Part shown: positions 1 to 64,000 of the stretch, one piece after another
How the letters are laid out: each line of letters opens with the position of its first letter
Position numbering within the stretch: position 1 is the first letter of the stretch
NCBI GenBank assembly: GCA_913063045.1
Contig: CAJXYM010000001.1
Span: 62,001 to 126,000 of the forward strand
Direction of reading: 5' to 3'
DNA length: 64,000 nt
From: an uncultured Flavobacteriales bacterium
GTDB taxonomy: Bacteria > Bacteroidota > Bacteroidia > Flavobacteriales > BACL11
Program-made: the position numbers and the translations under genes
Notes under the pieces: model-generated
Told to the model about the DNA's origin: nothing
What the model saw: only the letters and a program-made list of their open reading frames with translations
Database searches by the model: none

Positions 1-1710
1 TTTTAGGTTATTTTTTTCAATTCCTGTATATATTTTATGCTTTTTAACCCAATTATCACTTATCACATGCTCATTGCTTATCATATCAATAGAAAACTTG
101 CTGATTTCAGTTTGTTCGTGATTCACAAAATATTTATGTGAAATTTTTTCATTAGAGTTTGCTAGAAATTGAATTTTATCAAAAATTAATTTATGTATTT
201 TATCTTGAATTTTAATATTATCCGATAAAAGCTCTTCTATAATAAATTCTCCAACTGTAGTTACTTCGTCATTAAAAGAAATTTCTTCATTAAAATAATT
301 TATTAGTAATCTAATTATTTCTTTTTCAGAGCTGATGATTTTATTGTTTTCGGAAAAATTATTTTTTTTATTTATGTTTTTCTCAACCTGTTGCTTACTG
401 TTTGATAATGTTGATTTCTTTCTTTGTTGGTCAATATCTCTTAATAAAATACTTTCTTTAACATCAAGAATCTTACTACAAATTTTACAGTATTCAGTTC
501 TTGTTAGATAATCTGGGATTAATGCGATAGACTGAATAATATCTTTTATAATCTCAACTCTTTTTATTGGATCTTCTTCGCTCTCAGAATATAATATAGA
601 TGTCTTAAATGTTATAAAGTCTTTTGATTTTTTGGCTAAAAATAATTGAAAATCTTCTGTAGATAATATTTTAGAATAAGAGTCGGGATCATGGTTTTCA
701 GGAAAAGGAACAACTTTAACATTCATTCCTTCTTTAAGAATCATATCAACACCTCTAAATGAGGCTTTTATTCCAGCCGAATCACCATCAAATAGAATAG
801 TAATGTTTTTAGTAAATCGACTAATTAACTTTATTTGATCAATTGTTAATGAAGTGCCTGAAGCAGAAACAACATTTTCAATTCCTTTTTGATGTAATGC
901 TATAACATCTGTATAGCCTTCAACTATATAACAATTGTCTTTTTTGCTTATTGCATTTTTAGCAAAATAGATGCCATATAAAACCTTACTCTTATTATAG
1001 ATTAAAGATTCTGGAGAGTTTTGATACTTAGCTTTCGCATTTTTATTTAAAGCTCGTCCACCAAAGCCTAAAATTCTACCCGAAAAACTATGAATTGGAA
1101 AAATCACTCTTTCTTTGAAACGATCTACAATCTCATTTTCATTAACTCTATATGCAAGCCCTGATTTCTCGAGATACTCTTCTGAAAAAGAGTTTTTTAA
1201 AGCATCTTTACATAATGCATTTTTCATTTTCGGGCTATATCCAAGCTCAAATTTTTGCATTATGTCGTTAGTGAAGCCTCGTTCTTTAAAATAAGATATA
1301 CCAATACTTGTCCCTTCCTGCTCTAAAAGAGATTTCATGAAAAATTTATTAGCATATGAAGTAATAATATATAAACCATCTTTTTCATTTGCTGTTTGAG
1401 TTTGCTCAGAAGTCATTTCTGCTTCTTCAACTTCAATATTATATTTTTTTGCTAAATATTTTAATGCTTCAGGATAATTATAATGTTCTTTATCCATTAA
1501 AAAACTAACACTATTCCCTCCTTCTCCACATCCAAAACATTTATATATTCCTTTACTTGGCGACACAGTAAATGAGGGTGTTTTTTCATTATGAAATGGA
1601 CATAGTCCTAATAAATTAACACCTCTTTTTTTTAAAGTAACAAAATCTCCAACAACCTCTTCAATTTTTACGGTTTCAAATATTTCGTCTATTGTGTGCT
1701 TTGGAATCAT
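1..1710 (-). CDS. dnaG: DNA primase DnaG (C-terminus cut off by the window edge)
   Basis: This gene makes the RNA primers for replication. It is absent from the ORF track because it has no stop inside the window; I read it on the reverse strand from the ATG at 1710, giving 570 codons without a stop. The N-terminus carries the primase zinc-binding domain, with ligands C37, H40, C58 and C61 in CPFH and CFGC. The Toprim core shows EGYTDVI near residue 262 and FDGDSAG near 305, followed by a DPDS motif. The remaining part, poor in recognisable motifs, would be the DnaB-interacting domain; bacterial primases are usually around 600-650 residues, so a modest piece is missing. Its ATG overlaps the TGA stop of the upstream polyprenyl synthetase (ATGA), so the two are probably translationally coupled. 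Confidence 0.95.
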   Translation of the reverse strand, partial: MIPKHTIDEIFETVKIEEVVGDFVTLKKRGVNLLGLCPFHNEKTPSFTVSPSKGIYKCFGCGEGGNSVSFLMDKEHYNYPEALKYLAKKYNIEVEEAEMTSEQTQTANEKDGLYIITSYANKFFMKSLLEQEGTSIGISYFKERGFTNDIMQKFELGYSPKMKNALCKDALKNSFSEEYLEKSGLAYRVNENEIVDRFKERVIFPIHSFSGRILGFGGRALNKNAKAKYQNSPESLIYNKSKVLYGIYFAKNAISKKDNCYIVEGYTDVIALHQKGIENVVSASGTSLTIDQIKLISRFTKNITILFDGDSAGIKASFRGVDMILKEGMNVKVVPFPENHDPDSYSKILSTEDFQLFLAKKSKDFITFKTSILYSESEEDPIKRVEIIKDIIQSIALIPDYLTRTEYCKICSKILDVKESILLRDIDQQRKKSTLSNSKQQVEKNINKKNNFSENNKIISSEKEIIRLLINYFNEEISFNDEVTTVGEFIIEELLSDNIKIQDKIHKLIFDKIQFLANSNEKISHKYFVNHEQTEISKFSIDMISNEHVISDNWVKKHKIYTGIEKNNLK

Positions 1711-2681
1711 TTTTTTCTATTTACAACATAATCCATCAACATGCCTAACGATTTTACTGCCTCATTTTTATCTAATGTATTCAAAATTTTTATGGCTTTT
1801 GTGTAGTACATCATCATTTTTTTTTCACCATATTCAAGTCCTCCGCCATCACTTACAATATCTAATATTTTTTCAATTTTCTCTTGATTTTTACTATCAT
1901 TTTTAATTGTATTTATAATGAAATCTTTATCTTTTTTTTGCGCTTTGTTAAGTACATGAATTAAGGGAAGAGTCATTTTTTTTTCTCTTATATCTAAGCC
2001 TGTTGGTTTTCCAATTAATGTAGTTTGAGTATAATCAAAGAGATCATCTTTTATTTGAAAAGCTATACCTGCATACTCACCAAATAATCGCATTTTCTCA
2101 ATATTATTTTCTGTCGTATTTATAGAGTTTGCCCCACTCTCACAGCATGCGGCGATTAGTGTTGCTGTTTTTTTCTTTATAATTTCAAAGTAAATTTCTT
2201 CAGTAATATTAAGCCTTCTTGTTTTTTCTATTTGTAATAACTCTCCTTCACTCATTTCTTTTACAGCTTTACTTACAATTTTTAGTAAGGTAAACTCTTC
2301 TTTCTCAACAGCAAGAAGTAGTCCCCTTGAAAGAAGAAAATCTCCTACAAGAACAGCGATTTTATTTTTCCATAGAGCATTTATTGAAAAAAAACCTCTC
2401 CGTAGATTAGATTCATCTATAACATCATCATGTACTAATGTGGCAGTATGTAGTAGCTCAATCATTGAAGCTGCATTATAAGTGCTTTCATTAATATCAC
2501 TAAAAGATTTCGCACACAAGAACACAAACATTGGTCGCATTTGCTTACCCTTTCTTTTAATAATGTAATGCATTATCTTATCTAGTAAAGAAACATTAGT
2601 TTTTAATGAATATTTGAATTTTTCTTCAAATAGACTCATTTCTTTCTTTATAGGAAGCTTAATTTGCTTAATTATAGACAT
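1707..2681 (-). CDS. Trans-type polyprenyl diphosphate synthase
   Basis: This 324-residue protein belongs to the trans-isoprenyl diphosphate synthase family, which adds isopentenyl diphosphate units to an allylic primer. The first aspartate-rich motif is HDDVID (D85, D86, D89) and the second is KDDLFD (D212, D213, D216); both bind the Mg-diphosphate. Its length and the lack of the shorter farnesyl-synthase pattern fit a long-chain enzyme making the menaquinone side chain (IspB/HepT type), but chain length cannot be read with certainty. A menaquinone role agrees with futalosine-pathway genes elsewhere in the window. It sits immediately upstream of dnaG with a 4-base overlap. I see no convincing promoter in the 67 bases upstream. 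Confidence 0.9.
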   Translation of the reverse strand: MSIIKQIKLPIKKEMSLFEEKFKYSLKTNVSLLDKIMHYIIKRKGKQMRPMFVFLCAKSFSDINESTYNAASMIELLHTATLVHDDVIDESNLRRGFFSINALWKNKIAVLVGDFLLSRGLLLAVEKEEFTLLKIVSKAVKEMSEGELLQIEKTRRLNITEEIYFEIIKKKTATLIAACCESGANSINTTENNIEKMRLFGEYAGIAFQIKDDLFDYTQTTLIGKPTGLDIREKKMTLPLIHVLNKAQKKDKDFIINTIKNDSKNQEKIEKILDIVSDGGGLEYGEKKMMMYYTKAIKILNTLDKNEAVKSLGMLMDYVVNRKK

Positions 2682-2748
2682 TTTACAAGAAAATATTTAA
2701 GCGAATATACAAACTTTAGCTAGAGAGATTTAGCTTTTTTTTTGAAAT

Positions 2749-3789
2749 TTATTTCAATTTATTTACTAGCTGACCACATGCAGCATTAATATCTTTTCCT
2801 TTGCTTTTTCGTAGATTAACAATAAGGTTTTTTGATTCTAAAAACTGAATAAAATCATTTGTTTTTTTATTTGAAGACTTGGTGTATTCTAAGTCATCAA
2901 CAGAATTATATTCAATAAGATTAATTTTACAAGGGCTTATTTTAGTAAATTTAACCAGTTCATGTGCATCTTCAATGCTATCATTAATATTATTAAAAAG
3001 GATGTACTCATAAGTTATTCTTGAACCAGTTTTATCATAAAAATAACGTATAGATTCTTTTAATTTTTCAAGAGGAATAGCACGATTAATAGGCATTAAT
3101 TCTTCCCTTTTAACATCTGACGCTGAATGTAAACTAATTGCTAGGTGAAACTTAACGTTATCGTCTGCCAGTTTTTTTATCATTTTACTTATTCCAGCTG
3201 TTGAAACCGTAATTCTTTTTGGAGAAATCTCTAGACCTTCTTTATTAGTGATAAAATGTATCCCCTTTAATAGATTGTCATAGTTAAGAAGAGGCTCTCC
3301 CATCCCCATAAACACAATATTGCTTAAAGGTTTCCCGAAATTTAGTAATGCCTCTTCATTTAGAATATAAACCTGATCATATATCTCACTGTATGTTAGG
3401 TTTCTTTCAAGTTTTAGTGTCCCTGTTGCACAGAAGTTACACGATAGGCTACAACCTACTTGAGAGGAAACGCATGCAGTGAGTCTTTTTTTTGATGGAA
3501 TTAAAACGCCTTCAACTAAATCATTATCATGAAGCTTTAGACTATATTTAATAGTACCATCACTACTTTTTTCAGCTTTATGAATTCTTATAGCTTGAAT
3601 TGAGAAATGATCATCTAGTGTTTTTCTTAATTCTTTTGATAATGACGACATTTCATCAAATGTCACGGCACGTTTTTTCCAAAGCCATTCATATACTTGC
3701 TTAGCTCTAAATTTAGGAATATTAATGCCTGCAAAAAACTGGACCAATTCTTCTTGCTCGAGATTTCTTATATCTTTTTTAGTATTCAT
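2749..3789 (-). CDS. rlmN: 23S rRNA (adenine-2503-C2) methyltransferase RlmN
   Basis: RlmN is a radical-SAM enzyme that methylates C2 of A2503 in 23S rRNA, and also A37 of some tRNAs. The radical-SAM cluster motif CSLSCNFC gives C113, C117 and C120. The C-terminal NAACGQL contains C338, the position of the methyl-carrying cysteine in this family, and GMGEPLLN is the conserved SAM-binding segment. The 346-residue length is normal. The ATG lies only 8 bases after a TATCTTTG -7 box, so the transcript should have almost no leader. It is divergent from the amidohydrolase gene and shares a palindromic promoter core with it. Confidence 0.96.
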   Translation of the reverse strand: MNTKKDIRNLEQEELVQFFAGINIPKFRAKQVYEWLWKKRAVTFDEMSSLSKELRKTLDDHFSIQAIRIHKAEKSSDGTIKYSLKLHDNDLVEGVLIPSKKRLTACVSSQVGCSLSCNFCATGTLKLERNLTYSEIYDQVYILNEEALLNFGKPLSNIVFMGMGEPLLNYDNLLKGIHFITNKEGLEISPKRITVSTAGISKMIKKLADDNVKFHLAISLHSASDVKREELMPINRAIPLEKLKESIRYFYDKTGSRITYEYILFNNINDSIEDAHELVKFTKISPCKINLIEYNSVDDLEYTKSSNKKTNDFIQFLESKNLIVNLRKSKGKDINAACGQLVNKLK

Positions 3790-3805
3790 TATCTTTGCAA
3801 AGATA
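3790..3805. promoter_or_regulatory. Divergent palindromic promoter core, two back-to-back TATCTTTG boxes
   Basis: The 16 bases TATCTTTGCAAAGATA form a perfect palindrome. Each half reads TATCTTTG, matching the Bacteroidota -7 consensus TAnnTTTG. The plus-strand copy (3790-3797) lies 24 bases before the amidohydrolase ATG, and the minus-strand copy (3798-3805) lies 8 bases before the rlmN ATG. No clear -33 TTTG element is visible for either. I infer a compact bidirectional promoter in which the two initiation complexes would exclude each other. Confidence 0.65.
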
Positions 3806-3821
3806 TATTTACTTTTGACCC

Positions 3822-4952
3822 ATGCGTTTTTTACAAGCTGATTATTTATTTCCCTTACATTCTCCTCCTATAAAAAAGGGAGTTTTACAAGTTGATAAAT
3901 TTGGATTTATTATTGGTTTGTATACTCCTGACCAGCTGTCCAATATTAAAATAGAGTATTTTCCAGGAATTATTTGTCCAGGCTTCATTAATTCACATTG
4001 TCATTTAGAGTTAAGTCATATGCATAATTATATTGCAAAGGATACGGGGCTTATTAATTTTATTAAAAAGATTAAAGAAAGAAATAGTTTTAGCTCATCT
4101 GAGATTCAAGATGCCATAAGAAAATCTGAAAATCAGATGATAAAAAACGGTATTGTAGGTGTTGGTGATATTTGTAACACTTTAGATACTCTAAAGTTAA
4201 AGTCAAAAAGTAAGTTGCGGTACTATAATTTTATTGAAGTTTTTGAGGTCTTTAAGAATAAGGTTGACTTTACATTATCACAAGCTATTAAGATAAGGGA
4301 TACATTTAAAAGTTATGATCTTAGTGCAAATATTACACCCCATTCTACATATAGCGTTTTACCCGAGCTTATGAAAAAAATCTACAGTATACAAGAAGGG
4401 GTGAATAGTGTTTTGTCAATTCATAATCAAGAAACCAAAGAAGAAAACCAATTATTTAAATTTAAAAAAGGCGGATTATTTAGATGGCTCTCTAGTATAA
4501 ATGCATCAAAAGATATTTGGGAAAATTATAGTTGTTCTAAAGAAAAAATAGAAAAAACAGATACAATAAGACACCTTCTTGTTCACAATACATTTTCTGT
4601 TAAGAATGATTTAATGGATGTTTATTATTGTACTTGCCCAAAGGCAAATTTATATATAGAAAATAAATTACCAAATTATTCAATTTTTAATATTGAAAAA
4701 CTTTGTATTGGCACAGATAGTTTAGCATCCAATGATTCACTTTCTATACTAGAGGAACTATTAGTAGTACAAAACAATTCAGATTTTGATCTTAATTCTC
4801 TTTTAAAGATTGCGTGTAGAAATGGTGCTGAATGTTTAGGTTTTGAAAATTTAGGCACTTTTAAGATAGGCAAAAATCCTGGTGTAAATCTTATTACAAA
4901 TATAGATAAAATGAAAATAACCTCTAAATCATTTATTAAGGTAATTGCCTAA
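3822..4952 (+). CDS. Amidohydrolase, probable aminodeoxyfutalosine deaminase
   Basis: This 376-residue protein is a metal-dependent amidohydrolase of the chlorohydrolase/deaminase group. Metal ligands are visible in NSHCHLE (H59, H61), in SIHNQE near residue 200, and in GTDSLASN near 298. In Bacteroidota, proteins of this size are often the 6-amino-6-deoxyfutalosine deaminase of menaquinone synthesis, feeding MqnB and then MqnC. The mqnC gene at 59.8 kb and the polyprenyl synthase at 1.7 kb make that role plausible, but I rely on general resemblance; another deaminase of the TRZ/ATZ type remains possible. Its last bases overlap the convergent ispD by 4 bases, leaving no room for a terminator. 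Confidence 0.72.
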   Translation: MRFLQADYLFPLHSPPIKKGVLQVDKFGFIIGLYTPDQLSNIKIEYFPGIICPGFINSHCHLELSHMHNYIAKDTGLINFIKKIKERNSFSSSEIQDAIRKSENQMIKNGIVGVGDICNTLDTLKLKSKSKLRYYNFIEVFEVFKNKVDFTLSQAIKIRDTFKSYDLSANITPHSTYSVLPELMKKIYSIQEGVNSVLSIHNQETKEENQLFKFKKGGLFRWLSSINASKDIWENYSCSKEKIEKTDTIRHLLVHNTFSVKNDLMDVYYCTCPKANLYIENKLPNYSIFNIEKLCIGTDSLASNDSLSILEELLVVQNNSDFDLNSLLKIACRNGAECLGFENLGTFKIGKNPGVNLITNIDKMKITSKSFIKVIA

Positions 4953-5605
4953 TTCATAAATGCTTTAGCAATTTTCAAATCTTCTTCTTTTGTAATTTTA
5001 ATGTTTGTTTCCTCTCCCGCTATTAGTAATATTTTTCCAGAATATGCTTCAAAGACTGAAGCATCATCTGTAAAACCTTTAGCGGAAGTATTAACATAAG
5101 CTTGTTTGATTTCAGAGCCAAAAAAACATTGGGGAGTTTGCACTAAAACTAAATCTGAACGATCTATAATTTTACTAGAAGATAAATTGATTTTTTGTCT
5201 CACCGATTCTTTTATGTAAACTACTGGAATTACTCCAAGGTTTTTTTTTACCTCAACAATTAATTTTGAAATTAGATTAGATGAAATTAATGGTCTTGCG
5301 CCGTCATGTATTGCTACAACGCAGTTATCATCAACATAATTTAAGCCATTCTTTACAGAGGAGTATCTATCAATTCCTCCAACTACAATTTCATGCTTAA
5401 TAGAAAAGGAATATTGCTGGCATAATTCTTTCCAGAATTTGATTTTTTCTTTATGAAGAACTAAAATAATTTTATTAAACGAAGAAAATTGTTTAATCGT
5501 GTGCATGAGTATGGGGAGATCATTTACAGTTATGAATTGTTTTGGTACAATTGAATTCATCCTTTCTCCTTTGCCTCCAGCAACGATTAAAGCAGTCTTT
5601 TTCAT
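4949..5605 (-). CDS. ispD: 2-C-methyl-D-erythritol 4-phosphate cytidylyltransferase IspD
   Basis: IspD transfers CMP from CTP to methylerythritol phosphate in the non-mevalonate isoprenoid pathway. The nucleotide-binding loop GGKGERMN is at residues 10-17, followed by PKQF. The family motif HDGARP appears near the middle and TDDASVFE further on. At 218 residues it is the standard monofunctional length, not an IspDF fusion. It starts one base after the queA stop, so it is cotranscribed with queA from the promoter upstream of that gene. Its 3' end overlaps the convergent amidohydrolase gene by 4 bases. Confidence 0.94.
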   Translation of the reverse strand: MKKTALIVAGGKGERMNSIVPKQFITVNDLPILMHTIKQFSSFNKIILVLHKEKIKFWKELCQQYSFSIKHEIVVGGIDRYSSVKNGLNYVDDNCVVAIHDGARPLISSNLISKLIVEVKKNLGVIPVVYIKESVRQKINLSSSKIIDRSDLVLVQTPQCFFGSEIKQAYVNTSAKGFTDDASVFEAYSGKILLIAGEETNIKITKEEDLKIAKAFMN

Positions 5606-5606
5606 T

Positions 5607-6662
5607 CTATATTATTAGCATGGCGTCACCATAAGTATGAAATTTATATTTTTTCTTCACACCTTCTTTGTAAGCTTTTATAAGTAGATCATATCCGGAG
5701 AATGCTGAAACCTGCATCATTAAAGAAGATTTAGGTAAATGGAAATTTGTAAGCATTGCATTTGCTATTTGGAAATTATGAGGAGGGAATATAAATAGAT
5801 TTGTCCATCCATCAAATGGGATTACCATTTGTTTTGTAGAAACACTACTCTCAAGTGTTCGCATCACTGTTGTTCCAACAGCGCATATTCTCTTTGAATT
5901 TAGTTTAGCTTTATTGATTCTTTCAGAAGCCTCATTATCAATTATCATTTTTTCTGACTCCATTTTATGTTTTGATAAGTCTTCAACCATTATTGGAGCA
6001 AAAGTTCCTAGTCCAATATGTAATGTAGTTTCAGCAAAATCTACTCCTTTGATTTTCATTTTTAGCATTTGTTCTTTACTAAAATGAAGTCCAGCAGTTG
6101 GTGCTGCAACAGCTCCCTCATGCTTTGCGTAAATTGTTTGATATCTATCAGTGTCTTGGGCCGTTGGTTCTCTCTTTATAAATCTAGGGAGAGGGGTGCT
6201 TCCTAAAGCGTTTAATGTTTCTTTAAATTCTTCATGAGTACCATCATAAAGGAATCTTAAGGTTCTTCCTCTAGAAGTAGTATTGTCAATGACTTCAGCT
6301 ATCAGTTCATCATTTTCCCCAAAGAATAATTTATTACCTATTCTGATTTTTCTAGCTGGATCAACAAGAACATCCCAGAGTCTATTTTGTTGATTGAGTT
6401 CCCTCAGCAAGAATACTTCAATTTTTGCTCCAGTCTTTTCTTTATTTGCATATAATCTAGCTGGAAATACTTTAGTGTTGTTAAGGCAAAGCATATCTCC
6501 ATCATCAAAATAATCAATTAGATCACCAACATGTTTGTGTTCTATCTCTCCAGTTTCTCTATGAATTACCATTAGCTTAGATTCATCTCTACTTTTAGCA
6601 GGAGTCTCTGTAATTAGCTTTTCAGGTAAATCAAAGTTAAACATTGATAATTTATATTTCAT
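5607..6662 (-). CDS. queA: tRNA preQ1(34) S-adenosylmethionine ribosyltransferase-isomerase QueA
   Basis: QueA moves the ribosyl part of SAM onto preQ1 in tRNA to form epoxyqueuosine. Recognisable segments are [11 protein letters not shown] at the N-terminus, the nucleic-acid-binding middle, AAPTAGLHF, and [10 protein letters not shown] near the C-terminus. The ORF track starts 18 codons earlier at 6716, but that region contains a good promoter (-33 TTG, 20-base spacer, TATATTTG). I therefore use the ATG at 6662, which gives 351 residues, the normal family length. It is followed by ispD after a single base. Confidence 0.95.
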
Positions 6663-6685
6663 AATGGTAATTTTTTTAAGGACTG

Positions 6686-6716
6686 CAAATATAACACATT
6701 GACTTGCTGATGTCAA
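6686..6716 (-). promoter_or_regulatory. Promoter of queA-ispD
   Basis: On the minus strand the sequence reads TTG (6716-6714), a 20-base spacer, then TATATTTG (6693-6686). This matches the Bacteroidota TTTG/TTG-N17-23-TAnnTTTG promoter, one of only two in the window where I can see both elements. The queA ATG lies 23 bases after the box. A 5-base inverted repeat, TTGAC...GTCAA, spans the -33 element and could be chance or a binding site. Confidence 0.65.
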
Positions 6717-6722
6717 TAGTTT

Positions 6723-7433
6723 TTAACTATTAAGTTGTTTTTCGAAATCTTTTATAGAAAAAGAAGATTTTAAATTATAATTTCCAATTGCTGATCTTGA
6801 AAGAGAAATTAAGTGGCCACCATTATTTAGTTTTAATCCTAGATCATTAGCAATTGACCTAATATATGTTCCTTTACTACAAACAATTTCTATTTTTAAT
6901 TTTGGCAAAGACATATCTAGTATTTTTATTGAATATATTGTAATTTTTCTAGATTTTATTATAACATCATCCCCTCTTCTTGCTTTAGCATATAATCGTT
7001 CTCCATTTACTTTTATAGCTGAATATATTGGAGGGATTTGGTCAATTTCTCCTTTAAATGTTTCAAGAGCTTTCACTACATTTTGTTCAGTTATTTTATT
7101 TATTGCAAACCTTTGGTTTATTTCTGTTTCTAAATCAAATGAAGGAGTTGTTGATCCCAGTAATATTTCAGCAATATATGTTTTTTGCAGGTCTTGAAAT
7201 TCAGTGATTTTTTTTGTAAATTTTCCTGTACAAATAATCATTAAGCCAGTTGCAAGAGGGTCTAAGGTGCCGGCATGTCCTACTTTTATTTTTTTTAATT
7301 TAAATTTTTGCTTTATCAGATTTCTAGTTTTTTTTACTAAATCAAAAGATGTCCATCCAAGAGGTTTGTTGAAGAGCAGGATTTGGCCATCAAGAAACTT
7401 GTTTTTTTCTAGATCATTTTCTTCTAAAAGCAT
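6723..7433 (-). CDS. truB: tRNA pseudouridine(55) synthase TruB
   Basis: TruB converts uridine 55 of the T-loop of tRNAs to pseudouridine. The catalytic motif GHAGTLDPLATG carries the nucleophile D58 (numbered from the ATG used here), and KTYIAE and SKGTYIRSIA are conserved family segments. The ORF track starts at 7478, inside uppP; I prefer the ATG at 7433 because it overlaps the uppP stop by one base (TAATG), a typical coupling junction. That gives 236 residues, in line with TruB proteins lacking a long C-terminal PUA extension. It is the last gene of the ftsX-DUF3098-uppP-truB run. Confidence 0.94.
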   Translation of the reverse strand: MLLEENDLEKNKFLDGQILLFNKPLGWTSFDLVKKTRNLIKQKFKLKKIKVGHAGTLDPLATGLMIICTGKFTKKITEFQDLQKTYIAEILLGSTTPSFDLETEINQRFAINKITEQNVVKALETFKGEIDQIPPIYSAIKVNGERLYAKARRGDDVIIKSRKITIYSIKILDMSLPKLKIEIVCSKGTYIRSIANDLGLKLNNGGHLISLSRSAIGNYNLKSSFSIKDFEKQLNS

Positions 7434-8224
7434 TAGATGTTCGTTATAATAATAACAGAAAAACCAATGATAAAACAATAAAAAGAGAAGTATTTAAGCT
7501 TGCTTTTTTTTACAATCTTTATCATCCATGTACATGCAAATAATCCAGTTATAAATGCTGCTATAAAGCCAATAGTTAGCTCATTCACAATAGCATCAGC
7601 AAATATATTTTCTGAAGAAAATAAATCTTTAGTAATTTTACCGAAAATTAAAGGAACAACCATTAGAAATGAAAATCTTGCAGCCTTCTCTTTGTCTATA
7701 CCAAGAAGTACAGCTGTTGAGATTGTTGCCCCAGACCTTGAAATGCCAGGGAGAATTGCAACAGCTTGAGACAACCCAATAATAAGAGCATTCAAAAAGG
7801 TCACTTCTTTGGACGTATATTTTGCTTTGTCTGCTAGAAATAGAATCCCTCCAGTTACAATTAACATTGCTCCAACAAGATTTAGGTTGCCGTTAAAGAG
7901 CTCTTCAATTTGATCATTAAAAAAGACCCCTATTAACGCTGCTGGAATCATAGAAGTGATAATTTTTAGAGCAAAGAAAAATTCTTCGTTTTTCTTGAAA
8001 AGAAAAAGACCTTTTATTATTTCATTAACTTCTTTTCTGAAAATCACAATTGTACTTAATGCTGTAGCAAAGTGTAGCACTACGGTCATTAACATGCTTT
8101 GGCTAGCAACTTCATCACTTCCTAAAATACCTTTAGCAATCTCTAAATGTCCACTACTGCTAACTGGAAGGAATTCTGTGAGTCCTTGAATTATTCCAAG
8201 TAAAATTGCATTAATTATATCCAT
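7433..8224 (-). CDS. uppP: Undecaprenyl-diphosphatase UppP (BacA family)
   Basis: UppP dephosphorylates undecaprenyl diphosphate at the inner membrane so the lipid carrier of cell-wall synthesis can be reused. The two catalytic regions are visible: QGLTEFLPVSSSGHLEI near the N-terminus, with the (E/Q)xxxE-type glutamates, and LPGISRSGATIS in the second half with its conserved arginine. Most of the rest is hydrophobic membrane segments. The 263-residue length is normal. It follows the DUF3098 gene after 6 bases and overlaps truB by one, so it belongs to a four-gene envelope/translation transcript. Confidence 0.95.
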   Translation of the reverse strand: MDIINAILLGIIQGLTEFLPVSSSGHLEIAKGILGSDEVASQSMLMTVVLHFATALSTIVIFRKEVNEIIKGLFLFKKNEEFFFALKIITSMIPAALIGVFFNDQIEELFNGNLNLVGAMLIVTGGILFLADKAKYTSKEVTFLNALIIGLSQAVAILPGISRSGATISTAVLLGIDKEKAARFSFLMVVPLIFGKITKDLFSSENIFADAIVNELTIGFIAAFITGLFACTWMIKIVKKSKLKYFSFYCFIIGFSVIIITNI

Positions 8225-8230
8225 TAAGGA

Positions 8231-8449
8231 CTAGTCTTTTGATACATACATTATAGCAAAAATTTCAATAATAAATCCTAAGACAATTAATATTGGAGCA
8301 AGTGTTAATCTTCTGAAATTAAATATTTCATAAGAAAACTTATTTGGGTCTTCAGACCCACCGCCAATCATTAATATTAGTCCAGAAGCTATAAGTATAA
8401 TTCCTGTAATTAGTAAGATATAATTTTTTTGTTTAAATACGAAGTTCAT
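8231..8449 (-). CDS. DUF3098 small membrane protein
   Basis: This 72-residue protein has two hydrophobic segments (about residues 10-29 and 48-68) joined by a short loop containing GGSEDPNKF and FNFRRLTLAP. That pattern is the DUF3098 family, found almost only in Bacteroidota and usually next to ftsX and uppP, as here. No biochemical function is known to me. Spacing of 5 bases after ftsX and 6 before uppP places it firmly in this operon, suggesting an envelope or division-linked role, which is inference only. Confidence 0.85.
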   Translation of the reverse strand: MNFVFKQKNYILLITGIILIASGLILMIGGGSEDPNKFSYEIFNFRRLTLAPILIVLGFIIEIFAIMYVSKD

Positions 8450-8454
8450 AGTTT

Positions 8455-9333
8455 TTAGTTGTAAAGTTCACCTTCTGGTACATTAATAAATTTCTTAACA
8501 GCAAAATATGTAGACAGACTGCTAAGTAAAAGTCCGCTAATAAATATTAAAACAAATACTATCCCAATTACTTGTAGGTCATTAATATTTAAAATATTTG
8601 CTGTTTCTGCTTGAACTAGCTTGATAGATCCAATAAGCATAAAAATAGCAAAAATTGAACTATACATTCCCTGATATAAGCCATCAACAAGAAAGGGTTT
8701 TTGAATAAAGCTATTTTTAGCCCCCACAAGCCTCATTGTTCTAATAATAAATCGTTTTGAGTACACAGATAGCCGAATTGTATTGTTAATAAGCGCAAAT
8801 GCGATTATAAATAGGATAATGCAAAATGTTAGTAATACAAATGAAAGTTTTTGTACGTTATTATTTATTTTATCTATTAAATTTTCTTGATAATAAACTT
8901 CGTAAACAATATTGTTTTGATTAAGTTTATTAGTGATAACTCTCAAGCTGTCGTTATTAGCATACTCGGGATGTAACTTAACATCTATTGAAGATAGTAT
9001 CGGGTTAAAACCTAAAAAAGAAACAAAATCTTCTCCAAGCTCATTCTCAAGTTCAGTTGTTGCACTTTCTTTAGAAATAAATGTAGTTTCTTTTGTAAAG
9101 GGCATTGCATCAATTGTTTTGTTAAAGCTCATAACCTCAACTTGTTTTGCATTTTCTTTAAGCATTATGGAAAATCCAATGTTTTCTTTTATATAATTAG
9201 ATAAGTTTTGTGCGTTTATTAAAACTAATGAGAGTAGCCCTACCACAAAAAGTACTAGAGATAAACTTATCACAACGGAAGCTGAAGATGAAATTAATTT
9301 CCTGTTTAAAGATTTATTTTTTTGTTTATTCAT
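8455..9333 (-). CDS. ftsX: Cell division protein FtsX (ABC transporter permease)
   Basis: FtsX is the membrane partner of the ATPase FtsE and controls peptidoglycan hydrolases during division. The 292-residue protein has one N-terminal transmembrane segment (about residues 15-37), a periplasmic domain, and three C-terminal transmembrane segments. The FtsX permease motif is seen in RTMRLVGAKNSFIQKPFLVDGL. No ftsE lies beside it in this window, so the ATPase must be encoded elsewhere, which is usual in this phylum. It leads the ftsX-DUF3098-uppP-truB gene run and is divergent from leuS. Confidence 0.9.
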   Translation of the reverse strand: MNKQKNKSLNRKLISSSASVVISLSLVLFVVGLLSLVLINAQNLSNYIKENIGFSIMLKENAKQVEVMSFNKTIDAMPFTKETTFISKESATTELENELGEDFVSFLGFNPILSSIDVKLHPEYANNDSLRVITNKLNQNNIVYEVYYQENLIDKINNNVQKLSFVLLTFCIILFIIAFALINNTIRLSVYSKRFIIRTMRLVGAKNSFIQKPFLVDGLYQGMYSSIFAIFMLIGSIKLVQAETANILNINDLQVIGIVFVLIFISGLLLSSLSTYFAVKKFINVPEGELYN

Positions 9334-9381
9334 TCTATTCGCTAAAATATAAAAATACTATAAAGATTAGTTTGTATTGAT

Positions 9382-9389
9382 TAACTTTG
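9382..9389 (+). promoter_or_regulatory. -7 box of leuS
   Basis: TAACTTTG matches TAnnTTTG and ends 22 bases before the leuS ATG at 9412. I see no -33 TTTG at the expected 17-23 base distance, so this rests on the -7 element alone. Confidence 0.5.
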
Positions 9390-9411
9390 TAAAACAGTAA
9401 TAAATAAATTG

Positions 9412-12174
9412 ATGGAGTACGATTTTAAGAAAATTGAAAGCAACTGGCAAAAATATTGGTCTGATAACTTAATAAATCAAGTTAAAGAAGATTCTGAAAA
9501 GCAAAAATTTTATGTTCTGGACATGTTTCCTTATCCATCAGGCGCAGGTCTACATGTTGGGCATCCTCTTGGCTATATAGCCTCAGATATTTATGCTCGA
9601 TTCAAAAAGCTTAAAGGTTTTAATGTTTTACACCCCATGGGTTATGATTCATTTGGTTTACCAACAGAGCAATATGCAATTCAAACAGGTATTCACCCTG
9701 CAGTAGCAACGAAGATTAATACTAAAAGATATAGATCACAATTAGATAAGATTGGTTTTTCTTTTGACTGGAGTCGTGAGGTACAAACTTCTGATCCAAA
9801 ATATTATAAGTGGACACAATGGATTTTTAAACAACTTTTTCAATCTGTGTATTGTAAAAAATCTGATAAAGCTGTTGATGTTTTAGAGGCTATAAATTAT
9901 TTTAAAAACAATGGTAATTTAGATTGTCCATATTTTACAGATAGTTTAATTCAGTTTACAAAAGAAGAATGGAATTTGTGGTCCGAACAAAAAAAACAAG
10001 ATGTTTTGCTTTATTACAGGCTTGCTTTCTTATCAGAAACTATGGTTAATTGGTGCCCTGATCTAGGCACTGTTCTAGCAAATGATGAGGTAAAAAATGG
10101 TCTCTCTGAAAGAGGAGGTTTTCCTGTTGAGCAAAAGAAAATGAAACAATGGTCTTTGCGTATTACTGCTTATGCAGATAGGCTTAATTATTCATTAAAA
10201 GACTTAGATTGGTCTGATTCTTTAAAAGAAATTCAAAGAAATTGGATTGGAAAGTCAAAAGGTGCAATACTTAATTTTCAACTTGAAAGTTTTAAAGGTA
10301 AGATTGATGTCTTTACTACAAGACCAGATACTGTTTTTGGTGTAAATTTTTTAGTGCTTGCTCCTGAACATAGGCTAGTTTCTCAAATTGTAACCTCAGA
10401 GCATCTTGATAGCGTTAACACGTACATAAATATCTCTAAATTAAAAACAGAACGAGATCGTCAATCAGATAAAAAAGTCAGCGGGGTATTTACCGGAAGT
10501 TATGCTATCCATCCTTTTAGCGGAGAAAAAGTAGCTGTTTGGATCGCTGATTATGTTTTAGCCTCTTATGGAACAGGAGCTGTTATGGCAGTTCCTTGTG
10601 GTGATCAAAGAGATTGGTTATTTGCAAATAATTTTAATATCGATATTTTAAATGTCTTTAAAGATAAAGACATCTCTGAAAGTGCTTACGAGAATAAAGA
10701 TGCTGTAATTATTAATTCAGGGTTTTTAAATGGCTTAAGTTGTAATGAAGCAATTGCAAAAGCTATAGCTTTTGCAGTAGAAAAAAAAGTTGGGCAAGAG
10801 AAAATTAATTATAGATTAAGAGATGCTGTTTTTTCTCGTCAAAGATACTGGGGAGAGCCTTTTCCTATATACTATAAGAAAAACACTCCCTACTTAGTAG
10901 ATGATGACGTAGTTGTTGAGCTGCCAGACATAGATAAATATTTACCTACCAAAGATGGTGATCCGCCACTGGCAAGAGCACATGAGTCTGATTGGAATTT
11001 CTTTAAGGGAGATTCAATGGATACAAATATTATGCCGGGATGGGCAGGTTCTTCATGGTATTTTTTGCGCTTTATGGACCCGCATAATGAGACTGAATTT
11101 GTCTCTAAAGAAAAATCAGATTATTGGAACCAAGTTGATTTATATATTGGGGGCGCTGAACATGCAGTTGGACATTTATTATATTCACGTTTTTGGACTA
11201 AGTTTCTTTTTGACAAGGGATATATTTCATTTAATGAGCCTTTTAAAAAGTTAATTAATCAAGGGATGATTCTTGGAAGATCTAATTATGTTTATAGAGT
11301 TAAAGATTCAAATAAGTTTGTTACAAAAAGTCAAAAAAATAATTTTGAAACAACAGCTCTACATGTTGACATAAATATTGTTGATAATGATATCTTAGAC
11401 ATAGATAAATTCAAAAAATGGCGTAAGGAATATGAAAATGCAGAATTTATTCTAGAAGATGGTAGATATGAGTGTGGGTTTGAAATTGAAAAGATGTCAA
11501 AATCAAAATATAATACTCAAACTCCAGATGATTTAATTGAAAAATTTGGAGCTGATACTCTAAGACTATATGAAATGTTTTTAGGTCCTCTTGAGCAGTT
11601 TAAGCCTTGGAGTACAAAAGGAATTAATGGGGTCCATAATTTTTTAAGAAAACTATGGAGACATCTTCATGATGAACATAATAATATTCTTATCACTGAA
11701 AATACTGCTAGTGAAAATTCTTTTAAGACAATACATAGGGCAATTAAAAGAGTTGAGGAAGATATAGAGAGGTATTCTTTTAATACTGTTGTTAGTAATT
11801 TAATGATATGCCTTAATGAACTAGTTGAGCAGAAATGTAGAGATAGAGATATTATTTCTTCTTTTATTATTTTACTTTCTCCTTATGCACCACATATAGC
11901 AGAAGAGATTTGGTTTGAGTTAGGCGAGGACTCAAGTATCACTTTATCTAATTTTCCTGTTTTTGATGAATCAATTTTAGTTGAAAAAGAATTTGAATAC
12001 CCTATTTCTTTTAATGGAAAAATGAGGTATAAGTTAGCATTTTCTCTAGATGCTTCAAAAGAAAATATTGAAAATTCTGTTATGAATCATGAAAAAACTA
12101 TTCATTACCTAGCAGGGAAATCACCAAAAAAGATAATTATTGTTCCCAAAAAGATTGTCAATATTGTTTTTTAA
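9412..12174 (+). CDS. leuS: Leucyl-tRNA synthetase
   Basis: This class I synthetase charges tRNA-Leu. The ATP-binding HIGH motif appears as HVGH at residues 48-51 in PYPSGAGLHVGHPLGY, and the KMSKS loop appears exactly as KMSKS near residue 700. The editing (CP1) domain contains TTRPDTVFGV. A segment near residues 155-190, rich in charged and aromatic residues before NWCPDLGTVLANDEV, is an insertion I associate with Bacteroidota LeuRS. The ORF track begins at a TTG at 9409; the ATG one codon later is the more likely start, giving 920 residues. A UbiA-like gene follows after 8 bases. Confidence 0.97.
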   Translation: MEYDFKKIESNWQKYWSDNLINQVKEDSEKQKFYVLDMFPYPSGAGLHVGHPLGYIASDIYARFKKLKGFNVLHPMGYDSFGLPTEQYAIQTGIHPAVATKINTKRYRSQLDKIGFSFDWSREVQTSDPKYYKWTQWIFKQLFQSVYCKKSDKAVDVLEAINYFKNNGNLDCPYFTDSLIQFTKEEWNLWSEQKKQDVLLYYRLAFLSETMVNWCPDLGTVLANDEVKNGLSERGGFPVEQKKMKQWSLRITAYADRLNYSLKDLDWSDSLKEIQRNWIGKSKGAILNFQLESFKGKIDVFTTRPDTVFGVNFLVLAPEHRLVSQIVTSEHLDSVNTYINISKLKTERDRQSDKKVSGVFTGSYAIHPFSGEKVAVWIADYVLASYGTGAVMAVPCGDQRDWLFANNFNIDILNVFKDKDISESAYENKDAVIINSGFLNGLSCNEAIAKAIAFAVEKKVGQEKINYRLRDAVFSRQRYWGEPFPIYYKKNTPYLVDDDVVVELPDIDKYLPTKDGDPPLARAHESDWNFFKGDSMDTNIMPGWAGSSWYFLRFMDPHNETEFVSKEKSDYWNQVDLYIGGAEHAVGHLLYSRFWTKFLFDKGYISFNEPFKKLINQGMILGRSNYVYRVKDSNKFVTKSQKNNFETTALHVDINIVDNDILDIDKFKKWRKEYENAEFILEDGRYECGFEIEKMSKSKYNTQTPDDLIEKFGADTLRLYEMFLGPLEQFKPWSTKGINGVHNFLRKLWRHLHDEHNNILITENTASENSFKTIHRAIKRVEEDIERYSFNTVVSNLMICLNELVEQKCRDRDIISSFIILLSPYAPHIAEEIWFELGEDSSITLSNFPVFDESILVEKEFEYPISFNGKMRYKLAFSLDASKENIENSVMNHEKTIHYLAGKSPKKIIIVPKKIVNIVF

Positions 12175-12182
12175 AAACTAAT

Positions 12183-12995
12183 GTGCGCAAACTCCTAACT
12201 TTTTTTGTTTTAAGTAATCTTTACGTTTCTTTCTGTGTAGCCACACTTGCGTTTTCATTCCAATATATATATTCTAGTTTTAATATTAATGTTATTTTAT
12301 TTTTATTTGCATCTACTTTTATGTCTTATAATTTTCATAGAATAATTATTGTAAATAACAACCATAAACATAAAAGAAGAAAATGGGTTCTTGAAAATTA
12401 TAATTACTTAAGATTAGTTTCAGTATTTTCAATTTTAATAATGATTTTTGTTTTTTTTAAGTTTCAGAGAATAACTCAAGTTCTAGTTTTAATTATTTCG
12501 CTCATCTCTTTTCTGTACCCATTCTTTCTAAGAAAGATACCCTATATTAAAATTTTTGTAATTGCCTTTGTCTGGGCTTTTTGCACTAATATTTTAACTT
12601 TTGTTGAAAATAGTATTGTAATTGATAGGCAGATATTTATCTCTTTTTTTAAAACATTTTTATTTGTTATAGCCATTACAATACCTTTTGATATTAGAGA
12701 TATTCGTTTTGATGATTTAAAAATGAAAACTTTACCTATTGTTTTTGGAAGTGTTAAGTCAAAAAAAATTGCAATAACCTTACTGTGTCTGTGCTTACTT
12801 ATTTCTGTTTTTGAGTATTTAGTTTTTGATTTCAAAATTTATTTATTCATCTCCTTTTTTTCATCTTATATTTACTCTCAATATTTAATACGTTTTTCTA
12901 GCGAGCAAAAAGAAGATTGGTATTTTTCCTTTTTTGTAGAATCTGCTTCTTTGTCGCTTTTAGTTTTTTTAATTATTACATCAAACTTTTTGTGA
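12183..12995 (+). CDS. UbiA-like prenyltransferase family membrane protein
   Basis: This 270-residue protein is almost entirely hydrophobic, with about eight or nine membrane segments. Around residue 168 it carries DIRDIRFDDLKMKTLPIVFG, which matches the second aspartate-rich motif of UbiA prenyltransferases and the following conserved leader. The first motif (NxxxDxxxD) is not recognisable; the equivalent region reads SYNFHRIIIVNNN. It may therefore be an altered or inactive relative rather than MenA or heme O synthase. It starts with GTG, because the nearby ATG at 12181 is out of frame. It lies 8 bases behind leuS and 40 bases before the kynurenine operon. Confidence 0.65.
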   Translation: MRKLLTFFVLSNLYVSFCVATLAFSFQYIYSSFNINVILFLFASTFMSYNFHRIIIVNNNHKHKRRKWVLENYNYLRLVSVFSILIMIFVFFKFQRITQVLVLIISLISFLYPFFLRKIPYIKIFVIAFVWAFCTNILTFVENSIVIDRQIFISFFKTFLFVIAITIPFDIRDIRFDDLKMKTLPIVFGSVKSKKIAITLLCLCLLISVFEYLVFDFKIYLFISFFSSYIYSQYLIRFSSEQKEDWYFSFFVESASLSLLVFLIITSNFL

Positions 12996-13014
12996 AAATA
13001 TCTTCTTATATTTA
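12989..13014 (+). promoter_or_regulatory. Weak candidate promoter of the kynurenine operon
   Basis: TTTG at 12989-12992 is followed after 14 bases by TATATTTA at 13007-13014, one mismatch from TAnnTTTG. The spacer is shorter than the usual 17-23 bases. It is the best candidate I find upstream of the tryptophan dioxygenase ATG at 13036, but it is weak; the operon may also receive read-through from leuS. Confidence 0.3.
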
Positions 13015-13035
13015 CTGAATATTTAAATTAAAATC

Positions 13036-14136
13036 ATGTCTGACAAAACCTCTTCAGTTCATTATATAAACTACTTAGATCTTGATAAGATTTTAGATGC
13101 ACAACACCCTCTTAGTAAAGTTGATGAAAACACAAATGAAGCTCATGAGGAGATGTTATTCATTATTATCCACCAAACTTATGAGCTATGGTTTAAGCAG
13201 ATAATTCATGAGGTTACCTCTATTATGGATTTGTTTAAATCTGAAAAAATTGATGAAGAAAATGTTGGTTTAATTGTTGGTAGAGTAGCCAGAGTAAATA
13301 AAATTCTCGAAGTGTTAGTTAAACAACTAGATATTTTAGAAACTATGACGTCACTCGACTTCTTGGACTTTAGAAATTATCTTTCCCCAGCTTCAGGATT
13401 TCAGTCTCATCAATTTAGAAAGCTAGAGGTAATGCTTGGATTAAAAATTAAGAATCGTCATCAGTTTGGGGGCTGCCCATATCACAGTCAGTTCACTGGA
13501 GATAAGAAAAAAGAAATTCTTGAGATAGAGGAGAGTATTTCTTTATTTGATTTAGTAGAAAATTGGTTAGAAAGAATTCCGTTTCTTAAAATGAAAGATT
13601 TTAATTTTATAGAAAAATATAAAAAAGCAGTTTGGGAAATGATAGATAATGAGATAGCAGAAATTAATAATTCAGATGTTCTTAATGAGAATGACAAATC
13701 TATTAGAGTAAAAATGATAGATGAAAATAAAAAGTATTTTGAAAATGTTTTTAACGAACAAAATCATGCAAAATCTGTAGCTGAAGGAACAACAAAACTA
13801 TCGTATAAGGCAACTATGTCTGCTCTTTTAATTAATCTTTACAGGGAACAGCCGATACTCCATTTACCATATAGATTTCTTCGTGAACTTGTGGATATGG
13901 ATCATAAAATTGCAGCCTGGCGTTTTCGACATGTGCAAATGGTTGAAAAAATGTTGGGTCAAAAAATTGGGACTGGAGGGTCTTCAGGTCAAGGGTATCT
14001 AAAGAAAACAGTGGATCAACACAGGTTATTCGAAGATATAGCAAATATTGCAACTCTTATGATTTCAAGACAATACCTGCCCAAGCTTCCAGATAGTATT
14101 AAATCAGAGTTGGGTTATAATTTTACAAAAAAATAA
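13036..14136 (+). CDS. kynA: Tryptophan 2,3-dioxygenase
   Basis: This heme enzyme opens the indole ring of L-tryptophan to N-formylkynurenine, the committed step of the kynurenine pathway. Conserved segments are YELWFKQIIHE, the substrate-binding FRNYLSPASGFQSHQFR, and WRFRHVQMVEKMLG with the proximal heme histidine, followed by the GTGGSSG loop. The 366-residue length is closer to the longer eukaryote-like TDO than to the roughly 280-residue proteobacterial form. It is the first gene of a tightly packed nine-gene catabolic run. The next gene begins directly after its stop codon. Confidence 0.95.
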   Translation: MSDKTSSVHYINYLDLDKILDAQHPLSKVDENTNEAHEEMLFIIIHQTYELWFKQIIHEVTSIMDLFKSEKIDEENVGLIVGRVARVNKILEVLVKQLDILETMTSLDFLDFRNYLSPASGFQSHQFRKLEVMLGLKIKNRHQFGGCPYHSQFTGDKKKEILEIEESISLFDLVENWLERIPFLKMKDFNFIEKYKKAVWEMIDNEIAEINNSDVLNENDKSIRVKMIDENKKYFENVFNEQNHAKSVAEGTTKLSYKATMSALLINLYREQPILHLPYRFLRELVDMDHKIAAWRFRHVQMVEKMLGQKIGTGGSSGQGYLKKTVDQHRLFEDIANIATLMISRQYLPKLPDSIKSELGYNFTKK

Positions 14137-14913
14137 ATGAATTTAAGCTTAAAAAATAAAAATGCAATTGTTTGCGGGAGCACTCAAGGAATAGGAAAGG
14201 CTACTGCGATAGAATTTGCAAATCAAGGAGCTAATGTTACTCTAATAGCAAGAAATAATACTGTTTTAAAAGAAGTTTTATCTCTTTTAGATACATCAAA
14301 AGGACAAATACATGATTTTCTTTGTGTAGACTTTAGTGATAAGAGTTTTAAAGAAAAGATTCAATCCCTAACCTTACCATATGATATATTAGTTAATAAT
14401 ACCGGAGGGCCTGCCTCAGGGCCAATTGTAAATGCAAGTACTGATGAATTTATTAATGCATTTAATATGCATCTAATTAATAATCAAATTCTGGTGCAGC
14501 AAGTTGTTGAAGGTATGAAGAAAAATAACTTTGGAAGAATTATTAATGTTCTTTCTACATCTGTAAAAGCTCCTATTAATGGGCTTGGAGTTTCTAATAC
14601 AATTAGAGCTGCTGTTGCAAATTGGGCAAAAACTTTGTCTTTAGAATTGGGCGTTTATGGTATTACAGTAAACAACATTCTTCCCGGATTTACAAATACT
14701 AATAGACTTGTCTCAATTATAAATAAAAAGGCTGAGGTTCAGGGTAAAACAAATTTTGAAATAGAACAAATAATGAAGAGTTCTGTTCCTGCTAAAAGAT
14801 TCGGAGAGGCTAGTGAAGTAGCTAATGCAATTGTTTTTTTGAGTTCTCCCGCAGCTAGCTATATTAATGGAGTAAATCTTCCTGTTGATGGAGGAAGAAC
14901 TGCAAGTTTATAA
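14137..14913 (+). CDS. SDR-family protein with altered catalytic site, kynurenine operon
   Basis: The 258-residue protein has the short-chain dehydrogenase fold: a GSTQGIG nucleotide-binding loop at residues 14-20, NNTGG in the middle, and a C-terminal PVDGG. The active site is not classical. Where most members have YxxxK, this one reads SNTIR in GVSNTIRAAVANWAKTL, so both catalytic Tyr and Lys are replaced (Ser and Arg). I recall an SDR subgroup of this kind (BKR-like) described as lacking the standard tetrad. It starts right after the kynA stop and precedes the aldehyde dehydrogenase by 3 bases, so it should work on a kynurenine-pathway intermediate. A reductase of 2-aminomuconate or oxalocrotonate is one possibility, but this is inference. 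Confidence 0.8.
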   Translation: MNLSLKNKNAIVCGSTQGIGKATAIEFANQGANVTLIARNNTVLKEVLSLLDTSKGQIHDFLCVDFSDKSFKEKIQSLTLPYDILVNNTGGPASGPIVNASTDEFINAFNMHLINNQILVQQVVEGMKKNNFGRIINVLSTSVKAPINGLGVSNTIRAAVANWAKTLSLELGVYGITVNNILPGFTNTNRLVSIINKKAEVQGKTNFEIEQIMKSSVPAKRFGEASEVANAIVFLSSPAASYINGVNLPVDGGRTASL

Positions 14914-14916
14914 AAT

Positions 14917-16359
14917 ATGGAAAAGATTTTAAATTATATTGATGGAAAGCTGATAGAGCCATCGTCTAATAAATATTTAGATAATTTTAACCCATCTAAT
15001 GGAAGGGTATATTCTTTAATTCCAGATAGTAATAGTAATGATATTAATAATGCAGTTTCTTCAGCTAAGAAAGCATTTGAAAATTGGGGTAGTTCAACTA
15101 AAAAGTATCGATATGATATCCTCATGAAAATAGCTGATAAGCTTGAAGAACATGCCGATGCATTAGTTAAAGCAGAAAGTTTAGATAACGGAAAGCCCGA
15201 GTCTTTAGCGAGAATGGTTGATATTCCAAGAGCTCCTGAGAATTTTAGATTTTTTGCTACCGCAATGCTTCATTTCTCATCTGAATCGCATGATATGGAT
15301 GGGAAGGCATTAAATTATACTTTAAGAGAGCCTTTAGGAGTTGCTGCTTGTATTTCTCCTTGGAATCTTCCTCTTTATTTATTGACCTGGAAGATTGCTC
15401 CTGCGCTTGCTGCTGGAAACACAGTTGTTGCTAAGCCATCTGAAATAACTCCTATGACTGCATATCTTTTAAGCAAGATATGTATAGAGGCAGGTCTTCC
15501 CGCTGGTGTTCTAAATATTGTTCATGGTCTTGGTTCAAACATCGGTGATGCTCTTACAACTCATGAAGATGTTCCAATTGTTTCATTTACTGGAGGAACG
15601 TTAACCGGCCAGCATATTGCAAGAGTTGCTGCTCCAATGTTTAAAAAACTCTCTTTAGAGTTAGGGGGAAAAAACCCTAATATTATTTTTGAAGATGCAA
15701 ATTTTGAAAAATCAGTTGCAATTGCTGTCAAGGCAGCTTTTTCAAACCAAGGACAAATATGTTTGTGTGGATCTAGATTGTTTATCCAAGATACTATTTA
15801 TGAAAAATTTAAAGAAGCTCTTTTAAAAAAAGTTAGTAAATTAATTGTTGGTAATCCAAGAGATGAAAATACTGATTTAGGTGCTGTGGTTTCAAAAGAG
15901 CATATGGGTAAGGTTCTTTCAAAGATTGAAGAAGCAAAAGCGCTTGGAGGCAAAATATTAATTGGAGGTAATAGGAAAATAATAGAAGGAGAATTATCTG
16001 CTGGTTATTACTTAGAACCAACTGTTATTGAAGGTCTTGATTTTAATTGTAGCGTAAATCAAGAAGAAATTTTTGGTCCTGTCCTGAGTTTAATTCCATT
16101 TAAAAATGAGGAAGATGTAGTTATGATGGCTAATTCTACTAAATACGGTCTTTCAGCTAGTATTTTTACTGAAAATATAAGCAGAGGACATAGAGTGGCG
16201 GCGAAAATAAAATCAGGTGTTGTATGGATTAATACTTGGCTACTAAGAGATTTGCGAATACCATTTGGCGGGATGAAACAGTCGGGTGTGGGACGTGAAG
16301 GAGGTTTTAAGTCACTGCAGTTTTTTACAGAACCAAAAAATGTATGTTTAAAAATTTAA
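14917..16359 (+). CDS. 2-aminomuconate-6-semialdehyde dehydrogenase
   Basis: This NAD-dependent aldehyde dehydrogenase would oxidise 2-aminomuconate semialdehyde to 2-aminomuconate, after ACMS decarboxylation. Family marks are ISPWNLPLYLLTWKIAPALAAGN, SFTGGT for NAD binding, LELGGKNP with the catalytic glutamate, and NQGQICLCGSR with the nucleophilic cysteine. The 480-residue length is standard. Sequence alone would permit another semialdehyde (the 2-hydroxymuconate type is close); I name the substrate from its position between kynA and the RidA/3-HAO/ACMSD genes. A RidA-like deaminase gene follows after 3 bases. Confidence 0.85.
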   Translation: MEKILNYIDGKLIEPSSNKYLDNFNPSNGRVYSLIPDSNSNDINNAVSSAKKAFENWGSSTKKYRYDILMKIADKLEEHADALVKAESLDNGKPESLARMVDIPRAPENFRFFATAMLHFSSESHDMDGKALNYTLREPLGVAACISPWNLPLYLLTWKIAPALAAGNTVVAKPSEITPMTAYLLSKICIEAGLPAGVLNIVHGLGSNIGDALTTHEDVPIVSFTGGTLTGQHIARVAAPMFKKLSLELGGKNPNIIFEDANFEKSVAIAVKAAFSNQGQICLCGSRLFIQDTIYEKFKEALLKKVSKLIVGNPRDENTDLGAVVSKEHMGKVLSKIEEAKALGGKILIGGNRKIIEGELSAGYYLEPTVIEGLDFNCSVNQEEIFGPVLSLIPFKNEEDVVMMANSTKYGLSASIFTENISRGHRVAAKIKSGVVWINTWLLRDLRIPFGGMKQSGVGREGGFKSLQFFTEPKNVCLKI

Positions 16360-16362
16360 AAC

Positions 16363-16779
16363 ATGAATGGTAAGAAATTTAATAGTAATAGAGCTCCACA
16401 AGCAGTAGGATTATATCCTCATGCAAGAAAGGTTGGTGATTTATTATTTCTTTCAGGCGTTGGTCCTAGAGTCCCTAATAGCAAAGAAATTCCTGGAGTA
16501 TCCCTTGATGAGAATGGGGATATAATAGATTACAATATAGAGACTCAATGTCGTTCAGTTTTTAATAACATAAAATTTATTCTTGAAGATGCTGGCTCGT
16601 CTTGGGATCACATAGTTGATGTACAAGTTTTTTTAACTAATATGAAAGATGACTTTAGCACATATAATAAGATTTATGCTGAATATTTTAAAGACAATCA
16701 ACCGTGCAGAACAACAATAGAAATAAAAAGTTTACCAACACCAATTGCAATTGAATTAAAAATTATAGCAACTATTTAA
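16363..16779 (+). CDS. RidA-family 2-aminomuconate deaminase
   Basis: This 138-residue protein belongs to the RidA/YjgF family of imine and enamine deaminases. The substrate-binding arginine lies in CRTTIEIKSLPTP near residue 114, and LFLSGVGPRVP is the typical N-terminal strand segment. Bacterial 2-aminomuconate deaminases (AmnD type) come from this family. Its place directly behind the aminomuconate semialdehyde dehydrogenase makes hydrolysis of 2-aminomuconate to 4-oxalocrotonate and ammonia the likely reaction. General RidA housekeeping is the alternative, but the operon position argues against it. Confidence 0.85.
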   Translation: MNGKKFNSNRAPQAVGLYPHARKVGDLLFLSGVGPRVPNSKEIPGVSLDENGDIIDYNIETQCRSVFNNIKFILEDAGSSWDHIVDVQVFLTNMKDDFSTYNKIYAEYFKDNQPCRTTIEIKSLPTPIAIELKIIATI

Positions 16780-16789
16780 AAAAAAAATT

Positions 16790-17320
16790 ATGAAAAAAAT
16801 AAGAAGACCTTTTAATTTTAAAAAATGGATTGATGATAATAAAGAATTTTTAAAACCACCTGTTGGAAATAAATGCATTTATACAGAGTCTGACGATTTT
16901 ATAATAATGGTGGTAGGAGGTCCAAATATTAGAAAAGATTATCATTATAATGAAACTGAAGAATTTTACTATCAAATTAAAGGAGATATAGTTGTAGGGA
17001 TTCAGGAAAACGGTGTTGCTGTAGATGTGCCTGTAAAAGAAGGGGAGATATTTTTATTACCAGCAAGAGTCCCACATTCCCCAAAAAGATCAGCAGGTTC
17101 AATAGGGCTGGTAATTGAAGCAAAAAGACAAGCAAGCGAGCTAGATGGTTTAATGTGGTTTTGCGAAAAATGTAATGAATCAATTCATAGTGTTAAATTT
17201 AAATTAACAAATGTTGAAAAAGATTTTCAGCCTAGATTTAAAGAATTTTATTCTTCTGAAGAATTGAGAACATGTAAAAAATGTAACAGTATAATGCAGG
17301 CAGATGAAAGGTTTTTATAA
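16790..17320 (+). CDS. 3-hydroxyanthranilate 3,4-dioxygenase
   Basis: This Fe(II) cupin enzyme opens the ring of 3-hydroxyanthranilate to 2-amino-3-carboxymuconate semialdehyde (ACMS). The cupin metal site is visible in DYHYNETEEFYYQIKGD, and VPHSP in the second cupin motif supplies the remaining histidine. The C-terminus has two CxxC pairs, CEKC and CKKC, forming the rubredoxin-like iron site of bacterial and fungal enzymes, a site missing in animals. At 176 residues it has the expected bacterial length. ACMS decarboxylase starts directly after its stop. Confidence 0.95.
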   Translation: MKKIRRPFNFKKWIDDNKEFLKPPVGNKCIYTESDDFIIMVVGGPNIRKDYHYNETEEFYYQIKGDIVVGIQENGVAVDVPVKEGEIFLLPARVPHSPKRSAGSIGLVIEAKRQASELDGLMWFCEKCNESIHSVKFKLTNVEKDFQPRFKEFYSSEELRTCKKCNSIMQADERFL

Positions 17321-18337
17321 ATGAAGAAGATATTTACAGTTGATATTCACACACATATTCTTCCAAAAGATATTCCAAATTTTAATAAAAGATTTGGTTA
17401 TGGAGAGTTTATAAGCTTAGAACATCATAAGCCTTGCTGTGCTAGAATGTTAATGAATGATGAGTTTTTTAGAGAAGTTGATAATAATTGCTGGGAGCCT
17501 TCAGTACGAATTCAGGAATGTAACCATCAAAATGTAGATGTCCAAGTTCTATCTACTGTACCTGTAATGTTTTCATATTGGACAAAACCAAAAGATGGTT
17601 TAGAGATTTCAAAGTTTATTAATGATAATCTTATAGAGACCGTTCATGCAAACCCAAAAAGATTTGTTGGCTTAGCTAACCTCCCAATGCAAAGTACAAA
17701 ACTTGCATTACAAGAATTAGAGAGAATAAAAAAATTAGGTTTTAAAGGAATTCAGATTGGTTCTCATATCAATAATCTAAATTTAGATGATCCTTCTTTT
17801 TTTCCAATTTACGAAGCATGTGAGAGTTTAGGCATGGCAATTTTTGTACACCCATGGTGGTGGATGGCTAAAGAAAAAATGGATAAATATTGGTTGCCTT
17901 GGTTGGTTGGTATGCCAATGGAAACATCTTTAGCAATTTGTTCAATGATATTTAGTGGAGTATTTCAGAAATTTCCTAATTTAAGAGTAGCTTTTGCACA
18001 TGGAGGAGGTTCTTTCCCATCTACAATTGGAAGAATTGAACACGGTTTTAATGTACGGCCAGACTTAGTAGCTGTTGATAATAATGTAAACCCTAGAGAT
18101 TATCTGGGTAAGTTTTGGCTAGATAGTTTAGTTCATGACGATAAAATGCTTGAGTATATTGTTGAATTGGTAGGAGAAGATAAGGTTGCCTTAGGTACTG
18201 ATTATCCTTTTCCTTTAGGAGAGCTACAACCTGGAAAACTGATCCATGATAGACCCTACCCGAATAATGTTAAGGAAAAGCTGTTATCATCTAACGCTTT
18301 AGATTGGTTAAATATTAAAAAAGAAGATTTTATTTAA
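17321..18337 (+). CDS. 2-amino-3-carboxymuconate-6-semialdehyde decarboxylase (ACMSD)
   Basis: ACMSD removes the carboxyl group of ACMS before it cyclises to quinolinate, so it commits the pathway to degradation instead of NAD synthesis. It is an amidohydrolase-2 family Zn enzyme. Visible metal and active-site motifs are VDIHTHILP near the N-terminus, FVHPWWW near residue 180, AHGGGSFP with the catalytic histidine, and GTDYPFPLGE near residue 290. The 338-residue length matches the human and Pseudomonas enzymes. Its stop overlaps the next gene by one base (TAATG). Confidence 0.95.
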   Translation: MKKIFTVDIHTHILPKDIPNFNKRFGYGEFISLEHHKPCCARMLMNDEFFREVDNNCWEPSVRIQECNHQNVDVQVLSTVPVMFSYWTKPKDGLEISKFINDNLIETVHANPKRFVGLANLPMQSTKLALQELERIKKLGFKGIQIGSHINNLNLDDPSFFPIYEACESLGMAIFVHPWWWMAKEKMDKYWLPWLVGMPMETSLAICSMIFSGVFQKFPNLRVAFAHGGGSFPSTIGRIEHGFNVRPDLVAVDNNVNPRDYLGKFWLDSLVHDDKMLEYIVELVGEDKVALGTDYPFPLGELQPGKLIHDRPYPNNVKEKLLSSNALDWLNIKKEDFI

Positions 18338-19137
18338 TGAAAGCTAGTATTACCATAAGCTCAAGAGAATTTAAAATAGATTTTTCACAAGCCCATGACA
18401 TTTCTATTCCAATAAAATTTAACGGAGAACAACCAAATACCTATGGTGTTGATATTGCAACAGCAAAGCCCTATAGAGATGATAATTTTGTAGGTGATAC
18501 AAGGGAAGGTGGACCCTGTAATTTTGAAACTTATTCTATAACCCCTCATTGTAATGGTACTCATACTGAGAGTATTGGTCATATAACTAAAGAAAGAGTT
18601 TCTATTTTATCATCACTAAAAGACGTTATGATCCCTAGTACATTGATTTCTTTAGCACCTAAGTCATCTTTTGATAGTTACAAGCCTACTCTTAATAAGG
18701 AAGATTTAGTAATTAGTAAGCAAGATATTTATGAACTTATTGACAATACCCCGTCTTATTTACTTGAGGCATTGATAATAAGAACACATCCTAACAATGA
18801 TATTAAGAAGTCTCAAAACTATATGAAATCGCTTCCTTCTTTTTTTAGTATTGATGCAATGAAATATATTAAAAGTAAAGGAGTTAAACATTTATTAGTT
18901 GATATTCCCTCAGTAGATAGATTGTTTGATGAAGGTAATTTATCTGCTCATAATATTTTCTGGGATACTATTGATAAAAAATTTAACCCTTTAACTAAAA
19001 ATCATACTATAACAGAAATGATTTTTGTAGATAATACTATTGCAGATGGAAGCTACTTGCTTAATCTTCAAATCCCTGCTTTTATAGCTGACGCTGCTCC
19101 AAGTCGCCCAATTATTTTTAAATTATATGATATTTAA
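18337..19137 (+). CDS. Cyclase-family metal hydrolase, probable kynurenine formamidase
   Basis: The protein (266 residues) belongs to the cyclase/KynB family of metal hydrolases. The family metal motif HxGTHxDxPxH is present in a variant form, HCNGTHTESIGHI, where Asp is Glu and Pro is Ile. The operon otherwise lacks an N-formylkynurenine hydrolase, so kynurenine formamidase is the natural role, between tryptophan dioxygenase and the monooxygenase/kynureninase. The protein is longer than the roughly 210-residue proteobacterial KynB and is probably a distinct branch. It overlaps the gene before by 1 base and the one after by 11. Confidence 0.72.
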   Translation: MKASITISSREFKIDFSQAHDISIPIKFNGEQPNTYGVDIATAKPYRDDNFVGDTREGGPCNFETYSITPHCNGTHTESIGHITKERVSILSSLKDVMIPSTLISLAPKSSFDSYKPTLNKEDLVISKQDIYELIDNTPSYLLEALIIRTHPNNDIKKSQNYMKSLPSFFSIDAMKYIKSKGVKHLLVDIPSVDRLFDEGNLSAHNIFWDTIDKKFNPLTKNHTITEMIFVDNTIADGSYLLNLQIPAFIADAAPSRPIIFKLYDI

Positions 19138-20377
19138 CACTTCGAAAAAATTTGCAGAAGAAATGGATGTAAAAGACCCATTACGATCTTATCAGGATAG
19201 TTTTTATATCCCAACTCAAACTAGTGGTGAAAGACACATTTATTTATGTGGGAATTCTTTAGGTTTACAGCCTAAAAATACTCGAGCTTTTATAGATCAA
19301 GAATTAAAAGACTGGCAAAATTTAGGAGTTGAAGGACATTTTCATGCTAAAAACCCTTGGCTTCCTTATCATGAGTTTTTATCAGAAAGCTACTCAAGAA
19401 TTATAGGTGCTAAAACTTCTGAAGTTGTCGCAATGAATACCCTTTCAGTAAATTTACATTTAATGTTCGTGTCATTTTATCAACCTAATAAAGAGCGTTT
19501 TAAAATTGTTATTGAAAATGATGCTTTTCCATCTGATATTTATGCAGTAGAATCTCATTTAAAACATCATAACTTAGACCCCAAAGATGTTTTGATAAAG
19601 ATGAAACCAAGAGTTGGGGAAGATGTCTTAAGAACAGAAGATATTTTAGAGCTCTTAAGTAATGAGGGGGATAGTATTGCACTGGTAATGTTCGGAGGAG
19701 TTAACTATTATACTGGACAAGTTTTTGATTTTGCAGAGATAACTAAAAGTTGTAATGAAAGGGGTATAAAAGTTGGATTTGATTTAGCTCATGCTGCAGG
19801 AAATATTTCTCTATCTCTGCATGATTGGGGTGTAGATTTTGCTGTTTGGTGTTCGTACAAGTATCTTAATTCTGGACCAGGATCTATTGGTGGAGCTTTT
19901 ATACATGAAAAACATCACCGCAGTAATTTAAATCGTTTTGCTGGATGGTGGGGACATAATAAAGAAACTAGATTCAAAATGCCAGAAAAATTTGACCCTA
20001 TTCAATCTGCTGAGGGATGGCAATTAAGTAATCCTCCAATATTATCATTAGCAGCGATTAGAGCATCATTGTCTATTTTTGATAAGGTTGGAATGAAGTC
20101 ATTATTAAAGAAATCTCAGCAATTAACCTCTTATCTGGTTTTTCTTATTGATAATATTTCATCAGATAGAATCTCCATTATCACTCCAAATAAGAGAGGT
20201 TGTCAAATCTCAATTAGAGTCAGGAATGCTAATAAAAATTTATTTAAACAAATTACAGACAAAGGAGTTGTGGCAGATTGGAGAGAGCCTGATGTGATTA
20301 GGGTAGCACCTGTTCCTTTATATAATAGTTATATGGATGTATATAATTTTTACAAAATTTTAGAAGAAGAATTATAA
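19127..20377 (+). CDS. kynU: Kynureninase
   Basis: Kynureninase is a PLP enzyme that cleaves 3-hydroxykynurenine (or kynurenine) to 3-hydroxyanthranilate (or anthranilate) and alanine. Close matches to the animal enzyme include GNSLGLQPK, FPSDIYAVESHL, GFDLAHAAGN, HDWGVDFAVWCSYKYLNSG with the PLP lysine, and RVAPVPLYNS near the C-terminus. The length, 416 residues, is normal. The start at 19127 overlaps the previous gene by 11 bases; the methionine 12 codons later is a possible alternative. The next gene begins one base after the stop. Confidence 0.96.
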   Translation: MIFNTSKKFAEEMDVKDPLRSYQDSFYIPTQTSGERHIYLCGNSLGLQPKNTRAFIDQELKDWQNLGVEGHFHAKNPWLPYHEFLSESYSRIIGAKTSEVVAMNTLSVNLHLMFVSFYQPNKERFKIVIENDAFPSDIYAVESHLKHHNLDPKDVLIKMKPRVGEDVLRTEDILELLSNEGDSIALVMFGGVNYYTGQVFDFAEITKSCNERGIKVGFDLAHAAGNISLSLHDWGVDFAVWCSYKYLNSGPGSIGGAFIHEKHHRSNLNRFAGWWGHNKETRFKMPEKFDPIQSAEGWQLSNPPILSLAAIRASLSIFDKVGMKSLLKKSQQLTSYLVFLIDNISSDRISIITPNKRGCQISIRVRNANKNLFKQITDKGVVADWREPDVIRVAPVPLYNSYMDVYNFYKILEEEL

Positions 20378-20378
20378 T

Positions 20379-21713
20379 ATGAAAAAAGATATAGTAATAG
20401 TCGGTGCTGGATTAGCAGGTTCTCTTTGCGCTCTTTATATGCTTAAAAGAGGATATAAAGTCAGAATGTATGAAAGGAGAAGTGATATGAGAGAGACAGT
20501 TGTTAAGGCTGGAAGATCTATAAATCTAGCCTTATCTGAGCGAGGCTGGACGGCGCTAAGAAAGGTTGATATTGGTAGTTATGTAGAGGAAATATCTATA
20601 GCTATGCCTAAGCGTGTTATGCATGATGTTGAAGGTAATCTTACTGATCAATTTTATGGAAACCAAGACCAAGCAATTTTTTCTGTTCCCAGAGGTGAGT
20701 TAAATGTAATGCTTATGAATTTAGCTGAAGAAAGAGGTGCAGAAATTTTCTTTAATCATAAATGTATCGATGTTAATATGGTAAATCCTGAGTTGATATT
20801 TGAAAATACAGTTGATAATCAGAATATAAATATAAAATGTGATTTAATTGTTGGGGCAGATGGTGCTTTTTCAGCAATTCGAAATAAAATGATGAAGCAA
20901 GATCGTTTTCAATATTCTCAACATTATATAGAGCATGGTTATAAAGAACTCTTAATACCGGCTAACAAAGACGGATCACATAAAATAGAGAAAAATGCAC
21001 TTCATATTTGGCCCAGAGGTAATTTTATGTTGATAGCTCTACCAAATCTTAACGGTAGCTATACATGTACACTCTTTTCTCCATTTGATGGTAAGAATTC
21101 TTTTAATGAATTACAAGATAAATCATCTATTACTAATTTTTTTAAATCTGTTTTTAAAGATTTCACACCCCTAATACCTGACTTAGAAGAGCAATTTATT
21201 AATAACCCTACTTCATCATTAGGGATTTTTAAATGTTTCCCCTGGAATGTTAAAGATTTTTGTGTTTTAATCGGAGATTCGGCTCACGCTACTGTCCCTT
21301 TTTATGGTCAAGGAATGAATGCTAGCTTTGAGGATTGTAGGGTGTTAGATGAAATGATTGGAGCAAATGAGAATAATATGCTTAAATGTTTAGATGATTT
21401 TTCTCGAATAAGAAAGCCTAATGGAGATGGGGTACAAGATTTATCATTACATAACTTTATTGTAATGCGTGATAAAACTGCAGACCCAACTTTCTTACTT
21501 CAAAAAAAAATTGAACAAAAATTTACACAATTATATCCTGAAAAATGGATACCACTTTATAGTATGGTTTCTTTTACAAATATTTCATATGCAGACGCAT
21601 GGCAGATTGGTATGAAGCAAGAAAAATTAATGGCTCAAATTATGGAAACTCCTAATATTGCTGAAGTTTGGGATAGTGATTCTGTAATGGAAAAGATTTT
21701 AAAATTATGTTAA
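20379..21713 (+). CDS. kmo: Kynurenine 3-monooxygenase
   Basis: This FAD flavoprotein hydroxylates L-kynurenine to 3-hydroxykynurenine using NADPH and oxygen. It has the dinucleotide-binding motif GAGLAGSL at residues 8-15, the aromatic-hydroxylase DG motif GADGAFSAIR, and GDSAHATVPFYGQGMNASFEDC, the second FAD motif typical of KMO. A C-terminal hydrophobic anchor like that of mitochondrial KMO is not evident. At 444 residues it fits bacterial KMO. It ends the recognisable kynurenine genes; a MORN protein gene follows 3 bases later. Confidence 0.96.
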   Translation: MKKDIVIVGAGLAGSLCALYMLKRGYKVRMYERRSDMRETVVKAGRSINLALSERGWTALRKVDIGSYVEEISIAMPKRVMHDVEGNLTDQFYGNQDQAIFSVPRGELNVMLMNLAEERGAEIFFNHKCIDVNMVNPELIFENTVDNQNINIKCDLIVGADGAFSAIRNKMMKQDRFQYSQHYIEHGYKELLIPANKDGSHKIEKNALHIWPRGNFMLIALPNLNGSYTCTLFSPFDGKNSFNELQDKSSITNFFKSVFKDFTPLIPDLEEQFINNPTSSLGIFKCFPWNVKDFCVLIGDSAHATVPFYGQGMNASFEDCRVLDEMIGANENNMLKCLDDFSRIRKPNGDGVQDLSLHNFIVMRDKTADPTFLLQKKIEQKFTQLYPEKWIPLYSMVSFTNISYADAWQIGMKQEKLMAQIMETPNIAEVWDSDSVMEKILKLC

Positions 21714-21716
21714 TTA

Positions 21717-22127
21717 ATGATTCAAAATAATTTGAAGTTTACTTGTGTATTACTTTTAATACTACTGCCTTTATCAGCTTTATGTGGCTGTGAAGATGGG
21801 GATTGTGAAAATGGTTATGGTACCTATGTTTTTAGAGATGGTGATACTGATCATTCATCATGGATAGTTGGAGATAGTTATACTGGCTCATTTTTAAATG
21901 GTAAAATGCACGGTCAAGGAATATATATGTCTGCTGCTGGCAACACTTATTGTGGCGGTTTCTTAATAGGAGCTAAATCTGGCTATGGGGAAGTTTCAGA
22001 TGTAAAGGGGAATTCTTACAAAGGTTTTTTTAAAAATGATTTAAGACACGGTAAGGGGATTTATACTGATAAGTCCGGCTGGTGTTTTAACAAGTTTTAT
22101 TATTTAGGTAATATTGTGAGAAAATGA
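21717..22127 (+). CDS. Exported MORN-repeat protein
   Basis: The 136-residue protein begins with a hydrophobic signal sequence (about residues 6-24, ending LSALCGCED). It then shows three MORN-type repeats of the YxGxFxxGxxxGxG pattern: YTGSFLNGKMHGQGIYM, YCGGFLIGAKSGYGEV and YKGFFKNDLRHGKGIYT. MORN repeats form extended beta sheets and usually mediate binding; no enzyme activity is implied. Several cysteines near the mature N-terminus (CGCEDGDC) may form disulfides or one may be lipidated. It lies 3 bases behind kmo and overlaps the DUF4197 gene by 4, so it is part of the kynurenine transcript, although its link to that pathway is unknown. Confidence 0.75.
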   Translation: MIQNNLKFTCVLLLILLPLSALCGCEDGDCENGYGTYVFRDGDTDHSSWIVGDSYTGSFLNGKMHGQGIYMSAAGNTYCGGFLIGAKSGYGEVSDVKGNSYKGFFKNDLRHGKGIYTDKSGWCFNKFYYLGNIVRK

Positions 22128-22840
22128 TTCGAATTTTTACTTGCTTGCTCCTATGTTGTCTATTTTTTAATAACAGTTTCTCTCAAATTAGCGAGATAGC
22201 TAAAGCATCTAAAAAAATTGATTCTGTTTTAATTCAAAAAGATTTAAAAAATTTTGATTTTTCAAATGCAATAAAAGATCTTCTTAGAATTGGAGTTAAT
22301 TATTCTTTTAATTCTGCTTCTCAAAGTGGAGGTTTTTACAATAGTATAATTAAGATTCCTTTTCCAGAAGAAATATCTCTGGTTAAAACAACACTTATTA
22401 AATTGGGTCTTGAGAAAAAAGTTTCAAAATTTGAAAATAATATAAATTATTGCGCAGAGCTTTCATGTAAAAATTCAGCACAAATTGTAATAAAAGAAGT
22501 TGAAAGATTATCAATAGTAAATGCATACACAATTATCAAAGCTGAAAATAACGCGGCTACTAATTATTTAAAGAAAAATTGTAGTAAAGATTTATATGCT
22601 AAATTTCATCCTATTATAGAAAAAGAAATTAATCAACTTAATTTACAAAACTCTTTTGATTTACTTTTAAAACGATACAATAAAATCCCTTTCATGAAAA
22701 AGGTTAAATTTGATTTAGTGGATTATATTACTCAGAAAACAATTGAAGGTATTTTTATTTTAATTACTAATAAAGAAATAGAAATTAGAGGTAGTAATGA
22801 GTTCCGCTCAACAGATCTATTAAGAAAAGTTTTTAAATAA
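22124..22840 (+). CDS. DUF4197 exported protein
   Basis: This 238-residue protein has an N-terminal signal sequence ending near SFSQ and then matches the DUF4197 pattern along its length: IKIPFPEE, an all-helical middle, KCSKDLYAKFHPIIE-like and KYNKIPFMKKVKFDLVDYIT segments, then RSTDLLRKVFK at the end. The family is widespread in Bacteroidota and Proteobacteria and is predicted to be periplasmic; I know of no function. It is joined by ATGA overlap to the MORN gene and abuts the C26 amidotransferase gene, suggesting that these three exported proteins are made together. Confidence 0.8.
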   Translation: MIRIFTCLLLCCLFFNNSFSQISEIAKASKKIDSVLIQKDLKNFDFSNAIKDLLRIGVNYSFNSASQSGGFYNSIIKIPFPEEISLVKTTLIKLGLEKKVSKFENNINYCAELSCKNSAQIVIKEVERLSIVNAYTIIKAENNAATNYLKKNCSKDLYAKFHPIIEKEINQLNLQNSFDLLLKRYNKIPFMKKVKFDLVDYITQKTIEGIFILITNKEIEIRGSNEFRSTDLLRKVFK

Positions 22841-23608
22841 ATGATAAATAAAATATATGTAATTATTATATTATTTCTTTTTTGTTCTTGTAACAAAAAG
22901 GAAAATCGGACAATTATTCTATCAAAATCATCTGATAATTATATAGATTGGATAAGTGATGATCATATCACAATAATTGACGCCTTCATGTGTAATAATT
23001 TAGACAGCTTGTTATTACTTGCTGATGGCATTGTACTAACTGGGGGAGAGGATATAAATCCATTAATGTATAACGATAGTTCAAATCTTAGTCTTTGTGA
23101 GAAAATGGACTTTAGAAGAGATACAATAGAAAAAATATTGTTTGATTATGCTTTGGAAAATCAAATACCATTTATAGGTGTTTGTAGAGGTATGCAAATG
23201 ATGAATGTTGCTCATGGAGGGACGTTATATGGAGATCTTCCCACCGAAATTGGAGAGCTTGTAACACATAGAAATAATGGGGAAGTTATGCATGATATTG
23301 TAGTTGCATGTAACAATCATGCTTATACAACTATGATTTTTCCTCAGGATCCAAACATTTCATTTAGAGACACTATATTTTCTGTTAATTCCTGGCATCA
23401 TCAAGGGCTAAAAGATATTGCAGAAGGAATAAAAGTAATTGCTAAATCATATGATGGCTTACCTGAAGCGATAGCTATGGATAAGTATATACATCCTTTT
23501 ATGATTGCCGTGCAATTTCATCCAGAAAGATTAGATAAGGATAATGTTATTCGCAAAAACATGCGAGCTCGTTTTTTCGATGCTATTTATGAACCGAGAT
23601 TCTTTTAG
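22841..23608 (+). CDS. Lipoprotein class I glutamine amidotransferase-like hydrolase (peptidase C26)
   Basis: The protein (255 residues) starts with a lipoprotein signal whose lipobox lies at FLFCSC. The body is a C26/gamma-glutamyl hydrolase domain: LTGGEDINP binds substrate, GVCRGMQMMN has the nucleophile cysteine, and AVQFHPERLD has the catalytic histidine and glutamate. Relatives hydrolyse gamma-glutamyl amides such as gamma-Glu-GABA (PuuD) or folate polyglutamates. Those are cytoplasmic, whereas this one should be membrane-anchored outside the cytoplasm. It directly follows the DUF4197 gene and ends the long plus-strand run from kynA. Its substrate cannot be told from sequence. Confidence 0.82.
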   Translation: MINKIYVIIILFLFCSCNKKENRTIILSKSSDNYIDWISDDHITIIDAFMCNNLDSLLLLADGIVLTGGEDINPLMYNDSSNLSLCEKMDFRRDTIEKILFDYALENQIPFIGVCRGMQMMNVAHGGTLYGDLPTEIGELVTHRNNGEVMHDIVVACNNHAYTTMIFPQDPNISFRDTIFSVNSWHHQGLKDIAEGIKVIAKSYDGLPEAIAMDKYIHPFMIAVQFHPERLDKDNVIRKNMRARFFDAIYEPRFF

Positions 23609-23615
23609 TTTTTTC

Positions 23616-23623
23616 TATCTTTG
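23616..23623 (+). promoter_or_regulatory. -7 box of gpmI operon
   Basis: TATCTTTG matches TAnnTTTG and ends only 5 bases before the gpmI ATG at 23629, which predicts a leaderless or nearly leaderless mRNA. It sits just after the stop of the C26 gene and separates the kynurenine run from the gpmI run. No -33 element is evident. Confidence 0.55.
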
Positions 23624-23628
23624 TTTAG

Positions 23629-25146
23629 ATGAAAATTAGTAAAACAATACTCATAATTCTAGATGGTTGGGGTCATGGCAATAAATCACTTTCTGATGTA
23701 ATTTACAATTCAAAAACTCCATTTATAGATTCTCTGTATAAAAACTATCCAAATTCAGAATTATTAACTCATGGAAAGCATGTTGGATTACCAGAAGGGC
23801 AGATGGGCAACTCGGAAGTCGGACATTTAAATATAGGAGCAGGTAGGATTGTTCCTCAAGATTTTGCAAAGATAAATATAGCATGTCAGGACAATACAAT
23901 ATCTCATAATCCAAAATTAATAGAAGCAATACATCAAGCTAAACAAAGAAAAAAACCGATACACTTAATTGGATTAGTATCTGATGGAGGAATTCATTCT
24001 CACCAAGATCATTTATATAAGTTATGTGAGATTATAAAAAACAATAATGTTGATGAGGTGTATATTCATGCATTTACTGATGGAAGAGATTGTGATCCTA
24101 AAAGTGGAAAAGATTTTATTAGCAAAATAGAAAAAAATATAGAAGGAGTACAAGTAGCCTCTATTTGTGGAAGATATTTTGCAATGGACAGGGATAATAG
24201 ATGGGAGAGGATAAAGCAATCATATGATTTGTTAGTTAACGGAAAAGGTGAATTAAGTGATGATTTGTCTTTAAGTATCCAAAAATCATATGATAAAAAT
24301 ATAACAGATGAATTTATCAGGCCAATTGTAAAATCAAATAAACAAGGTCAGCCTTTAGCGATGATTTCGGATGGTGATGTTGTTATATGCTTTAACTTTA
24401 GAACTGATAGATGTAGGCAGATTACTAATGTTTTAACACAGCACTCTATGCCAAAATTAGAGATGAAAAAATTAGATCTTCATTTTACTACAATGACTAA
24501 TTATGATAGTAAATTTCATGATGTCAATGTAATGTTTCACAAGGAGAATTTATCACAAACATTAGGAGAGGTAATAAGTAAATACAACCTTAAACAAATT
24601 AGAATTGCAGAAACAGAAAAATATCCTCATGTTACCTATTTCTTTTCAGGAGGATCTGAAGAGATTTTTAGGGGAGAAAAAAGATTACTGCTAAATTCTT
24701 CTAAGGTAACAACATATGATTTAAAGCCAGAAATGAGTGCTATAGATATTACATCTGCTGTAATTGATGAAATGAATAATGATCAAGCAGACTTTATATG
24801 TTTAAATTTTGCTAACACCGATATGGTTGGTCACACAGGTGTTTATTCTGCAATTCAAAAGGCTGTTGCAACTGTTGATAGTTGTACTGGGAAAGTTGTT
24901 GAAAATGCTCTTAAAAATAATTATACTGCTATTATTATTTCAGATCATGGAAATGCTGATAAAGGTTTAAATAGTGATGGGTCACCTAATACTAACCATA
25001 GTACTAATCCTGTCCCCTGTTTTTTAATAGGCTCTCAAAATAAAAGTATAAATAATGGTATCCTTGCGGATATAGCTCCTACAATATTGACTATTATGGG
25101 CTTACAAGTTCCAGACGAGATGACGGGAAAAATTTTAATTAAATAA
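23629..25146 (+). CDS. gpmI: 2,3-bisphosphoglycerate-independent phosphoglycerate mutase
   Basis: GpmI interconverts 3- and 2-phosphoglycerate in glycolysis and gluconeogenesis, using Mn and no cofactor. The alkaline-phosphatase-type metal site is visible: LDGWGHG near the N-terminus with the first Asp, GNSEVGHLNIGAGR carrying the phosphoserine, HAFTDGRDCDP, GRYFAMDRDNRW, NFANTDMVGHTG and SDHGNAD. The 505-residue length is standard. Its ATG is preceded at 5 bases by a TATCTTTG box. The M20 dipeptidase follows after 4 bases. Confidence 0.97.
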   Translation: MKISKTILIILDGWGHGNKSLSDVIYNSKTPFIDSLYKNYPNSELLTHGKHVGLPEGQMGNSEVGHLNIGAGRIVPQDFAKINIACQDNTISHNPKLIEAIHQAKQRKKPIHLIGLVSDGGIHSHQDHLYKLCEIIKNNNVDEVYIHAFTDGRDCDPKSGKDFISKIEKNIEGVQVASICGRYFAMDRDNRWERIKQSYDLLVNGKGELSDDLSLSIQKSYDKNITDEFIRPIVKSNKQGQPLAMISDGDVVICFNFRTDRCRQITNVLTQHSMPKLEMKKLDLHFTTMTNYDSKFHDVNVMFHKENLSQTLGEVISKYNLKQIRIAETEKYPHVTYFFSGGSEEIFRGEKRLLLNSSKVTTYDLKPEMSAIDITSAVIDEMNNDQADFICLNFANTDMVGHTGVYSAIQKAVATVDSCTGKVVENALKNNYTAIIISDHGNADKGLNSDGSPNTNHSTNPVPCFLIGSQNKSINNGILADIAPTILTIMGLQVPDEMTGKILIK

Positions 25147-25150
25147 TAAT

Positions 25151-26548
25151 ATGCAATACATAAAAAAATATATAGAAGATAATAAGAGTCGTTTTATTGA
25201 TGAACTAATAGAGTTACTTAAAATACCATCGATTAGTGCAGATCCCAAATATAAAAATGACGTATTAGATTGTGCTGATAGTGTCGCAAATTTTCTTGTA
25301 AAAGCAGGAGCAGAAAATATAGAGATTTGTAAGACTGAAGGATATCCAATAGTTTATGCAGATAAAATAATTAATGCAGACTTGCCAACTGTTTTGGTAT
25401 ATGGACATTATGATGTTCAGCCAGCTGACCCTCTTGAATTATGGGATAGCGGCCCTTTTGATCCAGTAATTAAAAAGACAGCAGCTCACCCTGAAGGGGC
25501 TATTTTTGCTCGAGGAGCATGTGATGATAAGGGTCAAGTTTTTATGCATGTTAAGGCTTTTGAACTAATGATAAATACTAATTCTTTGCCTTGCAATGTT
25601 AAGTTCATGATTGAGGGAGAAGAGGAGGTAGGGTCTGAGAATCTTGGTCAATTTGTAATTAAAAATAAGCAAAAACTTAAGTGCGATGCAATTTTAATTT
25701 CTGATACAGGTATTATTTCAAACCAAACCCCTTCCATAACTACGGGTCTTAAAGGGTTAAGTTATTTAGAAGTAGAAGTTACAGGACCAAATAGAGATTT
25801 GCACTCTGGTTTATATGGAGGTGCAGTAGCAAATCCTATCAATATTCTTTGTGAAATGATAGCTTCTATGAAGGATGCAGATAATCATATTTCCATACCA
25901 AATTTTTATGATAATGTACTAGAACTATCCAAATCAGAGCGTGAAGAGATTGCAAGAGCACCATTTTCTGTTGAAGAATATAAAAGTGCTTTAGACTTGA
26001 AAGATATTCATGGAGAGAAGGGGTATTCCACTATGGAAAGAACAGGTATTCGTCCTACATTAGATGTAAATGGAATATGGGGAGGATATACTGGTGAAGG
26101 AGCTAAAACAGTTATTCCTTCAAAAGCTTTTGCAAAGATTTCTATGAGACTAGTTCCAAATCAGTCAGATCAAGAAATTACTAAACTTTTTACAAATTAT
26201 TTTACTAGTATAGCTCCAAAAAGTGTGAGTGTAAAGGTTACTCCACATCACGGTGGAGAGCCTTATGTTTCTCCAACAGATATTATTGCATATAAGGCAG
26301 CTAGTCAAGCTATGGAAGTTACTTTTGGAAAAACTCCTGTTCCTGTAAAAGCAGGAGGAAGCATTCCTATTGTAGCATTATTTGAAAAAGAGTTAGATGT
26401 TAAATCTATATTGTTAGGATTTGGATTAGATAGTGATGCAATTCATTCACCAAATGAGCATTATGGTATTTTTAATTATTTAAAAGGTATTGAAACAATT
26501 CCACACTTTTTCTTAAATTTTGCTAGACTATCTCAATCTATAAAGTAA
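25151..26548 (+). CDS. M20-family dipeptidase
   Basis: This 465-residue protein is a di-zinc M20 peptidase of the dipeptidase/carnosinase-like group. The metal-site motifs are YGHYDVQP near residue 87, RGACDDKGQ near 119, and [10 protein letters not shown] near 155 with the catalytic glutamate; the dimerisation (lid) domain follows. No signal sequence is present, so it should act in the cytoplasm on imported dipeptides. It lies between gpmI and a DUF255 gene in a close three-gene run. The preferred peptide is unknown. Confidence 0.9.
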
Positions 26549-26558
26549 ACTGGCTTTC

Positions 26559-28664
26559 ATGCGACTTATTAAATTAATAATACTAATCGTACTTTTATTT
26601 AACTTAAGTTGTAATAGTCAAAATGATTTAAAATCAAATATGATTGATAAACATAAATTTACTAATTCTCTTATAAATGAGACAAGTCCTTATCTTTTGC
26701 AGCATGCTCATAATCCTGTTAATTGGTATCCGTGGAACGACCAAACATTAGAGAAAGCAAAAAAAGAAAATAAACTTTTACTGATTAGTGTTGGATATTC
26801 TGCATGTCATTGGTGTCATGTAATGGAGCATGAAAGTTTTGAAGATGAACAGGTTGCTAAGGTGATGAATGATAATTTTATTTGTATAAAAATAGACCGA
26901 GAAGAAAGACCTGATATAGACCAGATTTATATGACGGCAGTACACCTGATGAATCAAAGAGGAGGGTGGCCACTTAATTGTATAGCTCTTCCCGATGGAA
27001 GACCATTTTGGGGAGGCACATATTTTAGAAAAAATGATTGGGTAAAAAAAATCAAAGAAATTGCCAATATATATGCAAATGAGCCTGACAGGGTAATAGA
27101 GTTTAGTAATCGTCTTACTGAAGGTATTCAACAAGTTGAAAGTATCAGTTTAAATAAAGAGAAAGTAGCATTCCCATTTAATGAGTTAAATAAAATGGTT
27201 GAAAATTGGTCTAATTCATTTGATAATATTGAAGGAGGAAGTAAAGGGTCTCCAAAATTCCCAATGCCTAATGCCTATATGTTTTTATTAGACTTTGGTC
27301 ATCTATCAAAAAATAATGATGTCTTAGAGCATGTGCAAATAACATTAGATAAGATGGCTTTTGGAGGGATATATGATCAAATGGGTGGAGGTTTTTCTAG
27401 ATATTCAGTAGATAAGAATTGGAAAGCTCCTCATTTTGAAAAAATGTTATATGATAATGCTCAATTGGTCAGTTTATACTCTAATGCATTTATAAAGTTT
27501 AAAAAACCACTGTATAAAGATGTTGTTTTTGAAACTTTAGATTTTGTTGAAAGAGAGTTAATGTCAAAGGAAGGAGTCTTTTATTCTGCATTAGATGCTG
27601 ATAGTGAAGGAGAAGAAGGTAAGTTTTATGTTTGGTCTAAGCAAGAAATAGAAGAATATATTAAAGATGATCAGGAAATTTTTATGGATTATTACAACAT
27701 TAATAATATTGGGCTTTGGGAGCATGGGAACTATATTCTCTTAAGAAAAAAAACTAAAGATAAGATTGCTAGAAAGTATAATCTATCAATTAATGATTTA
27801 GATAATAAAATAAACAGCTGGAAGGTTTCTTTAAATACAATAAGAGATCAAAGAATAAGGCCTGGACTTGATGATAAATCATTAACATCATGGAATAGTC
27901 TGATGATATCAGGATTTGTTGATGCTTATATGGCTTTTGGGAAAAAAGAACATTTAAGCTTAGCGGTTAAAAGTGCTGATTTTCTTCTTTCTAAACAATT
28001 AAAAAAAGATGGTGGTTTATGGCATTCGTATAAAAATGGACGGTCAACAATTAATGGTTTTTTGGAAGACTATGCTTTAACTATTGAATCTCTAATAAAA
28101 CTTTATGAAGCAACTTTAGATGAAAAATGGTTAATAACTTCTAAGCAACTGGTTGAGTATTCTATAGAAAATTTTTATGATCAGGAAAGTAAGATGTTTT
28201 ATTTTACTTCTAAGAATGACACAAGATTAGTTGCAAGAAAATTAGAAGTTAATGATAATGTGATACCTGCATCTAATTCTGTTTTAGCTAACACGTTGTA
28301 TGATTTAGGTGTATTGTTAGACAATGCTAAATACATGAAAATGGCTTTGACTATTGTAAATAATATTAGGCCGGAAATAAAAAAATACACTTCTGGATAT
28401 GCAAATTATGGTAGATTGATGCTTAAAGAAATTTATCCATTTTATGAAGTTGCTGTAGTTGGTAGTGAAGCAAAGGATAAAATCCTTGGGATTAATAATA
28501 TTTATAATCCTAATAAATTGTTTTTAGGAAGTTTAGCTGAGAGTCCGTTAGAGCTTCTAAAAGATAAGTATGTTAAAGGTAAAACTATGATTTACGTTTG
28601 TGAAGATAATGCATGTCAATTACCAACTCAAAAAATTAGTCAAGCTCAAAAAATGCTTAAGTAA
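26559..28664 (+). CDS. DUF255 thioredoxin-like lipoprotein (YyaL/SSP411 family)
   Basis: The 701-residue protein has a lipoprotein signal (LLFNLSCNS), then an N-terminal thioredoxin-like DUF255 domain beginning [17 protein letters not shown] and containing a CxxC motif in [17 protein letters not shown]. The rest resembles an alpha/alpha six-hairpin toroid (glycosidase-like) domain, with [17 protein letters not shown] and [13 protein letters not shown]. The family is old and widespread (YyaL, SPATA20) but its reaction is not established. Most members I know lack a signal; this one is predicted to sit on the envelope. It closes the gpmI-dipeptidase run and ends 5 bases before the convergent tyrS. 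Confidence 0.85.
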
Positions 28665-28669
28665 AATTG

Positions 28670-29938
28670 TTATTTGACAATAATTAAGTAATAATTCTTT
28701 TTACCTTTTTGGACGAGTAAATACTTGTTCTTTAAAAGATGATTTTTGTCAATCAAGAAATCTTCACCAATTTTTTCTTTATTAATGCTAACAGAATTTG
28801 CTTGAATCATTCTTCTAGCCTCTCCTTTGGAATTAAATACTTTTGTAATTGTGGATAGTAATTCTATAGCATTATTTTTTAAATCTAATTCTGATATAAA
28901 AAATTGAGGAACACCATCAAATATAGAGAGAAGGTTTTCTTCATCAAGAGCAATAAGGTCATCAGATGTTGATTTTCCAAATAATATTTTAGAAGCTTTT
29001 TTAACCATGTCTAAATCTTCTTGAGAATGAACTCTAATTGTTATTTCATCAGCTAGAGCTTTTTGTAGAGTTCTTAAATGAGGTTCTTTTTCATGTTCAT
29101 TTATTAATTTATCAATATCTTTTTCTGACTTAAGAGTAAAGATTTTAATGTAACTTTTAACATCCTCGTCTGAGGAGTTTAGCCAGAACTGATAAAATTT
29201 ATATGGAGAAGTTTTTTTTCTATCTAGCCATACATTCCCCTCTTCTGTTTTTCCGAATTTTCCACCATCTGCTTTTTTTAATAATGGAGTGGTAATAGCA
29301 AAAGCTTCTCCATTACCTTTTCTTCTAATAATCTCTGTACCTGTTACAATATTCCCCCACTGATCAGATCCTCCGAGTTGAACCTTGCAGTTTTTGTTTT
29401 TCCACAACCAATAAAAATCATATCCCTGAACTAATTGATATGTAAATTCTGTAAAACTCATTCCTGTTTCTAGTCTAGATTTAACAGAGTCTTTTGCTAG
29501 CATATAATTAATAGAAATATGCTTTCCAATATCTCTAATAAATTCTAAAAAACCAAGATTATTAAACCAGTCATAATTATTAATAACAACAGCTGAGTTC
29601 TGCCCACAATTAAAATCAAGAAAATTTTCTAGTTGATTTTTAACACAATCTAAGTTGTGATCTAAAGTTCTTTTGTTGAGGAGATTTCTTTCTTTTGATT
29701 TTCCTGAAGGATCTCCAACCATTCCTGTTGCACCTCCTACTAATGCATAAGGCTTATGTCCCGATTTTTGAAGGTGGACAAGAATCATTATCTGCACAAG
29801 GCTTCCAATATGTAAAGAGTCTGCAGTAGGGTCAAACCCAATATAAGCTGAAGTTAATTCTTTTTTAAATTGTTCTTCAGTTCCAGGCATTATATCATGA
29901 ATCATGCCTCTCCATTTTAATTCTTGTACAAAACTCAT
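28670..29938 (-). CDS. tyrS: Tyrosyl-tRNA synthetase
   Basis: This class I synthetase charges tRNA-Tyr. The HIGH-type motif is HIGS in [14 protein letters not shown], the KMSKS-type motif is KFGKT in [11 protein letters not shown], and the tyrosine pocket is in [13 protein letters not shown] and GGSDQWGNI. The C-terminal part, with [15 protein letters not shown], is the S4-like RNA-binding domain. The ORF track begins 24 codons earlier at 30010, but that stretch holds the -7 box TACTTTTG; I take the ATG at 29938, giving 422 residues, the normal bacterial length. Confidence 0.96.
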
Positions 29939-29952
29939 TAGTTGTTTTTTTT

Positions 29953-29960
29953 CAAAAGTA
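29953..29960 (-). promoter_or_regulatory. -7 box of tyrS
   Basis: The minus strand reads TACTTTTG, matching TAnnTTTG, 14 bases before the ATG at 29938. It lies inside the N-terminal extension of the ORF-track prediction and so supports the shorter start. No -33 element is visible. Confidence 0.45.
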
Positions 29961-30020
29961 AGTAATATTCTTACTCTATTTATATAGAAAATAAAAATAA
30001 ATAGATTCATCTGATAAGTG

Positions 30021-30028
30021 TATCTTTG
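30021..30028 (+). promoter_or_regulatory. -7 box of the epimerase gene
   Basis: TATCTTTG matches TAnnTTTG and ends 5 bases before the ATG at 30034, so transcription should begin at or next to the start codon. It is divergent from the tyrS promoter about 60 bases away. Confidence 0.55.
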
Positions 30029-30033
30029 TTGCT

Positions 30034-31038
30034 ATGATTTTTTTAACAGGAGGGACTGGCCTTGTTGGCTCACATGTATTACTTGATCTTTGTCTTAAGG
30101 GCAAAGATGTTTTAGCTCTTAAAAGAGAAAAAAGTAGCTTAGAGATTTGTGAGAAATTATTTTTTAACCATAATAAAATGGATCTTTTTCACAGCATAAG
30201 ATGGTGTATTGGTGATTTAGAAAACACACCTCTTTTAGATGACTATATTTCAGAATGTAATGTCGTTGTTCATGTTGCAGGCTTAGTCTCTTTTCAAAAT
30301 TCTGATAAGCAGAAACTAATAGATGTAAATGTTAATGGGACTGCTAATTTGGTTAATATTTCTTTATCAAACTCTATAGATAAGTTTTTATATGTTAGCT
30401 CTATAGCAACATTAGGAAGAAATTCTACAAAGGAAATTGTTGATGAAGAGAGCTATTTTAAAAATTCAAAAATTGAGAGTAATTATGCTATAAGTAAATA
30501 CCTGGCAGAACAAGAAGTCTGGAGAGCTTCAAATGAAGGTCTTAGTGTCGTTATTGTTAATCCTTCTGTAATTTTAGGTCCTGGAGATTGGAATAGTGGA
30601 AGTTCAAAAATTTTCCAAACAGTTTATAATGGGTTGAAATTCTATACTACTGGAAGTACCGGATTTGTTGATGTAGAAGATGTTGCTAATATTATCGTTA
30701 TGCTTGCTGAACACGAAGTGTCCAATCAACGTTTTATTATTAGTGGTTGTAATGAAACCTATCAGCATTTATTCAATTTAATAGCTGACAGCTTTGATAT
30801 AAAAAGACCAAGTATTAGAGTAACACCTTTGCTTAAAGAAATTGCTTGGAGAGTTGAAAAAATTAGATCTTTTTTAACACAGAGTAAATCCATAATCACT
30901 AAGGAAACTGCTGAAAGCGTCATGAGAAATAGTAAGTTTTCATCACAAAAGATTAAAAAGTTACTAGATTATAATTTTATTGCTTTTGAGAACACTATTA
31001 AAAAAAATTGCAGGAGATACTTAATTGATATTAAGTGA
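30034..31038 (+). CDS. NAD-dependent epimerase/dehydratase (extended SDR)
   Basis: The 334-residue protein has the extended-SDR cofactor loop TGGTGLVGSH at residues 5-14 and the catalytic YAISK near residue 152, preceded by a conserved serine in YVSSIAT. HVAGLVSF and NPSVILGPGDW are typical of the group close to dihydroflavonol 4-reductase and 3-beta-hydroxysteroid dehydrogenase. In Bacteroidota such genes are common next to tyrS or DUF4296 genes, but the substrate is not known to me. The final 18 bases overlap the convergent DUF4296 gene. Confidence 0.85.
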   Translation: MIFLTGGTGLVGSHVLLDLCLKGKDVLALKREKSSLEICEKLFFNHNKMDLFHSIRWCIGDLENTPLLDDYISECNVVVHVAGLVSFQNSDKQKLIDVNVNGTANLVNISLSNSIDKFLYVSSIATLGRNSTKEIVDEESYFKNSKIESNYAISKYLAEQEVWRASNEGLSVVIVNPSVILGPGDWNSGSSKIFQTVYNGLKFYTTGSTGFVDVEDVANIIVMLAEHEVSNQRFIISGCNETYQHLFNLIADSFDIKRPSIRVTPLLKEIAWRVEKIRSFLTQSKSIITKETAESVMRNSKFSSQKIKKLLDYNFIAFENTIKKNCRRYLIDIK

Positions 31039-31368
31039 TTTTTTTTTCTCATTTATTAAACCTTCTATTGCAAGATCATATATTTCATCTAATTCATTAG
31101 AATCTGTGCTATAGAATTTTATAGATTTTTCAAAATCTTCAACTTTTAATTTATATGAATTAAAAATAGAGTCATACTCAACTCTTAGTTGATGTTTTGC
31201 TGTTACATTGTTTTTATTTTTTTGCACTTCATATTTTGCTTCAATTAAATGAATTGATTTAATTAACTCAATAAATTCAATTTTGGATATTACATCATTT
31301 GATTTTGGAGGCTCATTATTACAGCTAAAAAACAATGATATTAATAGAATACTATAAAGAATTTTCAT
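31021..31368 (-). CDS. DUF4296 lipoprotein
   Basis: This small protein (115 residues) has a lipoprotein signal (LISLFFSCNN, lipobox near residue 16) and a helical body containing IHLIEAKYEVQ and YDSIFNSYKLKVEDFEKSIKFY. That arrangement fits DUF4296, a family of small Bacteroidota lipoproteins without a known function. It overlaps the convergent epimerase gene by 18 bases, so both reading frames are used in that stretch. Its promoter has both elements, with the -7 box only 4 bases from the ATG, implying a leaderless mRNA. Confidence 0.8.
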   Translation of the reverse strand: MKILYSILLISLFFSCNNEPPKSNDVISKIEFIELIKSIHLIEAKYEVQKNKNNVTAKHQLRVEYDSIFNSYKLKVEDFEKSIKFYSTDSNELDEIYDLAIEGLINEKKKSLNIN

Positions 31369-31372
31369 TCTA

Positions 31373-31403
31373 CAAAATTATATTAATGAAGCTTATAAAG
31401 CAA
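31373..31403 (-). promoter_or_regulatory. Promoter of the DUF4296 gene
   Basis: On the minus strand TTG (31403-31401) is followed by a 20-base spacer and TAATTTTG (31380-31373). This is one of two promoters in the window with both Bacteroidota elements. The ATG at 31368 is 4 bases after the box, so the transcript probably starts at the start codon. Confidence 0.6.
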
Positions 31404-31473
31404 GCGTTGTAAAATTGATGTTTTGACAAATAAACTTCACCTGTTAATAAATTATAAATTAATTAATATTGTA

Positions 31474-31481
31474 TACCTTTG
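31474..31481 (+). promoter_or_regulatory. -7 box of the Cys/His-rich lipoprotein gene
   Basis: TACCTTTG matches TAnnTTTG and lies 28 bases before the ATG at 31510. A -33 element at normal distance is not visible; the TTTTGACAAA further upstream (about 31420-31430) is too distant. Confidence 0.5.
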
Positions 31482-31509
31482 ATGTTAGTTAACTAAAAAA
31501 CAATTCATT

Positions 31510-31839
31510 ATGAAAAATTTATTTTATTTATTATTATTAAGTGTATTTATTGCTTGTGGCGGTGGTGAAAATGCAACTGAAGAAACTGCAGTAGAAACTG
31601 CAATAGAAGCTGTAGCTTGTGCTGATGGTTGTCAAAAGGCTTGTTGTTTAGGCTGTAAGGCAACTGAAGGAGATGCAAAATGTATGGTTCTAGCAGATGG
31701 CTCAATGCCTTGTTGTGCTGCAAAAACAGAAGCTGCTTGTTGTTGTGGTGACGCATCATGTGACGGTTCATGTCATGGAGATGCAGAGGCTCAAGAAGCT
31801 GCTCATGGTACTGAAGGTCATGAAGGTCATGATCATTAA
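31510..31839 (+). CDS. Small Cys/His-rich lipoprotein, possible metal binder
   Basis: I do not recognise a family for this 109-residue protein. It begins with a clear lipoprotein signal (LLLLSVFIACGGG), followed by a Glu/Ala/Thr-rich linker. The centre holds 13 cysteines, in ADGCQKACCLGC, MPCCAAK, AACCCGDASC and DGSCHGD, and the tail is histidine-rich (HGTEGHEGHDH). The pattern resembles metallothionein-like or copper/zinc-binding proteins, tethered here to a membrane. It is a stand-alone gene with its own -7 box and a strong hairpin terminator. An alternative is a disulfide-rich structural lipoprotein. Metal binding is inference from composition. Confidence 0.8.
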   Translation: MKNLFYLLLLSVFIACGGGENATEETAVETAIEAVACADGCQKACCLGCKATEGDAKCMVLADGSMPCCAAKTEAACCCGDASCDGSCHGDAEAQEAAHGTEGHEGHDH

Positions 31840-31860
31840 GATCCTTTATTTTTAAATAGA

Positions 31861-31889
31861 AAAAGCATCCTTAGGGATGCTTTTTTTTT
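31861..31889 (+). terminator. Intrinsic terminator, probably bidirectional
   Basis: The sequence AAAAGCATCC TTAG GGATGCTTTT forms a perfect 10-base-pair stem with a 4-base loop, followed by a T-run to 31889. It lies 21 bases after the stop of the Cys/His-rich lipoprotein gene. The reverse strand also gives a T-run after the stem, so it can serve pyrC, whose stop is at 31888-31890. It is the only clear intrinsic terminator I found in the window. Confidence 0.9.
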
Positions 31890-33219
31890 ATCTATTAAAT
31901 TGTAATCTCATTCCCTTTTTTGATTCATTAAAAACACCACCTGAATAGACAATATTTCCATTCACAATTGTTTTTTCAATAGAACCATAAAGAGTTTCTC
32001 CTTCTAGTGGAGACCATTTGCACTTATAGTGGATATTTTTTTTATTTACATCGAACTTCTTATTAATATCAACTAAGATTAGATCAGCAAAATAATTTTC
32101 TCTGATAAACCCTCTTTTTTCTATTTTAAAACATATGGCTGGATGATGACACATTTTCTCAACAACCTTTTCAATTGTTATTTTATTTTCTTTCACAAAC
32201 TTAAGCATAACATTTAAGCCATGTTGAACAAGAGGTCCTCCTGATGGAGCTTTTAAATAGTTGTTTTTCTTTTCATTTAAAGTATGTGGAGCATGATCTG
32301 TAGCTATGACATCTAGTCTATTGTCTAGCAGAGCTTTAAATAACATTTTTTTGTCATTTTCTTTTTTTATTGCTGGATTCCATTTTATAAAAGTACCCTT
32401 CTCTTTATAGCTATTTGAGTCAAAATATAAGTGGTGTATACATACCTCTGCAGTAATTCTTTTTTCAGAAATATGTATATTGTTCTCAAATAATGATAAT
32501 TCTTTTGCTGTCGAAATATGAAAAACATGTAGTCTAGTATTATGTTTTTTTGCTAGTTTAACTGCGAAGCTAGAAGATTTAAAGCATGCCTCTGCACTTC
32601 TGATTTCAGGGTGTAATTCTATTGGAATTTTATCTCCATATTTTTTAATTGCTTCTGAAAGGTTTTTTTCTATTATCTTTTCATCCTCACAATGAACAGC
32701 TACTAGGCATTTTGTTTTTTGAAAAATCTCTTCTAAAACCTTTTTATTATCTACTAGCATATCACCAGTAGATGAACCCATAAATATTTTGATAGCTCCA
32801 ACATTTTTAGGATCTGTCTTTAGTACTTCTTTTATATTGTTATTAGAAACCCCCATAAAAAATGTAAAATTAGCTAATGATTTAGTATCTCCAATTTTAA
32901 ATTTTTCTTCGAGTATTTCTTGTGTTAATGTTTGGGGTATTGTATTTGGCATTTCCATAAATGAGGTAACGCCCCCAGCAACAGCAGATTTGCTTTCGCT
33001 AAGAATATCTGCCTTGTGAGTCAAACCAGGTTCTCGAAAATGTACTTGATCATCAATTAACCCAGGCAACAAGTAAAGCCCTGTTGCGTCTAATATCTTA
33101 TCTGCATTTGTATTTATTTGTGTTGATATTTTTTTAATCAATCCATTTTCAATTAACACATCTGAAAGATAAGATTTCCCTTCGTTAACAATTGTAGCAT
33201 TTTTTATAATTAAACTCAT
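31888..33219 (-). CDS. pyrC: Dihydroorotase (amidohydrolase)
   Basis: Dihydroorotase closes carbamoyl-aspartate to dihydroorotate in pyrimidine synthesis. The metal motifs are DDQVHFREPG near residue 57, VAVHCEDE near 175, HVFHIST near 230, and ATDHAPHT near 305. The 443-residue length and DxxxHFREPG form fit the longer class I-type enzyme. Allantoinase is a close relative, but no purine-degradation genes are nearby. It lies 16 bases behind a GT2 glycosyltransferase gene and shares its transcript. Its stop codon is embedded in the T-run of the terminator. Confidence 0.9.
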   Translation of the reverse strand: MSLIIKNATIVNEGKSYLSDVLIENGLIKKISTQINTNADKILDATGLYLLPGLIDDQVHFREPGLTHKADILSESKSAVAGGVTSFMEMPNTIPQTLTQEILEEKFKIGDTKSLANFTFFMGVSNNNIKEVLKTDPKNVGAIKIFMGSSTGDMLVDNKKVLEEIFQKTKCLVAVHCEDEKIIEKNLSEAIKKYGDKIPIELHPEIRSAEACFKSSSFAVKLAKKHNTRLHVFHISTAKELSLFENNIHISEKRITAEVCIHHLYFDSNSYKEKGTFIKWNPAIKKENDKKMLFKALLDNRLDVIATDHAPHTLNEKKNNYLKAPSGGPLVQHGLNVMLKFVKENKITIEKVVEKMCHHPAICFKIEKRGFIRENYFADLILVDINKKFDVNKKNIHYKCKWSPLEGETLYGSIEKTIVNGNIVYSGGVFNESKKGMRLQFNR

Positions 33220-33235
33220 GAGTAATTAGGTATAC

Positions 33236-33964
33236 TTATTTCCAGCTTTTAAAAAAACTTTTTATTTTCATTTGAATAACACCAATAAACGCCTCAAAGA
33301 AAATTCCGCTACTCATTTTAGAGTTACCTTCTTGTCTATCGGTAAATATTACTGGTACTTCTACCACTTTAAATCCGTACATCCAACTTGTAAATTTCAT
33401 TTCTATCTGAAAAGCATAACCAACAAATTGAATTTTATTTAAATCTATTTTCTCAAGAACCCTTCTTTTATAACACTTAAATCCTGCAGTAGAATCATGA
33501 ATAGGCATTCCTGTGATTAATTTTACATATTTTGAAGCAAAATAAGACATTAACAAACGACTCATTGGCCAGTTAACTATATTTACACCATTAACATATC
33601 TTGAACCTATAGAAACATCCGAGCCAAGATCATTACATTCATCATAAAGCCTTAACAAATCATCAGGATTATGTGAGAAGTCGGCATCCATTTCGAATAT
33701 AAAATCATAGTTCTTTTTTAGAGCCCATTTAAACCCATGTATATATGCTGTTCCAAGTCCAAGTTTTCCTTTTCTTTCTTGAATAAAAAGTTTTTTTGAA
33801 AATCTATTTTGAAGATTTTTTACAATATCAGCTGTCCCATCAGGTGAGCCATCATCTACTATTAGGATATGAAATGTTTTTTCTAAAGAGAAAACTTTAA
33901 GAATAATTCTCTCAATATTTTCTTTTTCATTAAATGTAGGTATTATGACTAGATTTAAACTCAT
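33236..33964 (-). CDS. GT2 polyprenol-phosphate glycosyltransferase (Dpm1-like)
   Basis: The 242-residue protein is a family 2 glycosyltransferase close to dolichol/polyprenol-phosphate mannose synthases. Seen are IPTFNEKENI at the N-terminus, VDDGSPDGT, the DxD-type EMDADFSHNP, and a C-terminal DRQEGNSKMS. It lacks the long membrane tail of some relatives, so it should act on the cytoplasmic face of the inner membrane, moving a sugar from a nucleotide donor to a lipid carrier. The exact sugar cannot be told. It heads a short transcript with pyrC. Confidence 0.85.
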   Translation of the reverse strand: MSLNLVIIPTFNEKENIERIILKVFSLEKTFHILIVDDGSPDGTADIVKNLQNRFSKKLFIQERKGKLGLGTAYIHGFKWALKKNYDFIFEMDADFSHNPDDLLRLYDECNDLGSDVSIGSRYVNGVNIVNWPMSRLLMSYFASKYVKLITGMPIHDSTAGFKCYKRRVLEKIDLNKIQFVGYAFQIEMKFTSWMYGFKVVEVPVIFTDRQEGNSKMSSGIFFEAFIGVIQMKIKSFFKSWK

Positions 33965-33980
33965 AGGTTGGTTTCTAATG

Positions 33981-33988
33981 CAAATTTA
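33981..33988 (-). promoter_or_regulatory. -7 box of the GT2-pyrC transcript
   Basis: The minus strand reads TAAATTTG, matching TAnnTTTG, 16 bases before the ATG at 33964, in the short gap behind acs. No -33 element is evident. Confidence 0.45.
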
Positions 33989-34001
33989 GTAAACTATCTT
34001 A

Positions 34002-35897
34002 TTATATTTTTTTATTACCCAAAATTATGCTTTCAACAACTAGAGGGTCTAACAAAGTACTTGTGTCTCCAAGGTTTTTTGTTTCTCCACTAGCAATTTT
34101 TCTTAAAATTCTACGCATAATCTTTCCTGACCTGGTTTTAGGTAGGTCTTCGACATATTGAATTTTATCTACCTTAGCAATAGGTCCTACGTGCTTGACA
34201 ATCAGATTATTTATTTCTTTATTTTGTATTTCTTTATTTAATGGTTTCTCGTGACAGATTACATATGCATACACCCCATTTCCCTTTATATTATGCGGGT
34301 AGCCGACTATTGCACTTTCGCATACATTTTCATGCTCATCGATTGCGCTTTCAATTTCTGCGGTACCCAAATTATGCCCAGAAACAATAAGAACATCATC
34401 GACTCTTCCTGTTATTCTAAATAATCCCTTTTTATCTCTTAAGCATCCATCACCACTAAAATAAAAGTTTGGAAAAGCTGAAAAATACGTTTCTTTAAAT
34501 CTTTTGTGATCGCCCCAAATAGTTCTTGCCATTGATGGCCATGGATATTTAACACATAATTTACCCTCTTTATTGTTTTCAGTTACTTCATTTCCTGCTT
34601 CGTCAACTATACATGCCTGAATTCCAGGAAGAGGTAGTGTGGCAAATGTTGCTTTGGCTTCTGTTACTCCTGCTAAATTTGATATCATGATACCTCCTGT
34701 TTCTGTTTGCCACCAAGTATCAACAATTGGACATTTTCTATTTCCAATCTCATTAAAATACCAGTTCCAGGCATCTTCATTAATTGGCTCTCCAACTGTT
34801 CCAAGTACTTTTAATGATGATAAATTATATTTTTTTACATGTTCTAGCCCTTGAGCCTCTAACGATCTAATAGCTGTAGGAGCTGTATAAAAAATATTTA
34901 CTTTATTTTCCTCAACTATCCTCCAAAATCTTCCTGCATCAGGGTAGGTTGGGACTCCTTCAAACATTAGAGAAGTAGCTCCAGAGAGTAATGGTCCATA
35001 AACTATATATGAATGACCTGTGATCCATCCAATATCGGCGGTACACCAATACATATCCCCTTCATTATATTGAAAAACATTTTTGAAAGAATATTCAGCA
35101 TAAATCATATAGCCAGCAGTTGTGTGTACAATTCCTTTTGGTTTGCCCGTAGATCCAGAAGTATATAATATAAATAGAGGGTCTTCAGATTCCATTATTT
35201 CTGCTTCATTAGATGATGAAGATTTTTGCATTTCATCATGCCACCATAAGTCTCTATCCTTTTGCATTTTTACAATAGAATTAGTTCGCTTTAAAACGAT
35301 ACATAATTGAATTGTTGGAGTGTTAGACATTGCCTCATCTGAAATATCTTTAAGAGGCGTGATTTTTTCTCCTCTAAATCCTCCGTCTGCAGTAATAAGC
35401 ACTTTACAATCTGCATCATTTATTCTTTCTGATAAGGATTTTGCAGAAAAACCTGCAAATACAACGGAGTGAATTGCACCAATCCTTGCGCAAGCAAGTA
35501 CAGCTATTGTAATTTCAGGAACCATAGGCATGTACAAACAAACTCTGTCTCCCTTTTTAATTCCATTATTAATCAAAACATTTGAAAATTGACATACTTT
35601 TTCATGAAGCTGTAAATAGGTCAGATTGATTGCTGATTCATTTGGGTTATTGGGAACCCATTTTATTGCTATTTGATTAGATCTTTTGAGTAAATGTCTA
35701 TCTAAACAATTTTCAGTAATATTTAGTTTTCCTCCAGCAAACCATTTAATTTCCGGCGTTTTAAAATTCCACTCTAAGACTTTATCCCACTTTTTATGCC
35801 ATCTAAAACTATTAGCTTTTTCACTCCAAAATTTTTCTGGATAGTCTTTAGATTTCTTCACTTGAGCTTGATATTCTTTTAATGAAGTAATTTTCAT
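34002..35897 (-). CDS. acs: Acetyl-CoA synthetase (AMP-forming)
   Basis: Acs activates acetate to acetyl-CoA through acetyl-AMP. Diagnostic segments are the P-loop-like YTSGSTGKPKG near residue 250, DTWWQTETGG near 390, the hinge region with FRITGRVDDVL, and PKTRSGKIMRRILRK with the regulated catalytic lysine near the C-terminus. The 631-residue length is normal. It is transcribed alone from a TATATTTG box 11 bases upstream of the ATG. It lets the cell use acetate, which may come from deacetylation of sugars or amino-acid breakdown. Confidence 0.95.
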   Translation of the reverse strand: MKITSLKEYQAQVKKSKDYPEKFWSEKANSFRWHKKWDKVLEWNFKTPEIKWFAGGKLNITENCLDRHLLKRSNQIAIKWVPNNPNESAINLTYLQLHEKVCQFSNVLINNGIKKGDRVCLYMPMVPEITIAVLACARIGAIHSVVFAGFSAKSLSERINDADCKVLITADGGFRGEKITPLKDISDEAMSNTPTIQLCIVLKRTNSIVKMQKDRDLWWHDEMQKSSSSNEAEIMESEDPLFILYTSGSTGKPKGIVHTTAGYMIYAEYSFKNVFQYNEGDMYWCTADIGWITGHSYIVYGPLLSGATSLMFEGVPTYPDAGRFWRIVEENKVNIFYTAPTAIRSLEAQGLEHVKKYNLSSLKVLGTVGEPINEDAWNWYFNEIGNRKCPIVDTWWQTETGGIMISNLAGVTEAKATFATLPLPGIQACIVDEAGNEVTENNKEGKLCVKYPWPSMARTIWGDHKRFKETYFSAFPNFYFSGDGCLRDKKGLFRITGRVDDVLIVSGHNLGTAEIESAIDEHENVCESAIVGYPHNIKGNGVYAYVICHEKPLNKEIQNKEINNLIVKHVGPIAKVDKIQYVEDLPKTRSGKIMRRILRKIASGETKNLGDTSTLLDPLVVESIILGNKKI

Positions 35898-35908
35898 TTT
35901 TTTTATTT

Positions 35909-35916
35909 CAAATATA
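35909..35916 (-). promoter_or_regulatory. -7 box of acs
   Basis: The minus strand reads TATATTTG, matching TAnnTTTG, 11 bases before the acs ATG at 35897. A -33 motif is not evident at the right distance. Confidence 0.45.
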
Positions 35917-35965
35917 ATATTATTAACAATATGTATTAATTAATCAAATCTAGAATTTTATTCTA

Positions 35966-35994
35966 TTTGTGCTACCAATCTTTTTGTAAATTAG
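35966..35994 (+). promoter_or_regulatory. Weak candidate promoter of the lamin-tail gene
   Basis: TTTG (35966-35969) is followed by a 17-base spacer and TAAATTAG (35987-35994), one mismatch from TAnnTTTG, 21 bases before the ATG at 36016. The spacing is good but the -7 box imperfect. Confidence 0.35.
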
Positions 35995-36015
35995 CATTCA
36001 AATTAAAAACACATT

Positions 36016-36915
36016 ATGAAAAAATATTTACTACTTTTTGCAACACTTTTTTCTACTTCTTTTTTGTCCGCACAAGATTGTTCAGAATTATTCTTCTCAG
36101 AATATGTTGAGGGGTATGGCCAAAATAAAGCTATTGAAATATATAATCCAACATTATCGACTATTGACTTAAGTATTTATAAAGTTGAACGTTATTCAAA
36201 TGGTTCTACAAATAGTTCTGGTGGAGGTGTTACTCCATTATCTGGGATGCTAGCCTCAGGAGATGCTTTTGTTTTGACTAATGGAGATACAGATACTTCA
36301 GGTCAATTTGGATATTGTGATCAAGCCCTATATAGTTTGGGGGACATGCATGCAGGACCTTATCCGTCTCCAATGCATATGAATGGTGATGATGCTATAG
36401 TATTATCAAAAGATGCAAATATTATTGATGTAATTGGTAGGGTAGGTGAACAACCGTCATCTGGTGCGTGGACGGATGACGCAGCATCAGGTTTTCAAAT
36501 GGGAGCTTGGTGGACAGCGCAGCATACTTTAATTAGAAAGAGAACTGTTTTATCTGGAGATAACGATGGGCTTGATTTATTCAATCCTAGCTTGGAATGG
36601 GATTCATTAGTGATTGGAACTTGGAGTAATTTAGGCTCTCATACTTGTAATTGTATTGATGGTTCAGTTGGAATTAACAATATTAAGGAAGCCTCTTATG
36701 TTGTGTACCCTAATCCAGCTAATATTGGTGAGGATATTAACATAATAGTTAATTCAAAAATCGAAAATATTGAAATGTTTAGTATTTCAGGGAAAAAAGT
36801 ATTGACCACAACATCCAAGAGAATTAACACAGAAAAACTTTCACTTGGTACATACATTACCTTAATTAATTTAAGTAATGGTGAGGTAATTGAGAATAAG
36901 ATAATTATTCAGTAA
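36016..36915 (+). CDS. Secreted lamin-tail-domain protein with T9SS sorting domain
   Basis: This 299-residue protein has a Sec signal (ending LSAQ near residue 19) and then a lamin-tail-type domain, recognisable from LFFSEYVEGYGQNKAIEIYNPT and the later DAFVLTNG and DDAIVLSKD strands. The last 75 or so residues, starting VVYPNPAN and ending IENKIIIQ, form a T9SS type A sorting domain, so it should be exported to the cell surface or released. Extracellular LTD modules often accompany nucleases and phosphatases in this phylum. It precedes a TonB-dependent receptor by 55 bases and an endonuclease gene follows, hinting at a shared function. Confidence 0.85.
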   Translation: MKKYLLLFATLFSTSFLSAQDCSELFFSEYVEGYGQNKAIEIYNPTLSTIDLSIYKVERYSNGSTNSSGGGVTPLSGMLASGDAFVLTNGDTDTSGQFGYCDQALYSLGDMHAGPYPSPMHMNGDDAIVLSKDANIIDVIGRVGEQPSSGAWTDDAASGFQMGAWWTAQHTLIRKRTVLSGDNDGLDLFNPSLEWDSLVIGTWSNLGSHTCNCIDGSVGINNIKEASYVVYPNPANIGEDINIIVNSKIENIEMFSISGKKVLTTTSKRINTEKLSLGTYITLINLSNGEVIENKIIIQ

Positions 36916-36970
36916 ATAATTTAAAATATTATTGTGCTAATTAAGAATTAGCTATTTCACAAAAATTAAT

Positions 36971-39721
36971 ATGAAAAAATATTTTTTTTTATTACTCGTT
37001 ATTTTTTATGGATTTGAGCTAAAAGCGCAAACTATTTTATCAGGTAGTATATCTGACGCTAGAGATGGAGAACCTTTAATTGGCGCGACAATAATTTATG
37101 GCAAGGGAATGGGGACGGCCACTGATTATGAGGGGAACTATTCCTTTTCAATTCCTAAAGGAGAGAGAAAAATTGAAGTCTCTTATGTAGGCTATAAGGC
37201 TATAAGTAAAATAGTCCTGCTTACTAAAGATGTACAAACCCTAGATTTTAAATTAAAAACAACTTTGCTAAATGAAGTACAAGTAGTTGCCGATATTGCT
37301 ATAGACAGAGAAACTCCTGTTGCTTTTTCTACAATTCCTATGAAGAAAATTAGTGAGGAATTAGCTTCTCAAGATATTCCTATGATACTTAATTCAACTC
37401 CTGGAGTCTATGCAACACAAACTGGAGGAGGGGATGGAGATGCAAGAATTACAATTAGAGGATTTAATCAAAGAAATGTAGCTGTAATGATTGATGGTAT
37501 TCCTGTAAATGACATGGAAAATGGTTGGGTATACTGGTCTAATTGGTTTGGTTTAGATGCAGTAACTTCTAATATCCAGATTCAGAGAGGTTTAGGCGCT
37601 TCAAAAATTGCTATACCCTCTGTTGGTGGTACAATGAATATTTTAACAAAAGGAACTGGAAATAAAAAAGGAGGAACTATTAAGCAATCAATAGGGTCTT
37701 TTGGTAAATTACGAACATCCTTAGGATACAACTCTGGAAAGTTAGATAATGGATGGGGATATACTTTGGCTAGTTCTTACAAGAATGGAAATGGCTACGT
37801 TGATGAAACAAGTAGTGAGGGATTCTTTTACTATGCTAAAGTTCAGAAAGAGTTAGGTAATCACATTCTTAGTTTGTCAGCAATGGGTGCCCCTCAAAAA
37901 CATGGACAGAGAGCATATAAAAGTGATATAGCAACTTACGATACTACTTTTGCTCGTTCCCTTGGAGATAGCTCTGATTTTTCTAATAGAATTGTAAATA
38001 GAGGTACTAAATATAATAAATATTGGGGTAGTTTAAATAGATGGACTTTAGATGTAAATGGTGATACAATCCATAATAAAGAGGTGATAAATACAAGACA
38101 GAATTATTATCATAAACCACAGTTTTCATTTAGAGATTTTTGGACTGTTAATGAGAATTTTTATATTTCTAACATTCTTTATGCTTCCTTAGGAAACGGA
38201 GGAGGAACTAGAACAGAAAATATTGGAAATATAGATGGACAAGTTGATTTACAAACTACATATAATGCAAATGTTGGAGCAGGCCCTTTCGGTCCTATTA
38301 TAGATAATGAGTTTTCGGATTCAGAGTATAAAACAGGTAGCTATTTAAAGTCATCAATAAATAATCATTTTTGGTATGGAGGCTTATCAACTTTAAACTA
38401 TCTTTTAAATGAAAAGGTTTCACTATCAGGAGGTTTAGACTTAAGATATTATAAGGGACAGCACTATAGTGAGGTTTATGATTTACTTGGGGGAGATTAT
38501 ACAGTTTCTTCTGACAATCAAAATCAACCATTATCAGCAAAACGAGTAGGGGATATAATTGATTATAATAATGATGGTATTGTCAAATGGAGTGGTGTTT
38601 TTTCACAAGCAGAATATAGTAACGGTATGTTAAGTGCATTTTTGAATGTATCAGGTTCTAATTCAGCATATAAACGTATTGACTATTTTCGTAAAAAAGA
38701 TTTGATTTTAGCTGATACTATTATAAAGGAGGCTTTAGGAAATTCAGATACTTTAACCTTGAATGGTAACACTTATACAATTAACTCCTCTCAAGCTCAG
38801 TACGCTTCAACAGATTGGAAATGGATTAAAGGATATACTGTTAAAACTGGTGCTAATCTAAATATAGATGAATACAATAATGTGTTTTTTAATACTGGAT
38901 ATATTTCAAAAGCACCAAGATTTAGTAATATCTACACGAATAATAATACTTTACAAGAGTATATTAGAAACGAAAAAGTTAAGGCGGTTGAAGGAGGATA
39001 TTCATTTCGATCTGCTTTCTTCTCATCAAACTTAAATGCATATTACACGACTTGGGAAAATAAACCTGCAAATATTTCTAAAACTATTGGAGGAGTGAGG
39101 TATTCAGATGTTGTTCCTATGAACGCTCTACATAAAGGAATAGAGTTAGATTTTTCTTATAAGATTAGTCAAAAATTAGGCGTTGAAGGGTTACTTTCTT
39201 TAGGGGATTGGAAGTGGACTTCTGGAGGTGAAGCAATTCTCTTAGATAATTCTAATAAAGCACCTTCATATGAATTAGGCAACACTGAATTAGATACTCT
39301 TGTTTATAGTGCAAATGGGGTTCATGTAGGAGATGCTGCACAGACACAATATGGACTCAGTTTAAGGTACGAACCAACGTTTAATTCTTACATCAAATTA
39401 AGAGGTACTTATTTTGCAGACTATTATTCTGATTTTGATGCATCAACATTAAATGGTGATAATTCAGGAAGAGAGAGTTGGGTAATTCCTTCATATCAAT
39501 TAATAGATATGCATTGTGGCTATAAGTTTAAACTTTCTGATAATTATAACTTAGATATTAAATTGAGTGTGCTTAATTTACTTGATAAGATTTATATATC
39601 AGATGCAAATAATAATGATGGATATGCAACAAACCCAAGCTATGATTTTGATGCTAAATCTGCAAGTGTTTTTTTTGGTTTAGGAAGACGAATGAATCTT
39701 TCATTAAGAATTAGGTTTTAA
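36971..39721 (+). CDS. TonB-dependent outer membrane receptor
   Basis: The 916-residue protein has a signal sequence (to about residue 20), a carboxypeptidase-regulatory-like domain (SGSISDARDGEPLIGATIIYGKG to residue ~100), and a plug domain with GDARITIRGFNQRNVAVMIDGIPVND. A 22-strand-type barrel follows and ends in LSLRIRF, the usual terminal aromatic. It imports a substrate across the outer membrane using TonB energy. No SusD partner lies beside it, so it is not a standard SusCD pair. Its neighbours, a lamin-tail protein and an endonuclease, suggest a nucleic-acid fragment or associated nutrient as ligand, which is inference. The endonuclease gene starts 18 bases later. Confidence 0.92.
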   Translation: MKKYFFLLLVIFYGFELKAQTILSGSISDARDGEPLIGATIIYGKGMGTATDYEGNYSFSIPKGERKIEVSYVGYKAISKIVLLTKDVQTLDFKLKTTLLNEVQVVADIAIDRETPVAFSTIPMKKISEELASQDIPMILNSTPGVYATQTGGGDGDARITIRGFNQRNVAVMIDGIPVNDMENGWVYWSNWFGLDAVTSNIQIQRGLGASKIAIPSVGGTMNILTKGTGNKKGGTIKQSIGSFGKLRTSLGYNSGKLDNGWGYTLASSYKNGNGYVDETSSEGFFYYAKVQKELGNHILSLSAMGAPQKHGQRAYKSDIATYDTTFARSLGDSSDFSNRIVNRGTKYNKYWGSLNRWTLDVNGDTIHNKEVINTRQNYYHKPQFSFRDFWTVNENFYISNILYASLGNGGGTRTENIGNIDGQVDLQTTYNANVGAGPFGPIIDNEFSDSEYKTGSYLKSSINNHFWYGGLSTLNYLLNEKVSLSGGLDLRYYKGQHYSEVYDLLGGDYTVSSDNQNQPLSAKRVGDIIDYNNDGIVKWSGVFSQAEYSNGMLSAFLNVSGSNSAYKRIDYFRKKDLILADTIIKEALGNSDTLTLNGNTYTINSSQAQYASTDWKWIKGYTVKTGANLNIDEYNNVFFNTGYISKAPRFSNIYTNNNTLQEYIRNEKVKAVEGGYSFRSAFFSSNLNAYYTTWENKPANISKTIGGVRYSDVVPMNALHKGIELDFSYKISQKLGVEGLLSLGDWKWTSGGEAILLDNSNKAPSYELGNTELDTLVYSANGVHVGDAAQTQYGLSLRYEPTFNSYIKLRGTYFADYYSDFDASTLNGDNSGRESWVIPSYQLIDMHCGYKFKLSDNYNLDIKLSVLNLLDKIYISDANNNDGYATNPSYDFDAKSASVFFGLGRRMNLSLRIRF

Positions 39722-39739
39722 TTAAAATAAAGAAAAGAA

Positions 39740-41881
39740 ATGAAAAAAATAATATTAATAGGATTACTTACTTTTTTAACAATATCTGTATATTCACAAG
39801 CGACCCTTCCAACTACATGGAGCTTTGCAAATGTTAATCTTCCTGCTGGATGGACTGAATCAGGAACTAATTTTTACACTGCTTCAGGAAATACTCCTCC
39901 AGCAATGAAATTTGATGGTACAGGTGATTATTTAATTATAAATGTTAATAGTAACCCCGGTGATTTAACTTATTATCTTACAGGGAATGGGTTTTCAGGA
40001 GGAACTTTTAATGTTGAAGAGTCTGATTTTGGTAATATTTGGACAACTCTAAATACGCATAATTCACCACCAAATGCAAGCTATACAATGTTTACAGATA
40101 TTCCACAATCAACAACAAGATTTATACGATTCATATATACGAATAAAGTATCTGGTAACATTGGCCTGGATGATGTAAGTGTTGACATTGGAGCATCTAC
40201 TCCTGCTCAGGAGATTAATGTAACACAGTCAGGTAATTCACTAGTTACAGGCAGTACTTATATTGTAAATTCCCCAGTATCTGTACCAAATGCAACAACA
40301 TTTTTAATTGAAAATCTAGGAACTTTAGATACATTAAATATTACGTCTGCCACAATTTCTGGAATAAATTCATCTGATTTTTCTGTAGTTTCTTTTCCGT
40401 CAAATGTAGCGGCGACTAATTCAGAGATATTGATATTAAACTTTACCCCTTCAGCTTCAGGAACTAGAACAGCAGTTTTGAATATTGTCAGCAATGATGT
40501 AGATGAGCCTAATTATATTATTAATTTATATGGAATTGGAGGGACTTTAGCATCTGAGCCAATACAGCAAGCAGCAAATTTGATGTTTGCAAATATTAAA
40601 ACATTTACTATTAGTGCTTCCTTTAACCCTACTGATTCAGTTGATGGATATTTAGTTTTAAGAAAGAAAGGATCAGCTATTACTTCATTTCCTTTGGACG
40701 GAACTGTTTATCAAAGAGGTGATATTATTGGAGATGCTCAAGTAGTATACAGTAGTAACATAACCTCTGTAACTCCAAATAATATTGTAGCAGGCACAGA
40801 TTATTATTTTGCTATTTTTAGTTATAATGGCCCAAATATTTTTAGAAATTACTTAATAAATACTCCTCTAACTGGTAATATTATAACCCCTAATTCAATG
40901 ATGTCTTCTACATACTATGATAACATCAGTACTTCGTCTTTTTCCTTTATGAATGATTTACATGCTTTAACTAATCCTCATCAAGCTCAATATTATAGTT
41001 ATTATGATGATCTAATGATCGCTTTTTTTGAATCTAGAGATACAACATTAGACAGGAGAGTTGTGACTTGTGTTTATAGTGGTGAAAATAAGATCTACAG
41101 CGAACCTTTTGATTTTTCTGCAACTGGTTATAGTCGTGAGCATACTTATTGTCATAGCTGGATGCCAACAAATCCTGCACAAAATCTTCCTGAATATAGT
41201 GACTTTCATCACCTATTCCCGTCAAATTTAAATTCAGCAAATATTTTAAGAAGTAATAACCCTTTAGGAGAAGTTACAAATGTGACAACTTCTTTTTTAG
41301 GCTGTAAATCTGGAACTAATGCAAATGGACAAGTTGTTTTTGAGCCTAGAGATGAACATAAAGGTGATGCAGCAAGAGCTATTATGTACGAAGCAATTTG
41401 TTATACATCAATAAATGGAAATAGCTGGGCTCTTCCTAGCTATCAAGACCAAATGATACTGAAAAACTGGCATTTTCAAGATCCTCCAGATAATTGGGAG
41501 ATTGCAAGAAATGACTTTATTGACTCTATTCAAAATAATAGAAATCCATTTATTGATAGTATTAACTATGTATGCTTTATTGATTTTTCAAATATGTCAT
41601 ATGATCCTTCTGCTTGTACACCATCATCGAATCAAGAGTTCTTAAACCTTGGTTTTATTATTTATCCAAATCCATGTACAGACCAATTAAATATGTATGT
41701 TGATGCTACAACGATATCATCATATCAAATAATAGATAATTTAGGAAATATCGTTTTAAGTAAAGATGTCAATAGTCTAACAATAGTCAAATTAAATGTT
41801 TCAAAGCTAAATAGTGGAATATATTCCGTTAATGTAGTTACTCCATCTGGCAGGGCTCAAAAAACTATTGTGATTCAGTAA
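39740..41881 (+). CDS. Secreted endonuclease I-family nuclease with T9SS sorting domain
   Basis: The 713-residue protein has a signal sequence (to about residue 21) and an N-terminal beta-sandwich resembling choice-of-anchor domains. A HYDIN-like/choice-of-anchor D domain follows (AQEINVTQSGN to NLYGIGG, about residues 155-275). From about 400 to 630 comes an endonuclease I domain (PF04231 type): YSREHTYCHSWMP, YSDFHHLFPSN and FEPRDEHKGDAARAIMY contain the HNH-like catalytic residues. The end, FIIYPNPCTDQLNMYV to KTIVIQ, is a T9SS type A sorting domain. It should be a surface or released DNase. It follows the TonB receptor by 18 bases. Confidence 0.9.
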   Translation: MKKIILIGLLTFLTISVYSQATLPTTWSFANVNLPAGWTESGTNFYTASGNTPPAMKFDGTGDYLIINVNSNPGDLTYYLTGNGFSGGTFNVEESDFGNIWTTLNTHNSPPNASYTMFTDIPQSTTRFIRFIYTNKVSGNIGLDDVSVDIGASTPAQEINVTQSGNSLVTGSTYIVNSPVSVPNATTFLIENLGTLDTLNITSATISGINSSDFSVVSFPSNVAATNSEILILNFTPSASGTRTAVLNIVSNDVDEPNYIINLYGIGGTLASEPIQQAANLMFANIKTFTISASFNPTDSVDGYLVLRKKGSAITSFPLDGTVYQRGDIIGDAQVVYSSNITSVTPNNIVAGTDYYFAIFSYNGPNIFRNYLINTPLTGNIITPNSMMSSTYYDNISTSSFSFMNDLHALTNPHQAQYYSYYDDLMIAFFESRDTTLDRRVVTCVYSGENKIYSEPFDFSATGYSREHTYCHSWMPTNPAQNLPEYSDFHHLFPSNLNSANILRSNNPLGEVTNVTTSFLGCKSGTNANGQVVFEPRDEHKGDAARAIMYEAICYTSINGNSWALPSYQDQMILKNWHFQDPPDNWEIARNDFIDSIQNNRNPFIDSINYVCFIDFSNMSYDPSACTPSSNQEFLNLGFIIYPNPCTDQLNMYVDATTISSYQIIDNLGNIVLSKDVNSLTIVKLNVSKLNSGIYSVNVVTPSGRAQKTIVIQ

Positions 41882-41901
41882 CTAATTATATGTAAAAGGG
41901 T

Positions 41902-43542
41902 TTATGCTTTTTTAAATATCCTTTCTACTCTTTGAGCAAAATACATTAAATATAGGAAGCAGAAAACAGTAACCCAGTATGAGCTATGAATACCAATTAT
42001 ATCCGCTAATTTCCCTTGTATAGGAGGTATGATAGCCCCTCCAAGAATCATCATAACTAGAAAAGCAGATCCTTGAGAGGTGTATTTCCCAAGACCTTTT
42101 ATACTGAGGGCGAAAATTGATGGCCACATAATTGAGCAAAATAGTCCTCCGCTAAGAAAAGCAAATATCGCAATTGTTCCAGTTGTAAATAATCCTATTA
42201 ACATAGCTAATACACCTAAAAGTCCAAAGGTTTTTAGTGTTAAAGCAGGTTTGTCTTTACCTATAAAGAATCCTGCTATTTGTATTGCTACACATATCGC
42301 AAAGGCAAATAAATGTTTTACTTCAAAACCAGAGATTGCATTTACAGATAAAACAACTCCAAAAGCAATATAAGGAACTAATATGTAAAGCCACTTTTTA
42401 AGCGAGTCAGAAGGATTAAATACTGTAATAGCTCCAGTCCATCTTCCAATCATTAGACCGCCCCAATACATTGAAATATATGGAGCAATTTGAGTATCAT
42501 TTAAAGAGCCAAATGCAGAAGTTTTTAATAATTCTCCTAAATTACTTTGAATCGAAACTTCTACTCCTACATATGTGAAAATTGCTAACATTCCTAAAAC
42601 AAGCTGTGGATATTGCATAGCTCCCCATCCTTCAGAATTCTTTTTTGCTAAGATATTTGAAATTAATAATCCTGCTACAACTACAACCAGACCGAGTAGA
42701 GAAAGATTTAAAATTAGAGAATCTGATGCTTCGCTTAAAGTTGCTCCATCTGCTAAACCAACATACTGATTAAATACCTGATAAAAAATTAGTATTAATA
42801 AAATAGTTATTGAAATTAGAGATGTCATGGCCTTAGATGCACCCAAAAAACTTGAGTCTTCTTTTCCTTCTGGAAGTTTTTTTGAAAAATGGAATAATGT
42901 AGCTGCAGCTAAAAATAATATTCCTACGGCTATATAAAGATATTGAACTACGGAAAGTGTAATATTTCCATCATTTATTTCTTTATTTAAATCTATATCT
43001 GCGCTAGCTGCTGTCCCAAATAAGGCTAATGAAACTACTATTGGACCAATTGCAGTTCCAAATGAGTTTACTCCGCCAGCAAGATTTAGTCTATGTGATC
43101 CTTTTGAAGGTTCTCCCAAAGAAATTGCAAAAGGATTTGCAGCCGTTTGTTGTAAAGAAAAGCCAAGCCCTACAATAAAAAGAGCTCCTAAAATATAAGT
43201 AAACGCAGAAGAATCTCCTGGGCTTGCACCATTAACAGCTATTACCATTGCACATGCTCCTATAGCAGATAATAATAATCCTTTTACGATACTGCTCTTA
43301 AATCCCCAAGAATTCATAATATCTGTATTTCTTATGCTAGAAAATATAAATAGCATAAGCGCGCCAATGTAGTAAGCTCCATAAAACGCAAAATCTATTA
43401 ATTGACTTTGAAATTGATCTAAGTTAAAGAAGGTTTTGCAAAAAGGAATAAACACACCATTACTTGCAGCAATAAATCCCCAAAAGAAGAATACTGTTAC
43501 TAGAGTTAATAGTGCTTGTTTGTAGTTTTTATTATCGTTCAT
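41902..43542 (-). CDS. MFS sugar transporter (FucP/NagP-like)
   Basis: This 546-residue membrane protein belongs to the FucP/glucose-galactose branch of the major facilitator superfamily. [34 protein letters not shown] is the family signature region, shown here in part, and [17 protein letters not shown] is the typical first helix. It is longer than the roughly 430 residues of simple FucP, with extra hydrophobic segments. It sits 7 bases behind a GH92 gene at the end of an N-glycan degradation run, so it should import the released mannose or N-acetylglucosamine through the inner membrane. Which sugar it prefers cannot be read. Confidence 0.85.
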
Positions 43543-43549
43543 TATTTAA

Positions 43550-46438
43550 TTATTTAATTATTATTTCATCTACAAAAATCCAAGTTTTTCCGCCGGCTCC
43601 AAGATGCCATTCAGGACAGATTCCATAGTTTTTTGCCTTTATTTTTACATATCTTGTTTTAATTCCATTTATCTCTAATTGAATATCTTTATGAAAACTT
43701 CCTTCAATATTCTCTGGGGTTTCTGTGTTTATTTTGCCTAAATAATCATAATTCTCACCATCCAATGAACTCCAGTATTCTACATTTTTTGGATAAAAAA
43801 TCCATGATCTAATATCTTGATGACAGCCCAAAGATATAGATTTAATTTTTTGAATTTTGTTTAAATCTATTACTACTTCTAAGTTTTCTCTATATCCTTG
43901 CCAATTACCTGTTCTATAGTTTACTCCCCCTCGTAGTTGATCTATAAGAGTTTTATCTCCTGCTGCTGCATATTGATTTGCATATTTACTAGAGATTTGA
44001 ATACTTTTACTATTATCAATTTTAAAATATTTTGCAGTAACTCGTTTACTCTCTATCTTACCTTTTTTAGCGTAAATAGTTATTTCTGTATTATTAGAAA
44101 TTACTATTGGAGATAGGTATTTTTGAAAACCTCTTCCTTTAATAGAGAAGAATATTTGCGAACTATCAACAGTCCCTAGCTCTATATAATGATCTTTTAC
44201 AAATGTTTGACTCTTAGAGATAAAAAACGGTACTGCAACTATTTTATTTGAAGTAATTATGGAATATGGACGATTTTCTTCTCCCCAACTACTTGGGTTT
44301 TCTCCCATATTAAAAAGTAGTTCACCTCCATTAGTTATAGTGCTGTGTTTTAAAAAACTATTATTAAACTCTTTACCATTTAGCGTGGCAGATTGTATAT
44401 ATATATTATCGCTATTCAGATTTTTAGTTCTTATTTTAAAGGTATTTCCATTTTCAAGATTAATAGTTGCCGCATCAAATAATGGCGTTCCAATTGTGTA
44501 ATAATCTAAGCCTGGTGTTACTGGGTAAAATCCTAAACTACTTAAAACATACCATGCAGACATTTGACCACAGTCTTCATTTCCAGATAAGCCATCTGGT
44601 AAATTTGAATACTGCTCATTCATAATTTGTGCTGTATATTTTTGTGTTTTTGATGGTTTTCCAATAAAATTATATAGATAGGCCATATGGTGGCTAGGCT
44701 CATTCCCATGGGCATATTGACCTATTAAACCGGTTACATCTGGCTGATGTCTTCCTGAGGTAACGCTCGAAGATTCAAACATTGCGTCTAAATGTTTTTC
44801 ATAAGATAATTCTCCACCTTTAAGTTTAATATGTCCTGATATGTCTTGCGGAACAAAGAGAGAGTATTGCCATGCATTTGCTTCAGTATAATTAAAGTTA
44901 ACTTCTTCAGGCTTGAACGGACCAAACCAAGAATAAGAATTTTTACCTCTAAAAAATCCCGTTTCAGGGTCATAAAGATTTTTATAGTATTGAGCTCTTT
45001 TATAAAATCTCTTAGCTATCTCTTTTTTACCTAGTGAATCAGCCATAACTGCTATGCACCAATCATCGTATGCATATTCTAAGTTCTTTGACACAGATTC
45101 TGGCTCATCACTTGCCCTTATAAATCCATTTTTTTTATAAGCTTTTAGACCATGTGTATTACTTTCAGCAGAAAGTACCATAGCATTTAATGCCATATCT
45201 GTATCATAATCTCTAATGCCTTTTATATATGCATCAACAATCACTGGAATAGCATGATAACCGATCATACAATCTGTATAATTACCAGCTAATTCCCATA
45301 TCGGTAATTTTCCTCCATCTTGAAATTGCCTCAAAAGTGTTCTAATAAATTCGTTAGTTTTTTTAGTTTCTAAAATTGTAAAGAGAGGATGGCTTGCTCT
45401 AAAAGTATCCCAGAGTGAGAATACCGTATAATGATTATCAGGAGAATTATGTTTTTTTAAATCCATACCATTATAATTTCCGTTAATATCGTTATAGGTA
45501 TTAGGAGCTAGAAAAGAATGATATAAAGCAGTGTAGAATATTTCTTTTTTTTCTTTAGATTTTGTTTTAATTTGAATTTTATTTAGCTGATTATTCCAAA
45601 TTGCTTGTGCGTTTTTTTTAGTTTGGTTAAAATCCAAATTTACTATTTCATTAAAGTTTTCGATTGCTCCTAGGCTATCAACAGCAGAAATTGAGACCTT
45701 AGTTACAAGAGGTTTTTTTAGTTTACCAAAAGTTAAACCTAAAATATTTTTTTCATTATTAAGTGTGTAATTTATAAAAGGATGAGAAAGCTTTATTAAA
45801 AAATAAACTCTTTGTTCTCTTGCCCACTCATCTGAATATCTAAATCCTGAAATAGTCATACTATCAATAATGTTAATATTATGTTTTAAAAGTTTATCTC
45901 TGTGCTTTAAGTCTAAAATTAAATTAGCATTATCTTTTTTGCTATATGAGTATTTATGAATTCCGCTTCTTAATGATGTTGTTAATTCTACATTAATGTC
46001 ATAGTCTTCAAGAAAAACTTGATAATAGCCTGGTTCAGATTTTTCATTATTATGTGAGAATTTCGAGCTATAGCCAAGTTCGTTGATTTGTTTATTTGAG
46101 TTTTTTGATTCTATAACACCATTTGAAAGGTTTACTTCTCCAGATGTTGGCATTAATAGAACGTCTCCATAATCTGATATTCCTGTACCGCTTAAGTGAG
46201 TATGGGAAAACCCATATATTATAGAGTCTGTATAATGATAGCCTCCACATCCATCCCAACCTTCAAGTCTTGTGTCTGGGCTTAATTGCATCATTCCAAA
46301 AGGAAGAGAAACACCAGGATAGGTATGGCCATGTCCTCCTGTGCCTATAAATGTATTAACATATTTAATTGGAGTATTGATGTTATTACATGAGATTGTT
46401 AGGGTAATAAGTATAAATAGTAAATTTTTCTTTTTCAT
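43550..46438 (-). CDS. GH92 alpha-mannosidase lipoprotein with C-terminal F5/8C-like domain
   Basis: GH92 enzymes are Ca-dependent exo-alpha-mannosidases acting on N-glycans. The 962-residue protein has a lipoprotein signal (LITLTISCNN) and starts the family domain with VNTFIGTGGHGHTYPGVSLPFGM. GNEDCGQMSAWYVLSSLGFYPV is the GH92 catalytic-region signature near residue 620. The last 150 residues form a galactose-binding/F5/8C-like module ending GGKTWIFVDEIIIK, closely similar to the end of the adjacent GH20 protein. It overlaps the GH20 gene by 4 bases (ATGA). It is probably periplasmic or at the outer membrane. Confidence 0.93.
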   Translation of the reverse strand: MKKKNLLFILITLTISCNNINTPIKYVNTFIGTGGHGHTYPGVSLPFGMMQLSPDTRLEGWDGCGGYHYTDSIIYGFSHTHLSGTGISDYGDVLLMPTSGEVNLSNGVIESKNSNKQINELGYSSKFSHNNEKSEPGYYQVFLEDYDINVELTTSLRSGIHKYSYSKKDNANLILDLKHRDKLLKHNINIIDSMTISGFRYSDEWAREQRVYFLIKLSHPFINYTLNNEKNILGLTFGKLKKPLVTKVSISAVDSLGAIENFNEIVNLDFNQTKKNAQAIWNNQLNKIQIKTKSKEKKEIFYTALYHSFLAPNTYNDINGNYNGMDLKKHNSPDNHYTVFSLWDTFRASHPLFTILETKKTNEFIRTLLRQFQDGGKLPIWELAGNYTDCMIGYHAIPVIVDAYIKGIRDYDTDMALNAMVLSAESNTHGLKAYKKNGFIRASDEPESVSKNLEYAYDDWCIAVMADSLGKKEIAKRFYKRAQYYKNLYDPETGFFRGKNSYSWFGPFKPEEVNFNYTEANAWQYSLFVPQDISGHIKLKGGELSYEKHLDAMFESSSVTSGRHQPDVTGLIGQYAHGNEPSHHMAYLYNFIGKPSKTQKYTAQIMNEQYSNLPDGLSGNEDCGQMSAWYVLSSLGFYPVTPGLDYYTIGTPLFDAATINLENGNTFKIRTKNLNSDNIYIQSATLNGKEFNNSFLKHSTITNGGELLFNMGENPSSWGEENRPYSIITSNKIVAVPFFISKSQTFVKDHYIELGTVDSSQIFFSIKGRGFQKYLSPIVISNNTEITIYAKKGKIESKRVTAKYFKIDNSKSIQISSKYANQYAAAGDKTLIDQLRGGVNYRTGNWQGYRENLEVVIDLNKIQKIKSISLGCHQDIRSWIFYPKNVEYWSSLDGENYDYLGKINTETPENIEGSFHKDIQLEINGIKTRYVKIKAKNYGICPEWHLGAGGKTWIFVDEIIIK

Positions 46439-48606
46439 TCTATTATGATTTGGTCTATAAATGTCCAGCTTTTTGATCCAGCTGCAGGATGTTCCATAGG
46501 AAGATTACCATAAGTCTTAGCAATAATTTTTATAAAACGTGTTTTTTGTTTTTGTGTGAAAATAAAATCTTTTATAAATTTTCCCTCCTTCATGGGGTCT
46601 GATTTATGATTAATAGTTTGGATCTTTTTAAACTCTTCACCATTTTTAGAGGTAAGTATTTCTACTTTTTGAGGAATAATAATCCAAGAAAGATGATATT
46701 GAAAGAAAGATGTTTGAACCTTTGAGAAAGTAGTTTCTTCTTCTAAGTCAATTATTACCTCAACATCCTTTCCAAAGAAACCTTGCCACTGCCCATCTCT
46801 AAAGTTTGTGTTATTTCCTGAAACACCATTTGTTAAAGACCCTTGTCCGGGATAGTTTTTATCAAAATTAGTTAGGTATTTTGTTTTTTTACCTAAAGCT
46901 AGATGATGATTTAGTGTTAATGATTTTTTAGCCGGAAATTTTCTTTTTGAGTTAACTTCTTTGACGTTAATAATTACGCTAGTATCTATCAAAAATGCAT
47001 TTGTATATTTTTCCCACAGACCATTATTAAGACTGTATTCAATATCCATATCATTATCGCCTTTTTCAATTTCAATTTGAAATTGATGATTAAGAACTGT
47101 GCTGTTTATTTTAATAGGAGTCTTTTCATATCCATATTTTACTCCTAAAACATCTAGTTTTTTATAATGTTTATCAACTCTTTTTTTAAACTCATTAAAG
47201 TTCTTTTCTTTTTTACTCCAGAGAACTTCGGAGATGGCTAATATTCTTGGGAAAACTTTTGAGTCAATAGTTTCCTGGGGGGCATGCTCACTCCACATAT
47301 TACATTCTCCTCCAATTATATACTTGCTTTGTTCATTAGTTAGGCCTTTTGGAATAGGCTCAAAAGAATATACTTTTTTTAAATCTATAGCTTCTAGGTC
47401 ATAATCAAAATAACAATGAGAGGTAGGAGACATAATTGCCTCGTGATTATTTTGTGCAGCTATTACCCCACCTTCCATTCCTCGCCAAGACTGTATTGTT
47501 GCTGATGGAGCGATGCCACCTTCTATTATTTCATCCCATCCAATTATTTTTTTTCCTTTACTCTCAATAAATTTTTCTATTCTTTTTATAAAGTATGATT
47601 GTAGTTCATGTTCATCTTTTAAATTTTGAGATTGTATTTTTTGTTGACATTTCACACATTCCTTCCATCTAAATTTAGGAGCTTCATCACCTCCAATATG
47701 AATATATTTTGATGGAAATATTTCTATAACTTCAGTTAAAACATTTTCTAAGAATGTATAAACACTGTCGTTTCCAGCGCAGTAAATATCTTTAAAAACA
47801 CCCCAATCATTTTCAACTTCTATTGATTTTCCTGTACAAGATAGTTGAGGGTAAGAAGCAATAGCGGCTACTGAATGTCCGGGAAGTTCAATTTCAGGAA
47901 TAATTTCTACATGTCTAATTTGCGCATATTTAATTATTTCTATTAAGTCTTTTTTGGTGTAGAATCCTCCGTATTTTTCTCCATTCTTATTGTTTCTCCA
48001 AGCTCCTATTTCAGTTAGTTTTGGATACTTTTCTATTTCTACTCTCCAACCCTGATCTTCAGTTAAGTGAAGGTGTAAAATATTCATTTTATGATAAGCA
48101 AGTAGATCTATATATCTCTTTATAAATTCTTTGTCCATAAAATGTCTACAACAGTCTAAAAGCATACCCCGCCACTTAAATCTTGGAAAATCATGAATTT
48201 CTACACAAGGAGTTACTATATCCTTTAATTCTTTGTATTTATTAGGAAGCAGCTGTATTAAACTTTGAATTCCGTGCATTTGTCCTTTGCCTGTTGCTGC
48301 CTCAATGATTATATTTTTTTTAGAGATATATAAAAAGTATTCTTCTTCTAAAAGATTAATATTCTTTTTAAGTATAATAGAATTTTTATTCCCATTAAGT
48401 TTAAATGGCAGCTGATTCTGAAGATATTTTGCTTCACTTAAAAATAAACTATCATAGTTTATTCCTGTATCTGAGTTTAAATTAAAAGATCCAGTTTTAT
48501 AAATAATATTCTGTGGATTAGGAATAATATTAGCTATTTCTTTTTTTTCTATTTTCTGAAAGCAGGAAGTTAATATAAGTATTAGTAACAAATAAATTCT
48601 GGTCAT
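46435..48606 (-). CDS. GH20 beta-N-acetylhexosaminidase lipoprotein
   Basis: GH20 enzymes remove terminal GlcNAc or GalNAc. The 723-residue protein has a lipoprotein signal (LILTSCFQK), an N-terminal GH20b-like domain (residues ~25-140), and a TIM barrel with the catalytic Asp-Glu pair in HIGGDEAPKFRW near residue 310. The barrel also contains WRGMLLDCCRHF and GWDEIIEGG. Its C-terminal 130 residues match the module at the end of the GH92 neighbour, ending KSWTFIDQIIIE. Overlaps of 4 bases with both adjacent genes make coupled translation very likely. In this locus it would cleave GlcNAc from the N-glycan antennae or chitobiose core. Confidence 0.94.
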   Translation of the reverse strand: MTRIYLLLILILTSCFQKIEKKEIANIIPNPQNIIYKTGSFNLNSDTGINYDSLFLSEAKYLQNQLPFKLNGNKNSIILKKNINLLEEEYFLYISKKNIIIEAATGKGQMHGIQSLIQLLPNKYKELKDIVTPCVEIHDFPRFKWRGMLLDCCRHFMDKEFIKRYIDLLAYHKMNILHLHLTEDQGWRVEIEKYPKLTEIGAWRNNKNGEKYGGFYTKKDLIEIIKYAQIRHVEIIPEIELPGHSVAAIASYPQLSCTGKSIEVENDWGVFKDIYCAGNDSVYTFLENVLTEVIEIFPSKYIHIGGDEAPKFRWKECVKCQQKIQSQNLKDEHELQSYFIKRIEKFIESKGKKIIGWDEIIEGGIAPSATIQSWRGMEGGVIAAQNNHEAIMSPTSHCYFDYDLEAIDLKKVYSFEPIPKGLTNEQSKYIIGGECNMWSEHAPQETIDSKVFPRILAISEVLWSKKEKNFNEFKKRVDKHYKKLDVLGVKYGYEKTPIKINSTVLNHQFQIEIEKGDNDMDIEYSLNNGLWEKYTNAFLIDTSVIINVKEVNSKRKFPAKKSLTLNHHLALGKKTKYLTNFDKNYPGQGSLTNGVSGNNTNFRDGQWQGFFGKDVEVIIDLEEETTFSKVQTSFFQYHLSWIIIPQKVEILTSKNGEEFKKIQTINHKSDPMKEGKFIKDFIFTQKQKTRFIKIIAKTYGNLPMEHPAAGSKSWTFIDQIIIE

Positions 48607-49583
48607 CTAATAAAAGATGATGCATTAATCATTTTGTTTAATCCGTTTTGATGTAAAGCATAATCAAAACCCGCTTGTACAGAATAAGAACCATGTTCCC
48701 CCTCTTTATTTATTGCGAGGTATCCAATCTGCATATTTTTATAATTTTGATTTTTCACTATTCTTGAGATGCCTTCCTCGCATGCTTCTTGTGGAGATGC
48801 GCCTTGTCTCATTAATTCAACAATTAAGAATGATCCTAGTGTTTTCATAACCGCCTCACCAACTCCAGTTGCACAGCATCCTCCAACTTCATTATCTACA
48901 AACATTCCAGCACCTATAATCGGAGAGTCTCCAACCCGACCATGCATTTTCCAGGCTAATCCAGATGTAGTACATGCACCAGAAATATTCCCTTTAAGGT
49001 CGATTGCTAAAAGTCCAATTGTATCATGATTTTCAACATTAATTATTGGTTTGTATTTAGAATCTTTTAGCCACTCTTCCCACTTTTCTTTTGCTTTATC
49101 AGTTAAAAGATCTTCTTTCTGAAACCCGTTTTTTAGAGCAAATTGTAACGCTCCTTCTCCTGATAACATAACATGAGGAGTATTATCCATGACTTTCCTA
49201 GCTACGGATATTGGATGTTTTATATCTTGAAGAAAACTAACAGAGCCACAATTACCTGTGTGATCCATTATACATGCATCTAATGTCACATGACCATCTC
49301 TGTCTGGCCATCCTCCATATCCTACGCTAGTACATTCTGGATCTGCCTCAGTTACATATACTCCTGCCTCAACAGCATCTATTGCGTCGAAACCATTATT
49401 AATTAATTTAAAGGCTTCTTCGTTGGCGTCTAAACCATGCTTCCAGGTAGATATAACAATTGGTAGTTTTTTAATTGAGTATTTATTTTTTCTGCTAAAT
49501 TTTGCTGACGCTAGCTCTGGGGCTAATATTGCACCTATTGCTCCAATAGATGTTTTTTTAATAAAACTTCTTCTATTTGACAT
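48603..49583 (-). CDS. Glycosylasparaginase (N4-GlcNAc-L-asparaginase), Tat-exported
   Basis: This Ntn-hydrolase splits the GlcNAc-Asn bond left after N-glycan trimming. The self-cleavage and nucleophile site is HDTIG near residue 200, and WKMHGRVGDSPIIGAG plus GGCCATGVGEA hold the substrate-binding Arg, Asp, Thr and Gly. The N-terminus reads SNRRSFIKKTSIGAIGAILAP, a twin-arginine signal, so it should be exported folded. The 326-residue length matches the lysosomal and Elizabethkingia enzymes. It overlaps the GH20 gene by 4 bases and follows the GH2 gene by 3, placing it in the core of the N-glycan locus. Confidence 0.94.
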   Translation of the reverse strand: MSNRRSFIKKTSIGAIGAILAPELASAKFSRKNKYSIKKLPIVISTWKHGLDANEEAFKLINNGFDAIDAVEAGVYVTEADPECTSVGYGGWPDRDGHVTLDACIMDHTGNCGSVSFLQDIKHPISVARKVMDNTPHVMLSGEGALQFALKNGFQKEDLLTDKAKEKWEEWLKDSKYKPIINVENHDTIGLLAIDLKGNISGACTTSGLAWKMHGRVGDSPIIGAGMFVDNEVGGCCATGVGEAVMKTLGSFLIVELMRQGASPQEACEEGISRIVKNQNYKNMQIGYLAINKEGEHGSYSVQAGFDYALHQNGLNKMINASSFIR

Positions 49584-49586
49584 ATC

Positions 49587-52022
49587 CTATTTGTTTAAAT
49601 CATAAAGAGACCAAATTAATAAATTTTCTTTGTTAGTGATGGAACCTGTATAGTTAATTGTATATTCAATACCCGGAAGCATAGTGAGATAGTTTTCATC
49701 AAATTTAATGCCATCTAATTCGAAATATACCTGAAAAGCAGGCAGATCACTTTTTATTTTAATTACATTATCATCCCACTTTGTTGTTAGATTAGGTTTG
49801 AGGAAAATTATATCTTTTACTTTGGAAGTAAAGATTGTTTTAGAACTAATTTTTTTGTTTTTCAACGTTGCTATTATAAATTCATTTTTATTAATGTTTT
49901 CATAATCCTTAGTAATTAGCTTACTGCCAATATCTTTTGAGTTCACTATACCTATACTTTTAGAATTTGTTTTTTTACCCTTTAAGTTATAGCTGTTAAT
50001 TATGAGCGTGTCATTTATATCAGTTCTTTTATCAGACATAATCCAAATTGAAAATTTTTCATTTTCATTTTTTGTAATAGATAACCCAATTGGAGCAAAA
50101 ACATCTCTTACTACATAATTTAACGCCTTCCAGTTTCCATAATAATCAATACTACTCCAAGAAGCAACTGGCCAACAGTCATTGAGTTGCCAGTACAATG
50201 TTCCCATACAGTATGGTTGACTTCTTCTATGAGCTTCCAGTCCAATTCTCATGCCTTCTGCTTGAAGAATTTGACTAGCATAAACAAATTTTTTAAAATC
50301 TTTTGGTTGATTATATTCTCTATTCATATATTCCTGAATTAAACTATTTCCTCTTGGATGTTTTTGATGAGAAAGCATTATTTCAGAATCTAAAAGCCAA
50401 TCTTTTTCTTCACTGAAGGATTTTATTGTGGAAATTTGCGGAAACGATTGAAAACCAAACTCACTCATGAATCTTGGAATTTCTTCTTCAAATGTTGAAA
50501 ATGGCTGAGCATCATGCCATACTCCCCAGTAATGAACATCCCCCTCATTGTTGTGGTTAGAGTCGCCTCTTCCAAGTTGAGGAGAACTCTCCCAATACGG
50601 CAGATTAGTTAGCTCACCTACAACCTCTGGTAGTGTTTTATTAAAGATCATTTCATATCCTCTATAGATTTTTTTTATTTCTTTTTCTGAAAAAGAACTT
50701 TGCCATCCCCAGTTTTGCCATGCTTCAGCAATTTCATTATTCCCACACCATAAAATTATAGAGGTATGATTTCTTAATCTTTTAACATTATCTATAGCTT
50801 CCAATCTAATATTTTCTATAAATGATTTATTATCTGGGTACATTGCACATGCAAACATGAAATCTTGCCAAACTAAAACACCCAATGAATCACAAAGATT
50901 ATAAAATACTTCGTTCTCATAAATACCTCCACCCCATACTCGAAGCATATTCATATTAGATTTTATTACTTGATCTAAAAGTGTTTTATATTTTTTAGTT
51001 GTTACTCGATTTTGCAAGTTATCTTGTGGGATGTAATTTGCACCTTTCATGAAAATTGCCTCTCCATTTATCTCAAAATAGAAATTTTTACCTGTTGAAT
51101 CTGCTGAGGTAATTAACTTGACTGTTCTTATTCCAATTTTTTTCTTTTTAGTGCTTATAATTTTCTTGTTCTTTATAAGAGTAACATTAATATCATATAA
51201 AGGTTGTTTTCCGTAGCCGTTTGGCCACCATAATTTGGGTTTTAAAATATTAAAGTCAAGATCGATATTTTGTACTCCTTTAATTAATTGTTTTATGTAT
51301 TTAGTGTTATTTACCTCTAAAAGATACTCTCCAGATTTCACAACATTTAGTTCAAGATTAATCTTGAAATTAGCGACAGAGTCAAAAACTTCTTTTTGCT
51401 CTATATATAGATCCTTTATAATTGCATTATTGTAACTAATTATTTCTACTGGTTTCCATATGCCAGAAACAGGAATTTTTGGCCCCCAATCCCATCCATA
51501 ATGAAAGCCTGCTTTTCTTGTGTGAACTTTTTTTCCTCCAGGTAACTTATAACCTAGATCTATTTCTTTCTTGATTTCACGAGACGAAGTATTATGAAAT
51601 TTAATTATTAAAGTATTTTGTTTTTTTAGTAAATTATTTATTGGCACTACCCATTTTCTAAACATATTGTCTGCATTTAGAATGAGAGAATCATTCAAAA
51701 AAACCTCACTATATGTGTCTAAGCCATTAAAAATAATTTCATGATTTTGGAAAGATAAAAGATCTTTCTTAACAGAAAAAGTACTTTTATAAACCCAATC
51801 TCTATCTGCCACCCATTTAATAGAGTCTTCATTATTACCATAAAATGGGTCTGGGATTATTTGATGATAAAGTAAGTCATAAAAATTATTGCCAGGAACA
51901 CTTGCTTCTAGCCAATTTTTATTGTGTTGAAATTCCCAATTATTAATAATCTGATGATTATAATCATTAGACTTACATCCAATAAAAATAAGAAATAGTA
52001 AATAATAAATTTTAATCCTCAA
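49587..52022 (-). CDS. GH2 beta-mannosidase lipoprotein, probable TTG start
   Basis: GH2 beta-mannosidases cut the single beta-mannose link of the N-glycan core (Man-beta-1,4-GlcNAc). The protein has sandwich domains, then a barrel with MKGANYIPQD, the acid/base in WCGNNEIAEAW near residue 420, and the nucleophile in FMSEFGFQSFP near 520. The ORF track starts at 52082, deep inside cutC and with a charged N-terminus. Using the TTG at 52022 gives LRIKIYYLLFLIFIGCKSN, a proper lipoprotein signal, and a modest 11-base overlap with cutC. I therefore prefer this start (811 residues). Confidence 0.92.
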   Translation of the reverse strand: MRIKIYYLLFLIFIGCKSNDYNHQIINNWEFQHNKNWLEASVPGNNFYDLLYHQIIPDPFYGNNEDSIKWVADRDWVYKSTFSVKKDLLSFQNHEIIFNGLDTYSEVFLNDSLILNADNMFRKWVVPINNLLKKQNTLIIKFHNTSSREIKKEIDLGYKLPGGKKVHTRKAGFHYGWDWGPKIPVSGIWKPVEIISYNNAIIKDLYIEQKEVFDSVANFKINLELNVVKSGEYLLEVNNTKYIKQLIKGVQNIDLDFNILKPKLWWPNGYGKQPLYDINVTLIKNKKIISTKKKKIGIRTVKLITSADSTGKNFYFEINGEAIFMKGANYIPQDNLQNRVTTKKYKTLLDQVIKSNMNMLRVWGGGIYENEVFYNLCDSLGVLVWQDFMFACAMYPDNKSFIENIRLEAIDNVKRLRNHTSIILWCGNNEIAEAWQNWGWQSSFSEKEIKKIYRGYEMIFNKTLPEVVGELTNLPYWESSPQLGRGDSNHNNEGDVHYWGVWHDAQPFSTFEEEIPRFMSEFGFQSFPQISTIKSFSEEKDWLLDSEIMLSHQKHPRGNSLIQEYMNREYNQPKDFKKFVYASQILQAEGMRIGLEAHRRSQPYCMGTLYWQLNDCWPVASWSSIDYYGNWKALNYVVRDVFAPIGLSITKNENEKFSIWIMSDKRTDINDTLIINSYNLKGKKTNSKSIGIVNSKDIGSKLITKDYENINKNEFIIATLKNKKISSKTIFTSKVKDIIFLKPNLTTKWDDNVIKIKSDLPAFQVYFELDGIKFDENYLTMLPGIEYTINYTGSITNKENLLIWSLYDLNK

Positions 52023-52704
52023 TTCTAGAAAGTTCTTTAACTGCTTTATTAATATTTTGATAGTGTGTTTCAAATTTACCAAATATATTTTTCTCCTTAC
52101 CTGAAAGATGAAAGCTTCTAACCCCTAAACGATAAAGTTCATTAATATTTGCATGATTCACTCCTGATCCCGCAATAATTTCTATCCTATTTCTTCCTAA
52201 TTTAATTATTTGCGCTATTTTTTTTCTTCCTTGATCAATATTTTTTGCTTGGCCAGATGTAAGTAATGCATCACAATTACAATCAATAATATCTTTTAAT
52301 GACTCTTCAAATTTACTCGAAACATCAAATGCTCTGTGAAATGTAACTTTCATTGGTCTTGCTTCCTTAACCATGGCTTTGGTTAAATTTTGGTCTATTG
52401 ATCCATCAGTTTTTAATGCTCCAATTACAACACCGTCACATTTTGCATTTTTACAAAATATAATGTCTTTTATTATTTGATTAAATTCATCTTGAGTATA
52501 GCTAAATTTGTTAGCTATTGGAAGAATTAGTATATGAATTTTAACATCAGTGATGTTTCTTAGTTTAACTATGTCTGAATAATTTGGAGTAACTCCGCCT
52601 TGTTCTAGTTTTTGGCAAAGCTCTATTCTATTAGCACCAGCTTTAATTCCTACTATAGCTGATTCAATTGAATTTGCACAACACTCGATAATATTATTTG
52701 GCAT
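52012..52704 (-). CDS. CutC-like TIM-barrel protein in N-glycan locus
   Basis: The 230-residue protein clearly belongs to the CutC family: IECCANSIESAIVGIKAGANRIELC, KCDGVVIGALKTDGSID, VTFHRAFD, LLTSGQA and IIAGSGVNHANI are all family segments. However, the family's highly conserved IRPRGGDF segment, as I recall it from E. coli CutC, is replaced by ILPIANKF. CutC was named for copper homeostasis, but that role is doubtful for the family. Its position between accC and a beta-mannosidase, in a run of N-glycan enzymes, suggests a carbohydrate-related role, perhaps on a sugar released here. No signal sequence is present, so it acts in the cytoplasm. Confidence 0.85.
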   Translation of the reverse strand: MPNNIIECCANSIESAIVGIKAGANRIELCQKLEQGGVTPNYSDIVKLRNITDVKIHILILPIANKFSYTQDEFNQIIKDIIFCKNAKCDGVVIGALKTDGSIDQNLTKAMVKEARPMKVTFHRAFDVSSKFEESLKDIIDCNCDALLTSGQAKNIDQGRKKIAQIIKLGRNRIEIIAGSGVNHANINELYRLGVRSFHLSGKEKNIFGKFETHYQNINKAVKELSRIED

Positions 52705-52721
52705 TTTAGAGACTTAAATTA

Positions 52722-54056
52722 TTACATTTTAAAGTCTTCCATAAATTTAGTTGTATAATCACCAGCTATAAAATCTGGATGCTTCATTAGTTTTTTATGA
52801 AAAGGGATTGTTGTCTTTATACCCTCAATTACAAATTCATCTAATGCTCTAGTCATTTTAGCAATAGCTTCTTCTCTTGTTTGCGCCACAGTAATTACTT
52901 TTGCAATCATTGAATCATAATAAGGAGGAATTGTATAGTTTGCATAAACATGAGTGTCAATTCTTACTCCGTGCCCTCCTGGAGCATGAAAGTTAGTAAT
53001 TAGGCCAGGACAAGGTCTAAAATCTTTTTCAGGATCTTCTGCATTAATTCTACATTCAATTGCATGAAGTTGGGGAATATAATTTTCTCCCGAAATCTTA
53101 ACTCCTGCAGCAACCTTAATTTGTTCTTTTATTAGATCAAAATCAACTACCTCTTCAGTAATAGGATGTTCAACTTGTATTCTTGTATTCATTTCCATGA
53201 AATAGAATTTTCTATGCTTATCAACAAGAAACTCTACTGTCCCTACACCTTCATATTTTACTGCCTCAGCTGCTTTTATTGCTGCAATTCCCATTTCTTC
53301 TCTAAGTTTCTCAGTCATAAATGGAGAGGGAGTTTCTTCTGCAAGCTTTTGATGTCTTCTTTGTATTGAACAATCTCTCTCTGACAAGTGAGATGCTTTA
53401 CCTGTTTTATCACCAATTATTTGAATCTCTATATGTCTTGGGTCTTCAATAAATTTCTCCATATACATGCCATCATTGCCAAAAGCTGCTTTCGATTCTG
53501 TTCTTGCACTATCCCATGAATCTTCTAGTTTAGACTCTTCCCACACTAGTCGCATACCTTTACCACCACCACCTGCAGTAGCTTTTAACATCACAGGATA
53601 ACCTATTTCAGATGCGATCTTCTTACAATTGTCAAAATCTTTGATTAATCCTTTTGAGCCGGGTATTGTTGGGACTCCAGCTTTTTTCATAGTTTCTTTT
53701 GCTGAAGCTTTATCACCCATTCCCTCTATCATCTTGGGAGATGCTCCAATAAATTTAATATTATTTTCAGAGCATATTTTAGAAAAATTTGCATTCTCAG
53801 CTAGAAAACCATATCCTGGATGTATGGCGTCAGAATTTGTGATTTCAGCAGCTGCAATAATATTAGGGATATGTAAGTAAGATTCTGAACTAGCTGCAGG
53901 GCCAATACATACAGCTTCGTCTGCAAATCTTACAGGTAAACTGTCTTTGTCAGCTTTAGAATAGACTGCAACAGTTTTAATATTCATTTCCTTGCATGTC
54001 CTAATAATACGTAACGCAATTTCTCCTCTATTTGCTATAAGAATTTTTTTAAACAT
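52722..54056 (-). CDS. accC: Acetyl-CoA carboxylase, biotin carboxylase subunit
   Basis: AccC carboxylates the biotin on AccB in the first step of fatty-acid synthesis. Typical segments are [16 protein letters not shown] at the start, [13 protein letters not shown], the ATP loop [30 protein letters not shown], and a C-terminal region with [10 protein letters not shown]. The 444-residue length is normal for the free-standing subunit. It lies 19 bases behind accB. No promoter is visible between it and cutC (17 bases), so the N-glycan genes may receive transcription from accBC. Confidence 0.96.
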
Positions 54057-54075
54057 ATGTCTAGTGTTTGAGTAA

Positions 54076-54570
54076 TTAAGAAGGGTCTACTAAAAATAAT
54101 GGTTGATCAAATTCTATTGGGGATGCATCATCTACTAAAACCTTAACAATTTTACCAGAGATCTCAGACTCAATCTCATTAAATAATTTCATAGCTTCTA
54201 TAATACATATGACTTCTCCTTCATTAATTTGATCTCCTACATTAGCAAAGGGAGGTTTTTCTGGCGAAGAACTTCTGTAGAAAGTTCCAATCATTGAAGA
54301 TCTTACCTCTATCAGATGCTCATCATCTTTCACTGTATCTAATTTTTCTGTATCTTGATCAGTAATTATTTGTGGGGCGTGATGTGTTACAATAGGAATA
54401 TTTTGACCAGGTACTTGTTGAATTATATTTATTGGTTCATCAGAATCCCCTCTTCTTCTTTTAGCGGGAGATTTAATAGAGATTTTAATATTATCAATCT
54501 CTAAATCTACTTCTGTAGCTCCAGACTTTGCTACAAACTTTATTAATTCTTGAATATCTTTTAAATCCAT
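54076..54570 (-). CDS. accB: Biotin carboxyl carrier protein of acetyl-CoA carboxylase
   Basis: AccB carries the biotin between carboxylase and carboxyltransferase. The lysine to be biotinylated is in [12 protein letters not shown] near residue 130, and the Pro-rich to acidic linker joins an N-terminal [12 protein letters not shown] domain to the lipoyl/biotinyl domain. The middle contains a thumb-like [19 protein letters not shown] typical of AccB. The 164-residue length is standard. It has its own TACATTTG -7 box in the 29-base gap behind fabH. Confidence 0.96.
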
Positions 54571-54590
54571 TAATTTTATAATTTATAATG

Positions 54591-54598
54591 CAAATGTA
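54591..54598 (-). promoter_or_regulatory. -7 box of accB-accC (and possibly the N-glycan genes)
   Basis: The minus strand reads TACATTTG, matching TAnnTTTG, 20 bases before the accB ATG at 54570, in the short gap behind fabH. It could drive accB-accC and everything downstream, since no other candidate box is seen between genes before 41.9 kb. Confidence 0.5.
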
Positions 54599-54599
54599 A

Positions 54600-55601
54600 T
54601 TATTTCTTTGAATCGTAAGCCCATTTTAAATAAATTGATCCCCAAGTAAATCCGCCTCCAAAAGCAGCTAAAATTAAATTATCTCCTTTATTTAATTTTT
54701 GCTCCCATTCCCACAAGCATAATGGAATTGTAGCTGAAGTAGTATTTCCATATTTTTCAATATTTAACATTACTTTCTCATCACCTACACCCATTCTTCT
54801 TGAAGTAGCATCAATTATTCTTTTATTAGCCTGATGAGGAACAAGAAATGCTATGTCATCAGCGGTAAGATTATTTTTTTTCATAATTTCTTCTGACACA
54901 TCAGCCATACTTTTTACTGCAGCTTTAAACACAGGCTGTCCATCTTGAAATATAAAGTGTTCTTTAGCATCTATAGTTTCATGAGAAGCAGGTTTTAAAG
55001 AGCCACCAGCAGGCTGTCTTAAATATTTACTTCCGCTTCCGTCAGTTCGTAAAATAGTATCTTTAATACCTAAACCTTCATGATTAGGCTCCATGAGCAC
55101 TGCTCCTGCACCATCTCCAAATAATACACATGTTTCTCTTGATGTATAATCGACAATTGAAGACATCTTATCCGCCCCAACAACAATTACTTTTTTATGT
55201 TTACCAGTTTCAAGAAATTGAGATGCAATTGTTAGTGCATATAAAAAACCTGAGCATGCTGCGCCAATATCAAATGCACAAATATTACTTATTCCTACTT
55301 TCTCAGCTATAAGGCAGGCAGTAGATGGAAAAAGCATATCTGGAGTCGCAGTTGCACATATAATTAGATCAATATCTTTAGCATCTGTTTTGGTTTTTTT
55401 CAAAAGGAGTTTAATTGCTTCTGCTCCTAGATCAGATGAGCCTTTATTTTCGCCTTTTAGAATTCTCCTTTCTTTTATTCCTGTCCTAGAAACAATCCAT
55501 TCATCATTTGTTTCTACCATTGTTTCAAGCTCTTTATTTGTTAGGATATAATCCGGGACATATCCCTGAATACCTGTAATAGCAGCGCTAATTTTATTCA
55601 T
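54600..55601 (-). CDS. fabH: 3-oxoacyl-ACP synthase III
   Basis: FabH condenses acetyl-CoA with malonyl-ACP to start fatty-acid chains. The catalytic cysteine lies in FDIGAACSGFLYAL near residue 113, the histidine in LVPHQANKRIID near 254, and the asparagine in EKYGNTTSATIP near 284. The N-terminal AAITGIQGYVPDYILTN is typical. Its length, 333 residues, is normal. It follows plsX by 2 bases and the arrangement rpmF-plsX-fabH-accB-accC is the usual lipid-synthesis cluster of Bacteroidota. Confidence 0.96.
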   Translation of the reverse strand: MNKISAAITGIQGYVPDYILTNKELETMVETNDEWIVSRTGIKERRILKGENKGSSDLGAEAIKLLLKKTKTDAKDIDLIICATATPDMLFPSTACLIAEKVGISNICAFDIGAACSGFLYALTIASQFLETGKHKKVIVVGADKMSSIVDYTSRETCVLFGDGAGAVLMEPNHEGLGIKDTILRTDGSGSKYLRQPAGGSLKPASHETIDAKEHFIFQDGQPVFKAAVKSMADVSEEIMKKNNLTADDIAFLVPHQANKRIIDATSRRMGVGDEKVMLNIEKYGNTTSATIPLCLWEWEQKLNKGDNLILAAFGGGFTWGSIYLKWAYDSKK

Positions 55602-55603
55602 AT

Positions 55604-56542
55604 TTAATCAATATTTTCTTTAATTTTATTTACAAGCTTAGCCTCAATAACATCTTTTGCTAAAAGTAACATATTTTTTATAGCAATTTCATTTGAAATT
55701 CCATGGCCAATAATAACAGGTTTATTTAATCCTAATATTGGTGTTCCACCATATATTTCATAATTAAATCTGTTAAAATAACTATCATTAATTTTTCTTT
55801 CGCAGACTAAGTCATACAATGCTTCAGCCTGTTTTAATACAATATTACCAGTAAATCCATCACAAATAATAACATCTGTTTGAGAGTTGAAAATGTGTCT
55901 GCTCTCAATATTTCCAATAAAGTTGTAATCTTTTGTGCCACTCATTAATTCATAACTTGCTTGAGTTAACATATTCCCTTTTGTTTTTTCTTCGCCTAAA
56001 TTTAGTAAGCTAACTTTAGGCTCTTTGATGCCACATACATGTTTTGCAAATAAAGATCCAAGAATACCAAACTGATATAAAACATCTGGTTTACAATCAG
56101 CATTTGCTCCGACATCCAATAAAACAGTAACCCCACCATTGATTTTTGGAAGAATTGTACAAATACAAGGTCTTAAAACTCCACTTATTGCCTTTACAGA
56201 GTAATAGCCTCCAACAAACATTGCGCCTGTATTTCCGGCGCTTGCAAATCCATCTATTTTTCCTTTAGCTAAATATTCAAAGCCTTTAGCAATACTAGAG
56301 TTGGGTTTTGATTTAAATGATTTTATTGCATGTTCACCCATGTCAATAACTTCTTGGCAATCAATGATTTCGAAACTATCTTCTGATTTTTTGTGCTTTT
56401 TGAGTTCAGAAACAATTTTTTTTTTGTTTCCAAAAAGGATAATACTTATATTGGGAGGTAGCTCTTTATGAGCAAGAATTGTTCCATGAATAGTTTTATT
56501 GGGGGCATAGTCTCCTCCCATAATATCTATACCAATTCTCAT
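55604..56542 (-). CDS. plsX: Phosphate acyltransferase PlsX
   Basis: PlsX makes acyl-phosphate from acyl-ACP for phospholipid synthesis by PlsY. Family features are RIGIDIMGGDYAPN at the start, ASAGNTGAMFVGG, LLDVGANADCKP, and VICDGFTGNIVLKQAE. The 312-residue length is normal. It lies 34 bases behind rpmF, whose 3' side shows no clear terminator, and 2 bases before fabH. Confidence 0.95.
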   Translation of the reverse strand: MRIGIDIMGGDYAPNKTIHGTILAHKELPPNISIILFGNKKKIVSELKKHKKSEDSFEIIDCQEVIDMGEHAIKSFKSKPNSSIAKGFEYLAKGKIDGFASAGNTGAMFVGGYYSVKAISGVLRPCICTILPKINGGVTVLLDVGANADCKPDVLYQFGILGSLFAKHVCGIKEPKVSLLNLGEEKTKGNMLTQASYELMSGTKDYNFIGNIESRHIFNSQTDVIICDGFTGNIVLKQAEALYDLVCERKINDSYFNRFNYEIYGGTPILGLNKPVIIGHGISNEIAIKNMLLLAKDVIEAKLVNKIKENID

Positions 56543-56576
56543 TTTATGAGTTTGTATTTAGGCTAAATAAGAGATG

Positions 56577-56762
56577 TTAAGCAGTTGCTTGTTTTTCAAT
56601 CGCTTGCTTACCTCTATATGTTCCACACTCTTCACAAACTCTATGGTATGCTACAGCTGTACCGCAATTATTACAACTATACATTGTAGTAGGAGATGCT
56701 TTATAATGTGTTCTTCTTTTATCTCTTCTAGTCTTTGAGATTTTTCGTTTAGGATGTGCCAT
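56577..56762 (-). CDS. rpmF: 50S ribosomal protein L32
   Basis: This 61-residue basic protein begins AHPKRKISKTRRDKRR, the L32 pattern, and has two CxxC zinc pairs in SCNNCGTAV and CEECGTYRG. A zinc-ligand form of L32 is common outside zinc-starvation paralogs. It lies 13 bases behind the DUF177 gene and before plsX, the usual YceD-rpmF-plsX-fabH order. Confidence 0.97.
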   Translation of the reverse strand: MAHPKRKISKTRRDKRRTHYKASPTTMYSCNNCGTAVAYHRVCEECGTYRGKQAIEKQATA

Positions 56763-56775
56763 TTTATTGGTTTTA

Positions 56776-57294
56776 CTATTTTAATTCTATGTTTTTTAAA
56801 TCTGACCACCTTGGGTCAATTCCATCTTTTTTATCTCTAAATGAAAAATTGTTAATTAGAGATAACATATCTTTATTACATTCTGACGCCTTATTTATTG
56901 ATTTATGCGATCTTTTATTTGGAATAGCAAGTGATATTAGTTCATAGATAAGGTGCTTAACGTCTATTTCTAAATCATTTAAGTCAAAATAAATTTTATT
57001 ATCATCAATAATAGAATTGTCATTTATTTGTTTTAAAACAAATAAATGATTTGATTTAATTGGAATTGCAATGTCTTCTGCGCAGTGATCACAGGAAATA
57101 TTTTTAACTATTCCGTCAATAGAAATTGATAAGGACAAGTCATGGTCACTTTTTATCAAATTACTTTTTATTTCAAAATCAGCATTTTTAACTTCAGAAA
57201 AGTTAAATTCTTTAAAGAACTCATCCTTAATATTAAATAAAGTTTCGTTAGAACCTTTTTTTAAGTTAGTTAATTTAATATTTAATTCTGTCAT
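56776..57294 (-). CDS. DUF177 (YceD-like) protein
   Basis: This 172-residue protein belongs to the DUF177/YceD family, almost always found directly upstream of rpmF. ISCDHCAEDIAIPI holds the CxxC of the family, and DLNDLEIDVKHLIYELISLAIP is the acidic conserved segment. The family is linked to 23S rRNA processing or assembly in plants and E. coli, though the exact role is unclear. A TATCTTTG box lies 20 bases upstream, heading the rpmF-plsX-fabH transcript. Confidence 0.87.
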   Translation of the reverse strand: MTELNIKLTNLKKGSNETLFNIKDEFFKEFNFSEVKNADFEIKSNLIKSDHDLSLSISIDGIVKNISCDHCAEDIAIPIKSNHLFVLKQINDNSIIDDNKIYFDLNDLEIDVKHLIYELISLAIPNKRSHKSINKASECNKDMLSLINNFSFRDKKDGIDPRWSDLKNIELK

Positions 57295-57314
57295 TAAACT
57301 AATTTTAAGGGCTG

Positions 57315-57322
57315 CAAAGATA
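57315..57322 (-). promoter_or_regulatory. -7 box of the DUF177-rpmF-plsX-fabH transcript
   Basis: The minus strand reads TATCTTTG, matching TAnnTTTG, followed by CA as in the rlmN promoter. It lies 20 bases before the ATG at 57294. No -33 element is evident. Confidence 0.55.
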
Positions 57323-57378
57323 TAAATTTATTCTTAGTTTAAATTATTAGTACTAATGTATATCTATTAAAGTATTAA

Positions 57379-58374
57379 TTATTCTTTTCTTCTATTCTTA
57401 ATTATGTCACATGCAACTAAAATAGCTTGAATAAAAGAACTTGCATCAGCTTTTCCCATTCCTGCAATATCGTATGCTGTTCCATGTACTGGCGAGGTTC
57501 TTATAATACTAAGTCCCGCGGTAAAATTTACTCCTTTTGAAAAAGACATAGACTTGAATGGTATAAGTCCTTGATCATGGTACATTGCAATTATACCATC
57601 GAACATATTAAGGTTCTCTTCCACAAAAAAGCTGTCAGCAGGGAAGGGACCCTTAACAATCATATCTTTTTTATTAAGTTCTGCTATTGCTGGAGTTATA
57701 ATAGTTTTTTCCTCTAGACCAAGCATGCCATCTTCTCCAGCATGAGGATTAAGCCCAAGAACAGCAATCTTTGGATGTGATATGTTAAAGTCCTGCTTTA
57801 AAGAGTTGTTTAGTTTTTCTGATGCTTCAATTATTTTTTTTAATGATACTGAATTACTAACATTAGAAAGAGGAATGTGCCCTGTTACAAATGCTATTTT
57901 CATCTTTGAACTTACCATTAACATTAATGAATTCCCTCCAAATTTTTGTTCTAAAAATTCTGTATGACCAATAAATTTGTCTATTGATTTTCTAATAGAT
58001 GCTTTATCAATTGGAGCTGTTACTATTGCATCTATTTTATTTTCTTTTAAATAGTTGCAAGCTGTATTTAAAGAGATGTATGAGTTTAAGCCAGAAGTGA
58101 TAGATTTTACTCCTAAGTTAATTGAATTGTTGTTTGCTTCAGTGTCTATTAAATTTAATATATTATTCTTACTATCACTTATTTGCTTAATGATATTAAT
58201 AGTTGTGTTACTATTTATCTTTTTTAAATATGATTTGCACAATTCCTTAGAGCCAAATAAAATTAGAGTACAAAATTTAGAAATATTTGGGTCTTTTAAT
58301 GATTTAATTATAATTTCAAGACCAATGCCATTTAAATCTCCAGTGGAAATACCAATATTAAATTTTGGAGGCAT
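57379..58374 (-). CDS. pdxA: 4-hydroxythreonine-4-phosphate dehydrogenase PdxA
   Basis: PdxA oxidises 4-phosphohydroxy-threonine in pyridoxal-phosphate synthesis. Metal and substrate segments include ISTGDLNGIG near the start, IVTAPIDKASI and FIGHTEFLE in the middle, GLNPHAGEDG near residue 210, and AMYHDQGLIPFKSM near 265. The 331-residue length is normal. It starts 2 bases behind the leucyl aminopeptidase stop, so the two are cotranscribed. Several PLP enzymes are encoded in the window, such as kynureninase, but no direct link is implied. Confidence 0.95.
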   Translation of the reverse strand: MPPKFNIGISTGDLNGIGLEIIIKSLKDPNISKFCTLILFGSKELCKSYLKKINSNTTINIIKQISDSKNNILNLIDTEANNNSINLGVKSITSGLNSYISLNTACNYLKENKIDAIVTAPIDKASIRKSIDKFIGHTEFLEQKFGGNSLMLMVSSKMKIAFVTGHIPLSNVSNSVSLKKIIEASEKLNNSLKQDFNISHPKIAVLGLNPHAGEDGMLGLEEKTIITPAIAELNKKDMIVKGPFPADSFFVEENLNMFDGIIAMYHDQGLIPFKSMSFSKGVNFTAGLSIIRTSPVHGTAYDIAGMGKADASSFIQAILVACDIIKNRRKE

Positions 58375-58376
58375 TC

Positions 58377-59798
58377 TTATTTTCTGTTTTTTATGAAATC
58401 ATATAACAATCTAACCCCCATTCCTGTTGCCCCTTTAGATCTATATTGGTATTCAGTACTTACATAGGCAGGTCCCGCGATATCTAAATGAATCCATGGG
58501 TAATCAGTGAAATAAGCTAAAAATTTACCTGCAGTTATTGCGCCGCCAAATTTGCCTCCAAGATTTTTAATATCAGCAACATCTGATTTTATTAAATTAT
58601 CATAATCTTTCCAAAAAGGCATTTCTGCTAGTCTTTCATGAGTGATATGACCAGACTTTGCTAAGTTATTATGTTCATTAATAGCTTTTTGTTGCATTGA
58701 TACAATTCCAAAATGACCAATTGTATTAGCTGCTGAACCTGTAAGTGTAGCGAGGTCAATTACTAGTTCGGGTTTATATTTTTTAGCGTAGCTTAATGCA
58801 TCAGCTAAAATCATTCTTCCTTCAGCGTCAGTATTTAACACCTCTACAGTTGTTTTGTCAAACATAGTAACAACATCACCTGGCGCATAAGCATTTCCAG
58901 AAGGTCTATTGTCGGTTGCAGGAATTAACCCAATCACATGTTGATCAAGTTTATTATTAGCAATTGCATGCATTGCCCCAATTACTGTTCCTGCTCCAGC
59001 CATATCGACTTTCATAATATCCATAGAATTAGCAGTTGGCTTAAGACTTAACCCACCAGTATCATACACAATACCTTTACCAACTAAAATAATTGGTTTT
59101 TTATTTTTAGCATTTTTTGGTTTCCATTCTAAAATAGAAAATGTTGGTTCATCAATACTTCCTTGGTTGACAGCAAGTAGTCCTCCCATTTTTAATGATT
59201 GAATTTTCTTTTTTGTAAAAATAGATGTTGTAAATCCTGCATCTATTCCTGCTTTTTTAGCACTTTGTGCTAAATCTATAGCCTTAAGGTGTGAAAAAGG
59301 TGTATTTACTAAATCTCTAGTAAGTTTAACAGCTTCTACTAATTTTTCTAATTCTGCAAGTCTTTTAATGTCAGAATGATTGTAAACAAAAATTGTTTCA
59401 AGTTTATTTTTGCTTTTTTCTGTTTTAAATTGATCAAAGTCATAATTAGACAATGCCAGCCCCTCCACAAATGCCTCTGTTTCTATTACTTCATTGTTAA
59501 GATTTTGAACAATAACTGTTTTAAGTGTTTTTATCTCGCTAAACACTTTAAACGCTAGACATCTTACCCCTTCAAAATATAAGTTTTTGTCTGTATTTTT
59601 TTTTGGGTTTATAATAATAATTATTCTTGCATATTGATTAATTTTTATTACGTCTACTTCCTTTTTAAATTCAGAATCAATATAATTTTTCTCTCTTATA
59701 TCTAGATTTAAAATAGATAAATTGTTGCTATTTTTTGTCAGAATAAGTAGATTGTCTTTTTCTGAAATTGTATTTTTATTTTTAATGAAAGTCTTCAT
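58377..59798 (-). CDS. Leucyl aminopeptidase (M17)
   Basis: This M17 di-metal aminopeptidase removes N-terminal residues from peptides in the cytoplasm. The metal-site motifs are VGKGIVYDTGGLSLKP and DMAGAGTVIGA, then NTDAEGRMILADAL with the metal-binding Asp and Glu. The ORF track extends to 60098, but those 100 residues read antisense through mqnC and look non-coding. I use the ATG at 59798, giving 473 residues beginning MKTFIKNKN, normal for the family. It is divergent from mqnC, with only 40 bases between the ATGs. Confidence 0.93.
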   Translation of the reverse strand: MKTFIKNKNTISEKDNLLILTKNSNNLSILNLDIREKNYIDSEFKKEVDVIKINQYARIIIIINPKKNTDKNLYFEGVRCLAFKVFSEIKTLKTVIVQNLNNEVIETEAFVEGLALSNYDFDQFKTEKSKNKLETIFVYNHSDIKRLAELEKLVEAVKLTRDLVNTPFSHLKAIDLAQSAKKAGIDAGFTTSIFTKKKIQSLKMGGLLAVNQGSIDEPTFSILEWKPKNAKNKKPIILVGKGIVYDTGGLSLKPTANSMDIMKVDMAGAGTVIGAMHAIANNKLDQHVIGLIPATDNRPSGNAYAPGDVVTMFDKTTVEVLNTDAEGRMILADALSYAKKYKPELVIDLATLTGSAANTIGHFGIVSMQQKAINEHNNLAKSGHITHERLAEMPFWKDYDNLIKSDVADIKNLGGKFGGAITAGKFLAYFTDYPWIHLDIAGPAYVSTEYQYRSKGATGMGVRLLYDFIKNRK

Positions 59799-59807
59799 AT
59801 AATTGTG

Positions 59808-59815
59808 TAATTTTG
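59808..59815 (+). promoter_or_regulatory. -7 box of mqnC-ribE
   Basis: TAATTTTG matches TAnnTTTG and ends 23 bases before the mqnC ATG at 59839. Its upstream part would lie inside the divergent leucyl aminopeptidase gene, so the two promoters must overlap. Confidence 0.45.
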
Positions 59816-59838
59816 GTGTTGTAAAATTAAGTATTTTT

Positions 59839-60963
59839 ATGAATAGCAAGCTTTTATTATCTAGAGCATTAAAAAAAGAGTTTCTTTCTGCGGAAGAGGG
59901 TTTGTATCTTTTTAAAAACACGCCTACAGCTGATTTAATGTGGGCCGCTAACGAATTACGACATATGTCTGTGCCTGGCAATGATGTTACATGGCAAATA
60001 GATAGAAATGTTAATACTACAAATGCATGTAATGCAAATTGTAAATTTTGTAATTTTTTTCGCCATCCAAAGCATAAGGATGTATACATCACAGACATTC
60101 CAACTTATAAAAGAAAAATTGATGAGACAATAAAATATGGGGGAGACCAATTATTGCTTCAAGGCGGACATCATCCCGGATTAGGGTTAGATTATTACAC
60201 TAAATTATTTAAGAATCTTAAATCTTTATATCCCGATATTAAGCTACACGCTCTTGGTCCTCCAGAGGTTGCTCATATATGTAAAATAGATAATATTTCT
60301 CACGAATTTGCCCTTTCGGAATTAAAGAAATCAGGTATGGATAGTATGCCAGGAGCTGGAGCAGAAATATTAAGTGACAGAGTTAGGAGACTAATTTCTA
60401 AAGGGAAATGTACTGGGCAAGAATGGTTAGAAGTCATGCGTGAAGCTCATAAGCTTGACATTACAACATCAGCAACTATGATGTTTGGGCATGTAGAAAC
60501 ATTAGAAGAGCGTTTTCAACATCTTGTCTGGATTAGAGAAGTTCAGCATGATAAGCCAATAGGTTCTGATGGGTTCCTGGCATTTATTCCTTGGCCATTT
60601 ATGGATGATGGGACGTTGTTACAAAAAGTTAAAGGAATAAATAATAATGTAACTTCTGATGAATATATTAGAATGCTTGCTTTGAGTCGTATTATGTTAC
60701 CTAATATCATTAATATTCAGGCTTCTTGGCTAACAGTTGGAGCAGAGACTGCTCAGATATGTCTTCATGCAGGAGCTAATGATATGGGGTCTATTATGCT
60801 TGAAGAAAACGTAGTTTCTGCTGCAGGAGCGCCTCATAGATTTACATCTAATAGCATTCAAGAGTGTATTAAAAACGCTGGATTTAACCCAAGGTTAAGA
60901 ACTCAAAAGTATCAATTTAGAGAAATGCCTAAGGTGCTAGAACAACAAAAAATAGATTATTAA
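59839..60963 (+). CDS. mqnC: Cyclic dehypoxanthinylfutalosine synthase MqnC
   Basis: MqnC is a radical-SAM enzyme that cyclises dehypoxanthine futalosine in the futalosine route to menaquinone. The cluster motif CNANCKFC is near residue 58, preceded by NVNTTNACN. GGDQLLLQGGHHP, SMPGAGAEILSDRVR and FIPWPFMDDGTLL are typical of the MqnC/CofH group; the absence of an MqnE-type pattern favours MqnC. The start is the ATG at 59839 (MNSKLLLSR), not 59803, since the earlier codons look non-conserved and cover the promoter. The length, 374 residues, fits. ribE follows after 1 base. Confidence 0.93.
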   Translation: MNSKLLLSRALKKEFLSAEEGLYLFKNTPTADLMWAANELRHMSVPGNDVTWQIDRNVNTTNACNANCKFCNFFRHPKHKDVYITDIPTYKRKIDETIKYGGDQLLLQGGHHPGLGLDYYTKLFKNLKSLYPDIKLHALGPPEVAHICKIDNISHEFALSELKKSGMDSMPGAGAEILSDRVRRLISKGKCTGQEWLEVMREAHKLDITTSATMMFGHVETLEERFQHLVWIREVQHDKPIGSDGFLAFIPWPFMDDGTLLQKVKGINNNVTSDEYIRMLALSRIMLPNIINIQASWLTVGAETAQICLHAGANDMGSIMLEENVVSAAGAPHRFTSNSIQECIKNAGFNPRLRTQKYQFREMPKVLEQQKIDY

Positions 60964-60964
60964 T

Positions 60965-61552
60965 ATGTTTACTGGAATTGTTGAGAATACTGCTACTGTA
61001 ATAAATATTTTAAAGAAGGGAAGTAATGTGGAATTTTTATTTGAGTCTAAGCTTGCAACTGAATTTAAAATAGATCAAAGTGTATCTCATAATGGTGTTT
61101 GTCTAACTGTTGTAGATGTTTCAGGTAATACTTATAAGGTAATAGCTGTTGAAGAAACCTTAGTGAAATCTAATCTTGGTAGTTTAAGTATAGGTGAGCA
61201 GGTAAATCTTGAAAGAAGTATGCTTATGAATTCACGATTGGATGGACACATAGTGCAGGGACACGTTGATCAGATTGGTGTTTGTCAATCTATTTCCAAT
61301 AAAGATGGTTCTTTTATTTTGAAATTCTCATATGAACCCTCCCAAAATATGACGGTTGAAAAAGGATCTATTTGTATAAATGGTATTAGCCTTACAGTAT
61401 TTGACTCAAAAGATTCATCATTTTCAGTTGCAATTATTCCTTACACTTGGGAGCATACTAATTTGAAGCTTCTGAAAGTAGGAGGTGTAATAAATCTTGA
61501 GTTTGATATATTAGGCAAGTATATTGCCAAGATGTTTAATAAATCTCACTAG
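60965..61552 (+). CDS. ribE: Riboflavin synthase alpha chain
   Basis: RibE joins two lumazine molecules to form riboflavin. The protein starts MFTGIVENTATV, the family hallmark, and has two lumazine-binding barrel repeats (residues 1-95 and 96-190), with SHNGVCLTV in the first and GSICINGISLTV in the second. The length, 195 residues, is normal. No RFN riboswitch is seen upstream; it follows mqnC by one base and so shares its transcript. Its end overlaps the convergent barrel-protein gene by 17 bases. Confidence 0.95.
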   Translation: MFTGIVENTATVINILKKGSNVEFLFESKLATEFKIDQSVSHNGVCLTVVDVSGNTYKVIAVEETLVKSNLGSLSIGEQVNLERSMLMNSRLDGHIVQGHVDQIGVCQSISNKDGSFILKFSYEPSQNMTVEKGSICINGISLTVFDSKDSSFSVAIIPYTWEHTNLKLLKVGGVINLEFDILGKYIAKMFNKSH

Positions 61553-62513
61553 TTTTCTCTTTATTTTCTTTAAAACTGTAGTTTATTCCAATCGTAATTT
61601 TATTCTGCGAACCTATTTGAACTCCATTTATGTTTTGATAAATAGGTAGCTCATAAGAAATGAAAACACCAAGATTCTCATATCTGTAACTAATCAATGG
61701 CGTAAAGAATAATTTTTTACTACCTGAAGAGAACTCTAGCTCATCTTTATTCCAAACATTTCCTGCAATCATTTTTGTGATATTTTCACCCTTTATTTGT
61801 GTAGTGATATTTATATTTTTATTAATCATTCTACTTGCGTTTAATGCTATGCTAGTATAGTTTCCCATTTTTTGTTCAAGAGAATTATACCCTTTCTTAA
61901 TATGAAATATACTTGAGAAAAATTTAAGTTTATTTAATTTAAAATCTTTTAAAAAGAAAGAATATAGCAGTAGGTCATATGACCCTGAAGATAGCTGTGT
62001 TATAGGTGGATTAATTTCCCAATAATCTATTGCCGGAATAATTAAGCTAGAATCTCTATGAGTTCCAACTGGGATTTTCAAACCCACTCCTATAGTTGCT
62101 TCTACTCTTGAGAATGGCATATCTTTATTGTAGATATTAAACCTTGGAAATACGATAAGATCTCCAAAGCCACTTGAGCTATTAGGTTTTATTCCGCCAA
62201 TTTGTGATTTATTCAAGTAATATCCTGCTGATAACGATAAAGTTAATTTTTTTGTTAACCCATATTCTGTTCTTAAGAAAAGATAATTGCTATTTAAATT
62301 GTCAAATAAATTTGTAGTGTCATTTTTCCCTGCAAAGAATTTTTCAGAAAAAGTGTATTGATAATTTGTTGATATTTCTATTTGTTTTTCTTGTAATACT
62401 CCAGTTGATAAACCTCCTGCCATAGGGTTTCCTGAACTTCCTGAACAGCACCCTTGTCCATTTGTATTATTATTAAAAAATAAGAAAATAAATACTATTA
62501 ATATATAACGCAT
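61536..62513 (-). CDS. Outer-membrane beta-barrel protein (metal/redox operon)
   Basis: I cannot name this 325-residue protein exactly. It has a signal sequence (ending NTNGQ) followed by a Cys-pair segment GCCSGSSGNP, then alternating beta strands with many aromatic and polar residues, as in outer-membrane porin or transporter-like barrels (phenol-degradation MetA-like). Its last residues, NKITIGINYSF, look like a terminal strand, with a short tail. It is last in a run with a thioredoxin-like T9SS protein and an HMA-domain protein, so an envelope metal or redox role is likely but unproven. It overlaps the convergent ribE by 17 bases. Confidence 0.65.
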   Translation of the reverse strand: MRYILIVFIFLFFNNNTNGQGCCSGSSGNPMAGGLSTGVLQEKQIEISTNYQYTFSEKFFAGKNDTTNLFDNLNSNYLFLRTEYGLTKKLTLSLSAGYYLNKSQIGGIKPNSSSGFGDLIVFPRFNIYNKDMPFSRVEATIGVGLKIPVGTHRDSSLIIPAIDYWEINPPITQLSSGSYDLLLYSFFLKDFKLNKLKFFSSIFHIKKGYNSLEQKMGNYTSIALNASRMINKNINITTQIKGENITKMIAGNVWNKDELEFSSGSKKLFFTPLISYRYENLGVFISYELPIYQNINGVQIGSQNKITIGINYSFKENKEKTSEIY

Positions 62514-62522
62514 TAATATGAT

Positions 62523-63308
62523 TTAGTTTGAGATACTAAAGTTTATAGTTTGAGAATTGATATTAGACCTTATTCTAATAAAATAGTTTCCGTTTAGATA
62601 TTTTTTGGTGTTTATAGTTAGATTGTTTTGTCCTTTACTTTGTATTTGATTATCTAATAAAACTATTTTTTTCCCAAGCATATCTATTAATTCAATATTG
62701 ATTTTTTCATTTGCTTGTAATGAATATGAAATTGTACTAATGTTTTGAGCCGGTGAAGGGAAAATTTGTAAAGAAAAAGAATTTGATTTTTGATCTTCAA
62801 TATCTAAACTAAGATCATTAAGAGCAGTGCTAATTGCGGCATGTACATTATTGTAATTTATTTTATCATCATTTTTGTTGAGATATATTTGATGACTATT
62901 GCCGCCTAGAACAACTACTTTTGGCATTCCATCAACTCCATAATCACTCATTGTAATATTAGCAGAAGTGAAAATTGTTGAGTTACTCATACTATAATTG
63001 TTAGCGAAATTATTTAAAAGACCACATGCACTATTAGCATAATCATCTGCAAAATAAAAATGTACTTTACCAGGGTGACTAGTAGCAAAGGACTGAACAG
63101 CATCATATGCTGGAAATGAATAAGTAGCACAGGGACCACAAGGCATGATCCAAGAAATTACAATTATATTGCCATCATCTAATTCGTCAAATAAATTGTG
63201 CGAGACTCCATTACAGTCATCCTCGATAAAATTTGTTGCATTAGTTTGTGAATAGCAATAATTGGTAAGTGATATTGCAAGTATTGTTAGTAAAAATATT
63301 TTTTTCAT
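62523..63308 (-). CDS. Secreted thioredoxin-like protein with T9SS sorting domain
   Basis: This 261-residue protein has a signal sequence (ending CYSQ near residue 21). A thioredoxin-fold domain follows, with a CxxC active site in IMPCGPCATYSFPAY near residues 57-60 and the expected cis-proline region in YGVDGMPKVVVLGG. The end, SLQIFPSPAQNISTISY to QTINFSISN, is a T9SS type A sorting domain, so it should be exported across the outer membrane, an unusual place for thioredoxin chemistry. It lies between a barrel protein gene and an HMA-domain gene with 9 and 11-base gaps. Confidence 0.85.
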   Translation of the reverse strand: MKKIFLLTILAISLTNYCYSQTNATNFIEDDCNGVSHNLFDELDDGNIIVISWIMPCGPCATYSFPAYDAVQSFATSHPGKVHFYFADDYANSACGLLNNFANNYSMSNSTIFTSANITMSDYGVDGMPKVVVLGGNSHQIYLNKNDDKINYNNVHAAISTALNDLSLDIEDQKSNSFSLQIFPSPAQNISTISYSLQANEKINIELIDMLGKKIVLLDNQIQSKGQNNLTINTKKYLNGNYFIRIRSNINSQTINFSISN

Positions 63309-63319
63309 TTAATAATAAT

Positions 63320-63658
63320 TTATTCTCTTTCATATTTACAGCAATAGTGTAGCTCACTATATGCCTTGTCTGTTGCTTTAAATAACTCTGTGTCATATCC
63401 AATTTTAGCAATAGATTGTTGAATTTTATCCCCATTTGTTTTGTTAAGCTTGTATTTAACTTTTAAAAGTTTTTTATTCACATCCCATCTTGCATACTTA
63501 ACACCTTCAATATTTGTTGCAGCACCCTCAATTTTATTCTTGCACATCATGCAGTTTCCAAGAACTTTAAAGGACTCTTTTATATATGTTTTTTTTTGCG
63601 AAAAGACCTGAAGGCTTAAACAGACTAGTACTATTAAAAGGAATGGTATTTTTTTCAT
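63320..63658 (-). CDS. Exported heavy-metal-associated (HMA) domain protein
   Basis: This 112-residue protein has a signal sequence ending VFSQ near residue 20. It then has an HMA-like ferredoxin fold with the metal-binding CxxC in FKVLGNCMMCKNKIEGAA, and a C-terminal HYCCKYERE, also cysteine-bearing. Such exported HMA proteins occur in Bacteroidota and may move copper or another soft metal in the periplasm. It leads the three-gene envelope run with the thioredoxin-like and barrel proteins. The box TATCTTTA, one mismatch from the -7 consensus, ends 4 bases before its ATG. Confidence 0.82.
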   Translation of the reverse strand: MKKIPFLLIVLVCLSLQVFSQKKTYIKESFKVLGNCMMCKNKIEGAATNIEGVKYARWDVNKKLLKVKYKLNKTNGDKIQQSIAKIGYDTELFKATDKAYSELHYCCKYERE

Positions 63659-63662
63659 TTTA

Positions 63663-63670
63663 TAAAGATA
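63663..63670 (-). promoter_or_regulatory. Imperfect -7 box of the HMA operon
   Basis: The minus strand reads TATCTTTA, one mismatch from TAnnTTTG, 4 bases before the ATG at 63658. It resembles the other TATCTTTG boxes located very close to start codons. Confidence 0.4.
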
Positions 63671-63676
63671 TGTAAT

Positions 63677-63684
63677 TATATTTG
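63677..63684 (+). promoter_or_regulatory. -7 box of purT
   Basis: TATATTTG matches TAnnTTTG and lies 26 bases before the purT ATG at 63711, in the gap that also holds the divergent HMA-operon box. No -33 element is visible. Confidence 0.45.
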
Positions 63685-63710
63685 ATGGTTGAAAATTTAA
63701 AATAAAAAAA

Positions 63711-64000
63711 ATGAGAAAAAAGATTTTACTTTTAGGTTCTGGTGAACTTGGTAAGGAAGTTGTTATTTCTCTTCAAAGATTGGGACATTATGTTATTGCA
63801 GTTGACTCCTACAAAGATGCCCCTGCAATGCAAGTTTCTCATACATTTGAAGTTATTAATATGCTTGATGGAGATGCTTTAGATAGCATAGTAAATAAGC
63901 ACAAACCAGATATTATTGTTCCTGAAGTTGAGAGTATTAGAACAGAAAATCTATATAAATATGAGAAGCAAGGTTTTCATGTAGTTCCTTCTGCTAGGGC
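63711..64000 (+). CDS. purT: Formate-dependent GAR transformylase PurT (N-terminal fragment)
   Basis: The window cuts this gene after 96 codons, so it is not in the ORF track. The reading begins [20 protein letters not shown], with the ATP-grasp superfamily N-terminal glycine-rich GSGELGKE. It continues [15 protein letters not shown] and IIVPEVESI, matching PurT (formate-dependent phosphoribosylglycinamide formyltransferase) of purine synthesis; PurK is a more distant alternative. The start at 63711 follows a TATATTTG box by 26 bases. The rest of the gene lies beyond the window. Confidence 0.88.

Follow-up and report, generated by a model that had tools for sequence, protein, structure and literature searches.

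A cysteine- and histidine-rich lipoprotein in a fixed slot beside pyrC of uncultivated Flavobacteriales and its possible role as a modular metal binder

The window, i.e. the whole 64,000-nucleotide stretch of DNA analysed here, carries on its forward strand a real gene (31510-31839) coding for a small lipoprotein of 109 aa, MKNLFYLLLLSVFIA-C16-GGGENATEETAVETAIEAVACADGCQKACCLGCKATEGDAKCMVLADGSMPCCAAKTEAACCCGDASCDGSCHGDAEAQEAAHGTEGHEGHDH. The gene lies in a slot bordered by a DUF4296 lipoprotein gene and pyrC. Its product has cysteines at positions 16, 37, 41, 45, 46, 49, 58, 68, 69, 77, 78, 79, 84 and 88, thus 14 in total and 13 without the lipid-modified C16, as well as five histidines. An earlier note on this DNA had described a 13-cysteine lipoprotein with a histidine tail, and the reading frame, the lipobox cysteine, the 13 further cysteines and the tail are all present. 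A minus-strand ORF at 31547-31771 was dropped as an antisense shadow within the gene. The features of the locus are as follows.

31021..31368, minus strand: DUF4296 lipoprotein gene, upstream border of the slot (Pfam PF14129, E 3e-10), syntenic in relatives
31474..31481, plus strand: -7 box TACCTTTG of the Bacteroidota TAnnTTTG type, read from the sequence, 28 nt 5' of the ATG
31510..31839, plus strand: Cys/His-rich lipoprotein gene, 109 aa, whose homologs share the genomic slot within the family
31510..31557, plus strand: signal peptide and lipobox FIA-C16, from the sequence pattern
31558..31617, plus strand: acidic low-complexity linker (residues 17-36), a scaffold part common to most slot lipoproteins
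31618..31656, plus strand: module A, CADGCQKACCLGC (residues 37-49)
31654..31716, plus strand: four-Cys core, C49..C58..LADGSMPCC69 (residues 49-69)
31738..31782, plus strand: module C, CCCGDASCDGSCHGD (residues 77-91)
31804..31836, plus strand: histidine tail HGTEGHEGHDH (residues 99-109), the C-terminus, read from the sequence
31858..31887, plus strand: intrinsic terminator, a hairpin plus T-run
31888..33219, minus strand: dihydroorotase-like gene (pyrC, named from sequence), downstream border of the slot, syntenic in relatives

The metallothionein-like composition proposed earlier was borne out. Cysteine accounts for 12.8% of the lipoprotein against 1.3% across the window ORFs (binomial P ~3e-10), and this is the highest Cys fraction among 961 ORFs of at least 60 aa, a mechanical set produced in Python that includes some spurious ORFs and covers 1.08 Mb of the 1.37 Mb assembly (79%). 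The gene is present in one copy in its own genome. The type II signal peptide, MKNLFYLLLLSVFIA-C, ends in a lipobox Cys that is conserved among the slot genes, all lipoboxes being assigned by pattern. The acidic linker behind it is also found in Cys-free slot lipoproteins and in those of family f9. AlphaFold2, run without metal on a nine-row alignment, returned no confident fold (pLDDT 43, pTM 0.19).

The gene forms a transcription unit by itself, with its own -7 box as had been claimed. Of 45 family genes, 37 have a TAnnTTTG box no more than 60 nt upstream of the ATG (4% expected from shuffled upstream sequences), with a spacing to the ATG of 21-38 nt, mostly 28-33 nt, and it occurs within the same distance in 12 of 54 window ORFs. 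The terminator, singled out before as the strongest in the window, does have the lowest folding energy among 37 hairpin-plus-T-run candidates (-15.6 kcal/mol, the next reaching -8.5 kcal/mol), and a terminator is found 3' of 34 of the 45 family genes. The codon use of the lipoprotein gene is ribosomal-protein-like: it ranks first among the 54 window ORFs (z 2.4) and, genome-wide, 4th of 934 by CAI, the reference being the ribosomal operon of one genome, and 25th of 934 by log-ratio. These values support the high expression that had been suspected, without proving it. Between the -7 box and the ATG, positions 31485-31496 form a perfect 12-bp palindrome, TTAGTTAACTAA; it is probably due to chance because most relatives have ATTATTAAnCAAA at that place. 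Rfam matches near the gene were below the gathering scores and overlapped the terminator, and were likewise taken as chance.

The position of the gene is fixed. The order tyrS, epimerase, DUF4296 lipoprotein, one or two small lipoproteins, pyrC, glycosyltransferase and acetyl-CoA synthetase-like gene is constant over the 20 loci inspected, as far as contigs and ORF picking allow (DUF4296, Epimerase and Glycos_transf_2 were named via Pfam; tyrS, pyrC and the synthetase were named from sequence). At least one small lipoprotein occupies the slot in all 38 family genomes with a readable pyrC 3' flank, which together hold 45 slot lipoprotein genes of at least 50 aa, a number that could leave out tandem copies lying at contig ends. 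The window gene combines the position between DUF4296 and pyrC, the lipobox, the acidic linker, the -7 box and the terminator that characterize this slot family; it represents here a gene that keeps its position within an uncultivated Flavobacteriales family. No such lipoprotein gene was seen beside pyrC in most other Flavobacteriales families inspected. Two genomes of family f9 carry a Cys-free acidic lipoprotein in the slot, with a similar box and terminator, and since it is found in this second family the Cys-free acidic scaffold is probably the older form. In the neighbourhoods inspected, no metal-transport or metal-sensing gene was found near the slot. Several assemblies break exactly in the slot (G010, G034, G007 on both sides, and G073; contig ends L070/L053, L076, L077, L133 and L141), which suggests tandem near-repeats or population variation there. 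In G001 (L067:3908-5934), the homolog of another window gene (26559-28664) is split in three pieces, by decay or assembly error.

As anticipated, the lipoprotein belongs to no named family: Pfam and NCBIfam (both up to E 10) and PHROG gave no matching family, and PDB searches gave no credible chain match. All genomes compared are MAGs, with a completeness of 53-99%. Of 60 sampled, 22 gave a match to the full-length query: the window's genome itself, 20 from the same family, some of these aligning over signal peptide and linker alone, and G058, the sole match outside the family and a weak one (E 9e-4). A profile of the Cys-core was present in 20 of 52 genomes of the window's family and, across an order-wide draw of 398 genomes, it matched only within that family. 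On genome contigs the module profile matched nine loci and a single-sequence scan none. Examples of MAGs bearing the core are NP1160, SI048_bin47, UWMA-0274, UWMA-0277, NIOZ-UU86, NAT179 and AH-321-K21, all uncultured Flavobacteriales isolates whose names read as marine. The weak out-of-family matches to a class-wide module A profile that were inspected proved to be unrelated reading frames without lipobox and were rejected. The module C pattern was found in the window only among 396 Bacteroidota genomes, a set in which the module C-bearing members of the window's family are hardly sampled. Searches of viral contigs, plasmids and phages gave no relative, so a mobile-element origin is unsupported.

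The slot lipoproteins keep the scaffold, made up of signal peptide, lipobox and mostly an acidic linker, along with its signals, and differ in the modules set on it. The four-Cys core (C-x(3-8)-C-x(0-2)-[LV]-x-D-x-S-x(0-2)-CC) is found in 21 and module A (CxxxCxKxCCxGC and variants, always joined to the core) in eight of the 40 genomes of the tree set, which misses a core-bearing gene of G007 on another contig end and A plus core in G010, where the contig ends in the slot. The core cysteines and D-x-S are invariant in alignments A1-A3, and seven Cys are invariant across the eight rows of A3; among relatives that bear modules, no residues are better conserved than the Cys. Module C (CCCGDxxCDGSCHGD) was found in nine copies in eight genomes, with a tandem duplicate in G073; all five Cys and HGD are invariant in the nine copies, which vary synonymously (GAT/GAC, GGT/GGA, TCT/TCA and one TGT/TGC). 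With 6-7 of 45 bases different from the others, the window copy bears no mark of a very recent transfer. His-rich ends, varied in sequence, are present in 21 of the 40 tree-set genomes; many slot proteins join them to Cys modules, and others are His-only versions. In genus g13 (L064:7098-7361, plus strand; L065:8965-9231, minus strand), A plus core is followed by a non-acidic C-terminal part, EALAKGxSLxEFK...C, in place of the His tail, which makes one more module.

The conservation of the cysteines among homologs, on which the earlier reading was made to depend, thus stands for the modules, which keep them strictly, and fails for the whole gene, since such Cys are missing from 16 of the 40 positional orthologs of the tree set. 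Cys modules are missing from about a third of the family genomes, and in several Cys and His are both absent. Nor are the cysteines a fixed feature of the gene at close range: the nearest relatives, the congeners G001 and G002, have a nearly identical N-terminus (MKNLFYLSLLCVFIACGGG) and signal peptide and themselves lack most of the cysteines. Because they carry only the core (4 Cys against 13 in the window), the architecture must have changed inside one genus. On the pyrC tree at least six or seven changes are required per module, a count in which gain and loss are indistinguishable and which rests on a short search with one gene and a number of weakly supported forks. The fixed slot and its changing modules are what is new beyond the earlier reading, whose metallothionein-like interpretation is partly supported overall.

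Module A of the lipoprotein was also found on another membrane protein. In L057 (JAQWRG010000028), a membrane pyrophosphatase ends in a C-terminal tail with the same Cys module, CxxxCxKACCLGCKAT...CLKDHSCC, which follows a GHAH stretch and two further CxxxCxKACC units. The small L057 ORF was rejected as a secreted protein, being the truncated C-terminal end of the pyrophosphatase (L057:1-411). After the last helix (NILIKLTCLIGLVIAPILG...), Flavobacteriales membrane pyrophosphatases (PF03030) differ greatly in their tails, which include acidic, His-bearing, domain-like and Cys/Met-rich kinds (L057, L166, L169, L170, L171, L173, L176). The pyrophosphatase of the window genome has none of these Cys modules, and no second module-bearing case was found in 88 genomes of family f8, seemingly the closest to the L057 pyrophosphatase.

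On balance, we lean towards the window protein being a probably abundant, lipid-anchored and extracytoplasmic metal-binding protein that would act as a thiolate/imidazole buffer. The mature chain would be largely disordered until metal is bound; the Cys thiolates of the core, CxxxCxKxCC and CCCGDxxCDGSCHGD, together with the His tail, could form small clusters with soft or borderline metals at the membrane, the candidates being Cu(I), Zn(II) and perhaps Cd(II). Metal would be buffered or collected outside the cytoplasm, and lineages may tune capacity or metal preference through addition, duplication and loss of modules. As far as sequence goes, the density and pattern of the cysteines favour this reading, as do the invariant core Cys, Asp and Ser and the invariant Cys and HGD of module C amid synonymous variation. 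Cys modules and His tails would give a single scaffold two types of metal ligand, and the L057 tail would provide a second membrane-bound context for the Cys module. The kept -7 box and terminator and the ribosomal-like codon use would agree with an abundant buffer, and the low AlphaFold2 confidence, as expected of a metallothionein-like chain modelled without its ligand, is weak evidence in the same direction. Against the metal buffer stand the lack of metal-transport or metal-sensing genes nearby and of any match to a family of known metal function; moreover, thiols are prone to oxidation outside the cytoplasm. Metal specificity is unreadable from the lipoprotein sequence. Because some members are free of both Cys and His, metal binding is not the whole or the ancestral role of the slot.

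Alternatively, the cysteines could form disulfides, giving a small, compact, disulfide-stabilised lipoprotein of structural or ligand-binding function in which the His tail is incidental. We regard this as unlikely. The extracytoplasmic location given by the lipobox is in its favour, as are the even Cys numbers after the lipid Cys in proteins with core alone (4) or A plus core (8) (G001, G002, G017, G018, G014, G024). However, in most module C proteins this number is odd, 9 or 13, with CC and CCC runs, which would be awkward for a purely disulfide-bonded protein and argues for metal; poly-His tails accompany the Cys modules, and no disulfide family was matched. The scaffold itself could also be what matters, as an abundant acidic envelope lipoprotein serving charge, spacing or packing; the modules would then be ornaments under loose constraint on a tail that drifts fast. 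What is universal is the slot with its small, mostly acidic lipoprotein, and nearly universal are box and terminator, while the modules are not; a Cys-free form occurs in family f9 too, and low-complexity repeats drift easily. Drift, however, would not leave strictly kept Cys and HGD in module C with synonymous changes across distant branches, and we consider this explanation quite unlikely. Recognition from outside, by a phage, predator or competitor binding a surface lipoprotein whose modules are swapped as surface variants, is highly improbable, since the high turnover in a fixed slot among close relatives and the export of many Bacteroidota lipoproteins to the surface (PMC5080379) are outweighed by a mature start, CGGGEN, unlike the export signals K-(D/E)2, SDDDD and SDDFE (PMC5080379), and by modules that repeat the same metal-ligand motifs instead of diverging freely.

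Beyond the single protein, a fixed envelope-lipoprotein locus re-tooled across a family of marine Flavobacteriales by gain, duplication and loss of metal-ligand modules, of which one recurs on a membrane pyrophosphatase tail, might amount to a modular, lipid-anchored, extracytoplasmic metallothionein system that was previously undescribed, a proposal we put forward tentatively and at somewhat less than even chances. If it is true, a probably abundant, membrane-tethered thiol/His metal store would mean a different handling of copper or zinc outside the cytoplasm, relevant to marine bacteria, which can find these metals in short supply or toxic. The slot offers a natural series of forms, some with a His tail and some not, in which the Cys number is 0, 4, 8, 9, 13 or 14 and from which the build-up of metal capacity by modules could be studied. 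It also shows that the Cys-rich form should not be taken as the defining state of the slot gene.

The well-studied bacterial metallothioneins are cytosolic and have no export signal. Like SmtA, BmtA and PmtA, the window protein is small and Cys-rich with some His, has no catalytic domain and probably works via thiolate/imidazole metal clusters. Unlike them, it is without a match to any Pfam model, carries a lipobox signal peptide that makes it membrane-anchored and extracytoplasmic, and is modular, its modules being gained and lost between species. The metal cluster of metallothioneins is enclosed in a zinc-finger-like fold (PMC10612145); AlphaFold2, run without metal on the nine-row alignment, predicted no such fold for the window protein, at a confidence too low to tell the two apart. 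The protein is not filed as a metallothionein because family homology and cytosolic location both fail; in the literature, nothing relevant on anchored or Bacteroidota metallothioneins was found. With the LES surface lipoproteins of Bacteroidota it has in common the lipobox and acidic residues after the +1 Cys. LES motifs just after this Cys are of the K-(D/E)2, Q-A-(D/E)2 or S-D-D type (SDDDD, SDDFE) (PMC5080379); the window protein, in contrast, carries Cys/His metal-ligand modules and its mature start, CGGGENAT, fits no published motif, although the LES of its own family may differ. Surface exposure is unsupported because CGGGEN fits no known export signal (PMC5080379). The L057 PF03030 tail, unlike the window protein in that its module is fused to a multi-helix ion pump without lipid anchor and was found in one instance, shares with it the Cys module itself and nearby His.
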